Source of the DNA: Williamsia muralis NBRC 105860
GTDB lineage: Bacteria; Actinomycetota; Actinomycetes; Mycobacteriales; Mycobacteriaceae
Length of the DNA: 64,000 nucleotides
Direction: 5' to 3'
Assembly (NCBI RefSeq): GCF_001598915.1
Contig: NZ_BDAP01000005.1
Location: 310,001 to 374,000 of the forward strand
Positions 1-64,000 of this stretch are shown here, in pieces. A model generated the notes under the pieces. It was given only the letters and a program-made list of their open reading frames with translations. It was not told the DNA's origin and searched no databases. The position numbers and the translations under genes were made by a program. Each line of letters starts with the position of its first letter. The stretch's first letter is position 1.

Positions 1-2
1 GC

Positions 3-1520
3 GCCGACGAGGTTCTGGAAGTCGAACTCAAGTACGACCTGAATGCCGGAGCGTCCGTACCCGATCTGACCACTCTCGATGTGGTGCATTCGGTGTCCGG
101 ACCGGTGGTCGAGCACTTGGACGCAACCTATTACGACACCGAAGCTCTCGATCTGGCCAGCAACAAGATCACCTTGCGCAGACGGGCCGGAGGACACGAC
201 GAGGGCTGGCATCTCAAGCGTCCCGCCCCCGCGAACAGCAATGCCCGCCGCGAGCTACACGCCCCGCTGGACTCGGTGGTCGACGCCAGCACCGAAACAC
301 AGACGGACCATTTCGCGGCCGTGGTGCCCCACGCATTGGCCGATCAGGTCGGTGTTCACGTCCGCGGTCGGCGCCTGATCCCCATCGCCACGATCGCCAC
401 CGTGCGGCACATCACCGAACTGCGCGACGAGGACGACAACGTACTGGCCGTCCTGTGCGACGACAACGTGACCGCCCAGTCACTGCTTCCCGGCGGACAC
501 GCCCAGAGCTGGAACGAGTGGGAACTCGAACTGGTCAACGGCAACGAGAAGCTGCTCAAGAAGGCCGACAAGTTGTTGCGCGCCAACGGGGCTCGTACCG
601 CGTCCAGTGCATCGAAGTTGGCCAGGACGATCGGGCCGACCCCCACCGGCAAAGCCCACTCCATCGGGAAGAAACCCAGCGCTCTCGAGCTCGTCATCTC
701 GGAGCTGGCCGAGCACCGCGACCACCTGATCGCTCAAGATCCCCTCGTCCGCGAGAATGCGCCCGACTCTGTGCATCAGATGCGGGTGGCAACCAGACGA
801 GCGCGTAGCGTGCTGCAGTCGTTCCCGCATGTGTTGTCCGCCGACACGGCCGAACACCTGGGCGGCGAGCTGAAACACCTCGCAGCAGTTCTCGGCGAAG
901 CCCGGGACGCCGAGGTACAACTCGAACGCAACGAACACCTGCTCGAGAACGAAAAGGCATCGGAGTCGATCGTCACCGCACTGATCGACGACCAACGCGA
1001 AACGCACCGCATCGCACTCGAACTGGCCATCGACTTCCTGCGCTCGAAGCGGTATTTCGAGCTGCTCGAAGAGCTCGACCGCACCATCGCCGAGCCCGAA
1101 GCCGGCGAGGATGCAGAACTCACCGCCGCCGACGCGCTCGACCACGCGATCAAACGCAGCGCCAAGCGTGTCGAGAAGGCTCAGCGCAAACTCGAGGAAC
1201 TCACCGACGGCACACCTGAATGGGTGGAGCAACTCCACACCATCCGCAAACGCGCAAAGCAGTTGCGGTACAGCGCCGAATCGGGTGAGCAACTGCAGAG
1301 CAACAAACACCGCAAGATCGCAAAGGTCGCCAAGGGTGAACAGAGCGTGCTGGGCGATTTCCACGATGCGGAAGTCAGTCGCGAGCACCTCGCATCGCTG
1401 GCATCCGCATCCGGCATCACCCCGGCTGATGCTTTTGTCTACGGTCGCCTCGACGCACGTGAGGAGTTCGCGGCCAAGGCTGCGCTCGCCGAGTACGACA
1501 AGATCCGCTCGGCTCGGTGA
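3..1520 (+). CDS. CYTH and CHAD domain protein (5' end outside window)
   Basis: The reading frame is open from the left edge, so the true start lies outside the window. Codons at 18-32 encode EVELK, the ExExK signature of CYTH (triphosphate tunnel) domains, which bind triphosphates and divalent metal. This fixes the gene as longer than any start codon visible here would give. A C-terminal CHAD domain of basic and acidic helices follows from about 690 (VHQMRVATRRAR near 770-806); CHAD domains are associated with polyphosphate. From memory the architecture matches M. tuberculosis Rv2226. The in-vivo substrate is unknown. It converges on the RNB gene with 15 bases between stops. Confidence 0.88.
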   Translation, partial: ADEVLEVELKYDLNAGASVPDLTTLDVVHSVSGPVVEHLDATYYDTEALDLASNKITLRRRAGGHDEGWHLKRPAPANSNARRELHAPLDSVVDASTETQTDHFAAVVPHALADQVGVHVRGRRLIPIATIATVRHITELRDEDDNVLAVLCDDNVTAQSLLPGGHAQSWNEWELELVNGNEKLLKKADKLLRANGARTASSASKLARTIGPTPTGKAHSIGKKPSALELVISELAEHRDHLIAQDPLVRENAPDSVHQMRVATRRARSVLQSFPHVLSADTAEHLGGELKHLAAVLGEARDAEVQLERNEHLLENEKASESIVTALIDDQRETHRIALELAIDFLRSKRYFELLEELDRTIAEPEAGEDAELTAADALDHAIKRSAKRVEKAQRKLEELTDGTPEWVEQLHTIRKRAKQLRYSAESGEQLQSNKHRKIAKVAKGEQSVLGDFHDAEVSREHLASLASASGITPADAFVYGRLDAREEFAAKAALAEYDKIRSAR

Positions 1521-1535
1521 TCGTGTGGCCGACCA

Positions 1536-2948
1536 TCACGACACAGCGGTGAAGACCACCGTCGGTTCGTGAGGGTCGGCCTCGGTCAGCCTCACCTGGA
1601 TCCGAGTGCCTTCCGGTGGGTCGCCGAGACAGCTGCCGAACACCGCTGGGTCGGAGATGAAGACCTGAGCGTGACGGTTACCGCGCTTCCCGTGCAGGAC
1701 TGTGGCAGTGAAACTCTCGCCCACCCGGCTCGACAACAGCATCGCCTCGGCGAGGTCGAGGCCGGCCCGGTCGGCCTTGCCGGCAACCGAACTCGAACTC
1801 CGCATCACATCGGGAAGAGTCGGTAGCGCCGTGCGGACCCACGGAGGAATCGACTCCCCCGACGCGAGCGCCAGGCACACCTCGGTGGCGAAACGATCGG
1901 CAAGCCGGCGCAGCGGTGCCGTCACATGCGCGTACACACCGGCGATACCGCCGTGGCCGGTGACCGTGTCCGGCGGGATCTCCCCCAACATCGCCAGATA
2001 GTCACTGCCACGCAGAAGAGTGGTCGCATCCGACATCAACGCCAGGGTGCTCGGAGCTGCCGGATCGAGCCCGGCCAAGAAAGCGCCCGCCGAGACACCT
2101 TGTGCCCAGGGCACATCCAGGGCAGAGGCGGATGCACGCAGTTTGTCCACGTCTTCCTGACGGGCATCGGGCAGGGTCCGCAGGAGCCCGGTCTTGGCCT
2201 CGAGCATCATCTGGCCGGCGCACATCCCGGTGAGCAGCGACACCTGCGAATTCCACATGTCGGCGCGGGTGCGGGGTTGCACCACCAGCTGCCAGTCGCC
2301 ACCCGGCTCGCGGACGACCTCTTGTTCGGGCAACCCCAATTCGATGGCGCCGCGGCTGATCGACAGTCTGCTGCGGAGTTCGCCGAAGGCGGGCAGCGCC
2401 GCGATCGACGGGTGCAGCCGACCTGTGTCCGCGTCGCGCTGCACCGTTGCGTAGTCCAGACGAGCCACCGAACGCACTGACGCCCGGTGCACGTCCACCG
2501 ACGTCGGCTCCCCCGCGGAGTCCACCGTGATCCGCCACAGCACCGCGGGCCGCGTCTGATCGGGCAGCAACGACCCGATGTTCTCCGAGAGCGGCCGAGG
2601 ATGCAACGGCACGTTCCCGTCGGGGAAGTAGACGGTCTGCCCTCGCCGGCGTGTCTCCTGGTCCAAGGGCCCCTCGGGAGGGACGAGCGCGGCGACGTCT
2701 GCGATGGCGTAGTGCACCACGAAGCCGTCACCGTCGGCAATGATGTGGACCGCCTGATCGAGATCAACCGAACCGGGCGGGTCGATGGTGACCAGTGGGA
2801 GGTCGGTGCGGTCGGTGCGGGAATCGGCGAGCCGGTCGGTTGCGTTCTGCGCCTGTTCCTGTGCGGCGGCGCCGAAGTCCTCGGACAAGCCCAGGTCGGT
2901 CCGGATGGCGCCGAAGTCTATGTCCGCTGCGCGGAGTCTGCGTTGCAC
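1536..2948 (-). CDS. RNB-domain ribonuclease (RNase II/R family)
   Basis: The 470-residue protein carries the RNB exonuclease signature near its N-terminus (IDPPGSVDLDQAV), with metal-binding aspartates at about 56, 62 and 64, and the later TAPLRRLADR stretch that corresponds to the family's TSPIRRY segment. These enzymes degrade RNA 3' to 5'. At 470 residues it is shorter than E. coli RNase II and appears to lack most of the N-terminal cold-shock domains, as do many actinobacterial RNB proteins. It starts with GTG at 2948, about 60 bases downstream of the 3' end of rnpB on the same strand. Confidence 0.88.
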   Translation of the reverse strand: MQRRLRAADIDFGAIRTDLGLSEDFGAAAQEQAQNATDRLADSRTDRTDLPLVTIDPPGSVDLDQAVHIIADGDGFVVHYAIADVAALVPPEGPLDQETRRRGQTVYFPDGNVPLHPRPLSENIGSLLPDQTRPAVLWRITVDSAGEPTSVDVHRASVRSVARLDYATVQRDADTGRLHPSIAALPAFGELRSRLSISRGAIELGLPEQEVVREPGGDWQLVVQPRTRADMWNSQVSLLTGMCAGQMMLEAKTGLLRTLPDARQEDVDKLRASASALDVPWAQGVSAGAFLAGLDPAAPSTLALMSDATTLLRGSDYLAMLGEIPPDTVTGHGGIAGVYAHVTAPLRRLADRFATEVCLALASGESIPPWVRTALPTLPDVMRSSSSVAGKADRAGLDLAEAMLLSSRVGESFTATVLHGKRGNRHAQVFISDPAVFGSCLGDPPEGTRIQVRLTEADPHEPTVVFTAVS

Positions 2949-3008
2949 CGCCCAAGACTAACGGCGGGCTCCCCCGGCAACGGCTTGACGGGACAAACAT
3001 TCGGATGT

Positions 3009-3431
<423 letters not shown>

Positions 3432-3494
3432 ATCACTGTACGTTCCCTCCTGTCCGATTGGTCCACCCGACCGGACGCAGGGAACAATCAGCGC

Positions 3495-4742
3495 GTGGAT
3501 GTTGCGGCTCTGGTGCTGTTGGTCGCGACACTGGGGATTGCCGTCTGGCGGCCGAGAGGGCTTCCCGAGGCCGCAGCCGCAGTTCCGGCAGCCGGACTCG
3601 CGATCGCGATCGGCGCGGTGGCCCCTGATCGGGCCTGGGCCGAGATCCGAACCCTGTCACCGACCGTGCTGTTCTTGGCGGCCCTGCTCGTGTTGTCGCA
3701 CGCGTGTGCCGCACTGGGGATCTTCACCTGGCTCGCCAGGACCATCGCGCGCCGATCGGTTCCGGCCGCGGGCACGCCGGCGCCGAAGTACCGGCTCCTC
3801 GGTTTCGTCTTCGCGGCCGGTGCCCTCACCACTGCCGCCCTGAGCCTCGACGCAACCGTGCTGTTGCTGACGCCCGTCCTCCTGTCGATGACCCGGACGC
3901 TACGGGTGGCCGCACGTCCGTACAGCTACGCCTCTCTCACCCTGGCGAACTCGGCATCGACGCTGATGCCCGTGTCGAACCTGACCAATCTGCTGGCATT
4001 TGCCGCGACAGGCCTGGGTTTCGTCGAGTTCACCTTGCTGATGGCGCTGCCGTGGCTGGTGATCGTGACAGTCGAGTACACACTGTTCTGCTGGTACTTC
4101 CGTGACGACCTGAAGACCCTCCCGCGTTCAGAGCACACCGAGGAACCCGGTCCCGCCCCCACGGCAGCCTTGGCCGTACTCGCCGCCACACTGTTGCTGT
4201 TCGGGCTGAGTTCGGTGATCGGTATCGAACCGGTGTGGTTTGCCGTCCTCGGTGCCACGGTGATGGCAGCGTTGGCAATTCGCGCACGCAGCACCTCCGT
4301 GGTCGAGATCGCGCGGTCGGCAAACGCAGGATTCCTCGCCTTCGTGTTCGCCCTCGGTGTGCTCGTCGTCGGGATCGCCGACGGCGCACTGGGCTCCCGG
4401 CTCGCCGAATTCCTCCCCGACGGAACCGGTCTGCTCGACCTGTTGCTCGTCGCAGTCGTGTCAGCGGTGATCGCCAACGTGATCAACAACATTCCCGCAA
4501 CCCTGCTGATGCTCGCCGCGCTCGGTGCCGGATGCCCGACTCCCCTGGTGCTCGCCATGTTGCTCGGCGTCAACATCGGCCCGACGCTCACCTATCTCGG
4601 ATCGTTGGCGAACATGTTGTGGCTCAAGCTCGTCCGCGTCGGCGGTCAAACCGTGACGGTCAAGGAATTCACCGCAGTCGGTCTGCTCACCGTTCCCGCC
4701 GCCCTCGTCGCCTCCGTGGTGGCCCTCTGGCTGGTGACCTGA
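3495..4742 (+). CDS. ArsB/NhaD-type ion transporter permease
   Basis: A very hydrophobic 415-residue protein with about 10-12 membrane segments. Near the C-terminus it has NNIPAT (about 331) and NIGPTLTYLGSLANMLW (about 356-372), the half-repeat signatures of the ArsB/NhaD/SLC13 superfamily. Such proteins export arsenite or exchange sodium for protons; the substrate here cannot be told, and no ars genes flank it. The GTG at 3495 is chosen because the frame upstream runs through rnpB and does not look like protein. A 27-bp direct repeat begins just after its stop. Confidence 0.85.
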   Translation: MDVAALVLLVATLGIAVWRPRGLPEAAAAVPAAGLAIAIGAVAPDRAWAEIRTLSPTVLFLAALLVLSHACAALGIFTWLARTIARRSVPAAGTPAPKYRLLGFVFAAGALTTAALSLDATVLLLTPVLLSMTRTLRVAARPYSYASLTLANSASTLMPVSNLTNLLAFAATGLGFVEFTLLMALPWLVIVTVEYTLFCWYFRDDLKTLPRSEHTEEPGPAPTAALAVLAATLLLFGLSSVIGIEPVWFAVLGATVMAALAIRARSTSVVEIARSANAGFLAFVFALGVLVVGIADGALGSRLAEFLPDGTGLLDLLLVAVVSAVIANVINNIPATLLMLAALGAGCPTPLVLAMLLGVNIGPTLTYLGSLANMLWLKLVRVGGQTVTVKEFTAVGLLTVPAALVASVVALWLVT

Positions 4743-4750
4743 AGCTCTCA

Positions 4751-4812
4751 TCGAGCTCCGCTACGCTTCGTCTCCGGCCGAATGGTCGAGCTCCGCTACG
4801 CTTCGTCTCCGG
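4751..4812. repeat. 27-bp tandem direct repeat, period 35 bp
   Basis: The 27-base unit beginning TCGAGCTCCGCTACGCTTCG occurs at 4751-4777 and again, identically, at 4786-4812 with an 8-base spacer. The second copy contains the stop codon and last codons of the LysR gene, so the regulator's C-terminal residues are encoded by repeat sequence. It lies between the convergent permease and LysR genes. It could be a local duplication or part of a dispersed genomic repeat. Confidence 0.85.
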
Positions 4813-5680
4813 TCCGCCTGTGTACGGCCTGCAACGTCGCGATCAGATCATCCACGATCTCCGAATGCGCACCTGGCGAACGAACAACAGCAGACACCGG
4901 AACCCTCAGTGCGCGTTCGCGGTCCCGCGTGAAGGCGATACCCGCCAGCGGCATCCGTTCGTACAGCACCGTCCATTCGTCGGGGTGGTTCAGCAGTTCC
5001 ATGGTGGCCGTGTGATCCACCGGCAACGGCGGCGCCTGACGAGGACGATCCAGTCCATGCCGGTCGAATGCATCTCGGATCACGTTGTGCAACAACACCT
5101 GATCGCGCGCAGGCGGCAACAACAGCGGATAGGCACCCAGTTCGGCCAACGGGACGTCGCCGGTGCCCGCGAGGGGATGCCGATCCGACATCGCCACCAC
5201 CAGATCGTCCACCCACAGTCGCTGCACCGCCAGGCCCGGGCGTTCGATGTCGCCTCGGATCAACGCGAGGTCGACGTCACCACCGAGCACCGCATCGATG
5301 CGCTGATCGAAACTCTTGATGATGAACTCGATCTCGACATCGAGATGCTCGGTACGCAGTTGCGCGATCGCGGCCAGCGACTGCTGAGCGAACGACATGT
5401 TCGCCGCCATCCGTACCCGGCCACCAGGCGCCCGAGCCGCGGCCGTGATCATCGATTCGATGCCCAGCATCTGCCTGGCGAGCGGGAGCACCTGCGCGCC
5501 CAGCTCGGTCAGCCGCACGGCCCGGGTGGACCGTTCGATCAACTTGGATCCGAGCTCGTGCTCGAGCCGGGCAACCTGATGACTGATCGCCGACTGCGAG
5601 ATGAAGCAGCGCTGCGCCGCCCGGCTGAAGCTCAGCTCTTCGGCGACAGCCACGAAATACGTCAACTGGCGAAGCTCCAT
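4796..5680 (-). CDS. LysR-family transcriptional regulator
   Basis: At 294 residues this is a full-length LysR regulator. The N-terminal winged helix-turn-helix is typical (MELRQLTYFVAVAEELSFSR, then SQSAISHQVARLE near 29-41) and is followed by a substrate-binding effector domain. It is transcribed divergently from the NDH-2 gene, with 133 bases between start codons, which suggests it controls that gene as well as itself. The intergenic segment ATAAGTCCTATCTTTAG near 5707-5723 has the interrupted dyad look of a LysR box but is imperfect. The effector cannot be predicted. Confidence 0.93.
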   Translation of the reverse strand: MELRQLTYFVAVAEELSFSRAAQRCFISQSAISHQVARLEHELGSKLIERSTRAVRLTELGAQVLPLARQMLGIESMITAAARAPGGRVRMAANMSFAQQSLAAIAQLRTEHLDVEIEFIIKSFDQRIDAVLGGDVDLALIRGDIERPGLAVQRLWVDDLVVAMSDRHPLAGTGDVPLAELGAYPLLLPPARDQVLLHNVIRDAFDRHGLDRPRQAPPLPVDHTATMELLNHPDEWTVLYERMPLAGIAFTRDRERALRVPVSAVVRSPGAHSEIVDDLIATLQAVHRRTGDEA

Positions 5681-5813
5681 GTGAGCAGCATATATGCCGA
5701 ATCGCGATAAGTCCTATCTTTAGAATTCGTTTGATCAGCGGCTGAAGAGGGATTACTCCTTGATGAGTCGACGCTGTACTTGGCAGATGTCGCACCCAGG
5801 AGATAAAAGGATC

Positions 5814-7127
5814 ATGGACGCACCTTTCGCAACGACCAGCACGAATCAGCAACTCGACGCCGACGTCGCCATCGTCGGATCGGGTTTCGGTGGGCTCACC
5901 GCAGCGCAGCGGCTCGCCAAGTCGGGTCTGCGGGTGGTCCTCGTCTCGAGCACTCCCGAGCACCTGTTCCAGCCGTTGCTCTACCAGGTTGCCACCGGCG
6001 TCCTGAACAGCGAGGAGATCGCCCCGGACGTGGCCGGCATCCTCCGTCGCCACAAGAACATCGAGGTGCGGCTGGGAACGGTGACCGCGGTGGATCCCGA
6101 TGCCGGGCTCCTCACATTCCGCGGAGAGGGCGCAGCCCAGACCGTCCGGTTCCGCTATCTGATCGCGGCCACAGGTGCCACCCAGTCGTACTTCGGTCGT
6201 GACGAGTTCGCACGATATTCCTTCGCGCTCAAGACGATCGACGACGCCACCCGTCTTCGCGCACAGATCCGACGCTGTTTCGAGGAAGCCGCGCGCACGG
6301 ACGATCCGGACTTGCGTCGCCGGTTGCTCAGCTTCGTGGTGGTGGGCGCCGGCCCCACCGGCGTGGAGGTGGCCGGCCAGATTCGCGAATTGGCCACGCG
6401 CTATTACAAGCTCGATGACGTCTCGGTGTACCTCGTCGAGGGCGCGGGGGCCGCGCTCCCCGTGTACGGGGGTTCGCTGTCCGCCTATGCGCAGAAGGCC
6501 CTGGAACGTGGCGGTGTCGAGGTGGTACTGAACGCCTTTGTCACCGAAATGGATTCAGAAGGCGTCACCGTCAAGATCGGCGACGGGGCGGCAACGCGCC
6601 GCATCGCAGCCGACACCATCGTGTGGTCGGCCGGAGTGCAGGCAAGCGCCTTTGCGGGCGTACTCGCCGAGGTCACCGGAAGCGCGACCGACCGCGCCGG
6701 CAGACTGTTGATCAACCCCGACCTGACGGTCGGTGGCTACGCGAACGTGTTCGCCATCGGCGACATGACGTCGTTGAACGGCTACCCCGGTCAGAGCCCG
6801 GTCGCCATGCAGGAGGCACGCCACGCTGCGGACATCATCAGCCGGAAGAAGCAACCGGGCACCCCGTTCCAGTACCTCGACAAGGGCAGCATGTCGGTGA
6901 TCAACCGCTTCAGCGCGGTGGTGGCCATCAACGAGCGAATCCGGTTCGGCGGCTTCATCGCCTGGCTGACGTGGCTGGCAGTGCACTTGTTCTACCTGGT
7001 GGGGTTCCGTAACCGGTTCGCGGCCATCGCCTCGTGGCTCTTCGCCTTCGTGGGCAGCAACCGTCCCGGATTCGACCAGGCCGACCGGATGCCGGCAGAG
7101 AAGCAACGTCGCCGCAAGGCCAGTTGA
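5814..7127 (+). CDS. ndh: Type II NADH dehydrogenase (NDH-2)
   Basis: This is a single-subunit, non-proton-pumping NADH:quinone oxidoreductase of 437 residues. It shows an FAD-binding GSGFGG at 22-27, a second Rossmann motif GAGPTGVEVAG near 176-186 for NADH, and an FAD-contacting AIGDMTSL segment. The C-terminal amphipathic and hydrophobic stretch (FIAWLTWLAVHLFYLVGF) would anchor it on the inner face of the membrane. ATG 5814 is preferred over the upstream TTG/ATG at 5760/5763 because AGGAGAT sits about 9 bases before it and homology begins just after. It is divergent from LysR and converges on the RNase H gene. Confidence 0.92.
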   Translation: MDAPFATTSTNQQLDADVAIVGSGFGGLTAAQRLAKSGLRVVLVSSTPEHLFQPLLYQVATGVLNSEEIAPDVAGILRRHKNIEVRLGTVTAVDPDAGLLTFRGEGAAQTVRFRYLIAATGATQSYFGRDEFARYSFALKTIDDATRLRAQIRRCFEEAARTDDPDLRRRLLSFVVVGAGPTGVEVAGQIRELATRYYKLDDVSVYLVEGAGAALPVYGGSLSAYAQKALERGGVEVVLNAFVTEMDSEGVTVKIGDGAATRRIAADTIVWSAGVQASAFAGVLAEVTGSATDRAGRLLINPDLTVGGYANVFAIGDMTSLNGYPGQSPVAMQEARHAADIISRKKQPGTPFQYLDKGSMSVINRFSAVVAINERIRFGGFIAWLTWLAVHLFYLVGFRNRFAAIASWLFAFVGSNRPGFDQADRMPAEKQRRRKAS

Positions 7128-7128
7128 G

Positions 7129-8244
7129 TCAGATCTCGCCGAGGTGGTTGGTGTCGTTCACCAGTCGCACCGACGCACCGCCGTCGGGATAGAACTCGGC
7201 GAGGCTCAGCGACGCCAGATCCAGGTGCAGTCGATAGAGAATCGACGGACCCACATCGAGCGCTGAACGCAGCAACACCTTGATGGGTGTCACATGGGAT
7301 ACCACCAGAACAGTCGACGACTCGTTGCCTGCGACGATCTCTGACCGTGCCTGCAGCACGCGTTCGGTGACGGTGTCGAAACTCTCGCCCCCGGGCGGGG
7401 CGACGCTGGTGTCACCGAGCCAGGTCTTGAAGAGCTCGGGGTCGCGCTCTGCGGCCTCTCGGAACGTCAGACCCTCCCACGCCCCGAAGTCGGTCTCGAT
7501 CAGACCGTCGTGCACCGTGACCGGCAAACCCAATGCGGTAGCGGCTGATTCGGCGGTCTCCCTGGCGCGGCCCAACGGAGAGCTGATCACAGCACTGACG
7601 TCCGAGGGGGTCCGTGAGGCCAGCCGCTTGGCGGCCAGTGCTGCTTGTTCGCGGCCCAGCTCGGTCAGTTCGGGGTTACCCCTACCCGAGTAGCGACGCT
7701 CGACCGACAGCGCTGTCTGCCCGTGCCGTAACAGCAACAGACGTGTGGGAGCGCCGCGCGCGCCTGTCCACCCCGGCGACATCGCCGGCGCTTTTACCGT
7801 TGTGCCGGTGTCGGATTCGGGCGACGCGGCAGGCGTCACACCTGCAGCGGCATCCATCGCTTCGTTCGCCAATCGATCTGCGTGCCCGTTCTGATTGCGC
7901 GGTATCCAGACGAACTCGACGTTGTCGAACCGTCCGGTCAGGCTCTTGGCCTCGCGAGCCAGCGGGATCATGTCCGGATGCTTGATCTTCCAGCGGCCCG
8001 ACATCTGCTCGACAACGAGTTTCGAATCCATCCGCATCGTGACCTCAGCGGCCCCGAGCTCGGCAGCAGCTGTGAGCGCCGCGATGAGGCCCCGGTATTC
8101 GGCCACGTTGTTGGTGGTCACCCCGAGCGCCTCTTTGCGTTCCGCGAGAACCGCAGAGTGGTCGGCGTCGAACACCACCGCCCCGTAACCGGCCGGACCG
8201 GGGTTGCCGCGTGAGCCCCCGTCTGCCTCCGCTATCACCTTCAC
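7129..8244 (-). CDS. Bifunctional RNase HI / histidine phosphatase
   Basis: Two domains are fused in 371 residues. Residues 1-135 are RNase HI-like, with the acidic set D8 (DGGSRGNPG), E49, D73 (RMDSK) and D123 (GHADRLANEA), for removing RNA from RNA:DNA hybrids. After a Pro/Ala/Ser linker, residues 168-371 are a histidine phosphatase with LRHGQT (H174) and a late SHVTPIK histidine. The arrangement matches mycobacterial Rv2228c, where the C-terminal domain is CobC-like (alpha-ribazole phosphatase), which fits the CobC-like and CobD genes nearby. It is the last gene of a four-gene minus-strand run. Confidence 0.93.
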   Translation of the reverse strand: MKVIAEADGGSRGNPGPAGYGAVVFDADHSAVLAERKEALGVTTNNVAEYRGLIAALTAAAELGAAEVTMRMDSKLVVEQMSGRWKIKHPDMIPLAREAKSLTGRFDNVEFVWIPRNQNGHADRLANEAMDAAAGVTPAASPESDTGTTVKAPAMSPGWTGARGAPTRLLLLRHGQTALSVERRYSGRGNPELTELGREQAALAAKRLASRTPSDVSAVISSPLGRARETAESAATALGLPVTVHDGLIETDFGAWEGLTFREAAERDPELFKTWLGDTSVAPPGGESFDTVTERVLQARSEIVAGNESSTVLVVSHVTPIKVLLRSALDVGPSILYRLHLDLASLSLAEFYPDGGASVRLVNDTNHLGEI

Positions 8245-8316
8245 CGGTCCCTCACCCTTCGTGCCGTCGGTGCACCGTCGTCGCGTGCGATGTCGTCGAG
8301 CGCACAGGCGCCGCGG

Positions 8317-9063
8317 TCATTGCCGGGTCAGACCGGATTCGTTGGTACGTACCAGGATTGCGCCACACTCGTCGCATCGGACGACCTCGTCGGCCGGGGT
8401 GGCGGCGATGCGGCCGAGCAGACCGCGGTCGAACTCCATGCGGCATCCGCCGCAACGGCCGGCCCGGAGCAAGCCCGCTCCGACCCTTCCCGCTTTCGTC
8501 TGCCGGTCGTAGATCGCCATGAGATCGGCGTCGGCGTGTTCGAGCATCGCGTCACGCTTGGTCTGCGCGGCAGCTTCTGCCTCCGCGATCTCGGCCAACG
8601 CGACCTCGCGGCGGGCCGTGGCGTCGTCGATCAGCCGTTGGGTGTGGGCCGTCATCGCCGATGCACGCTGCTCGTCCGCGCTGACCGCTTCCTGCTGCTC
8701 CATCACCTCGAGCATCTCGTCCTCGAGATTGGACCGTCGACGGATCAAACCGGCGACCTCGTGCTCGAGTTCGGTCAGTGCCTTGGCAGGCAGATTGCCT
8801 GCCGCCAACTGCTGGTTGTCCTTGGCCTCGCGCATCGACATCGAGTTGATCTCGTTGTCGAGCCGACGCGATTCACGCAGCAGGTCTTCGGCGGCGATCT
8901 GGGCGCGGATTGCCTCGTCGCGCTGGGTCTGCAGCTGTTCGGCAAGCCTGCTCAACTCGGCGTTCTCTGGAAGGACTGCCCGCCGATGCGCGATGCGGTG
9001 CAATTCGGCATCGATGTCGGCGATATCCAACATGAGTCGTTGGCTGGCCGGGTCTGCTTTCAC
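8317..9063 (-). CDS. Coiled-coil protein with C4 zinc ribbon (Rv2229c-like)
   Basis: The 248-residue protein is a long heptad-rich coiled coil (about 15-180) followed by a zinc ribbon whose cysteines come as CGGC and CDEC in the last 45 residues. This corresponds to the CT398/FlgZ-type zinc-ribbon family found next to Nif3-like genes. It probably acts as a nucleic-acid or protein adaptor, but the function is not established. It lies between the Nif3-like and RNase H genes, about 70 bases from each. The start codon is inferred from where the conserved sequence begins. Confidence 0.88.
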   Translation of the reverse strand: MKADPASQRLMLDIADIDAELHRIAHRRAVLPENAELSRLAEQLQTQRDEAIRAQIAAEDLLRESRRLDNEINSMSMREAKDNQQLAAGNLPAKALTELEHEVAGLIRRRSNLEDEMLEVMEQQEAVSADEQRASAMTAHTQRLIDDATARREVALAEIAEAEAAAQTKRDAMLEHADADLMAIYDRQTKAGRVGAGLLRAGRCGGCRMEFDRGLLGRIAATPADEVVRCDECGAILVRTNESGLTRQ

Positions 9064-9142
9064 CAGTGCCCTTTCGTTTTATGCATGGATGTGCAACCGT
9101 ACGCGGTCTGCGACGACCCACTCGGTTCAGCTCCCGCCGCCC

Positions 9143-10273
9143 TCATCCGCCGTAACCCCCTCGATGGACGGTCCACGGATCAGTCGGGTTGGCGAACACG
9201 GTGGCCGAGAGCCCCGGCAGCTCGGCACCCAGGAGATCGACAACCTGCTCGCACCAAGGAAACTCGGTGCTCCAGTGGCCGGCGTCGATGAGCGCCGGAC
9301 CACCCCCGCGCAGATGTTCGTCGACCGGGTGATGGCGTAGATCCCCCGTCACGTAGACGTCCGCCCCGGCGGCCCGCGCGGCCCTGAGCAGCGAATCGCC
9401 AGCTCCACCGCAGACCGCAACGGTCCGGACCGCCTGTTCGGGATCACCGGCGGCGCGTATCCCTGACGTCGACACGGGCAGGGCGTCGGCGACGAGCTTG
9501 GTGAACGCGCCCAGCGTCAGCGGTCCGGCGAGCTCACCGACCCGGCCGAGTCCCTCCCCACTGATCCCTGCGGCCGGCTCGATGAGATCGAAGGCCGGTT
9601 CCTCGTAAGGATGGGCTGCTCGCAGCGCGCCGAGAACTGCTGCGCGCACCGACCTGCGTGCAACCATCTCGACACGGTCTTCGGCAACCTGGGTCAGCTC
9701 ACCGCGCGCACCGACCGCCGGGTCCGCATCTGCGCTGGGAAGGAATTGTCCGGTTCCGGACGTACTCCAGCAGCAGTGGCTGTACTCCCCGATCTGGCCG
9801 GCTCCCGCAGCGAACATCGCTTCCCGTACGGAGGCGGCCTCGGCGGCGGGAACGAACACCGACCACTTGTCCATGGCCGCAGCAGGTTTCGGGTCGAGCG
9901 GCCGCAGGTCGGTCAGTCCGAGCGCACCGGCCAACGCATCCGACACTCCCGGGGATGCCGAGTCCGCATTGGTGTGGGCGGTGTACAGCGCGCACCCGTT
10001 CCGGATCAACCGGTGGATGAGCCGGCCCTTGGGGGTATGGGCGCCCACCGTGTCGACGCCACGGAGGAGCAGGGGGTGGTGGGCCACGATGAGGTCGACC
10101 CCTCCGGCCACGGCGAGATCGACCACCGCGTCGGTCACGTCCACGCAGCACAGCACCGAACCCACCGTCTCGGCGGGGTCACCACACACCAGACCCACCG
10201 AGTCCCAGTCCTCGGCGAGCCGTACCGGGTATGCCCGTTCGAGTACTTCGATCACGTCTGCAAGGGCGGTCAT
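9143..10273 (-). CDS. Nif3-like dinuclear metal-centre protein
   Basis: At 376 residues this is a member of the Nif3/YbgI family, which form hexameric toroids with a two-metal site. Visible metal ligands include [17 protein letters not shown] and a C-terminal [11 protein letters not shown]. The central insertion is typical of actinobacterial and Gram-positive members. The family has been linked to GTP cyclohydrolase-like folds, but its biochemical role is uncertain. Its ATG shares one base with the stop codon of the upstream CobC-like gene (TGATG), indicating translational coupling. Confidence 0.93.
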
Positions 10274-11340
10274 CAGCCCACCTTTCCGATCGCATCGATC
10301 AACCCGGAGACAGTGCTCTCATCGCGGACCGCGAGCCGGAGCATGTCCGGCCCCATCCCGACGAAGTTGGCGCAGCTGCGCACCGCATACCCATGATCGC
10401 GCAGCCGTTCTTTGAACGCAGTGCCGTTCGGGATGGCGATCGTGACAAACGACGCCGAGGGCCGTCCCAACACCTCGACACCTACTCCCTGCAGTGCCGC
10501 GATCATCGAGGCGCGATGCGCCTGTACCTCCGCAGCCTGCGCCGCCGCGTACGCAGCACCCTCGGGGCCCGCACACACCTCGAGCGCGACCAGCTGCAAC
10601 GTCCCCAGTGGCCAGTGCGGTCGGGCCCGGGCCAGCCGGCGCAGCAACAGGGGGTCGCCCAGGAGGTAGCCGGCACGCAGCCCCGCGAGTGCAAATGTCT
10701 TCGTGATGCTCCGCAGAACCAGCACACCGTCGAGACGATCACCCGCGAGGCTCTCCGGCTCCCCCGGCACGATGTCGGCGAACGCCTCATCCACCACGAC
10801 GACGCGACCGGGACGTCGCAGGGCGGCGATCGCGGCGCGGGGGTGCAGCACGGACGTGGGATTGGTGGGGTTGCCCAGCACCACCAGGTCGGCGGACTCG
10901 GGCACGAGATCGGGGTCGAGGTTCCAGGGCGGCGGGAGCACCACCTGTTCGATCGCGACGTCCGCTGCGCGCAAGGCACGCTCGGGTTCGGTGAACGAGG
11001 GTTGCACAAGAGCCGCCAGCCGGGGCTGCAACTGCGGCAGCAACGCGAAACCCTCGGCGGCCCCGGCCAGCAACAACACCTCGGACGGGTCACGGCGGTG
11101 ATGCCTGGCAATGGCCTCCACGGCCCGTCGCTCATCGTCGACCCCGGGATAGCGGGCGAGGTCACCGATACGGGCATACAGCGCTCGCAGCAGGAAGTCA
11201 GGGGTGGCGCCACGCACGTTGACCGCGAAGTCGACGAGTCCGGGCTCGATGTCACGGTCGCCGTGACGAGCAAGGTCCGTGAGCGGCTGCCCCGCAGCAA
11301 CTCGGTGTTCTCCCCCGGTCGGTGCGCTCGGCGATTTCAC
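10273..11340 (-). CDS. cobC: PLP-dependent aminotransferase, CobC / HisC-like (Rv2231c type)
   Basis: A fold-type I PLP enzyme of 355 residues. It has GNPTNPTS (157-164), the VVDEAFAD cofactor aspartate near 184, the Schiff-base lysine K214 in [10 protein letters not shown], and a downstream arginine in the LRAGYLLG context. In mycobacteria the gene at this locus is called cobC (threonine-phosphate decarboxylase), but histidinol-phosphate aminotransferase activity is an alternative that sequence alone does not exclude. The GTG at 11340 is chosen since further upstream the frame overlaps the divergent HAD gene. It is coupled to the Nif3-like gene. Confidence 0.87.
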
Positions 11341-11370
11341 AGTTGTCGAGCCTACGGGCAGGATGGACTG

Positions 11371-12075
11371 GTGAGTTCGCGCATCGACACCAGCCTCCCC
11401 GACCCCGCTGATCTGCCCGACCCGGCCGCCGCGTCGACGGTGCTCCTGTTCGACCTCGACGGCACCATCACCGATTCGTTCGCAGGCATCGAGAAGAGTT
11501 TCCGCCATGCCCTCGACACCGTGGGCGCACCGCAACCCGACGAGTCGGTGGTGGCCGGGATCGCGGGGCCACCCATGATCGACAGCCTTCGGCGGCTCGA
11601 CCTCGATGAACCAACCGTCGATGCCGCGATGAAGGCGTACCGCGAGCGGTACGTCAGCGTCGGCTGGCTGGAGAACTCGGTGTTCGACGGTATGGACGGA
11701 CTCCTCGCCGACCTGTCCGCGTCCGGTCGCAGGCTCGCGGTGGCGACCTCCAAGAATCAGGCCACCGCCCGGCGGATCCTCGAGCACTTCGGGCTCGACA
11801 AGCACTTCGAGTACATCGCGGGGGCATCCGATGACGGCTCACGGCGCAGCAAATCCGACGTGATCGGGCACGCACTGGCCTCCCTGGGGATCACCGACGT
11901 CTCCGATCACGCGGTGGTGATGATCGGCGACCGGTCGCATGACGTTCACGGTTCGGCCGAGTACGGCATTCCCGCGGTGTTCGTGCGGTGGGGATACGCG
12001 GTGTCCGACGAGCACACCGACGCGGCGTGGGCTGTGGAATCGGTGGACCAGCTCCGCGGGTTGCTCCATGCCTGA
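11371..12075 (+). CDS. ptkA: HAD-family phosphatase, PtkA-like
   Basis: A 234-residue HAD hydrolase with motif I LLFDLDGTITDS (nucleophile D28, D30), motif II ATSKN, and motif IV MIGDRSHDV. The cap is of the phosphoglycolate phosphatase type. Its position immediately before ptpA matches M. tuberculosis Rv2232, reported as the unusual HAD-family tyrosine kinase PtkA that phosphorylates PtpA. Whether this copy is a kinase, a phosphatase or both is inferred only. The GTG start lies 30 bases from the divergent CobC-like start, and its 3' end overlaps ptpA by 8 bases. Confidence 0.87.
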   Translation: MSSRIDTSLPDPADLPDPAAASTVLLFDLDGTITDSFAGIEKSFRHALDTVGAPQPDESVVAGIAGPPMIDSLRRLDLDEPTVDAAMKAYRERYVSVGWLENSVFDGMDGLLADLSASGRRLAVATSKNQATARRILEHFGLDKHFEYIAGASDDGSRRSKSDVIGHALASLGITDVSDHAVVMIGDRSHDVHGSAEYGIPAVFVRWGYAVSDEHTDAAWAVESVDQLRGLLHA

Positions 12076-12532
12076 CCGCCTGCACGTCACCTTCGTCTGC
12101 ACCGGGAACATCTGCCGGTCACCCATGGGGCAGAACATCTTCCGGCATGCGCTCGACGAGGCCGGGCTCGCGGAGCAGGTCCGGGTGACCAGTTGCGGAA
12201 CGGGCCACTGGCATGTCGGCGATCCCGCGGACCTCAGAGCCCGTACCGAATTGACCTCGGCCGGGTACGACGACGACCACACCGCAGCCCAGATCGGACC
12301 CGAGCACCTCGGAGCAGACTTGTTGCTGGCGATGGACAGCGGGCATCTGCGTGCACTGCAGGAACAGGGTGTCGGCGAACGAGCACGGCTGCTGCGCAGC
12401 TTCGACCCCGACGCCGATGGGCCGGATGTCGCCGACCCGTACTACGGATCGGACGACGGATTCGCCACCGTTCGTCAGCAGATCGAGGCCGCCGTCCCGG
12501 GGCTCCTGGCGTGGGTGCGCGAACGCCACTGA
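12068..12532 (+). CDS. ptpA: Low-molecular-weight protein tyrosine phosphatase
   Basis: The 154-residue protein has the LMW-PTP catalytic loop CTGNICRS (C11, R17) and the general-acid DPYY motif (D123, Y125-126). It dephosphorylates phosphotyrosine; the mycobacterial PtpA is secreted into host macrophages, which is not implied for this organism. It overlaps the upstream HAD gene by 8 bases, so the two are probably co-translated as a phosphorylation/dephosphorylation pair. The stop codon sits in a hairpin shared with the convergent metallopeptidase gene. Confidence 0.94.
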   Translation: MPDRLHVTFVCTGNICRSPMGQNIFRHALDEAGLAEQVRVTSCGTGHWHVGDPADLRARTELTSAGYDDDHTAAQIGPEHLGADLLLAMDSGHLRALQEQGVGERARLLRSFDPDADGPDVADPYYGSDDGFATVRQQIEAAVPGLLAWVRERH

Positions 12533-12554
12533 CCCCGGGCCCCCGCGGGGTCAG
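12529..12554. terminator. Bidirectional hairpin embracing two stop codons
   Basis: CTGACCCCG (12529-12537) pairs perfectly with CGGGGTCAG (12546-12554) across an 8-base loop. The stem contains the TGA of ptpA on the plus strand and the TGA of the metallopeptidase on the minus strand. No long T-tract follows, so termination strength is uncertain. Confidence 0.6.
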
Positions 12555-13594
12555 AGCACGGCCGGTGCGATCAGTCCGTGGATGAAGCGCATCTTCGACA
12601 ACACCTGTTGCGGGAGCACAAACGGGTACAGATCCTGATGCCCCATCGATCGGTTGATCTGGTTGAGCGCCCACGTCAGTGGGAGCCACAGGTCGATGAT
12701 CTGGTCGAATCCCACATCGCCGAGCAACACGCTGTCGAGGGTGGCTCCCGCCGGCGCCATCGCGAATGCCGCAGCGGTGTCGAGGGTGTCGCGGATGTGC
12801 AGGTAGTGCGCGAACGTCTCGGCCCAGTCCTCGGCGGGGTGCATCGTGGCGTAGGAGGAGACGAAGTTGCGCCGCCAGTCCGTCGGGGGTCCATCGCCGT
12901 AATGGCGGTCGAGTGCCGCCTGGTAGTCCTCGTCCGGGTCTCCGAACAGCTCCTCGAAGGGTTCCCGGTGTTCACCTGAGCCGACCAGGACCATTTGGTA
13001 GTAGTGCCCGATCTCGTGACGGAAGTGTCCGATCAGGGTGCGATAGGGCTCGTCCATCGACACCCGCAACTGCTCGCGGTGCACATCGTCGCCCTCTGCG
13101 AGGTCGAGGGTCACCACCCCGCTGGCGTGTCCGGTGATGACGGGGTTCTCGGCGCTGGACAGCAGATCGAATGCGAGGCCCGTGTCGGGGTCCACGTCGC
13201 GGCCCCGGATGGGAAGCCCCAATTCGTCCAGTTCGAGGATCACCCGGCGTTTGTTGGTCTCGGCAACCCCGAACGCCTCCATCGCGGTGGTGTCGGTGTC
13301 GGCGGGCCGCGTTCGGGTGAGCCGGCATGACTCGCACAGAGTCGACGGATTTGGTTCGCCTGCAGGTGTTTTCGCGCCGGGTTCGACTTCCGGGATGATC
13401 CAGTTGCAGGAGATGAGCGCGAAGTTGGTGCATCGCACCAGCTTTTGTCCGTCGAGTTCGGTGGTCGCCTCCTCGTCGAGGACATACATGGTGCGCGTCG
13501 GCATGTGGAATCCGAGCGGGCTCTTGCAGTTCAGGCACAACGTGTTCTCGAACGACAGTCGCTGACCACACTTACGGCAGACCAGATCGCGCAT
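12551..13594 (-). CDS. Putative zinc-binding metallopeptidase with N-terminal zinc ribbon
   Basis: The 347-residue protein opens with a four-cysteine zinc ribbon (C6, C9, C20, C23) and has HEIGH at about 193-197, the HExxH zincin motif, in the context GHFRHEIGHYY. It resembles the 'putative zinc-binding metallopeptidase' family (DUF2248-like) of soil bacteria. Substrates are unknown. No signal peptide is visible, so it is probably cytoplasmic. The start is ATG 13594, because the upstream frame is Arg/Pro-rich and unlike protein. As far as I recall the gene is absent from the corresponding M. tuberculosis order, so it looks like an insertion. Confidence 0.8.
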   Translation of the reverse strand: MRDLVCRKCGQRLSFENTLCLNCKSPLGFHMPTRTMYVLDEEATTELDGQKLVRCTNFALISCNWIIPEVEPGAKTPAGEPNPSTLCESCRLTRTRPADTDTTAMEAFGVAETNKRRVILELDELGLPIRGRDVDPDTGLAFDLLSSAENPVITGHASGVVTLDLAEGDDVHREQLRVSMDEPYRTLIGHFRHEIGHYYQMVLVGSGEHREPFEELFGDPDEDYQAALDRHYGDGPPTDWRRNFVSSYATMHPAEDWAETFAHYLHIRDTLDTAAAFAMAPAGATLDSVLLGDVGFDQIIDLWLPLTWALNQINRSMGHQDLYPFVLPQQVLSKMRFIHGLIAPAVL

Positions 13595-13781
13595 GGGTGA
13601 CGCTCCCCTCGTGGTGATGATGACGGCGTGATGCCGGCCCGTCGCCGGGCGGACCGCAGTTTTTGCACCGTCCCACTGCGTTGAGCGTAGTCGCTGGTCC
13701 GGCCGCGTCGGACATGGCCGATCCGGGAATCGGACGCGACACCGTGTCGGACCTGGTGGGTGGACTCGGTACCGTGGTGAT

Positions 13782-14687
13782 GTGCGTGTCCTGCGAAACT
13801 TCCTGCGTCCCGGATGGATCGCGCTTGCCATCGTGGTGATCGCGTTCGCCGTCGCGTGCTTCTGGGTGCTGGCCCCGTGGCAGCTGGGTAAGAACTCACG
13901 CACCGAGCATCAGAACGACCTCATCAAACGAGCGGAGTCGTCTCAGCCCGTTCCGATCAGCGACCTCTATCAAGATGGTCGTCCGGTCGAGGACGCCGAA
14001 TGGAGCCGTGTCGCGGTCACCGGCAGGTACCTGCCGGACAAGCAGGCGGTGGTACGGCTGCGCTCCATCGAGGGGTCGCCCGCCTATGAGGTGCTCACCC
14101 CGTTCGCGGCCGACTCCGGCGACACCTACCTGGTCAACCGCGGATACGTGAAGCCTGTCCAGGGCACGGCCTTGCCTCCGATCACCCCGCCGCCGACCGA
14201 GCAGGTCACGCTGGTCGCCCGCATCCGTGCGGCGGAGGGAACCAGTCCGGGGCGTGAGCCGCGTACCGAGGCCGGCGCAACACAGGTCTATTCCATCGAC
14301 CCGGTGGTCCTCGGCCGTGCCGTCGACGTGCCTCTGGCCGCCGGATACCTCCAGCTGACCGACGACCAGCCCGGTGGACTCGGCGTCATCGATCTCCCCC
14401 AGCTCGACTCAGGCCCGTACCTCTCCTATGGGTTGCAATGGCTTGCCTTCGGCGTGATGGCGCCGTTGGGGCTGGGCTACTTCGTGTGGTCGGAGGTCAA
14501 GCAGCGGAAAGCTGCGAAGACCGGCGCCCCGATACCCAAGAAGCCACGCGAGCGGGGCCGCCGGACGCGGGAGGCACTGGCCGCGTCGTCCACCGGCGCA
14601 GTGGTCCATTCGGAGGCGCGTGGGCCGATCGGCTCAGGACCGACGAGCGCGCCGGACGACAAGCTGTCCGACCGCTACGGTCGCTAA
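13782..14687 (+). CDS. SURF1-family cytochrome oxidase assembly protein
   Basis: A 301-residue membrane protein with the two-helix SURF1 plan: an N-terminal segment at about 11-31 (GWIALAIVVIAFAVACFWVL) and a second near 216-236, enclosing an extracytoplasmic domain with WSRVAVTGRY and VNRGYVKP. SURF1 helps insert haem a into cytochrome c oxidase. A basic, Ala/Arg-rich tail follows the last helix. The position corresponds to Rv2235. Its final 54 bases overlap the 3' end of cobD on the other strand. Confidence 0.93.
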   Translation: MRVLRNFLRPGWIALAIVVIAFAVACFWVLAPWQLGKNSRTEHQNDLIKRAESSQPVPISDLYQDGRPVEDAEWSRVAVTGRYLPDKQAVVRLRSIEGSPAYEVLTPFAADSGDTYLVNRGYVKPVQGTALPPITPPPTEQVTLVARIRAAEGTSPGREPRTEAGATQVYSIDPVVLGRAVDVPLAAGYLQLTDDQPGGLGVIDLPQLDSGPYLSYGLQWLAFGVMAPLGLGYFVWSEVKQRKAAKTGAPIPKKPRERGRRTREALAASSTGAVVHSEARGPIGSGPTSAPDDKLSDRYGR

Positions 14688-15557
14688 GGCGCCGATCTGC
14701 ACCCGCCGGGACAACGCCGCGGCGCGGTACAGGTCGCGGTCGGTGGGAGCGCGACCGTCGCCCAGCGTCGGGCGAATCTCGGTCCGGTGCCGGTAGACCG
14801 TGACACCGCCGAGCTCCACGCCGAGTGCTCCCGCGAACGAGGCCTCGACCACACCCGCATTGGGACTGGGGTGTGCCGATGCGTCCCGACGCACAGCGGT
14901 GGCCGCCCCCGCCCGATCGTCGCCGAGTGCCACCACCAGGAGTGCGGTCAGGCGGGCGGGCAGGAAGCTCGCAGCGTCGTCGAGTCGAGCGCTTGCCCAG
15001 CCGAAGTTTAAATATCTGCTGTTGCGATAACCGACCATCGCATCGAGCGTGTTGATCATCCGGTACGCCAGCAGTCCCGGGATCCCGGCGATCGCTCCCC
15101 ACACCAGCGGACCCACTGTTGCATCCGAGGTGTTCTCGGCGACGGATTCGAGCGCGGCGCGGGCCATCCCGTCTGCGTCGAGACTGTTCGGGTCACGGCC
15201 GCACAGACTGGGTATCAACGCGCGGGCGCCCTCGAGGTCGTCGGACGCCAGCGAGTCGGCCAGACGCTCGCCTACCGACGTCAGGGAGGTACCGCCCAAG
15301 GTCGCCCAGGTGATCAGCGCCGTCGGCAGCACCCCGCTGCGGCGGCCCATCATGCCCGCACCGGTGACCACTCCCACGCACGTGACGGTGAACATGGTTC
15401 CGGCCCAACGTGAGTCGCGATACAGGACGCTCTCGAGCCTTCCCGCTGCGATACCCATGCCGGCCACGGGGTGATAGCGCGTCGGGTCGCCGAAGATGCG
15501 GTCGAGGAGATATCCCGCGGTCAGCCCGAGGGCGCGGTCCCAGCCAGCAGTCACCAT
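14634..15557 (-). CDS. cobD: Adenosylcobinamide-phosphate synthase CobD/CbiB
   Basis: A 307-residue multi-helix membrane protein with family hallmarks: GDPTRYHPVAGMG near the N-terminus, DADGMARAALESVAENTSDA (the ESVAENTSD core), and the G.WGAIAGIPGLLAYRMINTLD region. It joins the aminopropanol arm to cobyric acid late in vitamin B12 synthesis. With the CobC-like enzyme and the phosphatase domain of the RNase H fusion, it makes three lower-ligand-assembly genes in 8 kb. Position matches Rv2236c. Confidence 0.94.
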   Translation of the reverse strand: MVTAGWDRALGLTAGYLLDRIFGDPTRYHPVAGMGIAAGRLESVLYRDSRWAGTMFTVTCVGVVTGAGMMGRRSGVLPTALITWATLGGTSLTSVGERLADSLASDDLEGARALIPSLCGRDPNSLDADGMARAALESVAENTSDATVGPLVWGAIAGIPGLLAYRMINTLDAMVGYRNSRYLNFGWASARLDDAASFLPARLTALLVVALGDDRAGAATAVRRDASAHPSPNAGVVEASFAGALGVELGGVTVYRHRTEIRPTLGDGRAPTDRDLYRAAALSRRVQIGALATVAVGQLVVRRARRS

Positions 15558-15607
15558 GGTGTGCTCATCCTAGGACTTGGTGAGGCGCGCCCAGCCACGA
15601 GAGCAAG

Positions 15608-15621
15608 TGAGGGTACCCTCA
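15608..15621. promoter_or_regulatory. 14-bp palindrome upstream of the CysJ-like gene
   Basis: TGAGGGTACCCTCA is a perfect palindrome 86 bases before the ATG at 15707. Its AGG....CCT core recalls iron-dependent DtxR/IdeR half-sites, but it does not match the full 19-bp iron box. Several 14-bp palindromes are expected by chance in 64 kb, so only the promoter position makes this noteworthy. Confidence 0.35.
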
Positions 15622-15706
15622 TTCCTGCTTGGTGCCGCTTCAACGACGCAGCGGTGCCCGGCCCACCCGGGGCACTGGTTCCGACATCACGAACAATGGT
15701 GAGCTA

Positions 15707-17068
15707 ATGAGAACTACCAACCTGCCAGACGACCTTGAACATACCGGCGACCAGCGATTGTGGTTGTCGGGTTTCCTGGCCGGTTTCGACGCCGGCTCGA
15801 CGACGGATGGCGCCGTCGCGGCGGACCGCGACGCAGTTCTGGCCGCCGCCCGAGCGGCACTCGCCGAGCTCGACAGCGGGGTGTCGGCCCCGGAGATACC
15901 CGGCGCCGAGGAGATCGCAGACCGCCCGGCCAAGCCGAAAAGGTCACCGTGGACCCGCAAGAACCCCTATGCCGCCACGCTTGTCGCCAATCGACCACTG
16001 CGCGGGTCGGATTCGGCCAAAGACGTCCGTCATGTGGTCTTCGATCTCGGCGACAGCGACATCGACTACGAAGCGGGCGACGGCCTCGGCATCCGACCGG
16101 TCAACGACCCGCACCTGGTGTCGGCGTTGATCACCAGGATCGGGGCAGATCCGCATCAAGTGATCACCACCCGCGCCGGCGAGTTCACCCTGGTGGACGC
16201 ATTGACACACGAGTACGAGATCTCTCTTCCCACCCGCGACCTGATCGATTTCATGGCCGAGCGGTCGCGCGATGCCGAACTCGATCACGTTCTGTCCACC
16301 GAAGAACGTGAGGCCCTTGAAGGTTGGTTGTGGGGCAAGGACGTCCTCGACCTGCTCGACCTCGAACCCGCGCTCGAGATATCCGCGACCGAGCTGCTCG
16401 AACTCCTCAGACCGCTCACCCATCGGGTGTACTCGATCTCGTCGAGCCCACTGACTCACAAGGGCATGGTCCATCTGACCGTGTCCGCGGTTCGGTATCG
16501 CTCGGCGCAGCGCGACCGCCGAGGGCAGTGCTCGACCTACCTCGCCGACCGGCTCAAGGCGGGCGACACGGCCGGTGTCTTCTTGTCGAAGAACCGCTCG
16601 TTCCGCCTGCCCGACGACGACTCGGTACCGGTGATCATGGTTGGCCCGGGTACGGGCGTTGCCCCGTTCCGCTCCTTCCTCTACGAACGCAAGGCCAGGG
16701 GCGCTCGGGGACGCAACTGGCTCTTCTTCGGGGACCAGTTCCGGGCAACGGACTTCATGTACGAAGACGAGATCGTGCAATTCCGCCGCGACGGCGTCCT
16801 CGACCGGCTTGATCTGGCGTTCTCACGGGATCAGGAGCAGAAGGTCTACGTGCAGGACCGGATGCGGGAGTACGGCGCCGACCTGTTCACCTGGCTGGAG
16901 GACGGTGCCCACTTCTACGTGTGCGGCGACGCTTCGCAGATGGCGAAAGATGTGGATTCGGCTCTTCATGACGTGGTCGCCGAGTACGGCGGGTTCGATG
17001 CCGAGACGGCGGAGGACTACGTCAACACCCTCAAGCGGGAAAAGCGGTATCTGCGAGATGTGTACTGA
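15707..17068 (+). CDS. Sulfite reductase flavoprotein (CysJ-like) lacking the flavodoxin domain
   Basis: The 453-residue protein matches the FAD/NADPH half of CysJ/cytochrome P450 reductase: RVYSISSSP (about 241-249) for FAD, GPGTGVAPFRSF (about 313) for NADP ribose, YVCGDASQMAKDV (about 403) and a C-terminal YLRDVY. No N-terminal flavodoxin domain is present; instead about 95 residues of unrecognised acidic sequence. Electrons would therefore need a separate flavodoxin or ferredoxin, and no haem sulfite reductase subunit is visible nearby, so sulfite reduction is not proven. ATG 15707 is used because the upstream extension is not conserved-looking. Confidence 0.85.
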   Translation: MRTTNLPDDLEHTGDQRLWLSGFLAGFDAGSTTDGAVAADRDAVLAAARAALAELDSGVSAPEIPGAEEIADRPAKPKRSPWTRKNPYAATLVANRPLRGSDSAKDVRHVVFDLGDSDIDYEAGDGLGIRPVNDPHLVSALITRIGADPHQVITTRAGEFTLVDALTHEYEISLPTRDLIDFMAERSRDAELDHVLSTEEREALEGWLWGKDVLDLLDLEPALEISATELLELLRPLTHRVYSISSSPLTHKGMVHLTVSAVRYRSAQRDRRGQCSTYLADRLKAGDTAGVFLSKNRSFRLPDDDSVPVIMVGPGTGVAPFRSFLYERKARGARGRNWLFFGDQFRATDFMYEDEIVQFRRDGVLDRLDLAFSRDQEQKVYVQDRMREYGADLFTWLEDGAHFYVCGDASQMAKDVDSALHDVVAEYGGFDAETAEDYVNTLKREKRYLRDVY

Positions 17069-17074
17069 CCTCTG

Positions 17075-17917
17075 ATGGGCCGCGCATCGCGACAACCCAA
17101 GGCCCGCAACGATTCCGGCGGGCCGCAGCCCGGCGTGTACCCGATCGACACCGGCAGCTGCGAGCTGGTTCGTGACCACCTCACCGACGGTTGGATACTG
17201 AACGTCAACGGCGTGCAGAGTTCTCACATCAACCTCTCCGACCCCACCCAGCTCGACTTCGAGTACATGCAGTGGATGGCCGCGCTCATCGCTGACCGCT
17301 GGCCGGCCTCGAGCCGACTGCGCGTTCTTCACCTCGGCGCCGGCGCGTGCTCGATGGCTCGCCATCTGGCCGCGAACTATCCGCAGGCCCGGCAGGTCGC
17401 GGTCGACATCGACGACACACTGGCTCGATTGGTGCGGGAATGGTTCGATCTGCCTCGTGCTCCCCTGCTCCGACTGCGGGTGGGTGACGCCCGCGAAGTC
17501 ACCGAATCACTCACCGACAACAGCCGGGATCTGATCATTCGTGACGTGTTCTCCGCCGCCGTCACCCCACCGGCACTGACCACCGCCGAGTTCACCGCTC
17601 AGGTGCGTCGGGTGCTGGCCCCTGGCGGTGTCTACATGGTCAATTGTGGTGACACCCGCGACCTTTCACTCGCCCGATCAGAAGCCGCCACCTTGGGGAC
17701 CTTGTTCGAGCACCTCGCGATCATCGCCGACCCTGCGATGCTCAAGGGCCGTCGTTACGGCAACATCGTGATCGCCGCCGCTGACACCCCGCTCGGCGAG
17801 TCACCAGCAGTTGCCCGGACACTCCTCGGCGGCGGCGTTCCAGCGCACATCTGGCTCGACCCGAAGGTGCGTTCCTTCGCCACGGGTGGCCGCGTTCTGC
17901 ACGATCAGGCCGGGTGA
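17075..17917 (+). CDS. Spermidine synthase-fold methyltransferase-like protein
   Basis: The 280-residue protein has a Rossmann class I core, LHLGAGACSMARHL near 86-99, then VDIDDTLARLVREWF and LRVGDAREV, as in polyamine aminopropyltransferases. The actinobacterial 'spermidine synthase-like' family often lacks proven activity. Its start is 6 bases after the stop of the CysJ-like gene, so they probably share a transcript. No speD (S-adenosylmethionine decarboxylase) is visible to supply the aminopropyl donor. Confidence 0.85.
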   Translation: MGRASRQPKARNDSGGPQPGVYPIDTGSCELVRDHLTDGWILNVNGVQSSHINLSDPTQLDFEYMQWMAALIADRWPASSRLRVLHLGAGACSMARHLAANYPQARQVAVDIDDTLARLVREWFDLPRAPLLRLRVGDAREVTESLTDNSRDLIIRDVFSAAVTPPALTTAEFTAQVRRVLAPGGVYMVNCGDTRDLSLARSEAATLGTLFEHLAIIADPAMLKGRRYGNIVIAAADTPLGESPAVARTLLGGGVPAHIWLDPKVRSFATGGRVLHDQAG

Positions 17918-17942
17918 CCCCGCCGGCAGCACAAGGGTGTGA

Positions 17943-18410
17943 TCACGGCCCGATGTTGCCGCCGTAGGTCGCGATCTTGTACTCGGTGGCCGCCAGCGAC
18001 AGCTCCAGTTCGCGGATGCGCCGGGTGATCGTGTTGCGTTGCTCCACCATGATCTCGAGGCGCTCGGCAACCGTCCGCTCCCCTTGGTCGGCCAATTCCA
18101 CATAGTGCTGCAGATCCCGCATCGGCATGCCCGACAAGCGCATTCGGGAGACGAAGACCAGCCGCCGAACGGCGGCGCCATCGTAGGCACGCCGGCCGGC
18201 AAGATCTCGTGGCACCGTGACCAGGCCGGCTCGCTCGTAGTAGCGAAGTGTGTGCGCAGACACGCCGAGCAGTTCGGCCACGTCGGCGATGCCCAGCGGG
18301 CCGTCCACGTCGCCGGTGTCGACCAGGCCGTGGACCACCTCGACGGTCATCGACTCGTCGCCGCCCTGCAGCGCCTCGAGCGCTCGACTCATCAGATCTC
18401 GGGTCGCCAT
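17943..18410 (-). CDS. MerR-family transcriptional regulator
   Basis: The 155-residue protein has a MerR winged helix-turn-helix at about 39-61 (LGIADVAELLGVSAHTLRYY) with the typical GLV.. RR.Y wing, then a dimerisation coiled coil. An N-terminal extension of about 36 residues precedes the domain, so an internal start is possible. No conserved effector cysteines are seen. It is 9 bases downstream of the SDR gene on the same strand, which suggests it regulates that gene or responds to its product. Confidence 0.92.
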   Translation of the reverse strand: MATRDLMSRALEALQGGDESMTVEVVHGLVDTGDVDGPLGIADVAELLGVSAHTLRYYERAGLVTVPRDLAGRRAYDGAAVRRLVFVSRMRLSGMPMRDLQHYVELADQGERTVAERLEIMVEQRNTITRRIRELELSLAATEYKIATYGGNIGP

Positions 18411-18419
18411 GATCCAACG

Positions 18420-19277
18420 CTAGACCGGTCGAACCGATTCTGGGACGCCCGGAAAGTCTGCGCTCTCGGACAGTGCGGCGATCTTGTCGAGCTCCTCGAG
18501 TCCACGTCGGTGAGCGGTGGCGAGCCGACGTACCGCTTCACGTCCGAGTGGGACCCGCAACGGCGCGCTCTCGGCGTCGACCAACGACCGGATGATGTCC
18601 GCCGCGCGAGCGGGATCGCCCTCCTGCTTTCCGTCCACGGCCAGCATGTCGGCGCGCACCGCAGCCAGCAGAGGGCCATAGGTCTTCGATGGCGTTGCGA
18701 GTTTGAGTACGTCGGGTGCGTTGAAACCGGTTCGGAAGCGGCTCGGCTCGACGATGAGAACTCTGATGCCAAATGGTTCCACCTCGCCGGCCAACGCTTC
18801 AGACCACCCTTCGAGCGCGAACTTACCCGCGGAGTAGGACCCGGCACCCGGGAATGACACGCGTCCGCCTTGGCTGCTGATCTGCACGATTGTTCCTTTG
18901 CCCTGCTCTCGCATACCGGGCAGTACCGCCCGTACCAGGGCCGCAGGACCGAACAGGTGCTGGTCGAGCATGTCTCGTAATTGCCGGTCGTCGATCTCCT
19001 CGGCTGCCCCGATCTGCCCGACTCCACCGTTGTTGACCAATAGGTCGATGGCACCGAAGCGCTCCACGGCTCCGGCGACGAGGTGAGCCGCAGAAGCGGT
19101 GTCGCGCACGTCGTGGCGAACCGCCAGCAGCGCGTCGGGGTACGTGGTGAGCAGATCGGCGATCCGCTCGGGTCGTCGCATCGCGGCAACCACGCAGTCC
19201 CCTGCTGCCAACGCCGCTTCGGTGAGAGCCCGTCCGATGCCCGAGGATGCGCCGGTGATGATCCAGTTCTTTGTCAT
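18420..19277 (-). CDS. Short-chain dehydrogenase/reductase
   Basis: A classical SDR of 285 residues: TGASSGIG at 8-15 for NAD(P), NNGG at 82-85, catalytic S134, and YSAGK with Y148 and K152. The AAMRRPE segment after beta-2 carries basic residues favouring NADPH. Substrate unknown. It heads a two-gene transcript with the MerR regulator. Confidence 0.93.
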   Translation of the reverse strand: MTKNWIITGASSGIGRALTEAALAAGDCVVAAMRRPERIADLLTTYPDALLAVRHDVRDTASAAHLVAGAVERFGAIDLLVNNGGVGQIGAAEEIDDRQLRDMLDQHLFGPAALVRAVLPGMREQGKGTIVQISSQGGRVSFPGAGSYSAGKFALEGWSEALAGEVEPFGIRVLIVEPSRFRTGFNAPDVLKLATPSKTYGPLLAAVRADMLAVDGKQEGDPARAADIIRSLVDAESAPLRVPLGREAVRRLATAHRRGLEELDKIAALSESADFPGVPESVRPV

Positions 19278-19403
19278 GGTGGCGACGCTAGGTCTTCGAG
19301 CGCACTCGAACGCAACCCTCCGTCAGAAGGCCGACTTGTCAGAGGCCGACGTTAACCTCCCGGCACAACGATCTGCACCAGCCAGACAGCCAAGGAGGAC
19401 GCC

Positions 19404-19856
19404 ATGCGTCAGCAATCCGATCCGGTCGATTTCGCCCACCGCGCGATTGCCAAACGCTATTGGACGGTCACCGCGGTACGGGCGGCCGTCCAGGTCGGAT
19501 TCCCGTCGCTCGCCTACACCACCGGGCTGACCTCGCTGGCACACCCCGAGCTGATCATCTACGGACTCGAACCGGGCACCGCCGGATCCATCCTCAACAC
19601 TGTCGGACACCGGATCGCACGAGCTGGAGGCAGCCTCACCGCCGGTGAACGCCTGTCGGGTTTCTTCGACAACGACCTGGACCTGGTGGCCATCGAAGCA
19701 CTCACCACATCGGACCTGCGCGTCGCGAACCGCGTCTACGGCAGTGTGTCGGCGTGGCAACTGGTCTGGCCGGATTCGGCAGGGCTCTACCCGTGGAGTG
19801 CCGGCTACGGCATCGCCAAGACCGTGCAGCCCCTGGCGGGCCTGCCTGCTGCATGA
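19404..19856 (+). CDS. DUF4262 domain protein
   Basis: A 150-residue protein resembling the DUF4262 family: it opens with a conserved aromatic strand, FPSLAYTTGLT near 31-41, followed by HPELIIYGLEP, and has a C-terminal WQLVWPD..G.YPW segment. Function is unknown. An AAGGAGG ribosome-binding site at 19392-19398 supports the ATG. It is 71 bases upstream of the TerD-VWA gene and could be co-transcribed with it. Confidence 0.82.
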   Translation: MRQQSDPVDFAHRAIAKRYWTVTAVRAAVQVGFPSLAYTTGLTSLAHPELIIYGLEPGTAGSILNTVGHRIARAGGSLTAGERLSGFFDNDLDLVAIEALTTSDLRVANRVYGSVSAWQLVWPDSAGLYPWSAGYGIAKTVQPLAGLPAA

Positions 19857-19927
19857 CCTCGGACCGGATCGGCTGATGGGTCGACATCAGATGCGTGTTC
19901 GGCGCACCATCGTCGATACTGAGCGCC

Positions 19928-21184
19928 ATGGTCACCCTGTCGCGAGGCGCAAACACACTCATCTCTTCCGGCGTTCTCACTGTCGCGGTCACCGGAGCGT
20001 CGCCCGGCACAGTTGACGTGATGGCGTTTCTTCTCGGCGACAACCACAAGACGCGAACCGATTCGGACTTCATCTTCTTCAACCAGCCGCAATCGGCCGA
20101 CGGCGCGGTTGTGCTGTCGGGTGGCACCACCCTGACGGTCGACCTCGAGAGGGTGCCAGCCGACGTCCACACCGTTGCCGTTGCGGTTGCCTGCGACGAG
20201 GGGTACTCGTCTCCCCTGTCGGCGCTACCCGCTCTGGCGGCCACTGCGAGCGGGACCGGAGTCCAGATCGAGCTACCCGCAGCCGGATTGAGTACCGAAC
20301 GTGCCGCGGTGTTGGGCGAGATCTATCGGCGGGGCGGTGAGTGGAAGATCCGCAATGTCAGCGCCGGATGGGATCGCGGCTTCGCGGATCTGGTTCGGGA
20401 ACACGGTGTGGAGGTCGATGACGAACCCGCGGCCACATCGCCCGCCCCCGAGGTCCCGGCGGTGAGATCTGTTGCGGGTGAAGAGAAACTATCCCTCGAC
20501 AAGCGCCAGCGCCTCGACATGCGCAAGCGTGAGGTGCACAAGGTGCTGCTCAGCAAGAACGCGACCGGCGTCCGAGCCCGGGTGATTCTTGTCATCGACA
20601 AGACCGGGAGTATGTCCAGGCAATACTCAGGCCGGGTGGTGCACCGCGTGGTCGAACGGATGCTGGCGGTGGCCACCCAGATCGACGACGACGGCCAGTT
20701 GGAGCCGTACATGTATGCCCGTGGTTTTGCGCGTGTCCCCGACATCAGTGTGACGAACGTCGAGTCGTGGACCGAGGAGTTCCTCCACTTGTCGGGTGTT
20801 CACGGGGGCATCGACTACGACGCGATCGGAGCGTCGAACGATGAACTGCCGATCATCAACGAGATCCTGAACACGGTTGTCCCCGGACGGCCGGTGCTTG
20901 TCCTGTTCTTCACCGACGGCGGTTTCCGGAAAAAGGGACCGATCAGCGAGCTGATGCGTGCCGCGTCGAGCGCTCCGGTGTTCTGGCAGTTCGTGGGGAT
21001 CGGCAGGGCCAACTACGGAGTCCTCGAACGACTCGACGACATGGAGGGCCGCGTCGTGGACAACGCCGGCTTCTTTGCTCTCGACGACATCGATCAGGTG
21101 TCCGATGACGATCTGTACCAGCGTCTGCTCTCGGAATTCCCTGATTGGATGCGGGCCGCCAAGACCGCAGCCATCCTGCCCTAG
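19928..21184 (+). CDS. TerD-VWA fusion protein (TerF-like)
   Basis: Residues 1-160 form a TerD domain (ISSGVLTVAVTG, then VDVMAFLLG, SDFIFFNQPQS with acidic calcium-site residues). After an acidic/proline linker and a basic helix, residues 217-400 form a von Willebrand A domain with MIDAS motif DKTGSMS (from D224) and a later FFTDGG. TerD proteins bind calcium and belong to tellurite/stress/phage-resistance modules. Here no terB, terC, terZ or kinase genes flank it, so it is a solitary two-domain protein. ATG 19928 is preferred to the GTG 11 codons earlier because the TerD domain begins there. Confidence 0.88.
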   Translation: MVTLSRGANTLISSGVLTVAVTGASPGTVDVMAFLLGDNHKTRTDSDFIFFNQPQSADGAVVLSGGTTLTVDLERVPADVHTVAVAVACDEGYSSPLSALPALAATASGTGVQIELPAAGLSTERAAVLGEIYRRGGEWKIRNVSAGWDRGFADLVREHGVEVDDEPAATSPAPEVPAVRSVAGEEKLSLDKRQRLDMRKREVHKVLLSKNATGVRARVILVIDKTGSMSRQYSGRVVHRVVERMLAVATQIDDDGQLEPYMYARGFARVPDISVTNVESWTEEFLHLSGVHGGIDYDAIGASNDELPIINEILNTVVPGRPVLVLFFTDGGFRKKGPISELMRAASSAPVFWQFVGIGRANYGVLERLDDMEGRVVDNAGFFALDDIDQVSDDDLYQRLLSEFPDWMRAAKTAAILP

Positions 21185-21202
21185 AGGATGCGAACCGCAG
21201 TC

Positions 21203-21245
21203 TGGCCTTGTCACGCACTCCGCCGAGGAGTGCGTGACAAGGCCA
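21203..21245. terminator. Perfect 19-bp hairpin between convergent genes
   Basis: TGGCCTTGTCACGCACTCC (21203-21221) pairs perfectly with its inverse at 21227-21245 around a 5-base loop, GCCGA. It lies between the TerD-VWA stop (21184) and the ABC permease stop (21261), suiting a bidirectional terminator. No T-run follows on either side. Confidence 0.7.
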
Positions 21246-21260
21246 CATCTCGTGATGGGA

Positions 21261-22028
21261 TCAGCTGCGCGACGCCGCACTGATCGCCCGCACACCTGCG
21301 GCAATTCCGCCGACGGCCACGATGAGAGCCGCGATCACACCGGATAGCACTGTCTTGGCGTCGAAGTCGCCGACGAACAGCGCGCGCTCTGCTTCCACCA
21401 CGTAGTGCAACGGGTTGATGTTCACCAACACCTTCATCCATCCCGGCGCGTCATCGAGCGGGAGCATGGTGCCCGACAGGATCAGCATCGGGAACATCAG
21501 CGTCTGCTGTACCGTCCAGAACACCCAGTCCTGTTCGCGCACAGCAAGAGCCAGCGTGTACGACAGGGCTCCGAGTCCGACGCCGAACACACCGAGGATG
21601 AGGATGCCGATGGCCGCTCCCCCGAGGTTGATGTCGAAGCCCAACGGCAGACCGACCAGCAAGATGATCACGGCCTGCGCTGCGAGCGGCACCATTTCTT
21701 TCAACGCGCGTCCGATCAGCAACGAGCTGCGGCTCAACGGCGTGACGAGCATCCGCTCATGACTGCCCGAGTGGATCTCGTCCATCAGGTTGGAACCGGT
21801 CATCGACGTGCCGAAGATCGCGATCATCGCCAGCACACCCGGAATGAACCAGTTCCATACATTGCCCGAATCACCGGCACCCGGAACATCTTTCAGAAGC
21901 GGGCCGAACAGGGCAAGCAGGATCAGCGGCTGCACGAGGCTGAAGATCACGGTGAACGGATCCCGGACCGTCGGCCGCAATTCACGGGTCAGAACGATGG
22001 AACTGTCGCGGATGATTGATGTTGTCAT
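21261..22028 (-). CDS. ABC-2 type transporter permease (DrrB-like)
   Basis: The 255-residue protein has six predicted membrane segments and the ABC-2 permease layout of DrrB, including the SLVQPLILLALFGPLL segment and a C-terminal NPLHYVVEAERAL motif. It is the membrane partner of the ATPase encoded just upstream (44 bases between genes). ATG 22028 is preceded by AGGAGAAACC, better than the in-frame start at 22052. Drug or lipid export is the family role; the substrate is not known. Confidence 0.92.
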   Translation of the reverse strand: MTTSIIRDSSIVLTRELRPTVRDPFTVIFSLVQPLILLALFGPLLKDVPGAGDSGNVWNWFIPGVLAMIAIFGTSMTGSNLMDEIHSGSHERMLVTPLSRSSLLIGRALKEMVPLAAQAVIILLVGLPLGFDINLGGAAIGILILGVFGVGLGALSYTLALAVREQDWVFWTVQQTLMFPMLILSGTMLPLDDAPGWMKVLVNINPLHYVVEAERALFVGDFDAKTVLSGVIAALIVAVGGIAAGVRAISAASRS

Positions 22029-22072
22029 CGGTTTCTCCTGAAGACTTGGCAAAGGGTTTGAGGGAAAGGTGT

Positions 22073-23056
22073 TCAGACGGCTGCGGTTTCGCGCAGGCTT
22101 CGTCCGGTGAGTGACAGGAAGACGTCGTCGAGGGTCGGGCGCGTCGAAGATGCACTACGTACCGCAACAGCCCTGGCCGCAGCTGCGGTGATCACCTGGG
22201 GCAGCACCTTGTCGGCGCCGACAACCTGCAGTTCGACGGACTCGCCGGTCACCTCGGCGCTGCGTACCGCATCGATCGAGGTGGCGATCCGGGCCAGTTC
22301 TGCGGCACCGTCGGAGGAGTCGGCGGTGAGGCTGACGCTGTCGCCGGCAAGAGTGTCTTTGAGCGCCGCCGCGGAGTCGTCGGCGATGACCGTGCCCTTG
22401 TCGATGACGACCACTCGCTCGGCCATCGCGTCGGCCTCGTCGAGGTAGTGCGTGGTCAGCACGATCGTGGCACCGGTCTCCGCGCGCAACCGCTGGATGT
22501 GTGTCCACAGGTTGGCCCGGCTCTGGGGATCCATGCCCGTGGTCGGTTCATCGAGGAAGATCACCGGAGGCCGGTGCACGATGCCGAGCGCGATGTCGAG
22601 TCGACGACGCTGACCTCCCGAGAGAGTGCTCACCTTTCGGTTCTCCATCCCCGTGAGGTCGAGAGCCGCGATCAATTCGTCTGCGCGAAGCGAACTCTCG
22701 GCTTTGCCGAATCCGTAGCACAGACCCTGGGTGATGAGTTCCTCACGTACGCGTTGATTGTTGCCGCCACCGTTGCCCTGGCCCACGTAGCCGATCTTGC
22801 GCCGGACCGCATCGGGCTCGTCGGCGATGTTGTGGCCGGCCAGCCACGCCGCGCCGGACGTGGGCCGCAACAGCGTGGTGATCATCCGCAGCGTGGTGGA
22901 CTTACCCGCCCCGTTGGGCCCGAGGAATGCGACGAGTTCCCCCTCCTTCACCGCCAGATCGATGCCCTTGACTGCTTCGACGGTGCTCTTGCCCTGCTTG
23001 AAGGTCTTGGTCAGGCCCACCATCTCGATGGCCGGCATGTCGTGTGTCTGAGTCAT
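22073..23056 (-). CDS. ABC transporter ATP-binding protein (DrrA-like)
   Basis: The 327-residue ATPase has Walker A GPNGAGKST (46-54), signature LSGGQ (145-149), Walker B VIFLDEPTTGMD (165-176) and the DrrA-type C-terminal domain, where the glycine/serine-rich regulatory segment ends in a family-like STRPTLDDVFLSLTG. It energises the adjacent permease. GGGAGGAC before ATG 23056 decides the start over the GTG/ATG at 23113. It is divergent from the WYL regulator, with a perfect inverted repeat in between. Confidence 0.94.
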   Translation of the reverse strand: MTQTHDMPAIEMVGLTKTFKQGKSTVEAVKGIDLAVKEGELVAFLGPNGAGKSTTLRMITTLLRPTSGAAWLAGHNIADEPDAVRRKIGYVGQGNGGGNNQRVREELITQGLCYGFGKAESSLRADELIAALDLTGMENRKVSTLSGGQRRRLDIALGIVHRPPVIFLDEPTTGMDPQSRANLWTHIQRLRAETGATIVLTTHYLDEADAMAERVVVIDKGTVIADDSAAALKDTLAGDSVSLTADSSDGAAELARIATSIDAVRSAEVTGESVELQVVGADKVLPQVITAAAARAVAVRSASSTRPTLDDVFLSLTGRSLRETAAV

Positions 23057-23111
23057 CTCTGTTGTCCTCCCGGAATGAGTCGCGAACTGCGATGAGAGGA
23101 ACCTATGACCC

Positions 23112-23136
23112 ATTGCGGACAGTAACGGTCCGCAAT
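23112..23136. promoter_or_regulatory. 9-bp inverted repeat between drrA-like and WYL genes
   Basis: ATTGCGGAC (23112-23120) and GTCCGCAAT (23128-23136) are perfect inverses separated by 7 bases. The dyad is centred about 30 bases upstream of the WYL regulator start and about 68 bases upstream of the exporter start. This is the expected place for the regulator's operator controlling both directions. Confidence 0.65.
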
Positions 23137-23155
23137 ATCTGGCATTGTCGAAAAC

Positions 23156-24121
23156 ATGTTGGATACCTCAGCGCGACTACTCCGGCTCCTGAGCCTGCTT
23201 CAGACCCGTAAGGACTGGTCGGGAGCAGACCTGGCGGCACGGCTCGGCATCACCACCCGCACCGTGCGCCGCGACATCGACCGGCTACGCGAACTGGGGT
23301 ATCCGGTGGACGCCAGTGTGGGAGTCGGCGGCGGGTACCAACTCGGCGCCGGAGCCGAGATGCCACCGCTGCTTCTCGACGATCACGAGGTGCTGGCGGT
23401 GGCGCTGAGTCTGGGCGCCGGCGCAGCCAATTCGGTCACCGGCCTCGATGAGGCGTCGGTGCGCGCGATGTCCAAGTTGCGTCAGGTGATGCCGTCGCGG
23501 CTTCGGCACCGGCTCGATTCGCTGCAGGTCGACGCCACCCCCAACCGAACCCGGGTGGCGGTGGATGCCGGCGTTCTCGCCGATGTCGCGGCGGTCTGTC
23601 ACCGGCACGAGCGACTCCGGTTCGACTACAAAGCCCGTGACGGAGCAGAGAGCAGGCGTGAAGTGGAGCCCTACCGCCTGGTCCGCAGCGGCGCGCGGTG
23701 GTATTTGCTCGCGTGGGACCTTGGTCGCGACGACTGGCGTTCATTTCGCCTAGACCGGCTCACCCCGAAAATCCCGACGGGCCCGCGCTTTTCACCTCGG
23801 TCACTGCCCGAAGGCGGCGCCGCGGCATTCATCGCGCGCAGCCTGGGGTCCGTGTACCGCCAGGCCAACGCGCGGGTGCAGATTCACAGTCCCGTCGAAA
23901 AGGTCGCCGACATGGTCGACGCCGAGTGGGGCGTGGTGGAATCCGGCGACACCGACAGCTGCGAGGTACAGCTCTACGGCCAGTCTGTCGCGTCGATCGC
24001 ACGGTGGCTGTACGCGTTCGACGCCGATTTCACAGTTCTGTCGCCCACCGAACTGCGCGACGAATGTGTGTCGCTCGCCGAGTACCACCTTCGGGTTGCC
24101 GAGCGTTACCGCAACGCCTAA
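23156..24121 (+). CDS. HTH/WYL-domain transcriptional regulator (YafY/PafC type)
   Basis: The 321-residue protein has an N-terminal HTH of the HTH_11 type (LAARLGITTRTVRRDIDRLRELG, about 25-47) and a WYL domain containing RWYLLAWDL (about 180) with surrounding basic residues that bind nucleic-acid or nucleotide ligands, then a WCX extension. Members act as repressors or activators of adjacent transport, DNA-damage or defence genes. Its divergent position makes the DrrAB-type exporter the likely target. The 3' end overlaps the convergent HAD gene by 4 bases. Confidence 0.92.
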   Translation: MLDTSARLLRLLSLLQTRKDWSGADLAARLGITTRTVRRDIDRLRELGYPVDASVGVGGGYQLGAGAEMPPLLLDDHEVLAVALSLGAGAANSVTGLDEASVRAMSKLRQVMPSRLRHRLDSLQVDATPNRTRVAVDAGVLADVAAVCHRHERLRFDYKARDGAESRREVEPYRLVRSGARWYLLAWDLGRDDWRSFRLDRLTPKIPTGPRFSPRSLPEGGAAAFIARSLGSVYRQANARVQIHSPVEKVADMVDAEWGVVESGDTDSCEVQLYGQSVASIARWLYAFDADFTVLSPTELRDECVSLAEYHLRVAERYRNA

Positions 24122-24840
24122 CGCCGGCTTCCGGGCGAGGCGCACAACCCATCGACGGTCTTGGCGAGGTCGTCCGCGAGATGGCGCGCGTCCTGGAACA
24201 CCCGCTTGGCGCCGGCACCCCGGAGGGCATCACCGCCGATGCCGCCGGTCAGCACGGCCACCGAACGAACACCCACCTTTGTCGCCGCGATGGCATCCCA
24301 GGTGGCATCGCCGACCATGACCGCGTTCGAGGCACTCACCCCGGCGCGCTCCACCGCGATCTTCACCACCGTCGCGTCGGGTTTGGCGGTCTCCACGTCT
24401 TCCCCGGAGGTCACCGCATCGATGTGGTCCTCGACCTCGAGCAGATCACGCAGGATCTCCAGTTCCTGTTGCGGCGCCGAGGTCGCAAGGACCACAACGT
24501 ATCCGAGCTCCTTGGCCCGTCTGACGACGTCGCGCCCACCGGGCAAGATGGTCAACGAATCGGACCGACGGAGATAGGCCTCGGTGTGTTTGCTCGACGC
24601 CGCATCAGCCAGATCCGACCTCCCCGGTGCGTCCGCGCCCACCCCCGCGATATCCAGGAGTTCGTCAACCAGGAGCGACCCATCCATCCCGATGCGGCGG
24701 TGGATCTCCCAGTGGGGAACGGTGAGATCGACATCGGCCAGCGCCTCATGCCAGGCCGCGACGTGGGCATACACCGAGTCCACGAGGGTACCGTCGATGT
24801 CGAACAGGACCGCGAGTTTCCCGTGGTCGATCTCTGCCAT
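24118..24840 (-). CDS. HAD-family hydrolase (phosphoglycolate phosphatase-like)
   Basis: A 240-residue HAD phosphatase: motif I VLFDIDGTLVDS (D14, D16), motif II ATSAPQQ, motif III lysine in ETAKPDAT, motif IV VGDATWDAIAA. The helical cap between motifs I and II suits small sugar or glycolate phosphates. It begins 3 bases after the catalase stop on the same strand, so it is probably transcribed with catalase. Confidence 0.92.
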   Translation of the reverse strand: MAEIDHGKLAVLFDIDGTLVDSVYAHVAAWHEALADVDLTVPHWEIHRRIGMDGSLLVDELLDIAGVGADAPGRSDLADAASSKHTEAYLRRSDSLTILPGGRDVVRRAKELGYVVVLATSAPQQELEILRDLLEVEDHIDAVTSGEDVETAKPDATVVKIAVERAGVSASNAVMVGDATWDAIAATKVGVRSVAVLTGGIGGDALRGAGAKRVFQDARHLADDLAKTVDGLCASPGSRR

Positions 24841-24843
24841 GCC

Positions 24844-26361
24844 CTACGCCTTCTGCTGCATGCCGGCGCGAGCCGGATTGCCCTGGTCCGCGGCCTTGGG
24901 ATCGGACTCCCCGGCCTTGGACTCCACACCGTCCCGGATCGCCTTGCCGACACCGGGGTCGATGCGCTGCCAGTACTCGAAGGCCCGGCTGAGCACCGGG
25001 TCCTCCACTCCGTTCAGCAGATGACCGACGACGTTGTCCACCAGTCGATCTCGGGCATCCTGATCCATCACCTCTCGGATGAGCGTGCCCGCCTGACCGA
25101 AGTCGTCGTCCTGTGGGTGATCGACGTACGCGGTGCGCACGATGTCACCATCGGCCGCCCAGCCCGGCTCACCCTGGAAGTCGTTACGCGCGGCAGGACC
25201 GCCTTTGGAATTGGGTGCGTACACGGGATCGGACACGTTGGTGACCCGCATCGCGCCGTCCTTGGAGTAACTGTGCACCGGATACTTCGAGGCGTTGACC
25301 GGAATCTGCTTGTAGTTCACGCCGATTCGGTATCGGTGTGCATCCGCGTAGGCAAACGAGCGCGCCAGCAACATGCGGTCCGGACTCAACCCGATCCCGG
25401 GGACGAGGTTGTTGGGCTCGAATGCGGCCTGCTCGATCTCGGTGTGATGGTCGGTGGGGTTCCGGTCGAGCTTCATCCGGCCGACCTCGATCAGCGGATA
25501 GTCGTCGTGCGGCCAGACCTTGGTCAGATCGAAGGGATTGAACCGATACGACGTTGCGTCGTCGAACGGCATCAGCTGCACCTTCATGGTCCACGTCGGG
25601 AAGTCGCCACCGTCGATGGCCTCGTACAGATCACGGGTGTGGTAGTCGGTGTCGGCGGAGGCCATCTGGTCGGCCTCGTCCTGGGTGAACGTCTCGATGC
25701 CCTGGTCCGTCTTGAAGTGGTACTTCACCCAGTGCTTGGCACCGGAGCTGTTCACCCAGAGATAGGTGTGGGAGCTGTAACCGTTCATGTGCCGCCAGGT
25801 CCGCGGAATCCCGCGATCACCCATCAGCCAGGTGACCTGGTGCGCCGACTCCGGGGACAGCGTCCAGAAGTCCCATTGCATGTCGTGGTCGCGTAAGTTG
25901 TTGTCCGCGCGCCGTTTTTGTGACCGGATGAAGTGCTGGAACTTCAGCGGGTCCTTGATGAAGAAGACCGGCGTGTTGTTGCCGACCATGTCGTAGACAC
26001 CCTCGCTGGTGTAGAACTTGAGCGCGAAGCCGCGGGGGTCCCGCCAGGTGTCGGGGCTTCCACGCTCGCCCGCCACGGTGGAGAATCTCGCGGCCATCTC
26101 GGTGACGGTGCCCGGCTGGAAGACCGCTGCGCAGGTGTAGTCGGACACATCAGCGGTGACCTCGAACGATCCGAACGCGCCACTGCCCTTCGCGTGGGGC
26201 TGCCTTTCGGGCACTCGCTCGCGGTTGAACTGGGCCATCTGCTCGATCAAGTAGTGATCGTGCAAAACGATGGGACCACCGGCGCCCACTGTCAGCGAGT
26301 GCTCATCGCTGGTGACCGGAGCACCGGAATCCGTTGTCGTGTTGAACCGTTCGTCTGCCAT
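24844..26361 (-). CDS. Monofunctional haem catalase
   Basis: At 505 residues this is a small-subunit (clade 3-like) catalase. Visible features are the catalytic histidine H56 in [26 protein letters not shown] for haem and NADPH contacts, the distal asparagine in [16 protein letters not shown], and the proximal tyrosine in [12 protein letters not shown] (about residue 339). It dismutates hydrogen peroxide in the cytoplasm. It lies downstream of the ion-channel gene on the same strand, 153 bases apart. No furA or OxyR homologue is adjacent. Confidence 0.96.
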
Positions 26362-26514
26362 GCGCGCCTCCAGGGCTTGCTGTTCGATCGGTCTGTCGAC
26401 CCGGGGGCTACAGGCCGACTCTTCGTAGCCTAGCGACTGGCCTACCGCTTTTCATTGCTTCGACGGTCGCCGATCCGCCGATTCGCGCTACGACCAGCTG
26501 CTTCTCCGCGCGGG

Positions 26515-27333
26515 TCACGGCCGATGTTCGGCGTCGCCCGAGCCGACGACCGCACCATTGGTCGTCGATCCCGGGTGCGCCTGTGGTGTGAGCCGAGCGA
26601 TGTCGGCCCGCAGGTCGCGGACCTCGTCGTGCAGCGCGTCGATCTGACGCTTGGTGGCCGCGAGATTGGCTTCGTCGGTCTCGTTGACGCGTTCGACGAT
26701 CCAGGTGGCGATGCTGGCCGTGACGACGCCGATCAGGCTGATGCCACCGATCATCAGACCGACCGCGATCATCCTCCCGGTGAGCGTGGTCGGCGCGTAG
26801 TCGCCGTAGCCGATGGTGGTGACCGTGGTGATGGACCACCACAACGCGTCTTCGAAGTTGCGGATGGTGGCGTCGTCGCTACCCCGCTCGGTGTCGAGGA
26901 TTGCCAGCGACGCGACGAAGATCAGCATCAGGCAGGCAACCACCGTGTACGCCAGCACCCGCCCGCGGATTGCCTGACCGGCAACGCGATGGAGCACGGC
27001 GAGTACCGCGAGCAGACGCAGCAGACGTAGCGGGCGCAAGACGGGTAACGCGACGATCAGCAGTTCGGGTAGGTGCCGGACGAACCAGCGGAGTCGCTCA
27101 CCCGCGAGACCGAGCCGCACGAGATAGTCGATGACAAAGCCGGCCCAGGTGATGAAGATGACCGCCTCGAGGAGGTCCTCCGCCGTTCCACCCGGTTGGG
27201 CGAGTACTTCGACGGCGTAGCAGAGCACGAACACGACCCCGGCGATGGCCAGCGGCCACTCGGTCAGATGGATCCACCGGTCCTGCTGTGAGATCGCAGG
27301 GCTGTGCGCGCCATCGTCGACCTCTGTGGCCAC
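26515..27333 (-). CDS. Voltage-gated-type potassium channel, six-segment
   Basis: The 272-residue membrane protein has six hydrophobic segments, a pore loop with selectivity filter TTIGYGDY (about 174-181), and an S4-like segment whose arginines are spaced through VLRPLRLLRLLAVLAVLHR. A cytoplasmic C-terminal heptad helix (DALHDEVRDLRADIARL) follows and probably tetramerises it, as in other prokaryotic Kv channels. There is no RCK domain. Physiological gating is unknown. Confidence 0.93.
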   Translation of the reverse strand: MATEVDDGAHSPAISQQDRWIHLTEWPLAIAGVVFVLCYAVEVLAQPGGTAEDLLEAVIFITWAGFVIDYLVRLGLAGERLRWFVRHLPELLIVALPVLRPLRLLRLLAVLAVLHRVAGQAIRGRVLAYTVVACLMLIFVASLAILDTERGSDDATIRNFEDALWWSITTVTTIGYGDYAPTTLTGRMIAVGLMIGGISLIGVVTASIATWIVERVNETDEANLAATKRQIDALHDEVRDLRADIARLTPQAHPGSTTNGAVVGSGDAEHRP

Positions 27334-27436
27334 CTGGTCCCCTCACGTCGCGAACGCCCTCCCGACGGGTGTGACCCCGCGGGGCTGTTCGATTCGCCCA
27401 TTTCAGCAAATTGTCGACGGTCACCGCATGAAAACA

Positions 27437-27469
27437 GCTGTGCCGCGGACCAGCGGTCCGCGGCACAGC
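27437..27469 (-). terminator. 15-bp perfect hairpin with U-run
   Basis: GCTGTGCCGCGGACC (27437-27451) and its inverse (27455-27469) enclose AGC. Read on the minus strand the stem is followed by GTTTTC. It is 18 bases beyond the stop of the dicarboxylate symporter gene and is a good intrinsic terminator for it. Confidence 0.8.
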
Positions 27470-27486
27470 ATTGCCAGAAGTGACAC

Positions 27487-28893
27487 TCAGGCAGTCACCG
27501 GCTTCTTCGTGGTGTCCACCTTCGTGCCGGAGTCGTCGTCTTTGTCCCAGCTGTCGTGGCCGTCGTCGACCATCGTCAGCTCGTCGAACGGATCGTCACC
27601 GCGCAGCACGCTGTCGACCTGATCCTTGTCGATCGTCTTGGTCCAGGAACCGACCAGCATGGTTGCCACGGCGTTGCCGGAGAAGTTGGTCACCGCACGC
27701 GCTTCGGACATGAACCGGTCGATTCCGACGATGATCCCGACGCCGTCGAGGAGTTCGGGACGGTGGCTCTGCAGACCGCCGGCGAGCGTGGCCAGGCCCG
27801 CGCCGCTGACGCCGGCAGCCCCCTTGGAGGCAACGATCATGAAGACCAGCAGCGAGATCTGCTCCCCGAGCGAGAGCGGCTGACCCATGGCATCGGCCAC
27901 GAACAGCGAGGCCATGGTCAGGTAGATCGCCGTGCCGTCGAGGTTGAACGAATAGCCGGTCGGGACAACAACTCCGACAGTGGTGCGCTCGACACCGAGG
28001 TGCTCCATCTTCGCGATCAGCCGCGGCAACGCCGACTCCGACGACGAGGTGGCGAAGATCAGGAGATATTCACGGGCGAGGTAGCGCACCAACTTGAAGA
28101 TCGAGACGCCGGCGACAAAGCGGAGCAGCAGGCCGAGGATCCCGAAGACGAAGATGACGCAGGTGACATAGAAGCCGAGCATCAACGTCAGCAGTTCGGT
28201 GACCGCACTCCAACCGGTTTGGCCGACGACGTTCGCGATCGCGCCGAAAGCGCCGATCGGGGCGAGCCACAGCACCATGGCGAGCACCTTGAACACGATC
28301 TTCTGCAGCGTCTCGATGGCTCGCAGTGCGGATTGGCCCGATTTGCCCAGACTCTGGATGGCGAAGCCGACCAGCAGTGCGATGAACAGGGTCTGCAGCA
28401 CACTGCCTTCGGTCAGCGCCGAGAGCATCGACGTCGGGATGATCGACTGGATGAAGTCCAGCGTGCCGCCCGATTCGTGGGCCTTGTCGGCGAGTTCGGT
28501 GCCCTTTCCCATCGCCGAGGGGTCGAGGGTCAGGCCATCACCGGGCTTGAGCAGGTTGCCGACCACGAGTCCGATCGCCAGCGCGACCGTCGACATACCC
28601 AGGAAGTAGGCGAAGGCCAGGCCGCCCACCTTTCCGACGGTGGCGGCTGCGCGCACCGACCCGATGCCGAGGACGATGGTGCAGAAGATGACCGGGCTGA
28701 TCATCATCTTGATCAGGCTGACGAACATCGTGCCGAGGACTCCGAGGTCTTTGCCGACCCCGGGAGCCAGGATGCCGACCAAGACACCGGCGATCACGGC
28801 CACGACCACCGCGATGTACAGCCAGTGCGTTCGATCGCGTCGTTTCGGAACGGCAGCGTCCCCGTCGGCCTGACGATCGTGTGTGGTTGTCAT
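27487..28893 (-). CDS. Dicarboxylate/amino acid:cation symporter (DctA-type)
   Basis: The 468-residue protein belongs to the DAACS/glutamate-transporter fold: eight membrane helices and two hairpins, with the serine-rich hairpin SSSESALPRLIAKME and the GTAIYLTMASLFVADA segment of helix 7, followed by KGAAGVSGAGL (HP2). It imports C4-dicarboxylates or acidic amino acids with protons or sodium. A charged tail follows. The ATG at 28893 has AGAAGGAAG upstream. It is divergent from a CitA/DcuS-type sensor kinase, supporting dicarboxylate as substrate. Confidence 0.93.
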   Translation of the reverse strand: MTTTHDRQADGDAAVPKRRDRTHWLYIAVVVAVIAGVLVGILAPGVGKDLGVLGTMFVSLIKMMISPVIFCTIVLGIGSVRAAATVGKVGGLAFAYFLGMSTVALAIGLVVGNLLKPGDGLTLDPSAMGKGTELADKAHESGGTLDFIQSIIPTSMLSALTEGSVLQTLFIALLVGFAIQSLGKSGQSALRAIETLQKIVFKVLAMVLWLAPIGAFGAIANVVGQTGWSAVTELLTLMLGFYVTCVIFVFGILGLLLRFVAGVSIFKLVRYLAREYLLIFATSSSESALPRLIAKMEHLGVERTTVGVVVPTGYSFNLDGTAIYLTMASLFVADAMGQPLSLGEQISLLVFMIVASKGAAGVSGAGLATLAGGLQSHRPELLDGVGIIVGIDRFMSEARAVTNFSGNAVATMLVGSWTKTIDKDQVDSVLRGDDPFDELTMVDDGHDSWDKDDDSGTKVDTTKKPVTA

Positions 28894-29004
28894 GATCGAA
28901 CTTCCTTCTGACTGGTGACAAGAATGGGTCTGCAAGGATGGTGTTCTACGGGGGTGAGCCAGGTCACTATTTAGTTCATTACGTTCAACCGACGGAGAGG
29001 TTTC

Positions 29005-30567
29005 ATGGCCAGGTTGGTGCCCCGTTCACTTGCCGGCCAAACGTTTGTGCTGCAGCTGGTCGTGATCGCGGTGATGGTCCTGGGCGGCAGCGCGCTGGCG
29101 ATCGTCGACGCGAGACGCGACGGTGACGCCGCGGCGCGGTTGCAGGTCACCGGCATCGCCAGCGCGCTGGCCGAATCTCCGGCGACCGCAGCGGCCATCG
29201 AATCCGGAAGCGCGACAGCGGTGCTGCAACCGGTGACCGAACGGGTTCGGGCAGATACCCAGATCGCGTTCATCACGATCATGGCGCCTGACCGGACACG
29301 ATTCACCCACACGAATCCCGAACTCATCGGCCGGCCGTACATCGGGACCATCGAGCCTGCGTTGCAGGGCCGCACCTTCACCGAGGTCTACACCGGCACT
29401 CTCGGTCCGTCGATCCGCGCTGTCGCGCCGGTGCGCTCGTCGTCCGGCGAGGTCGTCGGACTGGTGTCGGCCGGGATCACCCAGCAGACGCTGTTCTCGC
29501 GCTGGCAGCAGCAGTTGCCGCAGATCCTGCTGATCGCCGCCGGCGCGTTACTCGTGTCCCTCGTCGGGATCTGGGCGATTCGCCGTCGCCTGCTGCGGCA
29601 GACACATGGGTTGGCTCCCACCGAACTGCAGGTGATGTATGAACATCACGACGCCATCCTTCACTCGGTGTCGGAAGGATTGATCGTGCTGGATCGACAC
29701 GGCGTGGCCCTGGCCAATGACGAGGCCCGGCGCCTGCTGGCACTGCCCGCAGGCGAGGTGGACAAAGAGAACCTGCCCGCATTTCTCCGGTCGTACTCCC
29801 CCGGCGCACGCGATGAAGTCCACGTGACGGGTGACCGGGTACTGGTGGTCAACAGGTCTCGCGTCCCCGGCAATCGGTCGCCGGAGACCGAGGTGGTCAC
29901 CATTCGTGATAGGACCGAATTGCAAGGCGCCCTGGGCGAACTCGACTCGATGAAGGTGTTCACCGAATCGCTGCGATCGCAGGCTCACGAATCGGCGAAC
30001 CGCCTGCACACCATCGTGACGCTGGTGGAGATGGGACGCGGCGACGAGGCCGTCCGCTTCGCCACCACCGAATTGGAGTTGTCGCAGAAGTTGGTCGACC
30101 GGCTGTCCGAATCGGTCGGTGAACCCGCACTGGCCGCCCTGTTGCTGGGCAAGAGCGCTCAGGCCGATGAACGGGGTATCGAGTTGACGATCACCGACGA
30201 CACCGTGATTCCCTCGGACAACGAGCACGCTGTGTTGTCGGGCCAAGAACTCGTCACCGTGGTGGGCAACCTTGTCGACAACGCCTTGGATGCATGCGAC
30301 CGGTCCGACCCCTGGGTGGAGGTGACCGTACGGCAAGATGGCGAACATCTGCTGATCCAGGTCGCCGACAGTGGCCCGGGCATGGACGCCGAGGAATTCA
30401 GCAAAGCGAGGCAACGCGGATACTCCACCAAGTCCGGTGGCGAAGCGGGCAGGCGCGGACTGGGTTTGGCGCTCGTGTCCCAGGTTGTCGATCGCCACGA
30501 AGGGACCCTCACTGCCGAGGTGACGTACGGCTCGGTTGTCACCGTCACCTTCGGCCCGCCGGCATGA
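29005..30567 (+). CDS. Sensor histidine kinase, CitA/DcuS family
   Basis: In 520 residues there is a membrane helix (about 11-31), an extracytoplasmic PAS-like (CitA) domain with RFTHTNPELIG and TGTLGPSIRAVAPV, a second helix (about 173-193), a cytoplasmic PAS, a phospho-acceptor AHESANRLHTIVTLVE (near 326), N-box NLVDNALDAC, and ATP-lid motifs DSGPGMD and GLGLALV. Such kinases sense citrate, fumarate or malate outside the cell. Its stop overlaps the regulator start (ATGA). Confidence 0.94.
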   Translation: MARLVPRSLAGQTFVLQLVVIAVMVLGGSALAIVDARRDGDAAARLQVTGIASALAESPATAAAIESGSATAVLQPVTERVRADTQIAFITIMAPDRTRFTHTNPELIGRPYIGTIEPALQGRTFTEVYTGTLGPSIRAVAPVRSSSGEVVGLVSAGITQQTLFSRWQQQLPQILLIAAGALLVSLVGIWAIRRRLLRQTHGLAPTELQVMYEHHDAILHSVSEGLIVLDRHGVALANDEARRLLALPAGEVDKENLPAFLRSYSPGARDEVHVTGDRVLVVNRSRVPGNRSPETEVVTIRDRTELQGALGELDSMKVFTESLRSQAHESANRLHTIVTLVEMGRGDEAVRFATTELELSQKLVDRLSESVGEPALAALLLGKSAQADERGIELTITDDTVIPSDNEHAVLSGQELVTVVGNLVDNALDACDRSDPWVEVTVRQDGEHLLIQVADSGPGMDAEEFSKARQRGYSTKSGGEAGRRGLGLALVSQVVDRHEGTLTAEVTYGSVVTVTFGPPA

Positions 30568-31256
30568 TCAACGTTCTCGTCGTCGAAGACGAACCGCTGA
30601 TCGCCGAAGCCCACCGCACGTATCTGGGCCGGATCGACGGCTTTTCCGTTGTCGCCGTGGTGCATACGGCGCAGGACGCCATGCGATCGGCCGCAGAGGC
30701 CGCGACAACGACAACACCCATCGACCTCGTACTCCTCGATCTGGGACTGCCCGACGCCAGCGGGATCGACCTGGCATCAGCACTGTCAGGGTTACGCCCG
30801 GCTCCGGACATCATCGCCATCACGTCCGAACGAGATCTGGAGATGGTGCGAGCCGCCGTGGCCCACGGGGCGCTGGCGTACCTGCTCAAACCGTTCACGT
30901 TCGCCGCTTTCCGCGACCGCCTCGAGCGGTACCAGCGTTATCGACAGGCGTTGCCCGCGGGCACCGACGCGGCCAGCCAGATCGAGGTCGACCGGGCGAT
31001 CGCCGAATTGCGGGGCACCACAGACAAATCCACGGCCCCGAAAGGCGCGGCACCCGGCACCACCGACGAGATAGCCCGCCGGATCCGCGACAGTCCCGAA
31101 GGTCTCACCGCCGCCGAGGCCGCCAACGAGGTCGGCGTGTCGCGGGTGACGGCCTGGCGTTATCTCGAACGCCTGGCCGACGAGGGAACCCTCTCTCGCC
31201 ACACGGACTACGGCAATGCCGGTCGACCCAAGATCCGTTACCAGTGGCGGCGCTGA
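30564..31256 (+). CDS. Response regulator, CitB/DcuR family
   Basis: The 230-residue regulator has a receiver domain with acidic pocket E8/D9 and phospho-acceptor D59 (LLDLGLPDASG), then KPF, and a C-terminal winged HTH (GLTAAEAANEVGVSRVTAWR, about 177-196) of the DcuR/CitB type. It overlaps the kinase by 4 bases (ATGA), so they are coupled. Its likely target is the divergent symporter gene. Confidence 0.94.
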   Translation: MINVLVVEDEPLIAEAHRTYLGRIDGFSVVAVVHTAQDAMRSAAEAATTTTPIDLVLLDLGLPDASGIDLASALSGLRPAPDIIAITSERDLEMVRAAVAHGALAYLLKPFTFAAFRDRLERYQRYRQALPAGTDAASQIEVDRAIAELRGTTDKSTAPKGAAPGTTDEIARRIRDSPEGLTAAEAANEVGVSRVTAWRYLERLADEGTLSRHTDYGNAGRPKIRYQWRR

Positions 31257-31260
31257 GCGG

Positions 31261-31815
31261 CTATGTCTCGCACGCCACCCCGTCGCCATCGCGGTCGAGG
31301 GCGGGCCGATAGCCGGCTTCTCCCTGCATGATCGGAGCAGCACCTGCCGCTTTCACCGCTGTGCAGTTCTCGTAATAGACCGCTCCGGCGTTGCTATCGG
31401 GTGCAACGGGCACGTACACCGGTGTCGACGTCCGCGGCATGACAGGCAGTGGCGCCTGAGTCGCAGCGTTCGTGTCCGGAATGCCTCGGGTGACCGGAAC
31501 CTCCACGATGGAGGTCACCACTGAGGTCACTATTCGGGTCGGCGGTGCCGCGGTCGTCGTGGTCGTGGTCGCGGTGGTGGTTGTCGATGTTGTCTTCGGC
31601 GGTGACGTCACCGCAGGTGTCGACGCTTCGGCCACAGTTTTCGGTTTTTCATCAGACTGCTCCTCCGAAGGAGCCACGAGGCCGACGATCATGAGGAGTG
31701 CGAAGACAGCAGCAACAATCCACGGCCATTTCCGCTTCTTCTTCGGTGGCTGCCCATATGGAGACCCGCCGGTTGGCCGATCCCAGTTATCGGGCATGGA
31801 GAACTGTTGCGTCAT
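31261..31815 (-). CDS. Membrane-anchored Excalibur-domain protein
   Basis: The 184-residue protein has a short cytoplasmic N-terminus with KKKRK, one membrane helix (WPWIVAAVFALLMIVGLVA, about 30-48), a Thr/Pro/Val-rich wall-spanning linker with a long threonine tract, and a C-terminal Excalibur calcium-binding domain (YYENCTAVKAAGAAP to DRDGDGVACE, paired cysteines). It should face the cell envelope. Excalibur domains are often attached to surface nucleases, but no nuclease domain is present here. Its stop is 4 bases from that of the response regulator. Confidence 0.9.
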   Translation of the reverse strand: MTQQFSMPDNWDRPTGGSPYGQPPKKKRKWPWIVAAVFALLMIVGLVAPSEEQSDEKPKTVAEASTPAVTSPPKTTSTTTTATTTTTTAAPPTRIVTSVVTSIVEVPVTRGIPDTNAATQAPLPVMPRTSTPVYVPVAPDSNAGAVYYENCTAVKAAGAAPIMQGEAGYRPALDRDGDGVACET

Positions 31816-32092
31816 GAGAATGAAAACCTTTCGGAAGGGTAATGAAAAGCGCTGCTACCAGCGACTTCCCCACCGGTCCGAGCCATTCACCCACCTATAT
31901 CGGTGAGCCACCAGTTCGTTACACACACCGCCCGTCTGTGGCTTTTCGAGTTGTTCCTGCTTTCCCCCCGCCTGCTCTTGTCAGCGCTGAGATGTTGCTG
32001 TGGCCGGCCATGGCGCGGAGTTTGCCCTCGGCGATCAACGGGTATCTGCCGGATCGAGTCAGATCATGGTCGTAGCTATGAAAGGACAACCG
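31816..32092. other. Intergenic region without a recognised gene
   Basis: These 277 bases separate the divergent Excalibur and 80-residue protein genes and must hold both promoters. No RNA structure or conserved protein was recognised. Confidence 0.5.
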
Positions 32093-32335
32093 ATGGTGTC
32101 GGAAACACACGTCCGGGAACTTCTCGAGAGTTCGTTCGAGGATGCGCATCTGATCTTGGAGATGGGTCAGCTGTCGGTCATCGACGGCGCCAGCGCGGAG
32201 AAGGATGAGTCGGCGCTGGTGGTCGCCACCGCGCGCGAATTGCGCGAGACTCACGACGTCGCGCACGTCAACGACGAGGAGCTGACATCCATCGCCGCGC
32301 TCCTCGACGACCGGATCGCCAAGCTCGGAGCCTGA
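32093..32335 (+). CDS. Small acidic protein of unknown function (80 aa)
   Basis: The 80-residue product (MVSETHVRELLESSFEDAHL at the start) is acidic, soluble and predicted alpha-helical, without cysteines or membrane segments. AAAGGA about 7 bases before ATG 32093 favours this start over the in-frame ATG 31 codons earlier. No family was recognised. It sits first in a run of three very small genes (32.1-33.0 kb). Confidence 0.65.
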   Translation: MVSETHVRELLESSFEDAHLILEMGQLSVIDGASAEKDESALVVATARELRETHDVAHVNDEELTSIAALLDDRIAKLGA

Positions 32336-32437
32336 TCGCCGGACGCGTCACAGTGCGCTCGAATAGCGGATGGCGGTAGGGCCAACAGCCCGTGAACAAA
32401 CTAGAGGGTCCGACGTGCGCGCCGTACGGTCAAAGGT

Positions 32438-32671
32438 ATGAACCCCGAGGATCAAGAGCAGCAGCAGATCGAGCAGATCGCCGACAAACTGGCGGACAAG
32501 CACGCGGATGTGCCGACGGAAGCTGTCGCCGAGGTCGTCGAGGACGCGTACCGGAAGTTCGATGGCCAACCGATCCGCGACTTCGTCCCACTTCTCACCG
32601 AACGCCGGGCAGAAGAAGAACTCGGCGGAAACCCGATCGCCACGCCTGAGTCCCTCGAAGAATCGAGCTGA
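32438..32671 (+). CDS. Small three-helix-bundle type protein (77 aa)
   Basis: The 77-residue protein has the pattern IADKLADKHADVPTEAVAEV followed by FDGQPIRDFVPLLTERRA, which I recognise from actinobacterial small 'three-helix bundle dimerisation' proteins that often stand alone or precede larger genes. Function unknown. It ends 21 bases before a hairpin at 32692-32717. Confidence 0.7.
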   Translation: MNPEDQEQQQIEQIADKLADKHADVPTEAVAEVVEDAYRKFDGQPIRDFVPLLTERRAEEELGGNPIATPESLEESS

Positions 32672-32691
32672 GGGCTACTACGTCGAGGAAA

Positions 32692-32717
32692 CGGGAAGCG
32701 CCATCACGCGCTTCCCG
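32692..32717. terminator. 10-bp hairpin terminator candidate
   Basis: CGGGAAGCGC (32692-32701) pairs with GCGCTTCCCG (32708-32717) around CATCAC. It lies 21 bases after the 77-residue gene and also spans the stop codon of the opposite-strand small membrane protein. A moderately T-rich stretch, GGTTTCCTTT, follows on the plus strand. Confidence 0.6.
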
Positions 32718-32889
32718 CGGTTTCCTTTGGCCGACCCGCAGACTGCAGAGCGCGAAGGTCTGCGGCCTCGGCTTCGAGATCTGCGTGACTGATCACGCGC
32801 GCCATCACGATGGCGACAAAGATCGAGATCAATACCCAAGCGGCTACGGCGACGCCTATCCATAAGAACACGTCGAAAGTATGGCCCAC
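32704..32889 (-). CDS. Small single-helix membrane protein (61 aa)
   Basis: The frame encodes one clear membrane segment (FLWIGVAVAAWVLISIFVAIV) followed by a charged, helical cytoplasmic tail. GTG 32889 is taken as start because residues encoded farther upstream, to a TTG at 32970, come from AT-rich sequence and look non-conserved. No good ribosome-binding site is seen at either. Small phage-like or stress-related membrane proteins have this shape; no function is proposed. Confidence 0.5.
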   Translation of the reverse strand: MGHTFDVFLWIGVAVAAWVLISIFVAIVMARVISHADLEAEAADLRALQSAGRPKETAGSA

Positions 32890-33463
32890 TATCCCGAATT
32901 GGGAAACTGTTCTTTTAGAAGTAATTTCGAATTGATCGTCACGATCATAGTTTATGATTCTGACGATCAAAACCGTCGGATTTCAAAGCCTGTTCGAACA
33001 ATGTCGAATCCGATTCACGGCCTGTTCCCACCCTGATCGTCCCACCACGACAGCCTTCCTGCAACGTTGCCCCTGGCTGGTGAGCCGCAGACCAGCGGGC
33101 TGTCTTGCGTGCGGCACCAGGCCGGTGTGCGGTCCGCAAGACTCCGCGGGGTCACCTTGCCGTAGCTTTCCGGAGCCGCAGCGTGGGGGTGTAGCCGTCG
33201 GGTTCGTTCGTCTCGCCCTCGAACATCGCCCGACCCGACCACGTCGAGGGATTCAATTGCGAACCCTTACTAAGCGGGTTGAATTGGTTCTGCGAACGAA
33301 TTAGTCAGCGACTCAAATTGATCTTCGCCGACAAAGCCGATTGAACAATTCAGTTTTACCATTGTGGCGATTCGAAACAGGCCTGCGGCAATCGCGGGTC
33401 CGTTCAGCACCCCCACCGTGGACACACCTGCTCACCGAGCCAGGGTGTCGTACGCTCGCACCT
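32890..33463. other. Long intergenic region with AT-rich ends
   Basis: About 570 bases without a convincing gene. The stretches near 32890-32990 and 33290-33370 are clearly richer in A+T than the rest of the window, while the middle is GC-rich. No inverted-repeat ends, target duplications or transposase remnants were found. It may be the scar of a lost or acquired element or simply a long promoter region for the deaminase. Confidence 0.5.
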
Positions 33464-33943
33464 GTGGGCATAACGAACGACGATGTACAGCACCTACGGC
33501 GATGCGTGGATCTGGCACGCGAAGCGCTGGCGGCCGGCGATGAACCCTTCGGTTCAGTGCTCGTGAGCGCAGACGGCCGAACACTTTTCGAAGACCGCAA
33601 CCGCGTCAAAGACGGCGACAACACAAGGCATCCCGAGCTGACGATCGCGTTATGGGCAGTGGAGAACATGGAGCCGGCCGCGCGGGCCGCGGCCACGGTG
33701 TACACCTCCGGAGAGCATTGCCCGATGTGCGCCGCGGCGCACGCGTGGGTCGGACTGGGCCGAATTGCCTATGCGGTGTCGTCGTCTCAATTGTCGGAGT
33801 GGCTCGCGGAATGGAATGCTCCTCCCTCACCGGTCGCCGGGCTGCCGATCAACACCGTTGCGCCCCAATTGCCGGTAGACGGACCGGCTGATGCTCTGGT
33901 CGACGAGATGCGGGCCCTGCACGCACAGCGATTCAGCGTTTAG
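33464..33943 (+). CDS. Nucleoside/base deaminase (cytidine deaminase superfamily)
   Basis: The 159-residue protein has the zinc motif of the TadA/guanine deaminase group: HPEL (HxE) near 51 and CPMCAAAH (PCxxC) near 87, with a proton-shuttling glutamate in the first motif. Length fits guanine or cytosine deaminases rather than a large enzyme. GTG 33464 is selected where homology starts. It precedes the GntR/BMP transporter locus, whose family often imports purine nucleosides, so a link is possible but the genes are not in one operon (GntR is on the other strand). Confidence 0.87.
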   Translation: MGITNDDVQHLRRCVDLAREALAAGDEPFGSVLVSADGRTLFEDRNRVKDGDNTRHPELTIALWAVENMEPAARAAATVYTSGEHCPMCAAAHAWVGLGRIAYAVSSSQLSEWLAEWNAPPSPVAGLPINTVAPQLPVDGPADALVDEMRALHAQRFSV

Positions 33944-33991
33944 CCGGAACCCTGTCGTGCTCTCCGACCGGCGGTGTGTAGCACCCACCGC

Positions 33992-34729
33992 TCAAGTCGG
34001 TTCAGGTCTCGCCCGCCGACGTCCCTTCGTGGCCTCCACCGGATCGATCGACCCGCCCGACCACTCGGCGGCCATCGCAAGGCTTGCCTGCCGGCCCGAA
34101 TGAACGTGATGGAAGGCTGATTCGGCCGCACGGTCGGCGTCGTGGGCCGCGATGGCGGCAAGAATTTCCTCGTGCTCGTGGCATTGGCGGCCCGGATCCC
34201 GGTCTTTTGTCAGATGAAAGAGCCACTGCGTGCGCGCCTCCAGAGGGCGCAGCAGCGACTCCAGCAGAGGGTTCGCGGACAGGTCGACGATCATTTGGTG
34301 GAACTTGGCATTGGCCGCTGCGATCGCTGGGCGGTCCCGCTTCAGCGTCGCGGCACGAGCGGCTTCGAGTTGCTCCGACAACCGGGCGAGACCTTCCTCG
34401 TCGGCGCGCTCGGCAGCAAGCCGGGCGGCAAGGACTTCGAGACTCTCGCGCACGTCGAACAGATCTCGGACATCGTTCTCGCTGAAGGGCGAGACGATTG
34501 CACCTTGTCTCGGCACCAAAACCACCAGTCCGTCCTGCTGCAGCAACTGCAACGCCTCGCGCAGCGGGATACGCGAGACATCAAGTTCTGCGGCGAGATC
34601 GCGCTCCACCAGCCTCGACCCCGGCGCCAGCCGCAGATCTACGATCTGGCGCCGAATCTCCTCATACGCGTGCTGGCGCAAAGACTTTCGATCGTTTGCC
34701 GAACCCGTCAGCTCTTCTACCGCAGGCAT
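33992..34729 (-). CDS. GntR-family regulator with FCD domain (FadR subfamily)
   Basis: The 245-residue protein has a winged HTH (about 20-75: SLRQHAYEEIRRQIVDLRL, LAAELDVSRIPLREALQLL, then VPRQGAIV) and an all-helical FCD ligand domain with metal-site residues (D in NDVRDLFDVRE, H in AKFHQMIVDL, HEEIL, and FHHVHSGR). FCD regulators bind organic acids or amino-acid-like effectors. It is divergent from the BMP transporter operon, with two identical operator-like boxes in between. ATG 34729 is preferred to the in-frame TTG at 34738. Confidence 0.93.
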   Translation of the reverse strand: MPAVEELTGSANDRKSLRQHAYEEIRRQIVDLRLAPGSRLVERDLAAELDVSRIPLREALQLLQQDGLVVLVPRQGAIVSPFSENDVRDLFDVRESLEVLAARLAAERADEEGLARLSEQLEAARAATLKRDRPAIAAANAKFHQMIVDLSANPLLESLLRPLEARTQWLFHLTKDRDPGRQCHEHEEILAAIAAHDADRAAESAFHHVHSGRQASLAMAAEWSGGSIDPVEATKGRRRARPEPT

Positions 34730-34786
34730 GAACACCAAGTCCTCTCGCGGATTTCGCCTCGTTCAGCCGAGTCTAGCCAGACCCAC

Positions 34787-34869
34787 TTAGCGGTATACCA
34801 ATAACTAACCGGCTCGTAATCGGATGGAAACACTCAGCCCCCACTCTTCTCGTAACGGTATACCGCTAA
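34787..34869. promoter_or_regulatory. Paired GntR operator candidates (TTAGCGGTATACC)
   Basis: TTAGCGGTATACC occurs at 34787-34799 and, inverted, at 34857-34869. Each contains the 8-base palindrome GGTATACC; the second is a longer palindrome, CGGTATACCG. GntR/FadR-subfamily operators commonly have a GTATAC-like core with flanking dyad bases. One box lies 58 bases before the GntR start and the other about 30 bases before the BMP lipoprotein start, so binding could repress both directions, possibly through a loop (centres 65 bases apart). Confidence 0.8.
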
Positions 34870-34898
34870 AACACAGCGGCCGACGATCAGGAGACACG

Positions 34899-35897
34899 AT
34901 GAGATTTCGATCCACAACCGTCCGCGTACCAGTGGCGCTGCTCGCGGCCGGAGCCATTGCGGTAGGAATGTCAGGGTGCGGCACTTCGGGCGCCGACGCC
35001 AACGACGGGAGCCTGTCCGTCGGAGTCTTCTTCCCCGGCTCGGTCACCGACACCGGGTTCATGGAGTCGGGCTACCTCGGATACCAGAGGGTCGAGAAGG
35101 CACTCGGTGACCAGGTTGACCTCAGTTATGTCGAGCAAGTCGCACCAGCCGACTACCAGCAGGCATTGCAGCGCTTCGCATCTGAGAACGAATTGGTCAT
35201 CTCGGTCGGCGGCCAGACCGACGCCGACGTGCGTAAGATCGCCCCGCAGTTCCCAGACGTGAAGTTCGTCGAAATCGGTGGACCTTCCGACGCCGAACCG
35301 ATGGACAATCTCGCCTACTACGATCCGCAGCAGGCCGAAGCCGAATTCCTTTCCGGCGCAGTGGCAGCGGCTTCATCGGCCACCGGAACGGTCGGATTCG
35401 TCGGAGGCGTCGAGCTACCGGCCATCGTCAATGCGGCCAAGGCGTTCTCGAACGGGGCTACGTTTGTCCGACCCGATGTCAAGGTTCTCAGCCCCCAATA
35501 TGTCGGCGACTTCAACGATCCCGCCAAAGCCAAACAGGCTGCGGGCACCGCCTACGCGGGAGGTGCCAACATCCTCGGTCAGATCGTCAACCTCGGCAAA
35601 CAAGGCATCGAACAAGCTGCACGCGACTCGGGCAATCGTATGGTCGGCGGACCGATTCCCGGAGATTGCGCAAACCCGGTATACGCAGGTTTTGTCCGCA
35701 CCGACATCGGGACCGAGATCGAATACGCCGTCTCTTCAACGCTCGACGGCTCCTGGGAGGCTGCACAAGTTCCGTTCGGTCTGACAACAGACAAGGGTGG
35801 CAGCGACTTCATCCTCTGCTCGCAAGACCCGGCCGCCACCAAGGCGCTGACCGACGCAAAGGCGGCGCTGACATCCGGCTCCGTCACGGCATACTGA
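34899..35897 (+). CDS. BMP-family ABC transporter substrate-binding lipoprotein
   Basis: A 332-residue exported lipoprotein: basic N-terminus, hydrophobic core and lipobox GMSGC with the lipidated cysteine at 27. The mature part has the BMP/PnrA fold signatures (SVGVFFPGSVTDTGF; ADYQQALQRFA; GTVGFVGGVELP). PnrA-type proteins bind purine nucleosides, but family members with other ligands exist. AGGAG upstream supports ATG 34899. It leads a five-gene operon with an ATPase, two permeases and a mu-crystallin-like enzyme. Confidence 0.93.
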   Translation: MRFRSTTVRVPVALLAAGAIAVGMSGCGTSGADANDGSLSVGVFFPGSVTDTGFMESGYLGYQRVEKALGDQVDLSYVEQVAPADYQQALQRFASENELVISVGGQTDADVRKIAPQFPDVKFVEIGGPSDAEPMDNLAYYDPQQAEAEFLSGAVAAASSATGTVGFVGGVELPAIVNAAKAFSNGATFVRPDVKVLSPQYVGDFNDPAKAKQAAGTAYAGGANILGQIVNLGKQGIEQAARDSGNRMVGGPIPGDCANPVYAGFVRTDIGTEIEYAVSSTLDGSWEAAQVPFGLTTDKGGSDFILCSQDPAATKALTDAKAALTSGSVTAY

Positions 35898-35910
35898 AAC
35901 GGCCGACGCG

Positions 35911-37431
35911 ATGACCCCAGCAACCAGCCCGCTGTTGACGCTCGATCGAATCGGTAAGTCGTATGGCAGTGTTCGCGCGCTCGACGACGTCACCATGGCC
36001 GTCGAACGGGGCACGGTGCACTGCATCCTCGGAGAGAACGGTGCAGGCAAGTCGACACTGTGCAACGTCGTGTACGGAACGGTGTCTGCGGACCAGGGCA
36101 GTATGACCATCGACGGAACCCCGTACCGCCCTTCGACACCGGCAGCGGCACTCGAGTCCGGCGTCGCCATGGTGCATCAGCACTTCTCACTCATCCCCAC
36201 GATGACAGTGGAGGACAACCTGTTGTTGGGCCGGCGAGGTTTTCGCCAGCCACACGATGAGGTGGAGCAGGGCCTGGCGCGCATAGCCGATTCGTACGGA
36301 TTGACCGTGGACCGCACCGCCCGCGTCAGTGACCTTCCGATCGGCGCACGACAGCGGGTGGAGATCGTCAAAGCCCTGCTTCGACGGCCAGACCTCATCC
36401 TGCTCGACGAACCGACTGCGGTGCTCGACCCCGGTGAGATCGACTCGCTGATCGAGACCTGCAATGCCCTTGCCGCCGATGGCAAGTCGGTTGTCCTGAT
36501 CACCCACAAACTCGGAGAGGTCGCCCGCGTGGCCGATGCGGCGACTGTGCTCCGAGGCGGGACGGTCGTCGGCGGAGGCCGGCTGTCGCAGACACCGCTG
36601 GACTCCTTGCTCGACCTGATGCTCGGTGGCGCACAACCTGTTGCGTCCGAACGACGCCCGTCATCGCCACCGCATCACGCAGCACCCTGCTTGGAGGTCA
36701 GGGGCGTCACGCTGTCCCGCCCAGATGGCAGCACTGCCCTGTCAGACGTCGATTTGACTGTCCACTCAGGAGAGATCGTTGGTATCGCAGGTGTCGAAGG
36801 CAATGGCCAGTCGGAGCTGGCGGCAGTGTTGTCCGGGTCCGTCGCCGCTGATCGCGGAACAGTCAGTGTCGACGGGCTCGACATCACCGAACACACTCCG
36901 GCGCAGCGCACCCGTGCGGGCATGGGTGTCATTCCCGAAGACCGGCACGCCGAGGGCATGGTCGCCGAACTATCACTTGCCGAGAACTACGCACTCGGCC
37001 GATTGAGCGACTACCGGCGCTGGGGCCTACTGGATCGCCGGCGTATGAGAGCTGATGCCGCGCAGGCCATCACGGAGTACTCGATCCGCGCCGATGGTCC
37101 CGACATCCCCATCGGATCATTGTCCGGCGGCAACCAGCAGAAGGTTGTGCTGGCCCGGGAATTGTCGACCCCGGGGCTGCGTGTCGTCGTCGCGGCTCAA
37201 CCCACCCGTGGGCTCGACGTCGGTGCCGTCGCCTTTGTGCTCGACCGTCTTCGGGACGCCGCGGCGTCTGGCGCCGCAGTGTTGGTGATCTCCAGCGAGA
37301 TCGACGAGCTCGTCACCCTCTGCTCGCGCATTGTCGTCGCCTACCGCGGCACCATCCGCGGGTCTGTCGACTCCGAGTCTTCCTCTGCCACAAACGACAT
37401 CGGCGAGCTCATGATGGGGGTGGCAGGATGA
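35911..37431 (+). CDS. ABC transporter ATPase with two nucleotide-binding domains (BMP/sugar type)
   Basis: The 506-residue protein carries two ABC domains as in RbsA/NupA-type systems. The first has Walker A GENGAGKST (41-49) and a degenerate signature LPIGARQ (about 143) with Walker B LILLDEPTAVLD. The second has a degenerate Walker A GVEGNGQSE without lysine, a good LSGGNQQ signature (about 404) and AAQPTRGLD in place of the usual catalytic-glutamate Walker B. This asymmetry is normal for the family, with one competent composite site. Its last 4 bases overlap the first permease. Confidence 0.94.
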   Translation: MTPATSPLLTLDRIGKSYGSVRALDDVTMAVERGTVHCILGENGAGKSTLCNVVYGTVSADQGSMTIDGTPYRPSTPAAALESGVAMVHQHFSLIPTMTVEDNLLLGRRGFRQPHDEVEQGLARIADSYGLTVDRTARVSDLPIGARQRVEIVKALLRRPDLILLDEPTAVLDPGEIDSLIETCNALAADGKSVVLITHKLGEVARVADAATVLRGGTVVGGGRLSQTPLDSLLDLMLGGAQPVASERRPSSPPHHAAPCLEVRGVTLSRPDGSTALSDVDLTVHSGEIVGIAGVEGNGQSELAAVLSGSVAADRGTVSVDGLDITEHTPAQRTRAGMGVIPEDRHAEGMVAELSLAENYALGRLSDYRRWGLLDRRRMRADAAQAITEYSIRADGPDIPIGSLSGGNQQKVVLARELSTPGLRVVVAAQPTRGLDVGAVAFVLDRLRDAAASGAAVLVISSEIDELVTLCSRIVVAYRGTIRGSVDSESSSATNDIGELMMGVAG

Positions 37432-38570
37432 TGCCGACGGCTGTTCTGCTTCGTACCAAACTGCGGCAGGGCGATTGGGCCCACAGTCCTCTTGTGGTCG
37501 CCGTCGTTGCCTTGGTGATCGCCGCAGGCATCGGACTGCTGTTGGCCGCAGGCGCTGGGGCCGGGCCCGCCGAGGTCATCGACGCCCTCATCCAGGGAAC
37601 ATTCGGCTCGCCCTTCGCCGTCGGCACCTCGCTGAACAACGCTGCCATCATCATGTTCATCGCGGCGGGCTTCACCGTCGCTTATCGGGCCGGTCTGGTG
37701 AACGTCGGAGGCGAAGGCCAGATCTGTCTCGGCGGCATTGCTGCCACTGCGGTGGGCGTGACCATCCCCGACGCCATGCCTCTCTTCCTTGGAGTCACCC
37801 TGGCGCTGGTGGCTGCCGTATTGGCCGGCGCAAGTTGGGCGGCCATTGCGGCGTGGCTCTATGTTCGGCGCGGTACCAGCGAGATCATCACCACCCTGCT
37901 GCTCAACTTTGTCGGCCTGGCGTTGGTTGTGTTGATGGTCCAGGAGCCGAGCTTGCTCCGGCAGCCGATGACCTCGTCGGAGACGCTCCCGCAGTCGGAG
38001 TCGCTGAGCGAAGCGAGCCACCTCCCGCTACTGGGATTGACCAAATCGCCGGCCACCGTGGCCATCGTCATTGCGCTCCTTGCCATCACGGCCGTCGGAG
38101 TGGTTTTGCGGCACAGCGCAATCGGACTACGGCTCCGCTCAGTGGGACTGTCACCGACTGCATCGGGTCGACTGGGTGTCCCAGTTGATCGCGTCCGTTT
38201 CCTGGGGCTCTCCACCGCAGGTGGATTCTCCGGGCTGGCCGGTGGAATCCTTGTCACGTCCGCCCCGTTCGTCTTGGCCGAAGGGTTCTCGTCAGGCTTC
38301 GGTTTCACCGGCCTCGTGGTCGGTTTGCTTGCCCGCGGGTCGATGACAGCAGTTGCCGGGGTGTCGCTGTTCCTGGGATTCCTGGTTGCCGGCGGTATCA
38401 ATCTGCAGTTGGCCGCGGGAGTTCCGTCCTCCACCGTGACCGTGGTGCAGAGCGTGCTGATCATCTTGATCGCGGGCGCTGCCTTGTGGACCACCCGGTC
38501 GAGATCAGTGGCGCCCCCCGAGGCCACTTTGGCACCCGCCATCACAGCCCCCGCAAAGGCGACGTCATGA
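37428..38570 (+). CDS. ABC transporter permease 1 (BMP type)
   Basis: A 380-residue permease of the BPD_transp_2 family with about 9-10 helices and the hallmark GLVNVGGEGQICLGGIAA and GTSEIITTLLLNF segments used by nucleoside and simple-sugar ABC importers. It starts in an ATGATG overlapping the ATPase stop and ends in ATGA with the next permease, showing tight translational coupling. It forms a heterodimeric channel with permease 2. Confidence 0.93.
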   Translation: MMPTAVLLRTKLRQGDWAHSPLVVAVVALVIAAGIGLLLAAGAGAGPAEVIDALIQGTFGSPFAVGTSLNNAAIIMFIAAGFTVAYRAGLVNVGGEGQICLGGIAATAVGVTIPDAMPLFLGVTLALVAAVLAGASWAAIAAWLYVRRGTSEIITTLLLNFVGLALVVLMVQEPSLLRQPMTSSETLPQSESLSEASHLPLLGLTKSPATVAIVIALLAITAVGVVLRHSAIGLRLRSVGLSPTASGRLGVPVDRVRFLGLSTAGGFSGLAGGILVTSAPFVLAEGFSSGFGFTGLVVGLLARGSMTAVAGVSLFLGFLVAGGINLQLAAGVPSSTVTVVQSVLIILIAGAALWTTRSRSVAPPEATLAPAITAPAKATS

Positions 38571-39493
38571 ACATCGACATGCTCACCCAGGTCCTCACCA
38601 GCGGGGTGGCCTTCGCGATCCTGCTCATCGTGGCCGCAGCAGGTGAATCGATCAGCGAACGTGCAGGCGTGCTCAACCTCAGCATGGAGGGCATCATGCT
38701 CACCGGCGCTTTCGCGAGCGTGTTGGCCTCTGCCACACTTGATTCGGCGATGCTCGGCCTCGTCAGCGGCGTGCTTGCGGCTCTCATCTTCGGCATCATC
38801 CAGGCGTTGCTGACGGTGCGGTTCCGAGCCGACCAGATCGTTGTCGGAATTGCCGGCAACGCATTGGCTCTGGGGTTGACCACCTACGGTGCCCGCATCT
38901 TCCTCGAGGACGGCAAAGGCCAGGGTGTACCCGGCTTCAACGGCGTCGATATCCCCTTGCTGACCGACATCCCGATCGTCGGTCCGGCCCTGTTCGGACA
39001 ATCAGTCCTCGGCTACCTCTGTGTGCTCGTGGTCATCGCGCTGGCGCTGCTGTTCTCCGGCAAGACCATGGCGGGCATCCGCGTGGACGCCGTCGGCGAG
39101 GACGCCACATCGGCCGGCTGGACAGGATTGTCCGTCAACAAGATCCGGGCCGCGTGCGTCTTGCTGGCTGCCGCAACAGGCGGTCTCGCAGGATCTCAAC
39201 TGGCCCTCTCGGAAGTGCAGTCGTTCAGCGAGAACATGACTGCCGGCCTCGGGTACCTCGCCGTGGTCGCAGTGATCGCAGGACGGTGGAAAGTGATCGG
39301 AATCGTGTGGGCGTGCCTGTTCTTCGGGATCGCCCGATCGCTTCAGTTCGCCTTGCCTGCCGTCGGAGTCGACATCCCCTACGCGATCTTGCTGATGCTG
39401 CCGTACGTCATCGCCATCGTCGCGATCAGCGGCGTGGTCGGTGGCCGTCGAGCCCCGTCGTGCCTCACCGTGCCGTACGCCGGCCGTTCCTGA
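38567..39493 (+). CDS. ABC transporter permease 2 (BMP type)
   Basis: The 308-residue second permease shares the family layout: GVLNLSMEGIMLTGAF near the N-terminus, RADQIVVGIAGNALALGLT in the middle, and GLGYLAVVAVIAGRW near the C-terminus. ATG 38567 overlaps the previous stop by 4 bases (ATGA). It pairs with permease 1. The next gene begins 23 bases downstream. Confidence 0.93.
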   Translation: MNIDMLTQVLTSGVAFAILLIVAAAGESISERAGVLNLSMEGIMLTGAFASVLASATLDSAMLGLVSGVLAALIFGIIQALLTVRFRADQIVVGIAGNALALGLTTYGARIFLEDGKGQGVPGFNGVDIPLLTDIPIVGPALFGQSVLGYLCVLVVIALALLFSGKTMAGIRVDAVGEDATSAGWTGLSVNKIRAACVLLAAATGGLAGSQLALSEVQSFSENMTAGLGYLAVVAVIAGRWKVIGIVWACLFFGIARSLQFALPAVGVDIPYAILLMLPYVIAIVAISGVVGGRRAPSCLTVPYAGRS

Positions 39494-39516
39494 ACCTCTT
39501 TGCCCCGGAAGGCGAC

Positions 39517-40500
39517 ATGACCCTCATCCTCACCCACTCCGACATCGACGCGCTCATCGACCGGACTTCGGTCTACCGCGCCGTGGAGCAGGCTCACGCT
39601 GATCTGACATCAGGTGCTGCGAGTAACCCCGCTCCCCCTCAGTTGCCGATCGCCGACGGCGGCACCGCCCTCCCGATGGTGGCGTCGTCAGAACCGTTGG
39701 GCGCCAGCGTCGTCAAGATGTTGTCGGACATGCCGGCCAATGTCGGCCGCGGGCTCCCGAGTCAGCGATCGACCATCCTGCTGATGTCGGCACAGACCGG
39801 CGAGTGCGAAGCAGTACTCGACGGCCGCCTCATCACAGCCATCCGTACTGCTGCGGCGAGCGCGGTGGCGACGGCTCACCTTGCCACGCAACGGAGCTCG
39901 ATTCTGGGGCTCATCGGTGCCGGAACCCTCGCGGTGGAGCACGCCCGCGCCATCTGCCAAATCCGGAACATCGAGAAGGTTCTGGTGTGGTCACGGTCGG
40001 CGTCAACCGTCGACAGCTTCCGCCGTCGGACAGCCGATCTCGACATCCAGATCGAATACGCCGAATCCCCTCGGTCTATTCTCGCCTCCGCCGACATCGT
40101 CTGCACACTGACGCCGTCGCGCGAACCGATCGTCGAGGGCGCCTGGTTCCGCCCGGGCCTGCACCTGAACGCCGTCGGCGCTCCTCCTCGCGCGGACCAC
40201 CGTGAGATCGACGGCCCCGGGATCGGCAGCAGCCGGCTGATCGTCGACAGCATTCCGACCGCACTCACCAAATCGGGAGATGTCCTGGTGGCGATCGCCG
40301 AAGGCCACTTGCAGACGCAGGACGTCGATGTCGAACTCGGCGATGTGATCGTGAATCCCGCTCTCGGCCGCCAAAGCGACGACGACATCACCCTGTTCAA
40401 CTCCGTCGGAATCGGTCTACAGGATCTGGTGACCGCCCGGACGCTGGTCGATGTGGCGATGCAAAAGGGTGTCGGGGCGAGTGTGCGGTTGAATGCTTGA
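39517..40500 (+). CDS. Ornithine cyclodeaminase/mu-crystallin family protein
   Basis: The 327-residue enzyme has the family Rossmann motif GLIGAGTLAVEHA (about 132-144) for NAD(P)H and the substrate-arginine segment RTAAASAVAT just before it. The motif that supplies the catalytic aspartate in true ornithine cyclodeaminase (GxD) reads NAVGAPPRADHREID (about 218-232), closer to mammalian mu-crystallin, a ketimine reductase, than to the cyclodeaminase. It is 23 bases after the BMP-type permease, so it probably acts on an imported imine- or amino-acid-like compound. Function is inferred. Confidence 0.9.
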   Translation: MTLILTHSDIDALIDRTSVYRAVEQAHADLTSGAASNPAPPQLPIADGGTALPMVASSEPLGASVVKMLSDMPANVGRGLPSQRSTILLMSAQTGECEAVLDGRLITAIRTAAASAVATAHLATQRSSILGLIGAGTLAVEHARAICQIRNIEKVLVWSRSASTVDSFRRRTADLDIQIEYAESPRSILASADIVCTLTPSREPIVEGAWFRPGLHLNAVGAPPRADHREIDGPGIGSSRLIVDSIPTALTKSGDVLVAIAEGHLQTQDVDVELGDVIVNPALGRQSDDDITLFNSVGIGLQDLVTARTLVDVAMQKGVGASVRLNA

Positions 40501-40517
40501 GAGGTCGGTGTAAATGA

Positions 40518-40592
40518 TGGTGCGCGCAGAGGGATTTGAACCCCCGACCGCTGGTGTGTAAGACCAGAGCTCTACCGCTGAGCTATACGCGC
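40518..40592 (-). tRNA. tRNA-Val (anticodon TAC)
   Basis: The minus-strand sequence folds as a cloverleaf: acceptor GCGCGTA with TGCGCGC, D-arm GCTCAGCGGTAGAGC, anticodon stem CTGGT/ACCAG around loop CTTACAC with anticodon TAC at 40560-40558, T-arm GGGGGTTCAAATCCCTC, discriminator A. The 3' CCA is encoded (40520-40518). It reads GTA valine codons. It starts about 95 bases after the peroxiredoxin gene on the same strand. Confidence 0.97.
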
Positions 40593-40687
40593 GGGGCGAC
40601 CGAACCGAAGGCGAGTTCGACCGGCCGCGACGGCGAGAGAAAACATGGACTCGCCGCCCGTCCGACACCCGAAGGCGTCAGACACCT

Positions 40688-41170
40688 TCAAGAATCTAGC
40701 GCGGCCAGGGCTTTCTCCCAAAGCGACTGGTCACGGACCTGCCCGGCGGCCATCTGCTCGGAGAACGCGATGTGTCCGGTCTTGTCGATGACGAAGGTGC
40801 CGCGGTTGGCGTAGCCCTTGTCCTCGTTGAAGACGCCATACAGCTGAGCGACACGGCCGTGGGGCCAGAAGTCCGCGAGAATCGGGAAGAGATACCCCTG
40901 GGCCGCCGACCACACCTTGTGAGTGGGCGATGTGCCCACCGACACCGCGATGAACGCCGAGTTGTCGTTTTCGAAGTCCGGCAGCCGATCGCGCACCATG
41001 CTCAGTTCACCTTCGCAGGTGCCGGTGAACGCCATCGGGAAGAACACCAGCAGCACGTTCTTCTTACCGAAATAACTGGAGAGGGTGATGTCCTGATTGT
41101 TCTGATCACGCAACGTGAAGTCAGGAGCCGCGGTTCCCACCGCGAGCTCCTGATGAGCGGAGTCGGTCAT
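40688..41170 (-). CDS. ahpE: Peroxiredoxin, AhpE type
   Basis: The 160-residue thioredoxin-fold peroxidase has peroxidatic Cys52 in MAFTGTCEGEL, close to the FTGxCxGEL of mycobacterial AhpE, a one-cysteine peroxiredoxin. No resolving cysteine is seen in the C-terminal half. It reduces peroxides and peroxynitrite with mycothiol/mycoredoxin as likely reductant in this group. ATG 41170 is chosen over an upstream in-frame start. It overlaps the DUF3052 gene by 4 bases. Position matches Rv2238c. Confidence 0.94.
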   Translation of the reverse strand: MTDSAHQELAVGTAAPDFTLRDQNNQDITLSSYFGKKNVLLVFFPMAFTGTCEGELSMVRDRLPDFENDNSAFIAVSVGTSPTHKVWSAAQGYLFPILADFWPHGRVAQLYGVFNEDKGYANRGTFVIDKTGHIAFSEQMAAGQVRDQSLWEKALAALDS

Positions 41171-41589
41171 GCCTTCTTGCCGGCTCGCGTCTTCGGTTGA
41201 ACCAGACGAGATCCCAGCCAATCACCGAAACTCACGGCACTGGTCTGGGTGAGGCCCGCGGTCGGCGCGGCTTCGGCGACCTCACTGGGGTCGACGTAAC
41301 CGTCACTTCCGGTCTTCGGCGACAACACCCACACGAACCCGTCGTCGGCGAGCGGCGTGATGGCATCCATCAGGGCGTCGACCAGATCGCCGTCACCGTC
41401 CCGCCACCACAGCACCACCATGTCGACGACCTCGTCGGAGTCCTCGTCCACCATCTCGGCGTCGATGGCATCCTCGATGTCGGCACGCAGGTCGTCGTCG
41501 GTGTCCTCGTCCCACCCCAGCTCCTGCACGATCATGCCCGCTGTCACTCCCAGCTTCTGGACGCGATCACCATCTGAAGCGGCAACCAA
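41167..41589 (-). CDS. DUF3052 family protein
   Basis: A 140-residue acidic protein of the actinobacterial DUF3052 family (QKLGVTAGMIVQELGWDED; VVLWWRDGDGDLVDAL; GFVWVLSPKTG). Function unknown. A strong AGGAGGT about 9 bases before TTG 41589 supports this unusual start codon. Its stop overlaps the ahpE ATG, so they are coupled, as in Rv2239c-Rv2238c. Confidence 0.92.
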   Translation of the reverse strand: MVAASDGDRVQKLGVTAGMIVQELGWDEDTDDDLRADIEDAIDAEMVDEDSDEVVDMVVLWWRDGDGDLVDALMDAITPLADDGFVWVLSPKTGSDGYVDPSEVAEAAPTAGLTQTSAVSFGDWLGSRLVQPKTRAGKKA

Positions 41590-41698
41590 CGCGACGACCT
41601 CCTGTCAGTAGAAAAATAGGCGAACACTGTCCGTGTCCGCTTCGATGACTCAAGCGAACAGGGTAAACCCCCAAGTTGCAAGCCGAATGGCACCTTTT

Positions 41699-42232
41699 TC
41701 AACCGGCAACTTTCCCGCACGCGTCCACAGCCTTGTTCCTGGCGTCGATCCACTTGTCCGCCGGATCGTTGAGGCCGGCCCGATATTCGTTCCTCACCGC
41801 GGCCACCAACTCCCGGTTGCGGTCGAGGAAATTCCGTACGAGAGTCTGCACGGGCTGCTCGACGCCGCCCACCAGTTTCGCGGTAATTGCCTGCTCACCG
41901 GCGGTGAGCTGGTCGACCACCACCCGACTGCTGTCGCCCATCTGCGAATAGGACTGCACGTCATTGAGTTTGGTGACGAACTCGTTGTAGCCGTTGAGCA
42001 TGGTCACCACAGTGGTGGTGAATTGCGCGCAGAGGCCGACCGTCAGCGTGCGCGCAGCCTCGGCGGCCCTCGACGATTCTGCGATCCTCGATTGCTCGGC
42101 CGCGACCGACACGTCGCTCTGATAGGCGCGCACGTCGCTGGGATCGACGCCACTGGAACCGTCGACGGTGGTGGCACATCCGGTGAAAAGTGCCCCGGCC
42201 ACCACAACGCCGACCACCCACCTGGACTTCAC
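41699..42232 (-). CDS. Putative lipoprotein of unknown function
   Basis: A 177-residue product that begins with KSRWVVGVVVAGALFTGC, a short lipoprotein signal with candidate lipidated Cys19 (lipobox FTGC is imperfect). The rest is helical and Gln/Ser/Ala-rich with a C-terminal DKWIDARNKAVDACGK; a lone pair of cysteines (CAQF.., DACG) could form a disulfide. GTG 42232 is chosen because upstream residues are Cys/Gly-rich and not signal-like. Position corresponds to Rv2240c, also a hypothetical exported protein. Divergent from aceE. Confidence 0.8.
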   Translation of the reverse strand: MKSRWVVGVVVAGALFTGCATTVDGSSGVDPSDVRAYQSDVSVAAEQSRIAESSRAAEAARTLTVGLCAQFTTTVVTMLNGYNEFVTKLNDVQSYSQMGDSSRVVVDQLTAGEQAITAKLVGGVEQPVQTLVRNFLDRNRELVAAVRNEYRAGLNDPADKWIDARNKAVDACGKVAG

Positions 42233-42429
42233 AGAGCAGATACTGCCCCATGTACCGCTCGAACATCCAGAGCAACACATGTAGGTTCGGCTAGTTTGCC
42301 GTCCTCCGATGCCAACGAACATCACATGCGGCACGATTGAGAGAACGCCGAGGACCTCACCAGGGTCCAGCGCCACATTTGGTTTCTGGCAGCCACCCTG
42401 CCGGACGACTCGAGGAGAAGACCAGCGTA

Positions 42430-45201
<2,772 letters not shown>

Positions 45202-45284
45202 GCCGAGTCCCACTCCGCCCGTCGAGGGGATCGCCTGCAGGCAGCGTCCGACCTGAAACCGTCCCGCTGACATAGATTGGTCAG

Positions 45285-46577
45285 ATGGATGAGTCACGTG
45301 CGGTCGAGCAGCCCGCCGGCGATCTCTTCGGGCCGAGGGGTGCCCATGTGCCCGCCCCGGCCAACGTGCACGACGCATTGCCGGACACGCTGCTCCGCCG
45401 GGTGAAGCAGTACAGCGGTCGGTTGGCCACCGAGGCGGTGCACTCGATGCAAGACCAACTGCCGTATTTCGCCGACCTCGAGGCAGGTCAGCGAGCCAGT
45501 GTGCAGCTGGTCGTTCAGACCGCAGTGGTCAACTTCGTCGAGTGGCTTCAGGATCCCGAAGGCAACGTGAAGTTCACGGTGCAGGCGTTCCAGGTGGTGC
45601 CGCAGGATCTGGCGCGGCGGATCAGCTTGCTGCAGACCGTCGAGATGGTCCGGGTGGCCATGGAGTTCTTCGAGAAGTGGCTGCCACTTCTAGCCCGAAA
45701 CGACGCCCAGCTGCGCGCACTCACCGAATCGGTGCTGCGCTACGGGCGCGAGATCGGGTTCGCGGCGGCATCCATCTACGCATCCGCAGCCGAATCACGC
45801 GGTGCGTGGGATTCGCGGCTCGAAGCACTGGTCGTCGACGCCGTGGTGCGCGGCGACTCCGGACCCACCTTGTTGTCGCGGGCGGCTGCGCTGAACTGGG
45901 ACACCGAAGCCACCGCAACGGTGCTGGTCGGTATGCCGCCACCCGAGCGCAACGTGTCGGTTCCCTTGGCGGTGCACAACACTGCCCGCCAGCACGACCG
46001 CGCGGCGTTGTCCGTCGTCCAGGGCAGCCTGCTGGTCGCCATCGTCAGCGGGCCGGTGGCCGTGAGCGAGCCATTTGTCATCGATCTGCTGAATCTCTTT
46101 GCCGAGGGGCCGGTGGTGATCGGCCCGACAACACCCAATCTCGGGGCCGCGCACACCAGCGCCATCGACGCCCTCGCCGGTATCGAGGCAGTGGCGGGTT
46201 GGCCCAGCGCTCCGCGGCCGGTGCATTCCTGGGAGTTGCTGCCGGAGCGGGCATTGCTCGGCGATCAGACCGCGATGACGACCCTCAACGACTCCCTGAT
46301 CACCCCGTTGACCAAAGGCGGCGACACTTTGACCGTCACGCTGGACGCCTACCTCGACTCCGGAGGGTCGGTGGAGTCCTGTGCCCGGGAGCTCTTCGTC
46401 CATCCAAATACTGTCAGATATCGACTAAAGCGGATTTCGGACATAACTGGCCGCGATCCGATGAACCCACGAGATGCGTACGTACTTAGGGTTGCCACAA
46501 CTGTCGGCAGATTGGCACGAGTTCGACACGACATGCGCACAGTTTTCTCTTCAGTCACACGCGCAACAGGACACTGA
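45285..46577 (+). CDS. PucR/CdaR-type helix-turn-helix regulator (Rv2242-like)
   Basis: A 430-residue regulator ending in a PucR C-terminal HTH (CARELFVHPNTVRYRLKRISDITG, about 373-396). The N-terminal and central parts (PDTLLRR; GGF-type nucleotide-like domain) are those of the actinobacterial family next to fabD. It lies between aceE and fabD on the same strand and is a plausible regulator of the lipid operon, though this is from position. The last 30 codons are AT-richer than the rest. Confidence 0.9.
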   Translation: MDESRAVEQPAGDLFGPRGAHVPAPANVHDALPDTLLRRVKQYSGRLATEAVHSMQDQLPYFADLEAGQRASVQLVVQTAVVNFVEWLQDPEGNVKFTVQAFQVVPQDLARRISLLQTVEMVRVAMEFFEKWLPLLARNDAQLRALTESVLRYGREIGFAAASIYASAAESRGAWDSRLEALVVDAVVRGDSGPTLLSRAAALNWDTEATATVLVGMPPPERNVSVPLAVHNTARQHDRAALSVVQGSLLVAIVSGPVAVSEPFVIDLLNLFAEGPVVIGPTTPNLGAAHTSAIDALAGIEAVAGWPSAPRPVHSWELLPERALLGDQTAMTTLNDSLITPLTKGGDTLTVTLDAYLDSGGSVESCARELFVHPNTVRYRLKRISDITGRDPMNPRDAYVLRVATTVGRLARVRHDMRTVFSSVTRATGH

Positions 46578-46746
46578 GGACCAAGGTGACAATTGTGCAT
46601 CACTTCACATTTGGCTAACGCATATCGATGTGGTGACGATGCAGGCACGCTGATGTGGTCATTTGTGGGAACCCCACAAAGGCCTTGCTCAAGGTTCATC
46701 GCGTCCAACACCCTCACCACACGCCAATAGGGTGTTCTCTTGTCAC

Positions 46747-47655
46747 GTGCTCTCCTTGCTTGCGCCCGGACAGGGTTCCCAGACCGTCGGTATGCTCACC
46801 CCTTGGCTTGAGCTGCCCGGCGCCCGCGACCAGGTTTCGACCTGGTCGAAGATGACGAAACTCGACATCGCACGCCTCGGCACCACCGCGACGGCTGACG
46901 AGATCACCGATACCGCCGTCACCCAGCCGCTGGTGGTGGTGTCCGCACTGCTCGCATTCGACGAACTCTCCAAACGCTCTCCCCTGCCGGCCGACGCTCT
47001 CGTCGCCGGCCACTCTGTGGGCGAGCTGGCCGCAGCCGCCATCGCCGGCGTACTGACTGCCGATGAGGCCGTGGCCCTGGCTGCTGTTCGCGGCGCCGCG
47101 ATGGCGAAGGCATGTGCACTCGAACCCACCACCATGGCTGCGGTGCTCGGTGGCGACGAAGCTGCCGTCCTGGCCCGTCTCGAAGAACTCGACCTGGTTC
47201 CGGCCAACCGCAACGCGGCGGGACAGATCGTCGCTGCGGGCGCAGTCGCGGCCATCGACGAGTTGATCGCGAACCCGCCGGAGAAGGCGCGCATCCGTAA
47301 GCTCGCGGTCGCCGGCGCCTTCCACACCAAATACATGGAGTCTGCGCAGGAAGCGGTCGCCCAAGCTGCTGCGGACATCGTCCCGCAAGACCCGAACAGG
47401 ACGTTGCTCTCCAATTCCGACGGCCAGCCCGTCACCTCCGGGCGCGATGCGCTCGACAAACTGGTCGCCCAGGTCACCAGCCCGGTGCGGTGGGACCTGT
47501 GCTCGGCCACGATGCGCGAAAAAGCCACCACCGCGCTCGTCGAGTTGCCGCCCGCCGGCACACTCACCGGAATCGCCAAGCGCGAACTCAAGGGAACTCC
47601 CACCCGGGCCCTCAAGACCCCCGACGACCTCGAGGGACTCACCGATCTTGGATAG
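46747..47655 (+). CDS. fabD: Malonyl-CoA:ACP transacylase
   Basis: The 302-residue enzyme has LAPGQGSQT (5-13), the nucleophile in GHSVGELAAAA (S90) and the catalytic histidine in GAFHTKYM (about 194). It loads malonyl groups from malonyl-CoA onto AcpM for FAS-II elongation. GTG 46747 gives the same N-terminus and length as mycobacterial FabD; the longer frame to 46663 would add an unrelated leader. It is the first gene of fabD-acpM-kas-accD6. Confidence 0.96.
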   Translation: MLSLLAPGQGSQTVGMLTPWLELPGARDQVSTWSKMTKLDIARLGTTATADEITDTAVTQPLVVVSALLAFDELSKRSPLPADALVAGHSVGELAAAAIAGVLTADEAVALAAVRGAAMAKACALEPTTMAAVLGGDEAAVLARLEELDLVPANRNAAGQIVAAGAVAAIDELIANPPEKARIRKLAVAGAFHTKYMESAQEAVAQAAADIVPQDPNRTLLSNSDGQPVTSGRDALDKLVAQVTSPVRWDLCSATMREKATTALVELPPAGTLTGIAKRELKGTPTRALKTPDDLEGLTDLG

Positions 47656-47786
47656 CGGTGGCGACGCACCTCGCGTCTCCATCCCCGGAAAGTGACAGAC
47701 CAAGCACGCAGGTCGTCACAGTCCAACGCGGCGTTCGCACGCCGTCCGGAAGACACCCGCATTACGAAGAAGAAGGGAGCCACATA

Positions 47787-48095
47787 GTGGCCGCCGCACA
47801 GGAAGAAATCATTGCCGGACTCGCTGAGATCATCGAGGAGGTCACCGGCATTGAGCCCTCTGAGGTGACTGTGGAGAAGTCGTTCGTCGACGACCTTGAC
47901 ATCGACTCGCTGTCGATGGTCGAGATCGCAGTGCAGACCGAAGACAAGTACGGCGTGAAGATCCCCGATGAGGACCTCGCCGGACTGCGCACCGTCGGAG
48001 ACGCTGTGTCCTACATCCAGAAGCTCGAAGCCGAGAACTCCGAGGCCGCCGACGCGATCCGCGCCAAGCTGGACGCCGACAAGACCGGTGAGTGA
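47787..48095 (+). CDS. acpM: Meromycolate extension acyl carrier protein
   Basis: The 102-residue acyl carrier protein carries phosphopantetheine on S41 in DDLDIDSLSM. Its C-terminal extension beyond the normal 77-80 residue ACP (AENSEAADAIRAKLDADKTG) is characteristic of AcpM, the FAS-II carrier in mycolic-acid bacteria. GTG 47787 has AAGGGAG upstream. It holds the growing meroacyl chain between FabD, the Kas enzyme and the reductases encoded elsewhere. Confidence 0.97.
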   Translation: MAAAQEEIIAGLAEIIEEVTGIEPSEVTVEKSFVDDLDIDSLSMVEIAVQTEDKYGVKIPDEDLAGLRTVGDAVSYIQKLEAENSEAADAIRAKLDADKTGE

Positions 48096-48101
48096 CCAGT
48101 A

Positions 48102-49367
48102 GTGACTAACTCTCTTCGCGATTACTCCACCCTCGGCGGGAATTTCCCGAACGTCGTCGTGACATCGATGGTTGCCACCACTTCCGTCGGCGAAGACCTC
48201 GATTCCACGTGGAAGGGTCTTCTCGCCGGAGAGAGTGGCATCAAAACGCTCACCGACGACTGGGTCGAGGAGTACGACCTCCCGGTCCGGTTCGGTGGGC
48301 GGCTTGTCAAAGATCCGACTGACGAGGTCTCGCGGGTCCAGGCCCGCCGCATGGCCTACGTCGAGCGGATCGCCTACGTGATGGGCAAGCGTCTCTGGGT
48401 GCATGCCGGTGAGCCCGACGTCGAGAAAGATCGTCTCGGTGTTGTCATCGGCACCGGGCTCGGTGGCGGCGACGCTCTCATCGAGGCCGACAGGGTCATG
48501 AAGACCACGGGCAACTACCGCAAGGTGTCCCCGCTGGCAGTACCCATGTCGATGCCCAACGGTCCCGCCGCGGTCGTCGGCCTCGAGATCGGGGCCAAGG
48601 CCGGCGTCATCACGCCGATCTCCGCCTGTTCCTCGGGATCTGAGGCCATCGCCCACGCGTGGCGTCAGATCGTCATGGGTGACGCCGACATCGTCGTCAC
48701 CGGTGGCGTCGAGGGTCACATCGACTCGGTGCCCATCGCGAGTTTCGCGATGATGCGTGCGATGAGCACCCGCAACGAGGACCCGGCCGCAGCCTCGCGC
48801 CCGTTCGACAAGGACCGCGACGGCTTCGTCTTCGGCGAAGCCGCTGCTCTCATGGTCATCGAGCGTGAGGACCACGCTCGTGCTCGGGGCGCGCACATCC
48901 ACGCGCGCGTGCTCGGTGCGGGCATCACGTCCGACGGCTACCACCTGGTCGCACCCGACCCGGAGGGAACCGGCGCCGCGCGGGCGATGAAACGCGCGAT
49001 GTCGACAGCTGGGCTGAGTGCATCGGACATCACCCACGTCAACGCCCACGCCACGTCCACCTCGGTGGGCGATACGGCTGAAGCGTTCGCGATCAACGCG
49101 GCCGTCGGCGATCATGCCGCGGTCTACGCACCGAAGTCTGCCCTCGGGCACTCCATCGGTGCGGTGGGGGCACTCGAATCGGTTCTGACCATCAAGGCCA
49201 TCGAAGAGGGAGTCATCCCTCCGACCTTGAACCTCGACAATCAGGATCCGGAAATCAACCTCGACGTGGTTCACGGTGAACCCCGTTACGGCCAGATCGA
49301 ATACGCCATCAACAACTCGTTCGGATTCGGTGGGCACAATGTCGCGCTCGCCTTTGGGCGCTACTGA
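48102..49367 (+). CDS. kasA: Beta-ketoacyl-ACP synthase (KasA/KasB type)
   Basis: A 421-residue condensing enzyme with the Cys-His-His triad: [10 protein letters not shown] (Cys about 176), [11 protein letters not shown] (His about 317), [13 protein letters not shown] (Lys about 345, His about 350), and the C-terminal [10 protein letters not shown]. It extends acyl-AcpM with malonyl-AcpM. M. tuberculosis has kasA and kasB here; this operon has only one synthase before accD6. GTG 48102 is 6 bases after the acpM stop. Confidence 0.95.
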
Positions 49368-49427
49368 CCCGTTGCCCCCTGTTCCTTCACGACAGGGCGC
49401 TTGAAGATCTACCTGTAAGGAGATTCC

Positions 49428-50879
49428 ATGACCACCATGGCCCCGATCACCAAGCACGAAGAGTCGGTCGATCCGCGAGATCCATTGCTGCGCTTGACCA
49501 ATTTCTTCGACGAAGCGTCGATGTCGTTACTGCACCCCCGCGACAAGTCGGGAGTGCAGGCTGCAGTCGGGCGAGTCAACGGTGTTCGCACCGTCGCCTA
49601 CTGCACCGACGGCACCGTGATGGGTGGGGCCATGGGGGTGGTGGGATGTAAGCACATCGTCAACGCCATCGACACCGCCATCGCCGAGCAGGCACCGGTC
49701 ATCGGTATCTGGCATTCCGGCGGAGCGCGGTTGGCCGAAGGCGTCGAAGCACTGCACGCCGTCGGCGAGGTGTTCGAGGCGATGGTCCGCGCATCGGGTT
49801 ACGTCCCGCAGATCTCCGTGGTCGTCGGCTTCGCAGCTGGCGGCGCCGCATATGGCCCGGCCCTCACCGACATCGTGATCATGGCCCCGGCCGGACGCGT
49901 GTTCGTCACCGGCCCCGACGTGGTCAAGAGCGTCACCGGCGAGGTCGTGGACATGGAGTCGCTCGGCGGCCCACTCACCCACGGCAAGAAGTCAGGCGTC
50001 TCGCACATCACCGCAGACTCCGAGCCCGACGCCTACTGGCGAGCTCGCCGACTCATCGCCACCTTCAGCCAGCAAGGACACTTCAGCCGTCAGAAGGCCG
50101 AAGCCGGCGACACCGACCTGCGGGCCCTGCTGCCCGAGTCGAACCGTCGCGCATACGACGTCCACCCGATCGTGCGGGCCCTGCTCGACACCGACATCGC
50201 GGCCGACGGCGAAACCGAGATCTCGAGTTTCGAAGAGCTGCAAGCAAAATGGGCTCCGAACATCACCATCGGGTTCGGCCGACTGTCCGGCCGAAGTGTC
50301 GGCGTCATCGCCAACAACCCGCTGCGCATGGGCGGCTGCCTCAACTCCGAGAGCGCCGAGAAGGCCGCACGTTTTGTGCGTCTCTGCGACGCATTCGGCA
50401 TCCCTCTGATCGTGATGACCGACGTCCCGGGCTACCTCCCCGGCGTCGGCCAGGAATGGGACGGCGTCGTCCGACGTGGAGCCAAACTGCTCCACGCATT
50501 CGCCGAATGCTCGGTTCCCCGCGTCACCCTGGTCACCCGCAAGATCTACGGCGGCGCCTACATCGCGATGAACTCGCGTGCCCTCGGTGCCACCGCCGTG
50601 TTCGCATGGCCGGGATCCGAGGTCGCCGTCATGGGCGCCAAGGCCGCGGTCGGCATCCTGCACAAGAAAGCCCTGGCAGCAGCGCCCGACGACGAGCGCG
50701 AAGCACTGCACGAACGCCTCGCCGTCGAGCACGAAGCCATCGCCGGCGGCGTGGGTCGCGCACAGTCGATCGGCGTGGTCGACGAGATCATCGATCCCGC
50801 CAAAACCCGCAGCATCATCGCCGAAGCCCTGGCCTCGGCGCCGGCTCGGCGCGGACGCCACAAGAACATACCCCTGTAA
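49428..50879 (+). CDS. accD6: Acyl-CoA carboxylase beta subunit AccD6
   Basis: The 483-residue carboxyltransferase has two crotonase-like halves with GGARLAEGVEALHAVGEVF, VVGFAAGGAAYGPALTD (first oxyanion hole) and LVTRKIYGGAYIAMNS with DVPGYLPGVGQEWDG (second). It transfers carboxyl from biotin on an alpha subunit encoded elsewhere to acetyl-CoA, giving malonyl-CoA for FabD. AAGGAG precedes ATG 49428. It is the last gene of the operon; a strong terminator follows at 51000. Confidence 0.96.
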   Translation: MTTMAPITKHEESVDPRDPLLRLTNFFDEASMSLLHPRDKSGVQAAVGRVNGVRTVAYCTDGTVMGGAMGVVGCKHIVNAIDTAIAEQAPVIGIWHSGGARLAEGVEALHAVGEVFEAMVRASGYVPQISVVVGFAAGGAAYGPALTDIVIMAPAGRVFVTGPDVVKSVTGEVVDMESLGGPLTHGKKSGVSHITADSEPDAYWRARRLIATFSQQGHFSRQKAEAGDTDLRALLPESNRRAYDVHPIVRALLDTDIAADGETEISSFEELQAKWAPNITIGFGRLSGRSVGVIANNPLRMGGCLNSESAEKAARFVRLCDAFGIPLIVMTDVPGYLPGVGQEWDGVVRRGAKLLHAFAECSVPRVTLVTRKIYGGAYIAMNSRALGATAVFAWPGSEVAVMGAKAAVGILHKKALAAAPDDEREALHERLAVEHEAIAGGVGRAQSIGVVDEIIDPAKTRSIIAEALASAPARRGRHKNIPL

Positions 50880-50890
50880 CTGTTCGCTTT

Positions 50891-50975
50891 GGTGTGGGCC
50901 TTAGTGCGTGCTCTTCGCTCGTCACGTGGCCGCTTCGCGACCGCGTTCCTCACTGCATCGCACGCGGCCCACACC
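50891..50975. repeat. 10-bp inverted repeat after accD6
   Basis: GGTGTGGGCC (50891-50900) and GGCCCACACC (50966-50975) are perfect inverses 65 bases apart, in the untranslated gap between accD6 and its terminator. The intervening sequence holds several small CG-rich dyads. It may form a 3' UTR structure. Purpose unknown. Confidence 0.5.
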
Positions 50976-51000
50976 TTCGCTCACGGGCGGCGCAGCCATA

Positions 51001-51050
51001 ACAAACAAAGCGGGCCCGGACTTTTCAGTCCGGGCCCGCTTTTGTTTGTT
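51001..51050. terminator. Strong bidirectional terminator of the FAS-II operon
   Basis: The segment forms a stem of about 22 bp: AAAGCGGGCCCGGACT then TTTC then AGTCCGGGCCCGCTTT, extended by A-rich and T-rich arms with a single bulge. Each strand ends in a T-rich tract, so it should stop the accD6 transcript on plus and the DUF3145 transcript (stop 51059) on minus. Confidence 0.92.
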
Positions 51051-51058
51051 CTGTACGT

Positions 51059-51577
51059 TCAGCCCACGCGCTGATGCAGCCAGGTGACCTCTGCGCCATC
51101 GCCACCCATGCGGAACGACTCGAGCGCCTCGTCCCACGCTGTGCCGAGCGCGGCATCGAGCGCGCCGGCCAATTCCATTCCGTCGGTGTGCGATTCGATG
51201 AGTGCGCGCAATTGCATCTCGCCCACGATCACGTCGCCGTTGGCGCTCATCGAACCGCGCCACAATCCGAGACCGGGCACATGGCTGAAGCGTTCACCGT
51301 CCACACCTTCACTGGCGTTCTCGGTGACCTCGAACCGCAGGACCGTCCACTCACGGAGAGCATTGGCCAGTCGGGCACCCGTACCCACGGGCCCCACCCA
51401 GTCCACCGTGGCACGCTGCAACCCCGGCCCTGCGTCCTGCGCCGACCATTTCAGGTTGGCGCGGGCGTCAAGGGTCGACGAAAGAGCCCACTCCACATGT
51501 GGGCACAACGCGACGGGTGAGGAGTGTATGTACACAACACCCGATGTCACGTCCGCAAACTGATTCAGATTGCGCAC
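51059..51577 (-). CDS. DUF3145 family protein
   Basis: A 172-residue actinobacterial DUF3145 protein (DVTSGVVYIHSSPVALCPHVEWALSS at the N-terminus region; LGLWRGSMSANGDVIVGE; GTAWDEALESFR). Function unknown. GTG 51577 preceded by GGAGGTGGAAA is chosen; the in-frame sequence to 51643 is Arg-rich non-homologous. The gene stands opposite to and shares a terminator with the FAS-II operon, as in mycobacteria. Confidence 0.9.
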   Translation of the reverse strand: MRNLNQFADVTSGVVYIHSSPVALCPHVEWALSSTLDARANLKWSAQDAGPGLQRATVDWVGPVGTGARLANALREWTVLRFEVTENASEGVDGERFSHVPGLGLWRGSMSANGDVIVGEMQLRALIESHTDGMELAGALDAALGTAWDEALESFRMGGDGAEVTWLHQRVG

Positions 51578-51699
51578 TTTCCACCTCCGGTTTCGACGAG
51601 AACGTCTTCCCCAACGTCTGTCGTACCCAGGAGCAGATATCACACCTTTGGTGTTTATTGTGCCTTAAGTGACCCGTGTTGCGCTAGTGCACGGTGATT

Positions 51700-52506
51700 T
51701 CAATGTGTCAGCGACTCGACAACCGAATCGTTGAACTCGCTCCACAAAGGCTTCGCCCACGGCCCGAAAGCTCGGTCGGTCAACACAACGCACGCTGCCG
51801 ACAACGCCGGATCGACCCACAAGAACGTGCCCGACTGACCGAAGTGCCCAAAGGTTTCCGGGCTGTTGGCCGCACCGGTCCAGTGCGGATCCTTGTTCGA
51901 GCGCAGTTCGAACCCCAGACCCCAATCGCACGGACGGTGCTTTCCGTACCCGGGCACGAACCCGTCGAGGCCGGGAAACTGAACCGACGTCGCGTCGGCG
52001 AACAACGAGGACGACACCAGTTTGGGATTGAGCAGCTCGACCGCAAAAGCCGCAAGGTCCTCGACCGTCGAGTGCGCCATGTGCCCCGCCGACCCCTGCA
52101 ATGACGTGGACCCCATGCCGAGCGGCTCGCACACGCCCTGGTGCAGATAGTCCGCGAACTCGATACCCGTCTCCGCCCCGATCAGATCGGCGAGCACCTC
52201 GAATCCTGCGCTGGAGTAGATCCGCTGCTCCCCCACACCCGCCGTCGGGGCACGCCCCTCGAACGGCAGGCCCGATGCGTGCGCCAACAGATGGCGAACG
52301 GTAGAGCCCTCCGGCCCGGCCGGCTGATCGAGCTCGATCGCCCCTTCTTCGACCGCCACCAGAGCCGCATGTGCGGTGAGCAGCTTGGTGACCGACGCGA
52401 GCAGGAACACCCGCTGCTGGTCGCCATGGCGTTCGATGACCTCTCCACCGGCGACCACCGCGGCCGCCACGGTGTCGACCGGCCATTCCTCGAGTTGTCT
52501 GAGCAT
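51700..52506 (-). CDS. Serine hydrolase of the beta-lactamase class C / EstB family
   Basis: The 268-residue protein has the SxxK catalytic motif in LASVTKLLTAH (S about 38, K about 41) and the second motif YSS in IYSSAGFEVLADLI. This places it with class C beta-lactamase-like esterases and D,D-peptidases. No signal peptide is visible, so it is probably a cytoplasmic esterase rather than a lactamase. Confidence 0.88.
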   Translation of the reverse strand: MLRQLEEWPVDTVAAAVVAGGEVIERHGDQQRVFLLASVTKLLTAHAALVAVEEGAIELDQPAGPEGSTVRHLLAHASGLPFEGRAPTAGVGEQRIYSSAGFEVLADLIGAETGIEFADYLHQGVCEPLGMGSTSLQGSAGHMAHSTVEDLAAFAVELLNPKLVSSSLFADATSVQFPGLDGFVPGYGKHRPCDWGLGFELRSNKDPHWTGAANSPETFGHFGQSGTFLWVDPALSAACVVLTDRAFGPWAKPLWSEFNDSVVESLTH

Positions 52507-52636
52507 GCGTTCATGCCATCACGACCGAGGCCGCACGAGCAACACGTCGCAGCTACACACCTGTGGAAATCGTTGCGGCGCAGCGGTTGGACACCTCCTG
52601 TGCGAGGCGCCCGACCAGACCCGGGAGACAAAAAAT

Positions 52637-52666
52637 GGGGCCGGCGAGTGTGCGCTCGCCGGCCCC
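52637..52666 (-). terminator. Intrinsic terminator of the alcohol dehydrogenase gene
   Basis: GGGGCCGGCGAG (52637-52648) pairs with CTCGCCGGCCCC (52655-52666) around TGTGCG. On the minus strand the stem is followed by ATTTTTTG, a classic U-tract, about 20 bases after the adh stop at 52687. Confidence 0.9.
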
Positions 52667-52686
52667 GGTGAGAGGGTTTCGGTTGA

Positions 52687-53823
52687 TCAGACCGCGTGGT
52701 CTTCTTCGGTGAAGCGGATGACTCCACGAATGTTCTTGCCGTCCAGCATGTCCTGGTAGCCCTCGTTGATCTGGTCGAGACGGTACTGGCGGGTGACCAT
52801 GTCGTCGAGGTTCAGCTTGCCCATCTTGTACAGCGACAGCAGCTGCGGGATGTCGAGCTTGGGGCTCGCGCCGCCAAAAATCGTTCCCTGCAGGTTCTTC
52901 TGGAGCAGGGTCAGCATCGCCAGGTTGAGGGTGACGTCGGACTCCATCATGCTGCCCATGCCGGTGAGCACGCAGGTGCCGGCCTTGGCCGTGATGCCCA
53001 TCCAGAGATCGACATCCTTGCCGTGCACCTCACCGACGGTGACGATCACCTTCTTTGCCATCTGTCCGGCGGTCACCTCGGCGATGGTCATTGCTGCTTC
53101 TTCGACGCTGGCGAATGCGTGCGTGGCCCCGAACTTCATGGCCTGCTCGCGCTTCCACTCCACCGGGTCGATGGCGAAGACGTAGCGTGCACCCGAGAGC
53201 ACAGCTCCCTGGAGAGCGGAGATACCGACACCACCGATGCCGACGATCGCGACATCTTCACCCGCCTGCACGTTCGCACTGTGGGTGGCCGAGCCGTAAC
53301 CGGTGGGAACACCGCAGCCCACCAGGCAGGCGACCTCGAACGGGATCTCTGGATCGATCTTCACCACCGAGGTCTCGTGGACCACCATGTATGGCGCGAA
53401 CGTACCGAGCAGGGTCATCGGGTAGACGTTCTCGCCGTCTGCGGTCTGCACGCGGAAGGTGTGGTCGGACACCGCTTCTCCCTGCAGGAGCATGGCCCCC
53501 ATGTCGCAGAGGTTGCTCTGTCCGGAACGGCACGACGGACATTTGCCGCAGGAGGGAATGAACGAGAGGACCACATGGTCGCCGACCTGGAAGTCGGTGA
53601 CGCCTTCGCCGATCTCGTCTACGACTCCGGCGCCCTCATGGCCGCCGAGCACCGGGAACCCAGCCATCGGGATGCCGCCGGTCACCAAGTGGTGATCGGA
53701 GTGGCACATCCCGGCGGCTTCCATCCGGATCTTGACCTCGCCCTTGCGGGGGTCACCGATCTCGATCTCTTCGATCGCCCACTTCTCGTTGAAGTTCCGG
53801 AGCAAAGCGCCTTTGGTCTTCAT
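52687..53823 (-). CDS. NDMA-dependent zinc alcohol dehydrogenase, AdhE1-like
   Basis: A 378-residue medium-chain dehydrogenase. Catalytic zinc ligands C40 and H62 (GMCHSDHH; GGHEGAG), structural-zinc cysteines C92, C95, C98 and C106, and the NAD motif GIGGVGISAL are all present. The closest sequence I recall is M. tuberculosis AdhE1 (Rv0162c, next to the mce1 locus), of the nicotinoprotein/NDMA group that keeps NADH bound. It oxidises alcohols or aldehydes. A KstR-like motif lies upstream at 53935-53948. Confidence 0.93.
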   Translation of the reverse strand: MKTKGALLRNFNEKWAIEEIEIGDPRKGEVKIRMEAAGMCHSDHHLVTGGIPMAGFPVLGGHEGAGVVDEIGEGVTDFQVGDHVVLSFIPSCGKCPSCRSGQSNLCDMGAMLLQGEAVSDHTFRVQTADGENVYPMTLLGTFAPYMVVHETSVVKIDPEIPFEVACLVGCGVPTGYGSATHSANVQAGEDVAIVGIGGVGISALQGAVLSGARYVFAIDPVEWKREQAMKFGATHAFASVEEAAMTIAEVTAGQMAKKVIVTVGEVHGKDVDLWMGITAKAGTCVLTGMGSMMESDVTLNLAMLTLLQKNLQGTIFGGASPKLDIPQLLSLYKMGKLNLDDMVTRQYRLDQINEGYQDMLDGKNIRGVIRFTEEDHAV

Positions 53824-53934
53824 TCAAACCCTCCACTCGCGGCGCCCGACGCGGCACCGCTCTTCTGCATTGAAGGTGACCACGTCACCACGGTTCGACC
53901 ACTGCAGTGACGACGGTCACTGGTCTTCAAGAAG

Positions 53935-53948
53935 TGTAACGTGTTTCA
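53935..53948. promoter_or_regulatory. KstR-like box upstream of the alcohol dehydrogenase
   Basis: TGTAACGTGTTTCA fits the KstR operator consensus TnnAACnnGTTnnA exactly. It lies 112 bases upstream of the adhE1-like start. About one such match is expected by chance somewhere in 64 kb, so the promoter position is the only support. Confidence 0.35.
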
Positions 53949-54024
53949 GTTTTCAGGGCCAGAACGGGTCTTGACCTGTGTCAGAAGACTTTCCGAAAAC
54001 CCGGCAAACGACGGGAAATAACGA

Positions 54025-54064
54025 GGACCCCCGACCGTCTCGTCGAAGAGTCGATCGGGGGTCC
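54025..54064. terminator. Hairpin downstream of fadD5-like gene
   Basis: GGACCCCCGA (54025-54034) pairs with TCGGGGGTCC (54055-54064), 21 bases beyond the fadD stop at 54085 on the minus strand. On the minus strand it is followed by TCGTTATTTC, moderately U-rich. Confidence 0.6.
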
Positions 54065-54084
54065 CGCGGTGTCTCCTGGGTGTG

Positions 54085-55689
54085 TCAGTGCTTGAGACCG
54101 GCGTCTTTGCCGCCGTACTCCTTGCGCAGCGACGGCTTGACGACCTTGCCCGACGCGTTGCGCGGCAATTCGTCGATGACGATCATTTCCTTGGGCTGCT
54201 TGAAGCGCGCGAGATGCTCGTTCAAGAACTCGATCAGTTCATCGAAGGTCAGCTCTTCGCCGGGCTTGAGCACCACGATCGCAACAGGTACCTCACCCCA
54301 GCGGTCATCAGCCTTGCCGACCACCGCTGCCTCGAGAATCTTCGGATGGGCGAAGAGCGCATTCTCCACCTCAGCGCAGTAGATGTTCTCGCCGCCGGAG
54401 ATGATCATGTCCTTCTTGCGGTCCACGACGTAGATGAAACCCTCGTCGTCCATGCGGACCAGGTCGCCGGAATGGAACCAGCCACCGGCGAATGCGTCGG
54501 CGGTGCCCTGAGGGTTCTGCCAGTAGCCCTCCATCATCGTGGGACCGCGGTAGACGATCTCGCCCACTTCGCCCGGAGCCACATCGTTCATCTCGGCGTC
54601 CACCACACGGGCCTGAACCGCCGGGATCACCTGACCCACCGAACCCAGCTTCCGGAGCGCGTCCTTGCCCTCGAGCACACAGGTGATCGGCGACATCTCG
54701 GTCTGACCGAACACCGCGACGTTGATCGCCTCGGGGAAGGTGTCGGCCATGGCCTGCAAGACCGTGTCCGATGCGGGAGCCGCACCCCACGAGATCACGC
54801 GCAACTTGAGGTTGCGGGGCTTGGCCTGCTGCACCGCGCACACCACCTGCCACTGAGCCGGGACCAGGAAGATCGAGGTGATCCCTTCCTTCTCCAGCAC
54901 GTCGAGCAGCGATTCCGGGTCGAAGGCCCCGAGGGGATGGATCACCGTACGGATGCCCATGTAGAACAGCGGGGCCATCGCACCCATCGCGGCGATGTGG
55001 AACATCGGAGCCACACAGGAGCCCACGTCATCGTTACGGATGTGCAGAGCCGAGATACAGGTGACCGCCTGCGCCTGCATGTTCGCGTGAGAAAGCATGG
55101 CGCCCTTGGGGTTACCGGTGGTTCCCGAGGTGTACATGATCATCGCGATCGAGTTCTCCGGCACGTCGATCGCCGGCAGATCGGAGGGGTCCTCTGCGAG
55201 AAGGTGCTCGTAGTCGAGCGCGTCGGCGACGTCGGACGGGCCGACGATGATCAGGTTCTCGATGCCATCGGTGCCCTTGCGGACCGCATCGGCCAACGGC
55301 GCCAGCAGCGACTCGGTGATGACAACCTTCGCACCGCTGTCGGCCACGAGGAATCCGACCTCGGGAGGCGTCATCCGGATGTTGACCGGCACCGCGATCG
55401 CGCCGATGAGGTTGGCGCCGAAGATCGCCTCGACGTACTCACTGCGGTTCAGCATCAGGATCAACACACGGTCGCCGAAACGCACACCCCGTCGGTACAG
55501 GGCTGCAGCGAACGCGACCGAGCGGTCGTTGAGTTCTTTCCACGTGGTGTCCTGACCCTGGAAACGCAACGCCACGTCGTTCGGCTTCATCGTCGCGTGC
55601 CGCCGCACGTGGGTGTTCCAGTTGTTCCGGCGCGACCGGAAAGGCTCTTCTACCAAGTGGTCTGATTGGGCCAGCGTGGTGCTCGTCAT
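54085..55689 (-). CDS. fadD5: Fatty-acid-CoA ligase, FadD5-like
   Basis: The 534-residue adenylate-forming enzyme has the P-loop IMYTSGTTGNPKGAML (about 183), the A5 GQTEMSP motif, WFHSGDLVRMD and a C-terminal SGKVVKPSLR lysine (adenylation) region. The N-terminal sequence RRNNWNTHVRRHATMKPNDV and overall pattern match mycobacterial FadD5 (Rv0166), the gene beside mce1. It activates fatty or steroid-derived acids with CoA. It follows the enoyl-CoA hydratase gene with 56 bases between. Confidence 0.9.
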   Translation of the reverse strand: MTSTTLAQSDHLVEEPFRSRRNNWNTHVRRHATMKPNDVALRFQGQDTTWKELNDRSVAFAAALYRRGVRFGDRVLILMLNRSEYVEAIFGANLIGAIAVPVNIRMTPPEVGFLVADSGAKVVITESLLAPLADAVRKGTDGIENLIIVGPSDVADALDYEHLLAEDPSDLPAIDVPENSIAMIMYTSGTTGNPKGAMLSHANMQAQAVTCISALHIRNDDVGSCVAPMFHIAAMGAMAPLFYMGIRTVIHPLGAFDPESLLDVLEKEGITSIFLVPAQWQVVCAVQQAKPRNLKLRVISWGAAPASDTVLQAMADTFPEAINVAVFGQTEMSPITCVLEGKDALRKLGSVGQVIPAVQARVVDAEMNDVAPGEVGEIVYRGPTMMEGYWQNPQGTADAFAGGWFHSGDLVRMDDEGFIYVVDRKKDMIISGGENIYCAEVENALFAHPKILEAAVVGKADDRWGEVPVAIVVLKPGEELTFDELIEFLNEHLARFKQPKEMIVIDELPRNASGKVVKPSLRKEYGGKDAGLKH

Positions 55690-55712
55690 GTTCTGCTTCC
55701 TGTCGTGGGACC

Positions 55713-55733
55713 GCCCGTTCGCGTCGAACGGGC
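55713..55733. promoter_or_regulatory. 9-bp inverted repeat upstream of fadD5-like gene
   Basis: GCCCGTTCG (55713-55721) and CGAACGGGC (55725-55733) are perfect inverses around CGT, in the 56-base gap between the enoyl-CoA hydratase stop and the fadD start. It could be an operator or a hairpin slowing transcription between the two genes. Confidence 0.45.
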
Positions 55734-55745
55734 CATTGTTGTCAA

Positions 55746-56567
55746 TTACTGGTTGGACGCCGATACGGGCGTGCGTGCCTTGCCGCGGGAGGCGAATGCT
55801 TCGATGAGCGCCGCGAACTCGGGCGACTGCAGCAGTTCGATCTGGCCCTCACGTTCGAGATCGAGTGCGAGGTCGAACCCCGCCAGCGTCTGAGCGTCGA
55901 CCGCCTGTTTGGTGAGCTCCAATGCCCGTGGCGATGCGGCCAGCAGTTTGTCGATGACCTTGTCGACCGTGGCCTGCAGCGCATCCGGTTCCACCACCGC
56001 CGTCACCAGACCGTCTGCCCAGGCCTGCGCAGCCGGCAGCTTCTCTCCGAGGAGCGCCATCGCATTGGCCCGGGCTCTGCCGACCGCGGCAGCGACGGTG
56101 GCGGTGGCGGCGCCGTCCGGCATCAGCCCGATGTTCACAAAGGCGAGCAGGAAGTAGGCGTCGGACGCGGCGTAGACGAGGTCCGAGGCAAACGCGATCG
56201 AGGCCCCGATACCGACAGCCGCCCCACCGACCACGGCGACCACGGGAACCTTGATCGCGCGAATGGCGCGGACCACGTCTGAACCGGTGTCGATGGTCTG
56301 CTCGGCGAGGGCTCTGGCTTCTTCCGGCGACTGCGGCGGTTCGGCTGACGCCATCGCCACGATGTCTGCCCCGGTGCAGAAGTCGCGACCCGGTGCGCCC
56401 AGTACAACCAGTCGCACTGAGTCGTCCCTCGCCCACGCGGTCATCACCTCGATGAAGGCTGCACTGGTCTCGGAGGCCATGGAGTTCTTTCGCTCAGGCC
56501 TGTTGATCACCAGCCGAGCCACTCCACGTTCGTCGATCGACGTTGTCAGGCCGTCTTGCCCTTGCAT
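55746..56567 (-). CDS. Enoyl-CoA hydratase/isomerase family protein
   Basis: A 273-residue crotonase-fold enzyme: LVINRPERKNSM at the N-terminus, the oxyanion hole DFCTGADIVAMA (about 62) and VAVVGGAAVGIGASIAFASDLVYAA (about 105). The usual two catalytic glutamates are not both obvious: the segment corresponding to position 164 reads GLMPDGAATATV, with Asp, as in isomerase-like members. It probably acts in beta-oxidation. ATG 56567 is preferred to the in-frame start at 56624. Confidence 0.88.
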   Translation of the reverse strand: MQGQDGLTTSIDERGVARLVINRPERKNSMASETSAAFIEVMTAWARDDSVRLVVLGAPGRDFCTGADIVAMASAEPPQSPEEARALAEQTIDTGSDVVRAIRAIKVPVVAVVGGAAVGIGASIAFASDLVYAASDAYFLLAFVNIGLMPDGAATATVAAAVGRARANAMALLGEKLPAAQAWADGLVTAVVEPDALQATVDKVIDKLLAASPRALELTKQAVDAQTLAGFDLALDLEREGQIELLQSPEFAALIEAFASRGKARTPVSASNQ

Positions 56568-56666
56568 AGATGCCACCCTCGGCTCAGATCTGGCAGCTGC
56601 GACACAGATCACGTGAATCCACATTAACTTCTCAGATCGTGGTCGGGGGCGTCAAGTGACGTCGCA

Positions 56667-56683
56667 CGTCGCCTGTGGCGACG
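56667..56683. promoter_or_regulatory. 7-bp inverted repeat upstream of the tandem TetR gene
   Basis: CGTCGCC (56667-56673) and GGCGACG (56677-56683) around TGT lie 58 bases before the TetR start in the divergent region facing the enoyl-CoA hydratase. It is short, but placed where a TetR operator would be. Confidence 0.35.
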
Positions 56684-56740
56684 CACAACACAGGCGGACC
56701 ACCCCTGCGCCCACGCGGTACCTGCAGCTAGCATGATCGG

Positions 56741-58021
56741 ATGGCATCTGCCAACGGCCGGTTGAAGACGGCCCAGACAACCACCGGCGACACGCCGAAA
56801 CCTCGGCAACGACCGAAGGATCGACGCGATCAGATCATTCGCGTCGCTGCCGAGTCGTTCAGCCAACGAGGCTATTTCGCGACGGGCGTGGACCAGATCG
56901 CCGGCGAGGTCGGGATCAGTGGACCCGCCCTGTATCGCCACTTCCCCAACAAGTACGCGCTCTTCTCGGAGACGGTGCGGACGCTCGGCGCCGACCTGGA
57001 ACGTGCCATGGAAGTTGTGCCCGAGTTACCGGAAGACCCCGAACAGGAACTGCGCCTGTTGATCACCGAATTGACCCGGACCACGATCGACAACCGGTCG
57101 CGTGGGGCGCTGTACCGGTGGGAGGCGCGATACCTGACTCAGCCCGATCGGCAGGCGCTGGGCGAGATGGTCGGTCGCATGCACACCCGCTTCGCCACGC
57201 CGCTCGGCAGGATGAGACCGGAACTGACCGAGAGCAATCCGACCGTCGCCGGCCGGCTCAACACCGATGCCAGATACCTCAGCGGATCGGTGCTGAGCGT
57301 TATCGGTTCGATCACCACGCACCGGGCGTCGCTGCCGCGCAAGCGCATCGAAGCGATCATCATGTCCGCGGCGATGACGGTGGCGCGCACCGAACTCCCG
57401 CCCGTGGAGCCCCCCGTCGGGGACGCCGCTGCCGGCCCGGTCGGAATGGCGATGGCGTCCAAACGCGAAGCCCTTCTGACCGAGGCCATTCGGCTGATGC
57501 GCGGGCGCGGTTTCCACGACGTCACGATGGAAGAGATCGGCGCGGCCGTCGGCATGAATCAGTCCGGCGTGTATCGGCACTTCGACACCAAGGTCGCGAT
57601 GCTGACCGCCGCTTTCCAACGTGCCAGTGAGCGTCTCACGGCCGGGATCAGCGACGCCCTCGCGGAATCGGCCACCCCGCGAGAGGCCCTCGACAACCTG
57701 GTGTCGCGGTATGTCGAGATGTCTTTTGTCAACAGTGACCTGCTGAACCTGTACCTCTCGGAAATCGGTAGCGTGCCCGACCCGCTGCGCGCCGAGCTAC
57801 GCGACCAGCAACGCCGCAACGTCGAAGAATGGGCGCAACTGGTCGTCCAGATCAGGCCGGATCTCAACCCCGTGGAGGCACGGTATCTCGTGCACGCCGC
57901 GACCAACACCGTTCTGGACCTTGGGAACTGGGAACGCTACGACGCGCGTCCCTCCACCCGCAGACGCATCGAGGCGGTCATGTCGGCGATCCTTCTCGGC
58001 AACGGGCAGAACATCACCTGA
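56741..58021 (+). CDS. Two-headed TetR-family regulator (Mce3R-like architecture)
   Basis: The 426-residue protein contains two complete TetR HTH units: residues about 27-80 (DQIIRVAAESFSQRGYFATG, ISGPALYRHFPNK) and about 240-295 (EALLTEAIRLMRGRGFHDVT, MNQSGVYRHFDTK), each followed by its own helical domain. Normal TetR proteins are half this size and dimerise. A single-chain pair is known from mycobacterial Mce3R, which controls lipid genes. Here it is divergent from the hydratase-fadD5-adh run, its likely target. Confidence 0.92.
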   Translation: MASANGRLKTAQTTTGDTPKPRQRPKDRRDQIIRVAAESFSQRGYFATGVDQIAGEVGISGPALYRHFPNKYALFSETVRTLGADLERAMEVVPELPEDPEQELRLLITELTRTTIDNRSRGALYRWEARYLTQPDRQALGEMVGRMHTRFATPLGRMRPELTESNPTVAGRLNTDARYLSGSVLSVIGSITTHRASLPRKRIEAIIMSAAMTVARTELPPVEPPVGDAAAGPVGMAMASKREALLTEAIRLMRGRGFHDVTMEEIGAAVGMNQSGVYRHFDTKVAMLTAAFQRASERLTAGISDALAESATPREALDNLVSRYVEMSFVNSDLLNLYLSEIGSVPDPLRAELRDQQRRNVEEWAQLVVQIRPDLNPVEARYLVHAATNTVLDLGNWERYDARPSTRRRIEAVMSAILLGNGQNIT

Positions 58022-58027
58022 CCAGCT

Positions 58028-58870
58028 TCAGATCACCTTGAAGTCGGCCAACTTCCAGCCGTCCGGCATCCATTGGAGTGTCACCTCGACGCGCGACTGG
58101 TAGGGCACGCCGTCCGGGAACTGCTCCGCGGTCCCAGGCGCCGTCACGGCCTGGTCGATGGCCAGAAGGACAACTGCCTCGGTGGACGACACCGAGATCA
58201 CACCGGCAGAGACCACCTCGGCCTTGGCGACCGCCTGCGCGTTGGCCGTCCCTTCGCGGGCCTGTCGCGACCCTTCGATGAAGTCTCGGGCGAATGCCGG
58301 TGTGGAGATCTCGGTGATGCGCTCGTCGAGCGCGGCAAAGTTTGCCGAGTCATAGGTCAGGAGCGTGGTTGCGTACTCGCCGGCGAGCTGGACTGCGCCG
58401 GGGCGCAACTGGTTGACCTGGTCTGCCGAGTCGGCGCGGCTGTCCGCATCTCGGTAGAGGTAGATGAAAACACCTGCGACGGCCAGTGCAACAACAAGCA
58501 GTGCCGACAGCACCCGGACCGTCCAACGGCCATCACCGGGTCGCTCGAGTTCAACATCGGCGGGCTCCGATTCGACGGCAGTGTCCGGCGCGGCGGCGGC
58601 CGACCGCCGCCACCACCGGCCCGACCGTCTGCGCGCGCGAGCCTCCTCCTTGGCACGGCGCGCTTGGGCAGCGGCCCGCATCTTGTCGCGGTTCCGGCGG
58701 TTGGCCTCGAGGAACTCCGCAGAATCGAACGGAGAGGGATCGTTCCCGGCTGCGGCGTCTCGGCCGGGGTTCGACGAAGTCGTGTCCGTCTCGGGGATGT
58801 CTGAAGTGTCGGGCGGCGTCGAATCGGCACCACGATCGCCGGTTCCCCCCAGCTTGGCTTTCGGGCTCAT
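58028..58870 (-). CDS. Mce-associated-type membrane protein
   Basis: A 280-residue protein with a long, charged, Arg/Ala-rich cytoplasmic N-terminus (about 1-117), one membrane helix (VLSALLVVALAVAGVFIYLY, 119-138) and an extracytoplasmic NTF2-like domain ending in WMPDGWKLADFKVI. This matches the Mas family normally encoded after mce genes, where it stabilises the transporter. No mce or yrbE gene is in the window. ATG 58870 is preferred to the in-frame start at 58918. It converges on the TetR gene with 6 bases between stops. Confidence 0.88.
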   Translation of the reverse strand: MSPKAKLGGTGDRGADSTPPDTSDIPETDTTSSNPGRDAAAGNDPSPFDSAEFLEANRRNRDKMRAAAQARRAKEEARARRRSGRWWRRSAAAAPDTAVESEPADVELERPGDGRWTVRVLSALLVVALAVAGVFIYLYRDADSRADSADQVNQLRPGAVQLAGEYATTLLTYDSANFAALDERITEISTPAFARDFIEGSRQAREGTANAQAVAKAEVVSAGVISVSSTEAVVLLAIDQAVTAPGTAEQFPDGVPYQSRVEVTLQWMPDGWKLADFKVI

Positions 58871-58912
58871 GCCGACAATGTAGGCCCTGTGGCCCCTGAC
58901 ACAGCAACAGGC

Positions 58913-58930
58913 CATCAAATATATTTGATG
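58913..58930. promoter_or_regulatory. Perfect 18-bp AT-rich palindrome
   Basis: CATCAAATATATTTGATG is a complete palindrome between the divergent Mas-type gene (start 58870) and the acyl-CoA dehydrogenase gene (start 58979). In such GC-rich DNA an 18-bp AT-rich palindrome is rarely accidental. The GntR regulator encoded just after the dehydrogenase is the best candidate binder, next the two-headed TetR. Confidence 0.75.
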
Positions 58931-58978
58931 TGATACCTTCGCGACAGCAGGCCACGAACTGATCTAGGAGCCATTTTC

Positions 58979-60118
58979 ATGTCGATTCTCACCCCCGAGC
59001 AGACCGACTTCGCCAAGTCGGTCGCCGATTTCTGTCAACGCGAAGCGGGGACCCGCGAGCAGCGCGACGCCCTCACCGCCGCCGGTGCCGAACTGCACTC
59101 GGTGGAGCTGTACAAGAAGATGGCCGACCTCGGCTGGGCAGGCATCCTCGTTCCCGAGGAGTTCGGCGGAGCCGGCGCCGGCAATGTCGAGATGTGCATC
59201 CTCCTCGAAGAGGCCATGCGCGGCAACGCCCCCATCGGCGGCATCGGCCCCACCTTGATCGCCGCCGGCGCTTATCAGAAGTTCGCCGACGAGCAGCTCA
59301 AGAAGGAAGTTCTCGCCGATGTCGTTGCGGGTGAATCACTTTCCATCTCGATGTCGGAGCCCGAGGCCGGTTCCGATGTTGCCGCACTGACCTGCCGTGC
59401 CGAGAAGGTCGACGGCGGCTGGGTCATCAACGGTCAGAAGACCTGGTGCTCCAACGCGCACTTCGCCAAGAGCATCCTCCTCGTGGCTCGAACCGATCGC
59501 ACCGGCAAGAAGCACGAGGGACTGACCTTCTTCCACATCCCTGCCGGCACCGAGGGACTGGAGATCAAGGGCATCGACACGCTCGGCGGCCGAGAGGTCA
59601 ACGACCTCTACTTCACCAACGTCCGCGTTCCCGACAGCGCAGTGGTCGGCGAGGTCGGCGGCGGCTGGATGCAGCTCATGAGTGGCCTCAACACCGAACG
59701 CCTGATCCTGGCTGCCATGCAGCTCGGTGTCGCAGAACGGTCCTTCGCCAACACCCTCGAGTTCGTCACCGAGCGCAAGCAGTTCGGCCGCCCGGTCGGC
59801 ACATTCCAATCGCTGCGCCATCGGCTGGCCGACCACGCCACCGAGATCGAGTGCACCAAACTGCTGGTCTACAGCGTGGCCCAGAAATCCGACGCCAATC
59901 CCAAGAAGATGCTGCCGCGTGAGGCATCGATGGCCAAACTCAAGGCCACCGAGGTGTCGAAGGCGATGACCATCGACGGCATGCAGATGATGGGTGGCTA
60001 CGGCTACGCGACGGAGTTCGATGCAGAGCGTCTGATGCGGGGTGCGATCATATCGACCGTGTATGGCGGAACCAACGAGATCCAGCGCGACATCATCGGC
60101 AAGACGTACGGTCTCTGA
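58979..60118 (+). CDS. Acyl-CoA dehydrogenase
   Basis: A 379-residue FAD enzyme with full N-terminal helical, beta-barrel and C-terminal domains: MSEPEAGSDVAAL and WCSNAHFAKSILLVA for FAD/substrate binding, NGQKTW, and the C-terminal GYGYATEFDAERLMRGA and YGGTNEIQRDIIGK signatures. It introduces the alpha-beta double bond in beta-oxidation. It is followed within 30 bases by a GntR gene, suggesting one transcript controlled from the palindrome upstream. Confidence 0.95.
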   Translation: MSILTPEQTDFAKSVADFCQREAGTREQRDALTAAGAELHSVELYKKMADLGWAGILVPEEFGGAGAGNVEMCILLEEAMRGNAPIGGIGPTLIAAGAYQKFADEQLKKEVLADVVAGESLSISMSEPEAGSDVAALTCRAEKVDGGWVINGQKTWCSNAHFAKSILLVARTDRTGKKHEGLTFFHIPAGTEGLEIKGIDTLGGREVNDLYFTNVRVPDSAVVGEVGGGWMQLMSGLNTERLILAAMQLGVAERSFANTLEFVTERKQFGRPVGTFQSLRHRLADHATEIECTKLLVYSVAQKSDANPKKMLPREASMAKLKATEVSKAMTIDGMQMMGGYGYATEFDAERLMRGAIISTVYGGTNEIQRDIIGKTYGL

Positions 60119-60146
60119 CGTCTTGACGACACCACCGCGAGCGACG

Positions 60147-60830
60147 ATGCGCCGGCGACCTGGCCTCTCCGAGGAGGTCGCCGGTCATCTGCGTCACCTG
60201 ATCATGTCCGGGACGATTCGCCCCGGCGAGTTCATCAGGATGGACGAGACCGCGGTGGAACTGGAGGTCAGCGTCACCCCCGTGCGAGAAGCCCTGCTGA
60301 CATTGCGGGGCGAAGGCATGGTCAACCTGGTACCGCATCGGGGGTACGTGGTCGCCGACCTCACCCGCCAGGACGTGGCCGACATCTTCTGGCTGCAGAG
60401 TGTGCTGGCCGTGGAGCTGGCGGTGCGGACTGCTTCGACCATCACCTCTGCCGAGCTCGACCGCCTCGCCGAATTGAACGAGGCCCTACAGGACGCGCTG
60501 GCCGCCGGCCGAGTGTCCGAGATCGTGTCGGCCGAGTTCGAGTTCCATCGGGTGCACAACCGAATCGCCAACGGAGACAAGTTGGCGTGGTTCCTGCTCA
60601 ACGCCACCCGGTACACCCCGCAGGAGCTCTACGCGAACGACCCACAGTGGGGGCAGGTCGCCTACGACAGTCACCTCAAGCTCATCGACGCGTACCGGCG
60701 TGGCGACCGCGACGAGGTCGTCGAACAGACTCGTCGGCAGTTCACCGACGGGGCCGAGCGGCTGATGCGCCACCTCGAGAGCATCGGGTTGTGGTCCGAC
60801 GACGCAGATAACGCGGCTGCCCCGGGCTGA
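60147..60830 (+). CDS. GntR-family regulator with FCD domain
   Basis: The protein (227 residues from ATG 60147; an in-frame TTG at 60123 would give 235) has a GntR HTH (LSEEVAGHLRHLIMSGTIRPG; LEVSVTPVREALLTLRGEG) and an FCD domain with metal ligands in EFHRVHNRIA and DSHLKLIDAYRRGD. Neither start has a good ribosome-binding site, as expected if translation is coupled to the dehydrogenase. It probably regulates this fatty-acid cluster; the mycobacterial mce1 locus also has an FCD-type GntR (Mce1R). Confidence 0.92.
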   Translation: MRRRPGLSEEVAGHLRHLIMSGTIRPGEFIRMDETAVELEVSVTPVREALLTLRGEGMVNLVPHRGYVVADLTRQDVADIFWLQSVLAVELAVRTASTITSAELDRLAELNEALQDALAAGRVSEIVSAEFEFHRVHNRIANGDKLAWFLLNATRYTPQELYANDPQWGQVAYDSHLKLIDAYRRGDRDEVVEQTRRQFTDGAERLMRHLESIGLWSDDADNAAAPG

Positions 60831-60894
60831 GCCGCCCGACAGGACCGTGGAGTTCGCCGGGTGATCTATCCGCTCGGGTGTCGAAGGTGCACCG

Positions 60895-63744
60895 ATGTCT
60901 CTATCGTCGGTGTCTATGTCTGACATCTCGGTGCGAGTTCTCGGCGCACTCACCGTCATTCGCGACGGTGAACCGGTCACTCTGGGTGGTCCTCTCCCCC
61001 GCGCCTTGCTGGCGAGATTGATCATGTCGAACGGCCACATGGTCCCCGACTCCACCCTGATTCAGGATCTCTGGCGCGACAAGCCGCCTCGTTCGGCCCA
61101 GCTGACGCTCCAGACATACGTGGCAGCACTGCGCAAAGCCCTCGAACCCGAGCGCGGACGCGCGGCACCGGAAATCCTGGTCCGGCGGGGCACCGGGTAT
61201 GCGCTGGTGGTAGACCCCGGCCAGGTCGACGCCGCCCGATTCGAGACGCTCGCCACCGCGGGCCGTGAACAGTTGGCCGCCGGGGACAGCGAATCCGCCC
61301 GGCGCACCATCTCTGAGGCACTCGAATTGTGGTGGGGCCCGGCGTATGCGGATGCGGCGAATTGGGACTTCGCCGCCATCGAGACGGTGCGGCTCGAACG
61401 TCTGCGGGCAGATGCCACCGAACACCTCCTTGCCGCGCGATCTGATTGCGGTGAGTTCACCGCCGTCACAGCGCAGCTCGAGTCGATCATCGCGACCGAT
61501 CCCCTGCGCGAACGTGCCTGGGAGTTACTCGCGCTGGCTCACTATCGAGCCGGCAACCAGGGCGACGCCCTCCAGACTCTGCGCGAGGCACGCAGCCGGA
61601 TCGCCGAGGAGCTGGGCGCCGATCCCCGGCACAGTCTCCTCGAACTGCAGGACGCCATCCTGCGGCAGGACCCGGCGCTGATGCCGCGCGAGCGACATGC
61701 GGCAACCGTCACCGCGCCCGGGCCAGTCGGTAACCCGGAGCGTCCGACCGGCAACATCCCGTTGGCGCTGACCTCCCTGGTCGGCAGGGAAGAACAGATC
61801 GAACAGATCAGCGACCTTCTGAACTCGCAGCGAATGGTCACCCTCACCGGTCCGGGCGGGATGGGAAAGACCCGCGCTGCCCTCGAGGTGGCCCGCGAAC
61901 GCAAAGATGCCGATGGGCCCTGGCTGATCGAGCTCGCCGGGGTCACCCGCCCCGGCGACACGCTGGACACCGTCATCGCGACGCTCGGACTGACCGTCTC
62001 CGGCGGAATCGGCGTACTCACCTCACTCCTGCACGACCGCAATTTCCTTCTCGTTCTTGACAATTGCGAGCATCTGCTCGACGAGGTCGCCGCACTCGCC
62101 ACCACGGTGCTGCAGACGTGTCCGAAGATCCAGATCCTGGCCACAAGTCGCGAAGCGATCGGCGTCGCCGGTGAGACCGTTTACGAGATGCCGCCGCTGG
62201 ACGATTCGGCAGACCTCTTTCTCGAGCGGGCGGGCTCGGGCGCAGCCGATGCCGAACAGGCTGATATCGAACACCTTTGTGCCGCAATCGATCACATGCC
62301 CCTGGCCATCGAGCTCGCCGCCGGCCAGTCCTCGACCCTCTCCGTTCGCCAGATCATCGACATGCTCGACGACCGCTTCGAAGTGTTGCGCGGCGGACCA
62401 CGTACCAACAAGCGGCACGCCACCATGCAGGCGGCCATCGACGGCTCGTACTTCTCCCTCACCGACAGTCAGCAGCAACTGTTCTGCGATTTGGCGGTGT
62501 TCAGTGGCGGATTCGACCTGGACGCGGCGAGACAGGTCACCCGGCACCGGCATCTTCTCACCGACCTCAACGCCCTGATCGACAAGTCGATGCTCAAGGC
62601 GGTAGGCGGAGATCCACGGCGTTATCTCATGCTCGAGACCCTGCGCAGTTACGCCCTCGTTCAACAAGATCCGGCTCGAGCGGCGGAACTCGAAAATGCC
62701 CACACCGCATGGGTGGTTGCGGTGGCCACCGACGCCTACCTCGGACTGCGCGGCCCGCAATGCCTGGCGTGGACGCGCAGGCTCGGTGCCGACATGGACA
62801 ACATCCGGGCAGCGCTCTCTCGGGAGAGCACCTCACAGGAGACGTACCTCGAAGTGGTCGGGAACGTGTACTGGTTCTGGTACCGCCGCGGGCACACCGA
62901 CGAAGGTATGCGGATGCTCGCACCCGCCCTGACCGCCCCCACCGACATCCCGATCGCGACCAGGGTCCGAGCCATTGCCGGCCGGACCATAATGAGCTAC
63001 CTGGCTGCCGATCTCCCGGCGTTGTTCGCGGCCCTCGGCACTCTCGGCGAGGTGTTTGCAACGTTCGATGTGGACTCTCCGGACGCAGGCGAACAGGTTG
63101 CCCGCGGCGACGCAGCGGTCACCCTCGCCTTTTTCGAATCCGGGTCGGGGCTGGTGGATGCCGGCCGGGAGCATGCCGCCATCGCGCTCGAGATCGCGCG
63201 GCGATACAACTACCCCTGGACTGCAGCCGAATCCTTGATGTCGCTGGGCACCGCAGATTTCCGTGCCGGCGATCACGCCGCCGCTGCAGCGCATTTCACC
63301 ACCGCGCTGGAGACCGCCCGCGGTTGCGGTTATGACTGGTGCGCTGCCTCGATCCTCTGGATCCATGCCAAAAGCGATATTGCACAAGAGAATTGGAACG
63401 GCCCCGCCGAACGAAAACTCGGGCACATGCTTGCGTACTGCGAGCGGGCCGATGACCTCACCTCGGCGATGGTGGGCCTGTTCACACTCGCCTACGTCCT
63501 GTTCCGCCGCTCTGAGCCGGCTGCGGCTGCGCAGCTGATCGGAGCCGTGGATGACCTGACCGAACTCACCGGGTTCTCACCCGAGCGGATGGATGTGGTG
63601 GAACTGGCAGCGTTCGGGGCCACCATGCGCGACGAGATAGACCCGGACGTGTTCGCGGTGGAATCCGCTGTCGGACGCACTCTGGGTCTGGCCGGCGTCC
63701 GCGACCTCGTGTACCAGTGGGTCGGCGTACCCGACGTCAGGTGA
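60895..63744 (+). CDS. AfsR/SARP-type transcriptional regulator with NB-ARC and TPR domains
   Basis: The 949-residue regulator has an OmpR-type DNA-binding domain (about 5-100), a bacterial transcriptional activator domain (about 105-250), an NB-ARC ATPase with Walker A GPGGMGKTRAALE (about 320) and Walker B LLVLDNCEH (about 384), then a winged-helix stretch and C-terminal TPR-like repeats. Such proteins activate secondary-metabolite or developmental genes. An internal ATG at 60916 is an alternative start. No biosynthetic cluster is visible, but the right edge cuts the region. Confidence 0.93.
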   Translation: MSLSSVSMSDISVRVLGALTVIRDGEPVTLGGPLPRALLARLIMSNGHMVPDSTLIQDLWRDKPPRSAQLTLQTYVAALRKALEPERGRAAPEILVRRGTGYALVVDPGQVDAARFETLATAGREQLAAGDSESARRTISEALELWWGPAYADAANWDFAAIETVRLERLRADATEHLLAARSDCGEFTAVTAQLESIIATDPLRERAWELLALAHYRAGNQGDALQTLREARSRIAEELGADPRHSLLELQDAILRQDPALMPRERHAATVTAPGPVGNPERPTGNIPLALTSLVGREEQIEQISDLLNSQRMVTLTGPGGMGKTRAALEVARERKDADGPWLIELAGVTRPGDTLDTVIATLGLTVSGGIGVLTSLLHDRNFLLVLDNCEHLLDEVAALATTVLQTCPKIQILATSREAIGVAGETVYEMPPLDDSADLFLERAGSGAADAEQADIEHLCAAIDHMPLAIELAAGQSSTLSVRQIIDMLDDRFEVLRGGPRTNKRHATMQAAIDGSYFSLTDSQQQLFCDLAVFSGGFDLDAARQVTRHRHLLTDLNALIDKSMLKAVGGDPRRYLMLETLRSYALVQQDPARAAELENAHTAWVVAVATDAYLGLRGPQCLAWTRRLGADMDNIRAALSRESTSQETYLEVVGNVYWFWYRRGHTDEGMRMLAPALTAPTDIPIATRVRAIAGRTIMSYLAADLPALFAALGTLGEVFATFDVDSPDAGEQVARGDAAVTLAFFESGSGLVDAGREHAAIALEIARRYNYPWTAAESLMSLGTADFRAGDHAAAAAHFTTALETARGCGYDWCAASILWIHAKSDIAQENWNGPAERKLGHMLAYCERADDLTSAMVGLFTLAYVLFRRSEPAAAAQLIGAVDDLTELTGFSPERMDVVELAAFGATMRDEIDPDVFAVESAVGRTLGLAGVRDLVYQWVGVPDVR

Positions 63745-63904
63745 CGCGGTCTTCCTGGCCATTCTCCGGCTCGAGTGGACAGGCCCCGCAGCCGGTTCCA
63801 TACTGGTCAACCATGGTCTCCACCAGGAGGTTCAGCATCCAGCACGACCCTCGGTTACCCCTTTCGGTCGCCGGTCGACGCCTGCCTGGTTCGACCGTCG
63901 AGCC

Positions 63905-64000
63905 ATGACGGCGCAGCGGGTGGACGTGGCCATCGTCGGTGCAGGACTGATGGGGGCATGTGCCGCGTGGCAATTGACCGGACGCGGGCTCTCGGTCGCG
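63905..64000 (+). CDS. FAD-dependent oxidoreductase (3' end outside window)
   Basis: The first 32 codons encode MTAQRVDVAIVGAGLMGACA and continue with AWQLTGRGLSVA, a typical N-terminal FAD-binding beta-alpha-beta fold (GxGxxG) of DAO/sarcosine oxidase-type enzymes. The gene runs off the right edge. The identity beyond 'FAD oxidoreductase' cannot be told. It lies 160 bases after the AfsR-type regulator, which may control it. Confidence 0.75.
   Translation, partial: MTAQRVDVAIVGAGLMGACAAWQLTGRGLSVA

Follow-up and report, generated by a model that had tools for sequence, protein, structure and literature searches.

Importer and OCD/mu-crystallin-family enzyme genes of Williamsia muralis form a conserved set resembling an undescribed uptake and breakdown pathway for a purine-like compound

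Why should an ABC importer of the BMP/PnrA type be encoded together with an enzyme of the OCD/mu-crystallin superfamily, which works on amino-acid ketimines (PMC4113996)? The question is raised by a locus of Williamsia muralis NBRC 105860, analyzed within a stretch of 64,000 nucleotides, referred to here as the window. The importer and the presumed reductase together look like an undescribed pathway for the uptake and breakdown of a purine-like compound. The features of the locus are as follows:

33404..33943, + strand: CDA-fold deaminase adjoining the repressor gene (PF00383; PDB 8wlv, E 4e-67; start codon uncertain)
33992..34729, - strand: GntR-family repressor with an FCD domain, ATG start, 245 aa (PF00392, 65 bits, and PF07729, 100 bits, both above cut-off)
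34787..34804, no strand: predicted operator palindrome 1 with the GGTATACC core (from the sequence)
34852..34869, no strand: predicted operator palindrome 2 with the GGTATACC core (from the sequence and a genome-wide pattern search)
34899..35897, + strand: BMP/PnrA-type substrate-binding lipoprotein, lipobox MSGC (PF02608, Bmp, 114 bits, above cut-off)
35911..37431, + strand: two-domain ABC ATPase (PF00005, ABC_tran, 169 bits, two stretches, above cut-off)
37428..38570, + strand: permease 1, BPD_transp_2 (PF02653, 97 bits, above cut-off)
38567..39493, + strand: permease 2, BPD_transp_2 (PF02653, 101 bits, above cut-off)
39517..40500, + strand: OCD/mu-crystallin-family enzyme with the motifs GLPxQRS and VGAPPRxDHRE (PF02423, OCD_Mu_crystall, 199 bits against a cut-off of 24)

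The six genes named in the first-pass annotation, from the GntR repressor through the lipoprotein, ATPase and two permeases to the enzyme, all lie where it had placed them, each scoring above its Pfam cut-off. Their tight packing is also borne out by the sequence, with overlaps of 4 bases between the ATPase and permease 1 genes and between the two permease genes, and a gap of 23 bases before the enzyme gene. By Pfam, the Bmp lipoprotein, the two-domain ATPase and the two BPD_transp_2 permeases make up an importer of the BMP/PnrA type. The whole genome of the strain contains a single match to the Bmp family and a single one to the OCD family, both at this locus. The two operator palindromes and the deaminase gene ending at 33943 had been overlooked earlier. 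The label of a B6 transporter was rejected, all the NCBIfam ABC_B6 cut-offs being missed by the lipoprotein (36.7 bits against 400), the ATPase (451 against 670) and the permeases (134 against 400 and 162 against 465).

The conserved co-occurrence of these genes, proposed in the same annotation, is well documented among relatives. The enzyme gene adjoins an orthologous BMP lipoprotein gene in 47 of 50 public records, and in the other three the contig stops before the position of the enzyme, which is thus present in 47/47 loci whose contigs extend far enough; the absence of the enzyme beside most orthologous transporters, named beforehand as the outcome that would speak against the proposal, is not what was found. 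Gene order is kept in 44 of the 46 complete sets. The 50 loci, some of them from strains of one species (two are from N. neocaledoniensis), were gathered with two peptide patterns derived from seven rows, and distant members are therefore under-counted. Within the family the lipoprotein occurs in 11 of 201 genomes, and all 11 carriers, ten relatives and the strain of the window, have the whole gene set; in a sample of the class it is found in 3 of 394 genomes (the window is counted in both figures), which makes the system one of low prevalence. The pairing of importer and enzyme is a conserved unit and more than chance. No description of it appears among the matches listed in the open literature searched (titles and the beginnings of abstracts), which agrees with the earlier remark that it is not known as a described pathway. 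Genes for an MFS protein and a ribokinase lie downstream in some relatives and were rejected as core members, as neither their position nor their strand is conserved.

Of the 50 loci, 49 have a GntR gene, which runs divergently in 39 cases and in the same direction in the other 10, and an operator lies upstream of the lipoprotein gene likewise in 49 (GGTATACC in 48, GGCATACC in one), the remaining locus having no site. A genome-wide pattern search of 23 genomes found 34 operator sites; a control search with the reversed pattern found four, two of them in the W. muralis genome. Since 32 of the 34 sites fall at the importer system, the predicted regulon appears nearly private, a wide regulon was rejected, and little else should therefore need induction. 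Both off-locus sites belong to one Nocardia, one lying beside an allantoicase gene and the other beside no recognized partner. A similar site precedes the allantoicase gene of one further Nocardia, which brings the total to two of 18 allantoicase loci, with no site in the other 16.

The two allantoicase-linked sites in Nocardia count in favor of ordinary purine salvage, an unlikely explanation by which guanine or another common base would be imported and deaminated to xanthine, the OCD gene encoding a side enzyme such as a general imine or alanine oxidoreductase. Allantoicase is encoded in 11/11 importer carriers versus 91/201 family genomes; however, at the genus level the association is weak (7/7 versus 20/31, p about 0.03), and two of 20 importer carriers lack allantoicase. 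The constant presence of the enzyme gene, mostly between those of permease 2 and the deaminase, also speaks against ordinary salvage.

The best match of the lipoprotein in the PDB, both by sequence and by fold, is AtzT of Pseudomonas sp. ADP (6pi5, 6pi6, 6pii), which binds guanine and 2-hydroxyatrazine and retains guanine (PMC6834077). In a Foldseek comparison the structures closest to the lipoprotein model are AtzT with a bound base and Brucella 3s99, ahead of nucleoside-bound PnrA, a point on which the first-pass interpretation changes. AtzT and 3s99 share family and fold with the lipoprotein, with 28% identity over the model; the adjoining genes differ. The aromatic sandwich of AtzT and its Asn220 contact are kept as Phe54, Phe205 and Asn231, in 27/27 chosen rows of a sequence alignment. 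On the other hand, the guanine contacts Glu165, Asn218 and Ser97 are replaced by Ala175 (26/27 rows), Ile229 (24/27, Gln in the other three) and Gly104 (27/27), with a Lys or Arg at position 234 throughout (27/27). With these contact positions changed, plain guanine was rejected as the ligand and retained as the rival reading. Related BMP importers, encoded on plasmids of Rhizobium, Paraburkholderia and Variovorax, share all four transport genes, with lipoproteins of 41–47% identity, but RutB/biuret-hydrolase-like and amidase genes replace those of the OCD enzyme and deaminase; this applies to three of 13 plasmid records, the three that were inspected, in which no OCD gene lies beside the importer, and it counts against the operon explanation favored below.

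A result that goes beyond the first-pass annotation concerns the deaminase. Directly behind the enzyme gene, within about 100 bases, 33 of 47 loci have a gene for a guanine-deaminase-like deaminase. It has a zinc deaminase domain (PF00383, 79.5 bits in locus L031 of Rhodococcus globerulus, 15411–15845) and matches guanine deaminase 1wkq of Bacillus subtilis with E 3e-20, a further point for ordinary salvage; E to 8wlw is about equal. Both CDA-fold groups, 1wkq and the cytosine-type 5xko/8wlv (from Mycobacterium smegmatis), are matched with E about 1e-20, whereas the operonic deaminase is tied to this operon and reaches no curated NCBIfam cut-off. The search model was built from 21 of the 33 operonic deaminases, selected by motif, and pairwise identities were used in place of the deaminase tree, which was poorly resolved and included one of nine outside-comparison rows. 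Nine of the 47 loci have no deaminase in the locus, one of these nine having the amidohydrolase, which speaks against the operon explanation favored below. In its favor, in locus L069 the hydrolase encoded between the enzyme and the lipoprotein is an amidohydrolase of the cytosine-deaminase class, nearest to N-isopropylammelide isopropylaminohydrolases. The deaminase of the window is a possible stand-in for the operonic one, its membership being unproven. It was rejected as a proven member of the system, being of a general actinobacterial type also kept in relatives that lack the importer: it occurs in 9/9 genomes of the genus, two of them without the importer, and proteins 61–68% identical are present in six of seven further genomes, on other contigs or far from the system.

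As for the enzyme, sequence and structure model agree in assigning it to the OCD/mu-crystallin family and fold with its carboxylate-site pair, Lys67 and Arg110, which is invariant in 29/29 rows. Through an alignment of relatives the pair would be equivalent to Lys69 and Arg112, the carboxylate residues of ornithine cyclodeaminase (PMC3497308). Pro223, aligned to an Asp of alanine dehydrogenase 1omo, leaves the enzyme without the catalytic Asp and probably stands at the position of Asp228 of the cyclodeaminase. The enzyme forms a separate OCD clade (98/99), set apart from BhcD, EutC and the rows linked to proline racemase. Protein L082 of this tree, matched in two pieces with no annotated gene and possibly frameshifted, was translated in one frame, and its long branch is not trusted.

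It had been proposed that a cyclic imine or modified amino acid, or else a nucleoside-derived compound, is imported and reduced. An imine-handling enzyme fits, because the Lys/Arg pair is kept and a Pro occupies the place of the alanine dehydrogenase Asp. Less can be said for the amino-acid part, i.e., for a proline- or pipecolate-type ketimine reductase or an alanine dehydrogenase acting on an imported amino-acid-derived cyclic imine, with the deaminase incidental. The best curated models are indeed those of alanine dehydrogenase (219 bits) and of Delta1-pyrroline-2-carboxylate reductase PRK06141 (212 bits), the best solved relative is 6t3e, also a Delta1-pyrroline-2-carboxylate reductase, and in locus L088 the genes of the enzyme and of a kynureninase overlap. 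The kynureninase reaction yields alanine. However, the enzyme falls below every NCBIfam cut-off of the curated OCD subfamilies, 409 and 322 for these two and 400 for LhpI (126 bits), 500 for BhcD (191), 472 for EutC (153) and 327 for SbnB (131). Delta1-pyrroline-2-carboxylate and piperideine-2-carboxylate reductases, mu-crystallin and alanine dehydrogenase share its fold family and have an aligned carboxylate-site Lys and Arg, but the enzyme is set off from them by Pro223, Pro40 (where 6t3e and mu-crystallin have an Arg), Arg84 and the PPRxDHRE loop, and by its place in the tree. An ornithine, proline or pipecolate substrate would not explain an AtzT-like importer accompanied by a deaminase in 33/47 relatives, and this alternative is very doubtful.

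Another kind of chemistry, oxidative C–N cleavage, would have a base carrying an N-carboxyalkyl or amino-acid group imported, the OCD enzyme releasing the free base together with a keto acid, and the former becoming the substrate of the deaminase. SbnB, for example, oxidizes a C–N bond of its substrate. The conserved Lys/Arg pair is consistent with it, as are the relationship of the L069 amidohydrolase and, in the lipoprotein, the Lys or Arg at position 234 together with the Ile at the place of AtzT Asn218, which meets the N-isopropyl group of 2-hydroxyatrazine (PMC6834077). The score against the SbnB model lies far below its cut-off, though, and the N-substituted ligand is putative, which leaves this reading improbable. 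Quite unlikely, too, is a dedicated pathway whose substrate would be a modified nucleobase or a pterin with a carboxyl group. Were it correct, glycated (N-carboxyalkylated) guanine would be cleaved oxidatively by the OCD-clade enzyme to guanine and a keto acid, while pterin-6-carboxylate would offer a ring C=N beside a carboxylate, the kind of bond on which ketimine reductases act; the guanine-deaminase-like partner would pass the product into purine breakdown, and the enzyme clade would be a new functional subfamily for modified bases rather than amino acids.

The explanation towards which we lean, as probable by a small measure, is a small dedicated catabolic (scavenging) operon for the uptake of a purine- or pyrimidine-like heterocycle, its deamination and an NAD(P)-dependent redox step at C–N or C=N. 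As we infer the substrate class, the order of the steps and the redox direction, the FCD-type GntR protein would repress the divergent operon from the GGTATACC palindromes when no substrate is present. The AtzT-like lipoprotein and the ABC transporter would take up an N-heterocycle that is planar, about the size of a nucleobase and probably decorated with a carboxylate or amino-acid group. An intracellular deaminase, in most relatives the product of the gene directly after that of the enzyme and in the window perhaps the neighboring one, would strip the ring amino group, the OCD-clade enzyme would transfer a hydride, with NAD(P), at a C=N or C–N bond beside the carboxylate, and housekeeping purine or nitrogen metabolism would take over downstream. 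With one importer, one enzyme clade, usually one deaminase and a near-private operator in several actinobacterial families, the system is a compact target, and three purified proteins are enough to put an undescribed catabolic route to the test. The OCD/mu-crystallin family has so far been linked to ketimines of amino acids; the system could widen its range to nucleobase-like compounds and could reveal a modified base or heterocycle scavenged by soil actinobacteria.

The enzyme clade also occurs away from the BMP importer. Against the favored explanation, no annotated permease or deaminase lies within 12 kb of the Shinella copy (L078), and likewise none was seen beside that of L089. Also against it, the partners of the enzyme clade in seven family genomes are an MFS transporter and an NMT1/THI5-like protein, with no deaminase seen. 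In favor of it, the clade in L088 and L082 adjoins PRK06151-like amidohydrolases, and in L079 an annotated xanthine permease as well as PRK06846/PRK05985 amidohydrolases.

A GntR-controlled BMP-type ABC transporter operon ending in a mu-crystallin-like gene had been proposed in the first-pass annotation, and the existence and placement of its six genes are confirmed, each being assigned by a Pfam match above its cut-off:

start ATG at 34729 (most likely), minus strand: GntR (FCD) repressor
34899-35897, plus strand: BMP lipoprotein
35911-37431, plus strand: two-domain ATPase
37428-38570, plus strand: permease 1
38567-39493, plus strand: permease 2
39517-40500, plus strand: ornithine cyclodeaminase (OCD)-family enzyme

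Genes of the operon overlap twice, by 4 bases each time, and the enzyme gene follows after a gap of 23 bases. The only Bmp-family match and the only OCD-family match in this genome both lie here. A tRNA-Val (tac) gene is found directly downstream (40518-40592, minus strand). Elsewhere in the window there are overlapping genes for a sensor kinase with an sCache_3_2 domain and a response regulator (29005-31256, plus), a gene whose small product has an Excalibur calcium-binding domain (31261-31815, minus), and the RNase P RNA gene (3012-3423, minus).

The lipoprotein occurs in 11 of 201 family genomes, this one included, and in all 11 the genes for the repressor, the ATPase, the two permeases and the enzyme lie next to it. 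Scanning a single genome for each species yielded 50 loci, 49 with the repressor and 46 with all five operon genes; the order lipoprotein-ATPase-permease-permease-enzyme is kept in 44 of these 46, the lipoprotein being last in the other two (L068 and L071). The enzyme is present in 47 loci, and the remaining three (L033, L037, L048) stop at a contig edge. In L069 the contig begins within the enzyme gene, and a second contig of this genome carries the repressor, ATPase and permeases at its end. Enzyme-bearing loci come from Nocardia, Rhodococcus, Williamsia, Gordonia, Mycolicibacterium, Cellulosimicrobium, Isoptericola, Oerskovia, Kineosporia, Actinoplanes, Nocardiopsis and Actinocorallia, among others. 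The closest named relatives are Williamsia, with a lipoprotein 98% identical in a W. muralis record (L070). Another record (L024, NZ_JNYV01000005.1), titled Kitasatospora arboriphila NRRL B-24581, carries a lipoprotein 99% identical to that of the window, and its title may be wrong. The suggested coupling of importer and enzyme holds down to 52% lipoprotein identity, the only loci without the enzyme being those cut at a contig edge, and fails further out: no OCD gene is listed beside BMP lipoproteins 41-47% identical in the three plasmid records opened out of 13 (Rhizobium, Paraburkholderia, Variovorax), where RutB/biuret-hydrolase-like and amidase genes adjoin the transporter. The family scan covered the hydrolases of the Rhizobium and Paraburkholderia records.

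A putative operator, TTAGYGGTATACCRCTAA in its usual 18-bp form, accompanies the system. The sequence GGTATACC lies upstream of the lipoprotein gene in 48 of 50 loci and differs by one base in L069; none was found within 400 bases of the lipoprotein gene in L071, where that gene is last. Allowing at most one mismatch to TARYGGTATACCRYTA, 34 sites were found in 23 genomes, 32 of them at the system (including the second contig of the L069 genome), compared with four for the reversed-pattern control, two of them in the genome studied here.

In 33 of 47 enzyme-bearing loci the enzyme gene is followed by a gene for a CDA-fold deaminase, which starts no more than about 100 bases further on and in most cases abuts it. 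Five Williamsia loci, counting that of the record titled Kitasatospora, have a more remote deaminase on the far side of the repressor, and the other nine loci gave no deaminase. One of these nine, L069, has a PRK05985-type amidohydrolase between enzyme and lipoprotein (432 bits, cut-off 408), whose nearest solved relative is an N-isopropylammelide isopropylaminohydrolase. The operonic deaminase of locus L031 scores about equally with 8wlw and guanine deaminase 1wkq, and the window's own deaminase (33404-33943, plus strand) aligns with 8wlv along nearly its entire length (E 4e-67). The latter type is present in 9/9 genus genomes, two of them without the importer, and proteins 61-68% identical to it occur in six of seven further genomes checked, one of these genomes carrying the operonic deaminase as well; because of this distribution, its membership in the system is only possible. 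Beside the deaminase, the two importer-free Williamsia genomes (L093, L094) retain operon remnants, namely residues 140-327 of the enzyme plus part of the repressor in one and residues 285-327 of the enzyme in the other; the system is therefore present now, or was formerly, in all nine genus genomes.

In a tree of 31 enzyme rows, with known subfamilies as outgroups (among them BhcD, EutC and a proline-racemase-linked OCD gene, plus four others), 24 rows form one clade (support 98/99). Clade members are marked by the stretch GLPxQRS and by N-x-VGAPPRxDHRE(I/V)D, a motif that varies in rows linked to an MFS transporter. No curated equivalog cut-off was reached by the enzyme. Lys67 and Arg110, invariant in 29/29 rows, align with the Lys and Arg of the OCD family. 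In ornithine cyclodeaminase the substrate carboxylate is bound by Arg112 and Lys69, and Asp228 takes the amine proton (PMC3497308); by alignment through relatives, Lys67 and Arg110 would correspond to the carboxylate-binding pair. Where alanine dehydrogenase has its Asp, this enzyme has Pro223, and Pro40 takes the place of an Arg found in 6t3e and mu-crystallin. The sequence and a confident AlphaFold2 model (pLDDT 94) fit an oxidoreductase that handles imines or amines and whose pocket has changed; known superfamily members act on amino-acid ketimines (PMC4113996).

The clade also occurs away from BMP importers. In seven family genomes (L128-L134) a second operon type joins it to genes for an MFS transporter and an NMT1/THI5-like protein; a GntR gene is seen in six of them, the contig of the seventh being cut short, and a deaminase was noted in none of the seven. 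Loci L088 and L082 combine it with PRK06151-like amidohydrolases, 77% identical to each other, and an amino-acid-type ABC transporter; in L088 (9095-15811) the enzyme gene overlaps a kynureninase gene, downstream of the SBP_bac_3 transporter and the amidohydrolase. On a Roseateles plasmid it adjoins a gene annotated as xanthine permease (without a Pfam match in this analysis), with PRK06846- and PRK05985-type amidohydrolases at distances of 2 and 8 kb. For a near-identical copy in Shinella (L078), no permease or deaminase is annotated within 12 kb, and no deaminase is shown beside the enzyme in L089. The clade is thus repeatedly, though not universally, paired with deaminase-class hydrolases, and these partners are non-homologous.

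The AlphaFold2 model of the lipoprotein (pLDDT 83) best matches AtzT, the guanine/2-hydroxyatrazine-binding protein of Pseudomonas sp. ADP, followed by the Brucella structure 3s99, which like AtzT is purine-bound, and after that by PnrA proteins, which bind nucleosides. In AtzT, guanine is sandwiched by Tyr45 and Trp194 and contacted by Asn218, Asn220, Glu165 and Ser97, and Asn218 meets the isopropyl group of 2-hydroxyatrazine (PMC6834077). Mapped by sequence alignment, Tyr45, Trp194 and Asn220 become Phe54, Phe205 and Asn231, while Asn218, Glu165 and Ser97 become Ile229, Ala175 and Gly104. Over 27 chosen rows, Phe54, Phe205, Asn231 and Gly104 are each kept in 27, Ala175 in 26 and Ile229 in 24. 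All 27 have Lys or Arg at position 234, and 25 have Arg, His or Lys at position 267. Compared with AtzT, these lipoproteins retain the aromatic sandwich and have lost base-reading contacts; they also share conserved basic residues. Judging from these residues, the ligand would be an anionic or N-substituted ring.

The proposed scheme combines a near-private repressor site and a ring-compound importer with a deaminase and an NAD(P) enzyme that would have a carboxylate site. Most probably, with the substrate predicted as a class, the ring compound would be taken up and deaminated, and before or after deamination a single hydride transfer, in either redox direction, would take place at a C-N or C=N bond next to a carboxylate; the route would end in housekeeping metabolites and ammonia. 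Each protein family is already known. No description of the OCD/BMP-importer pairing was found in the open library searched, and looser searches there gave nothing on it among the matches listed; the gene combination, dedicated deaminase, operator and enzyme clade appear undescribed.

The two off-locus operator sites are both in a single Nocardia, one directly upstream of allantoicase in a cluster including a DUF6986 gene and a xanthine-dehydrogenase-like gene. Allantoicase is present in 18 of 20 carriers tested and, in the family sample, in all 11 importer carriers and all 19 enzyme-clade carriers versus 91 of 201 genomes overall. As the genus-level count is 7/7 versus 20/31 (p about 0.03), this association is a hint, not proof. 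Among 18 allantoicase loci examined, an operator-like site is absent at 16 and present at two, both Nocardia. These palindromes lie just upstream of allantoicase in a purine-breakdown cluster (near 4617 in L150; 1393-1410 in L164).
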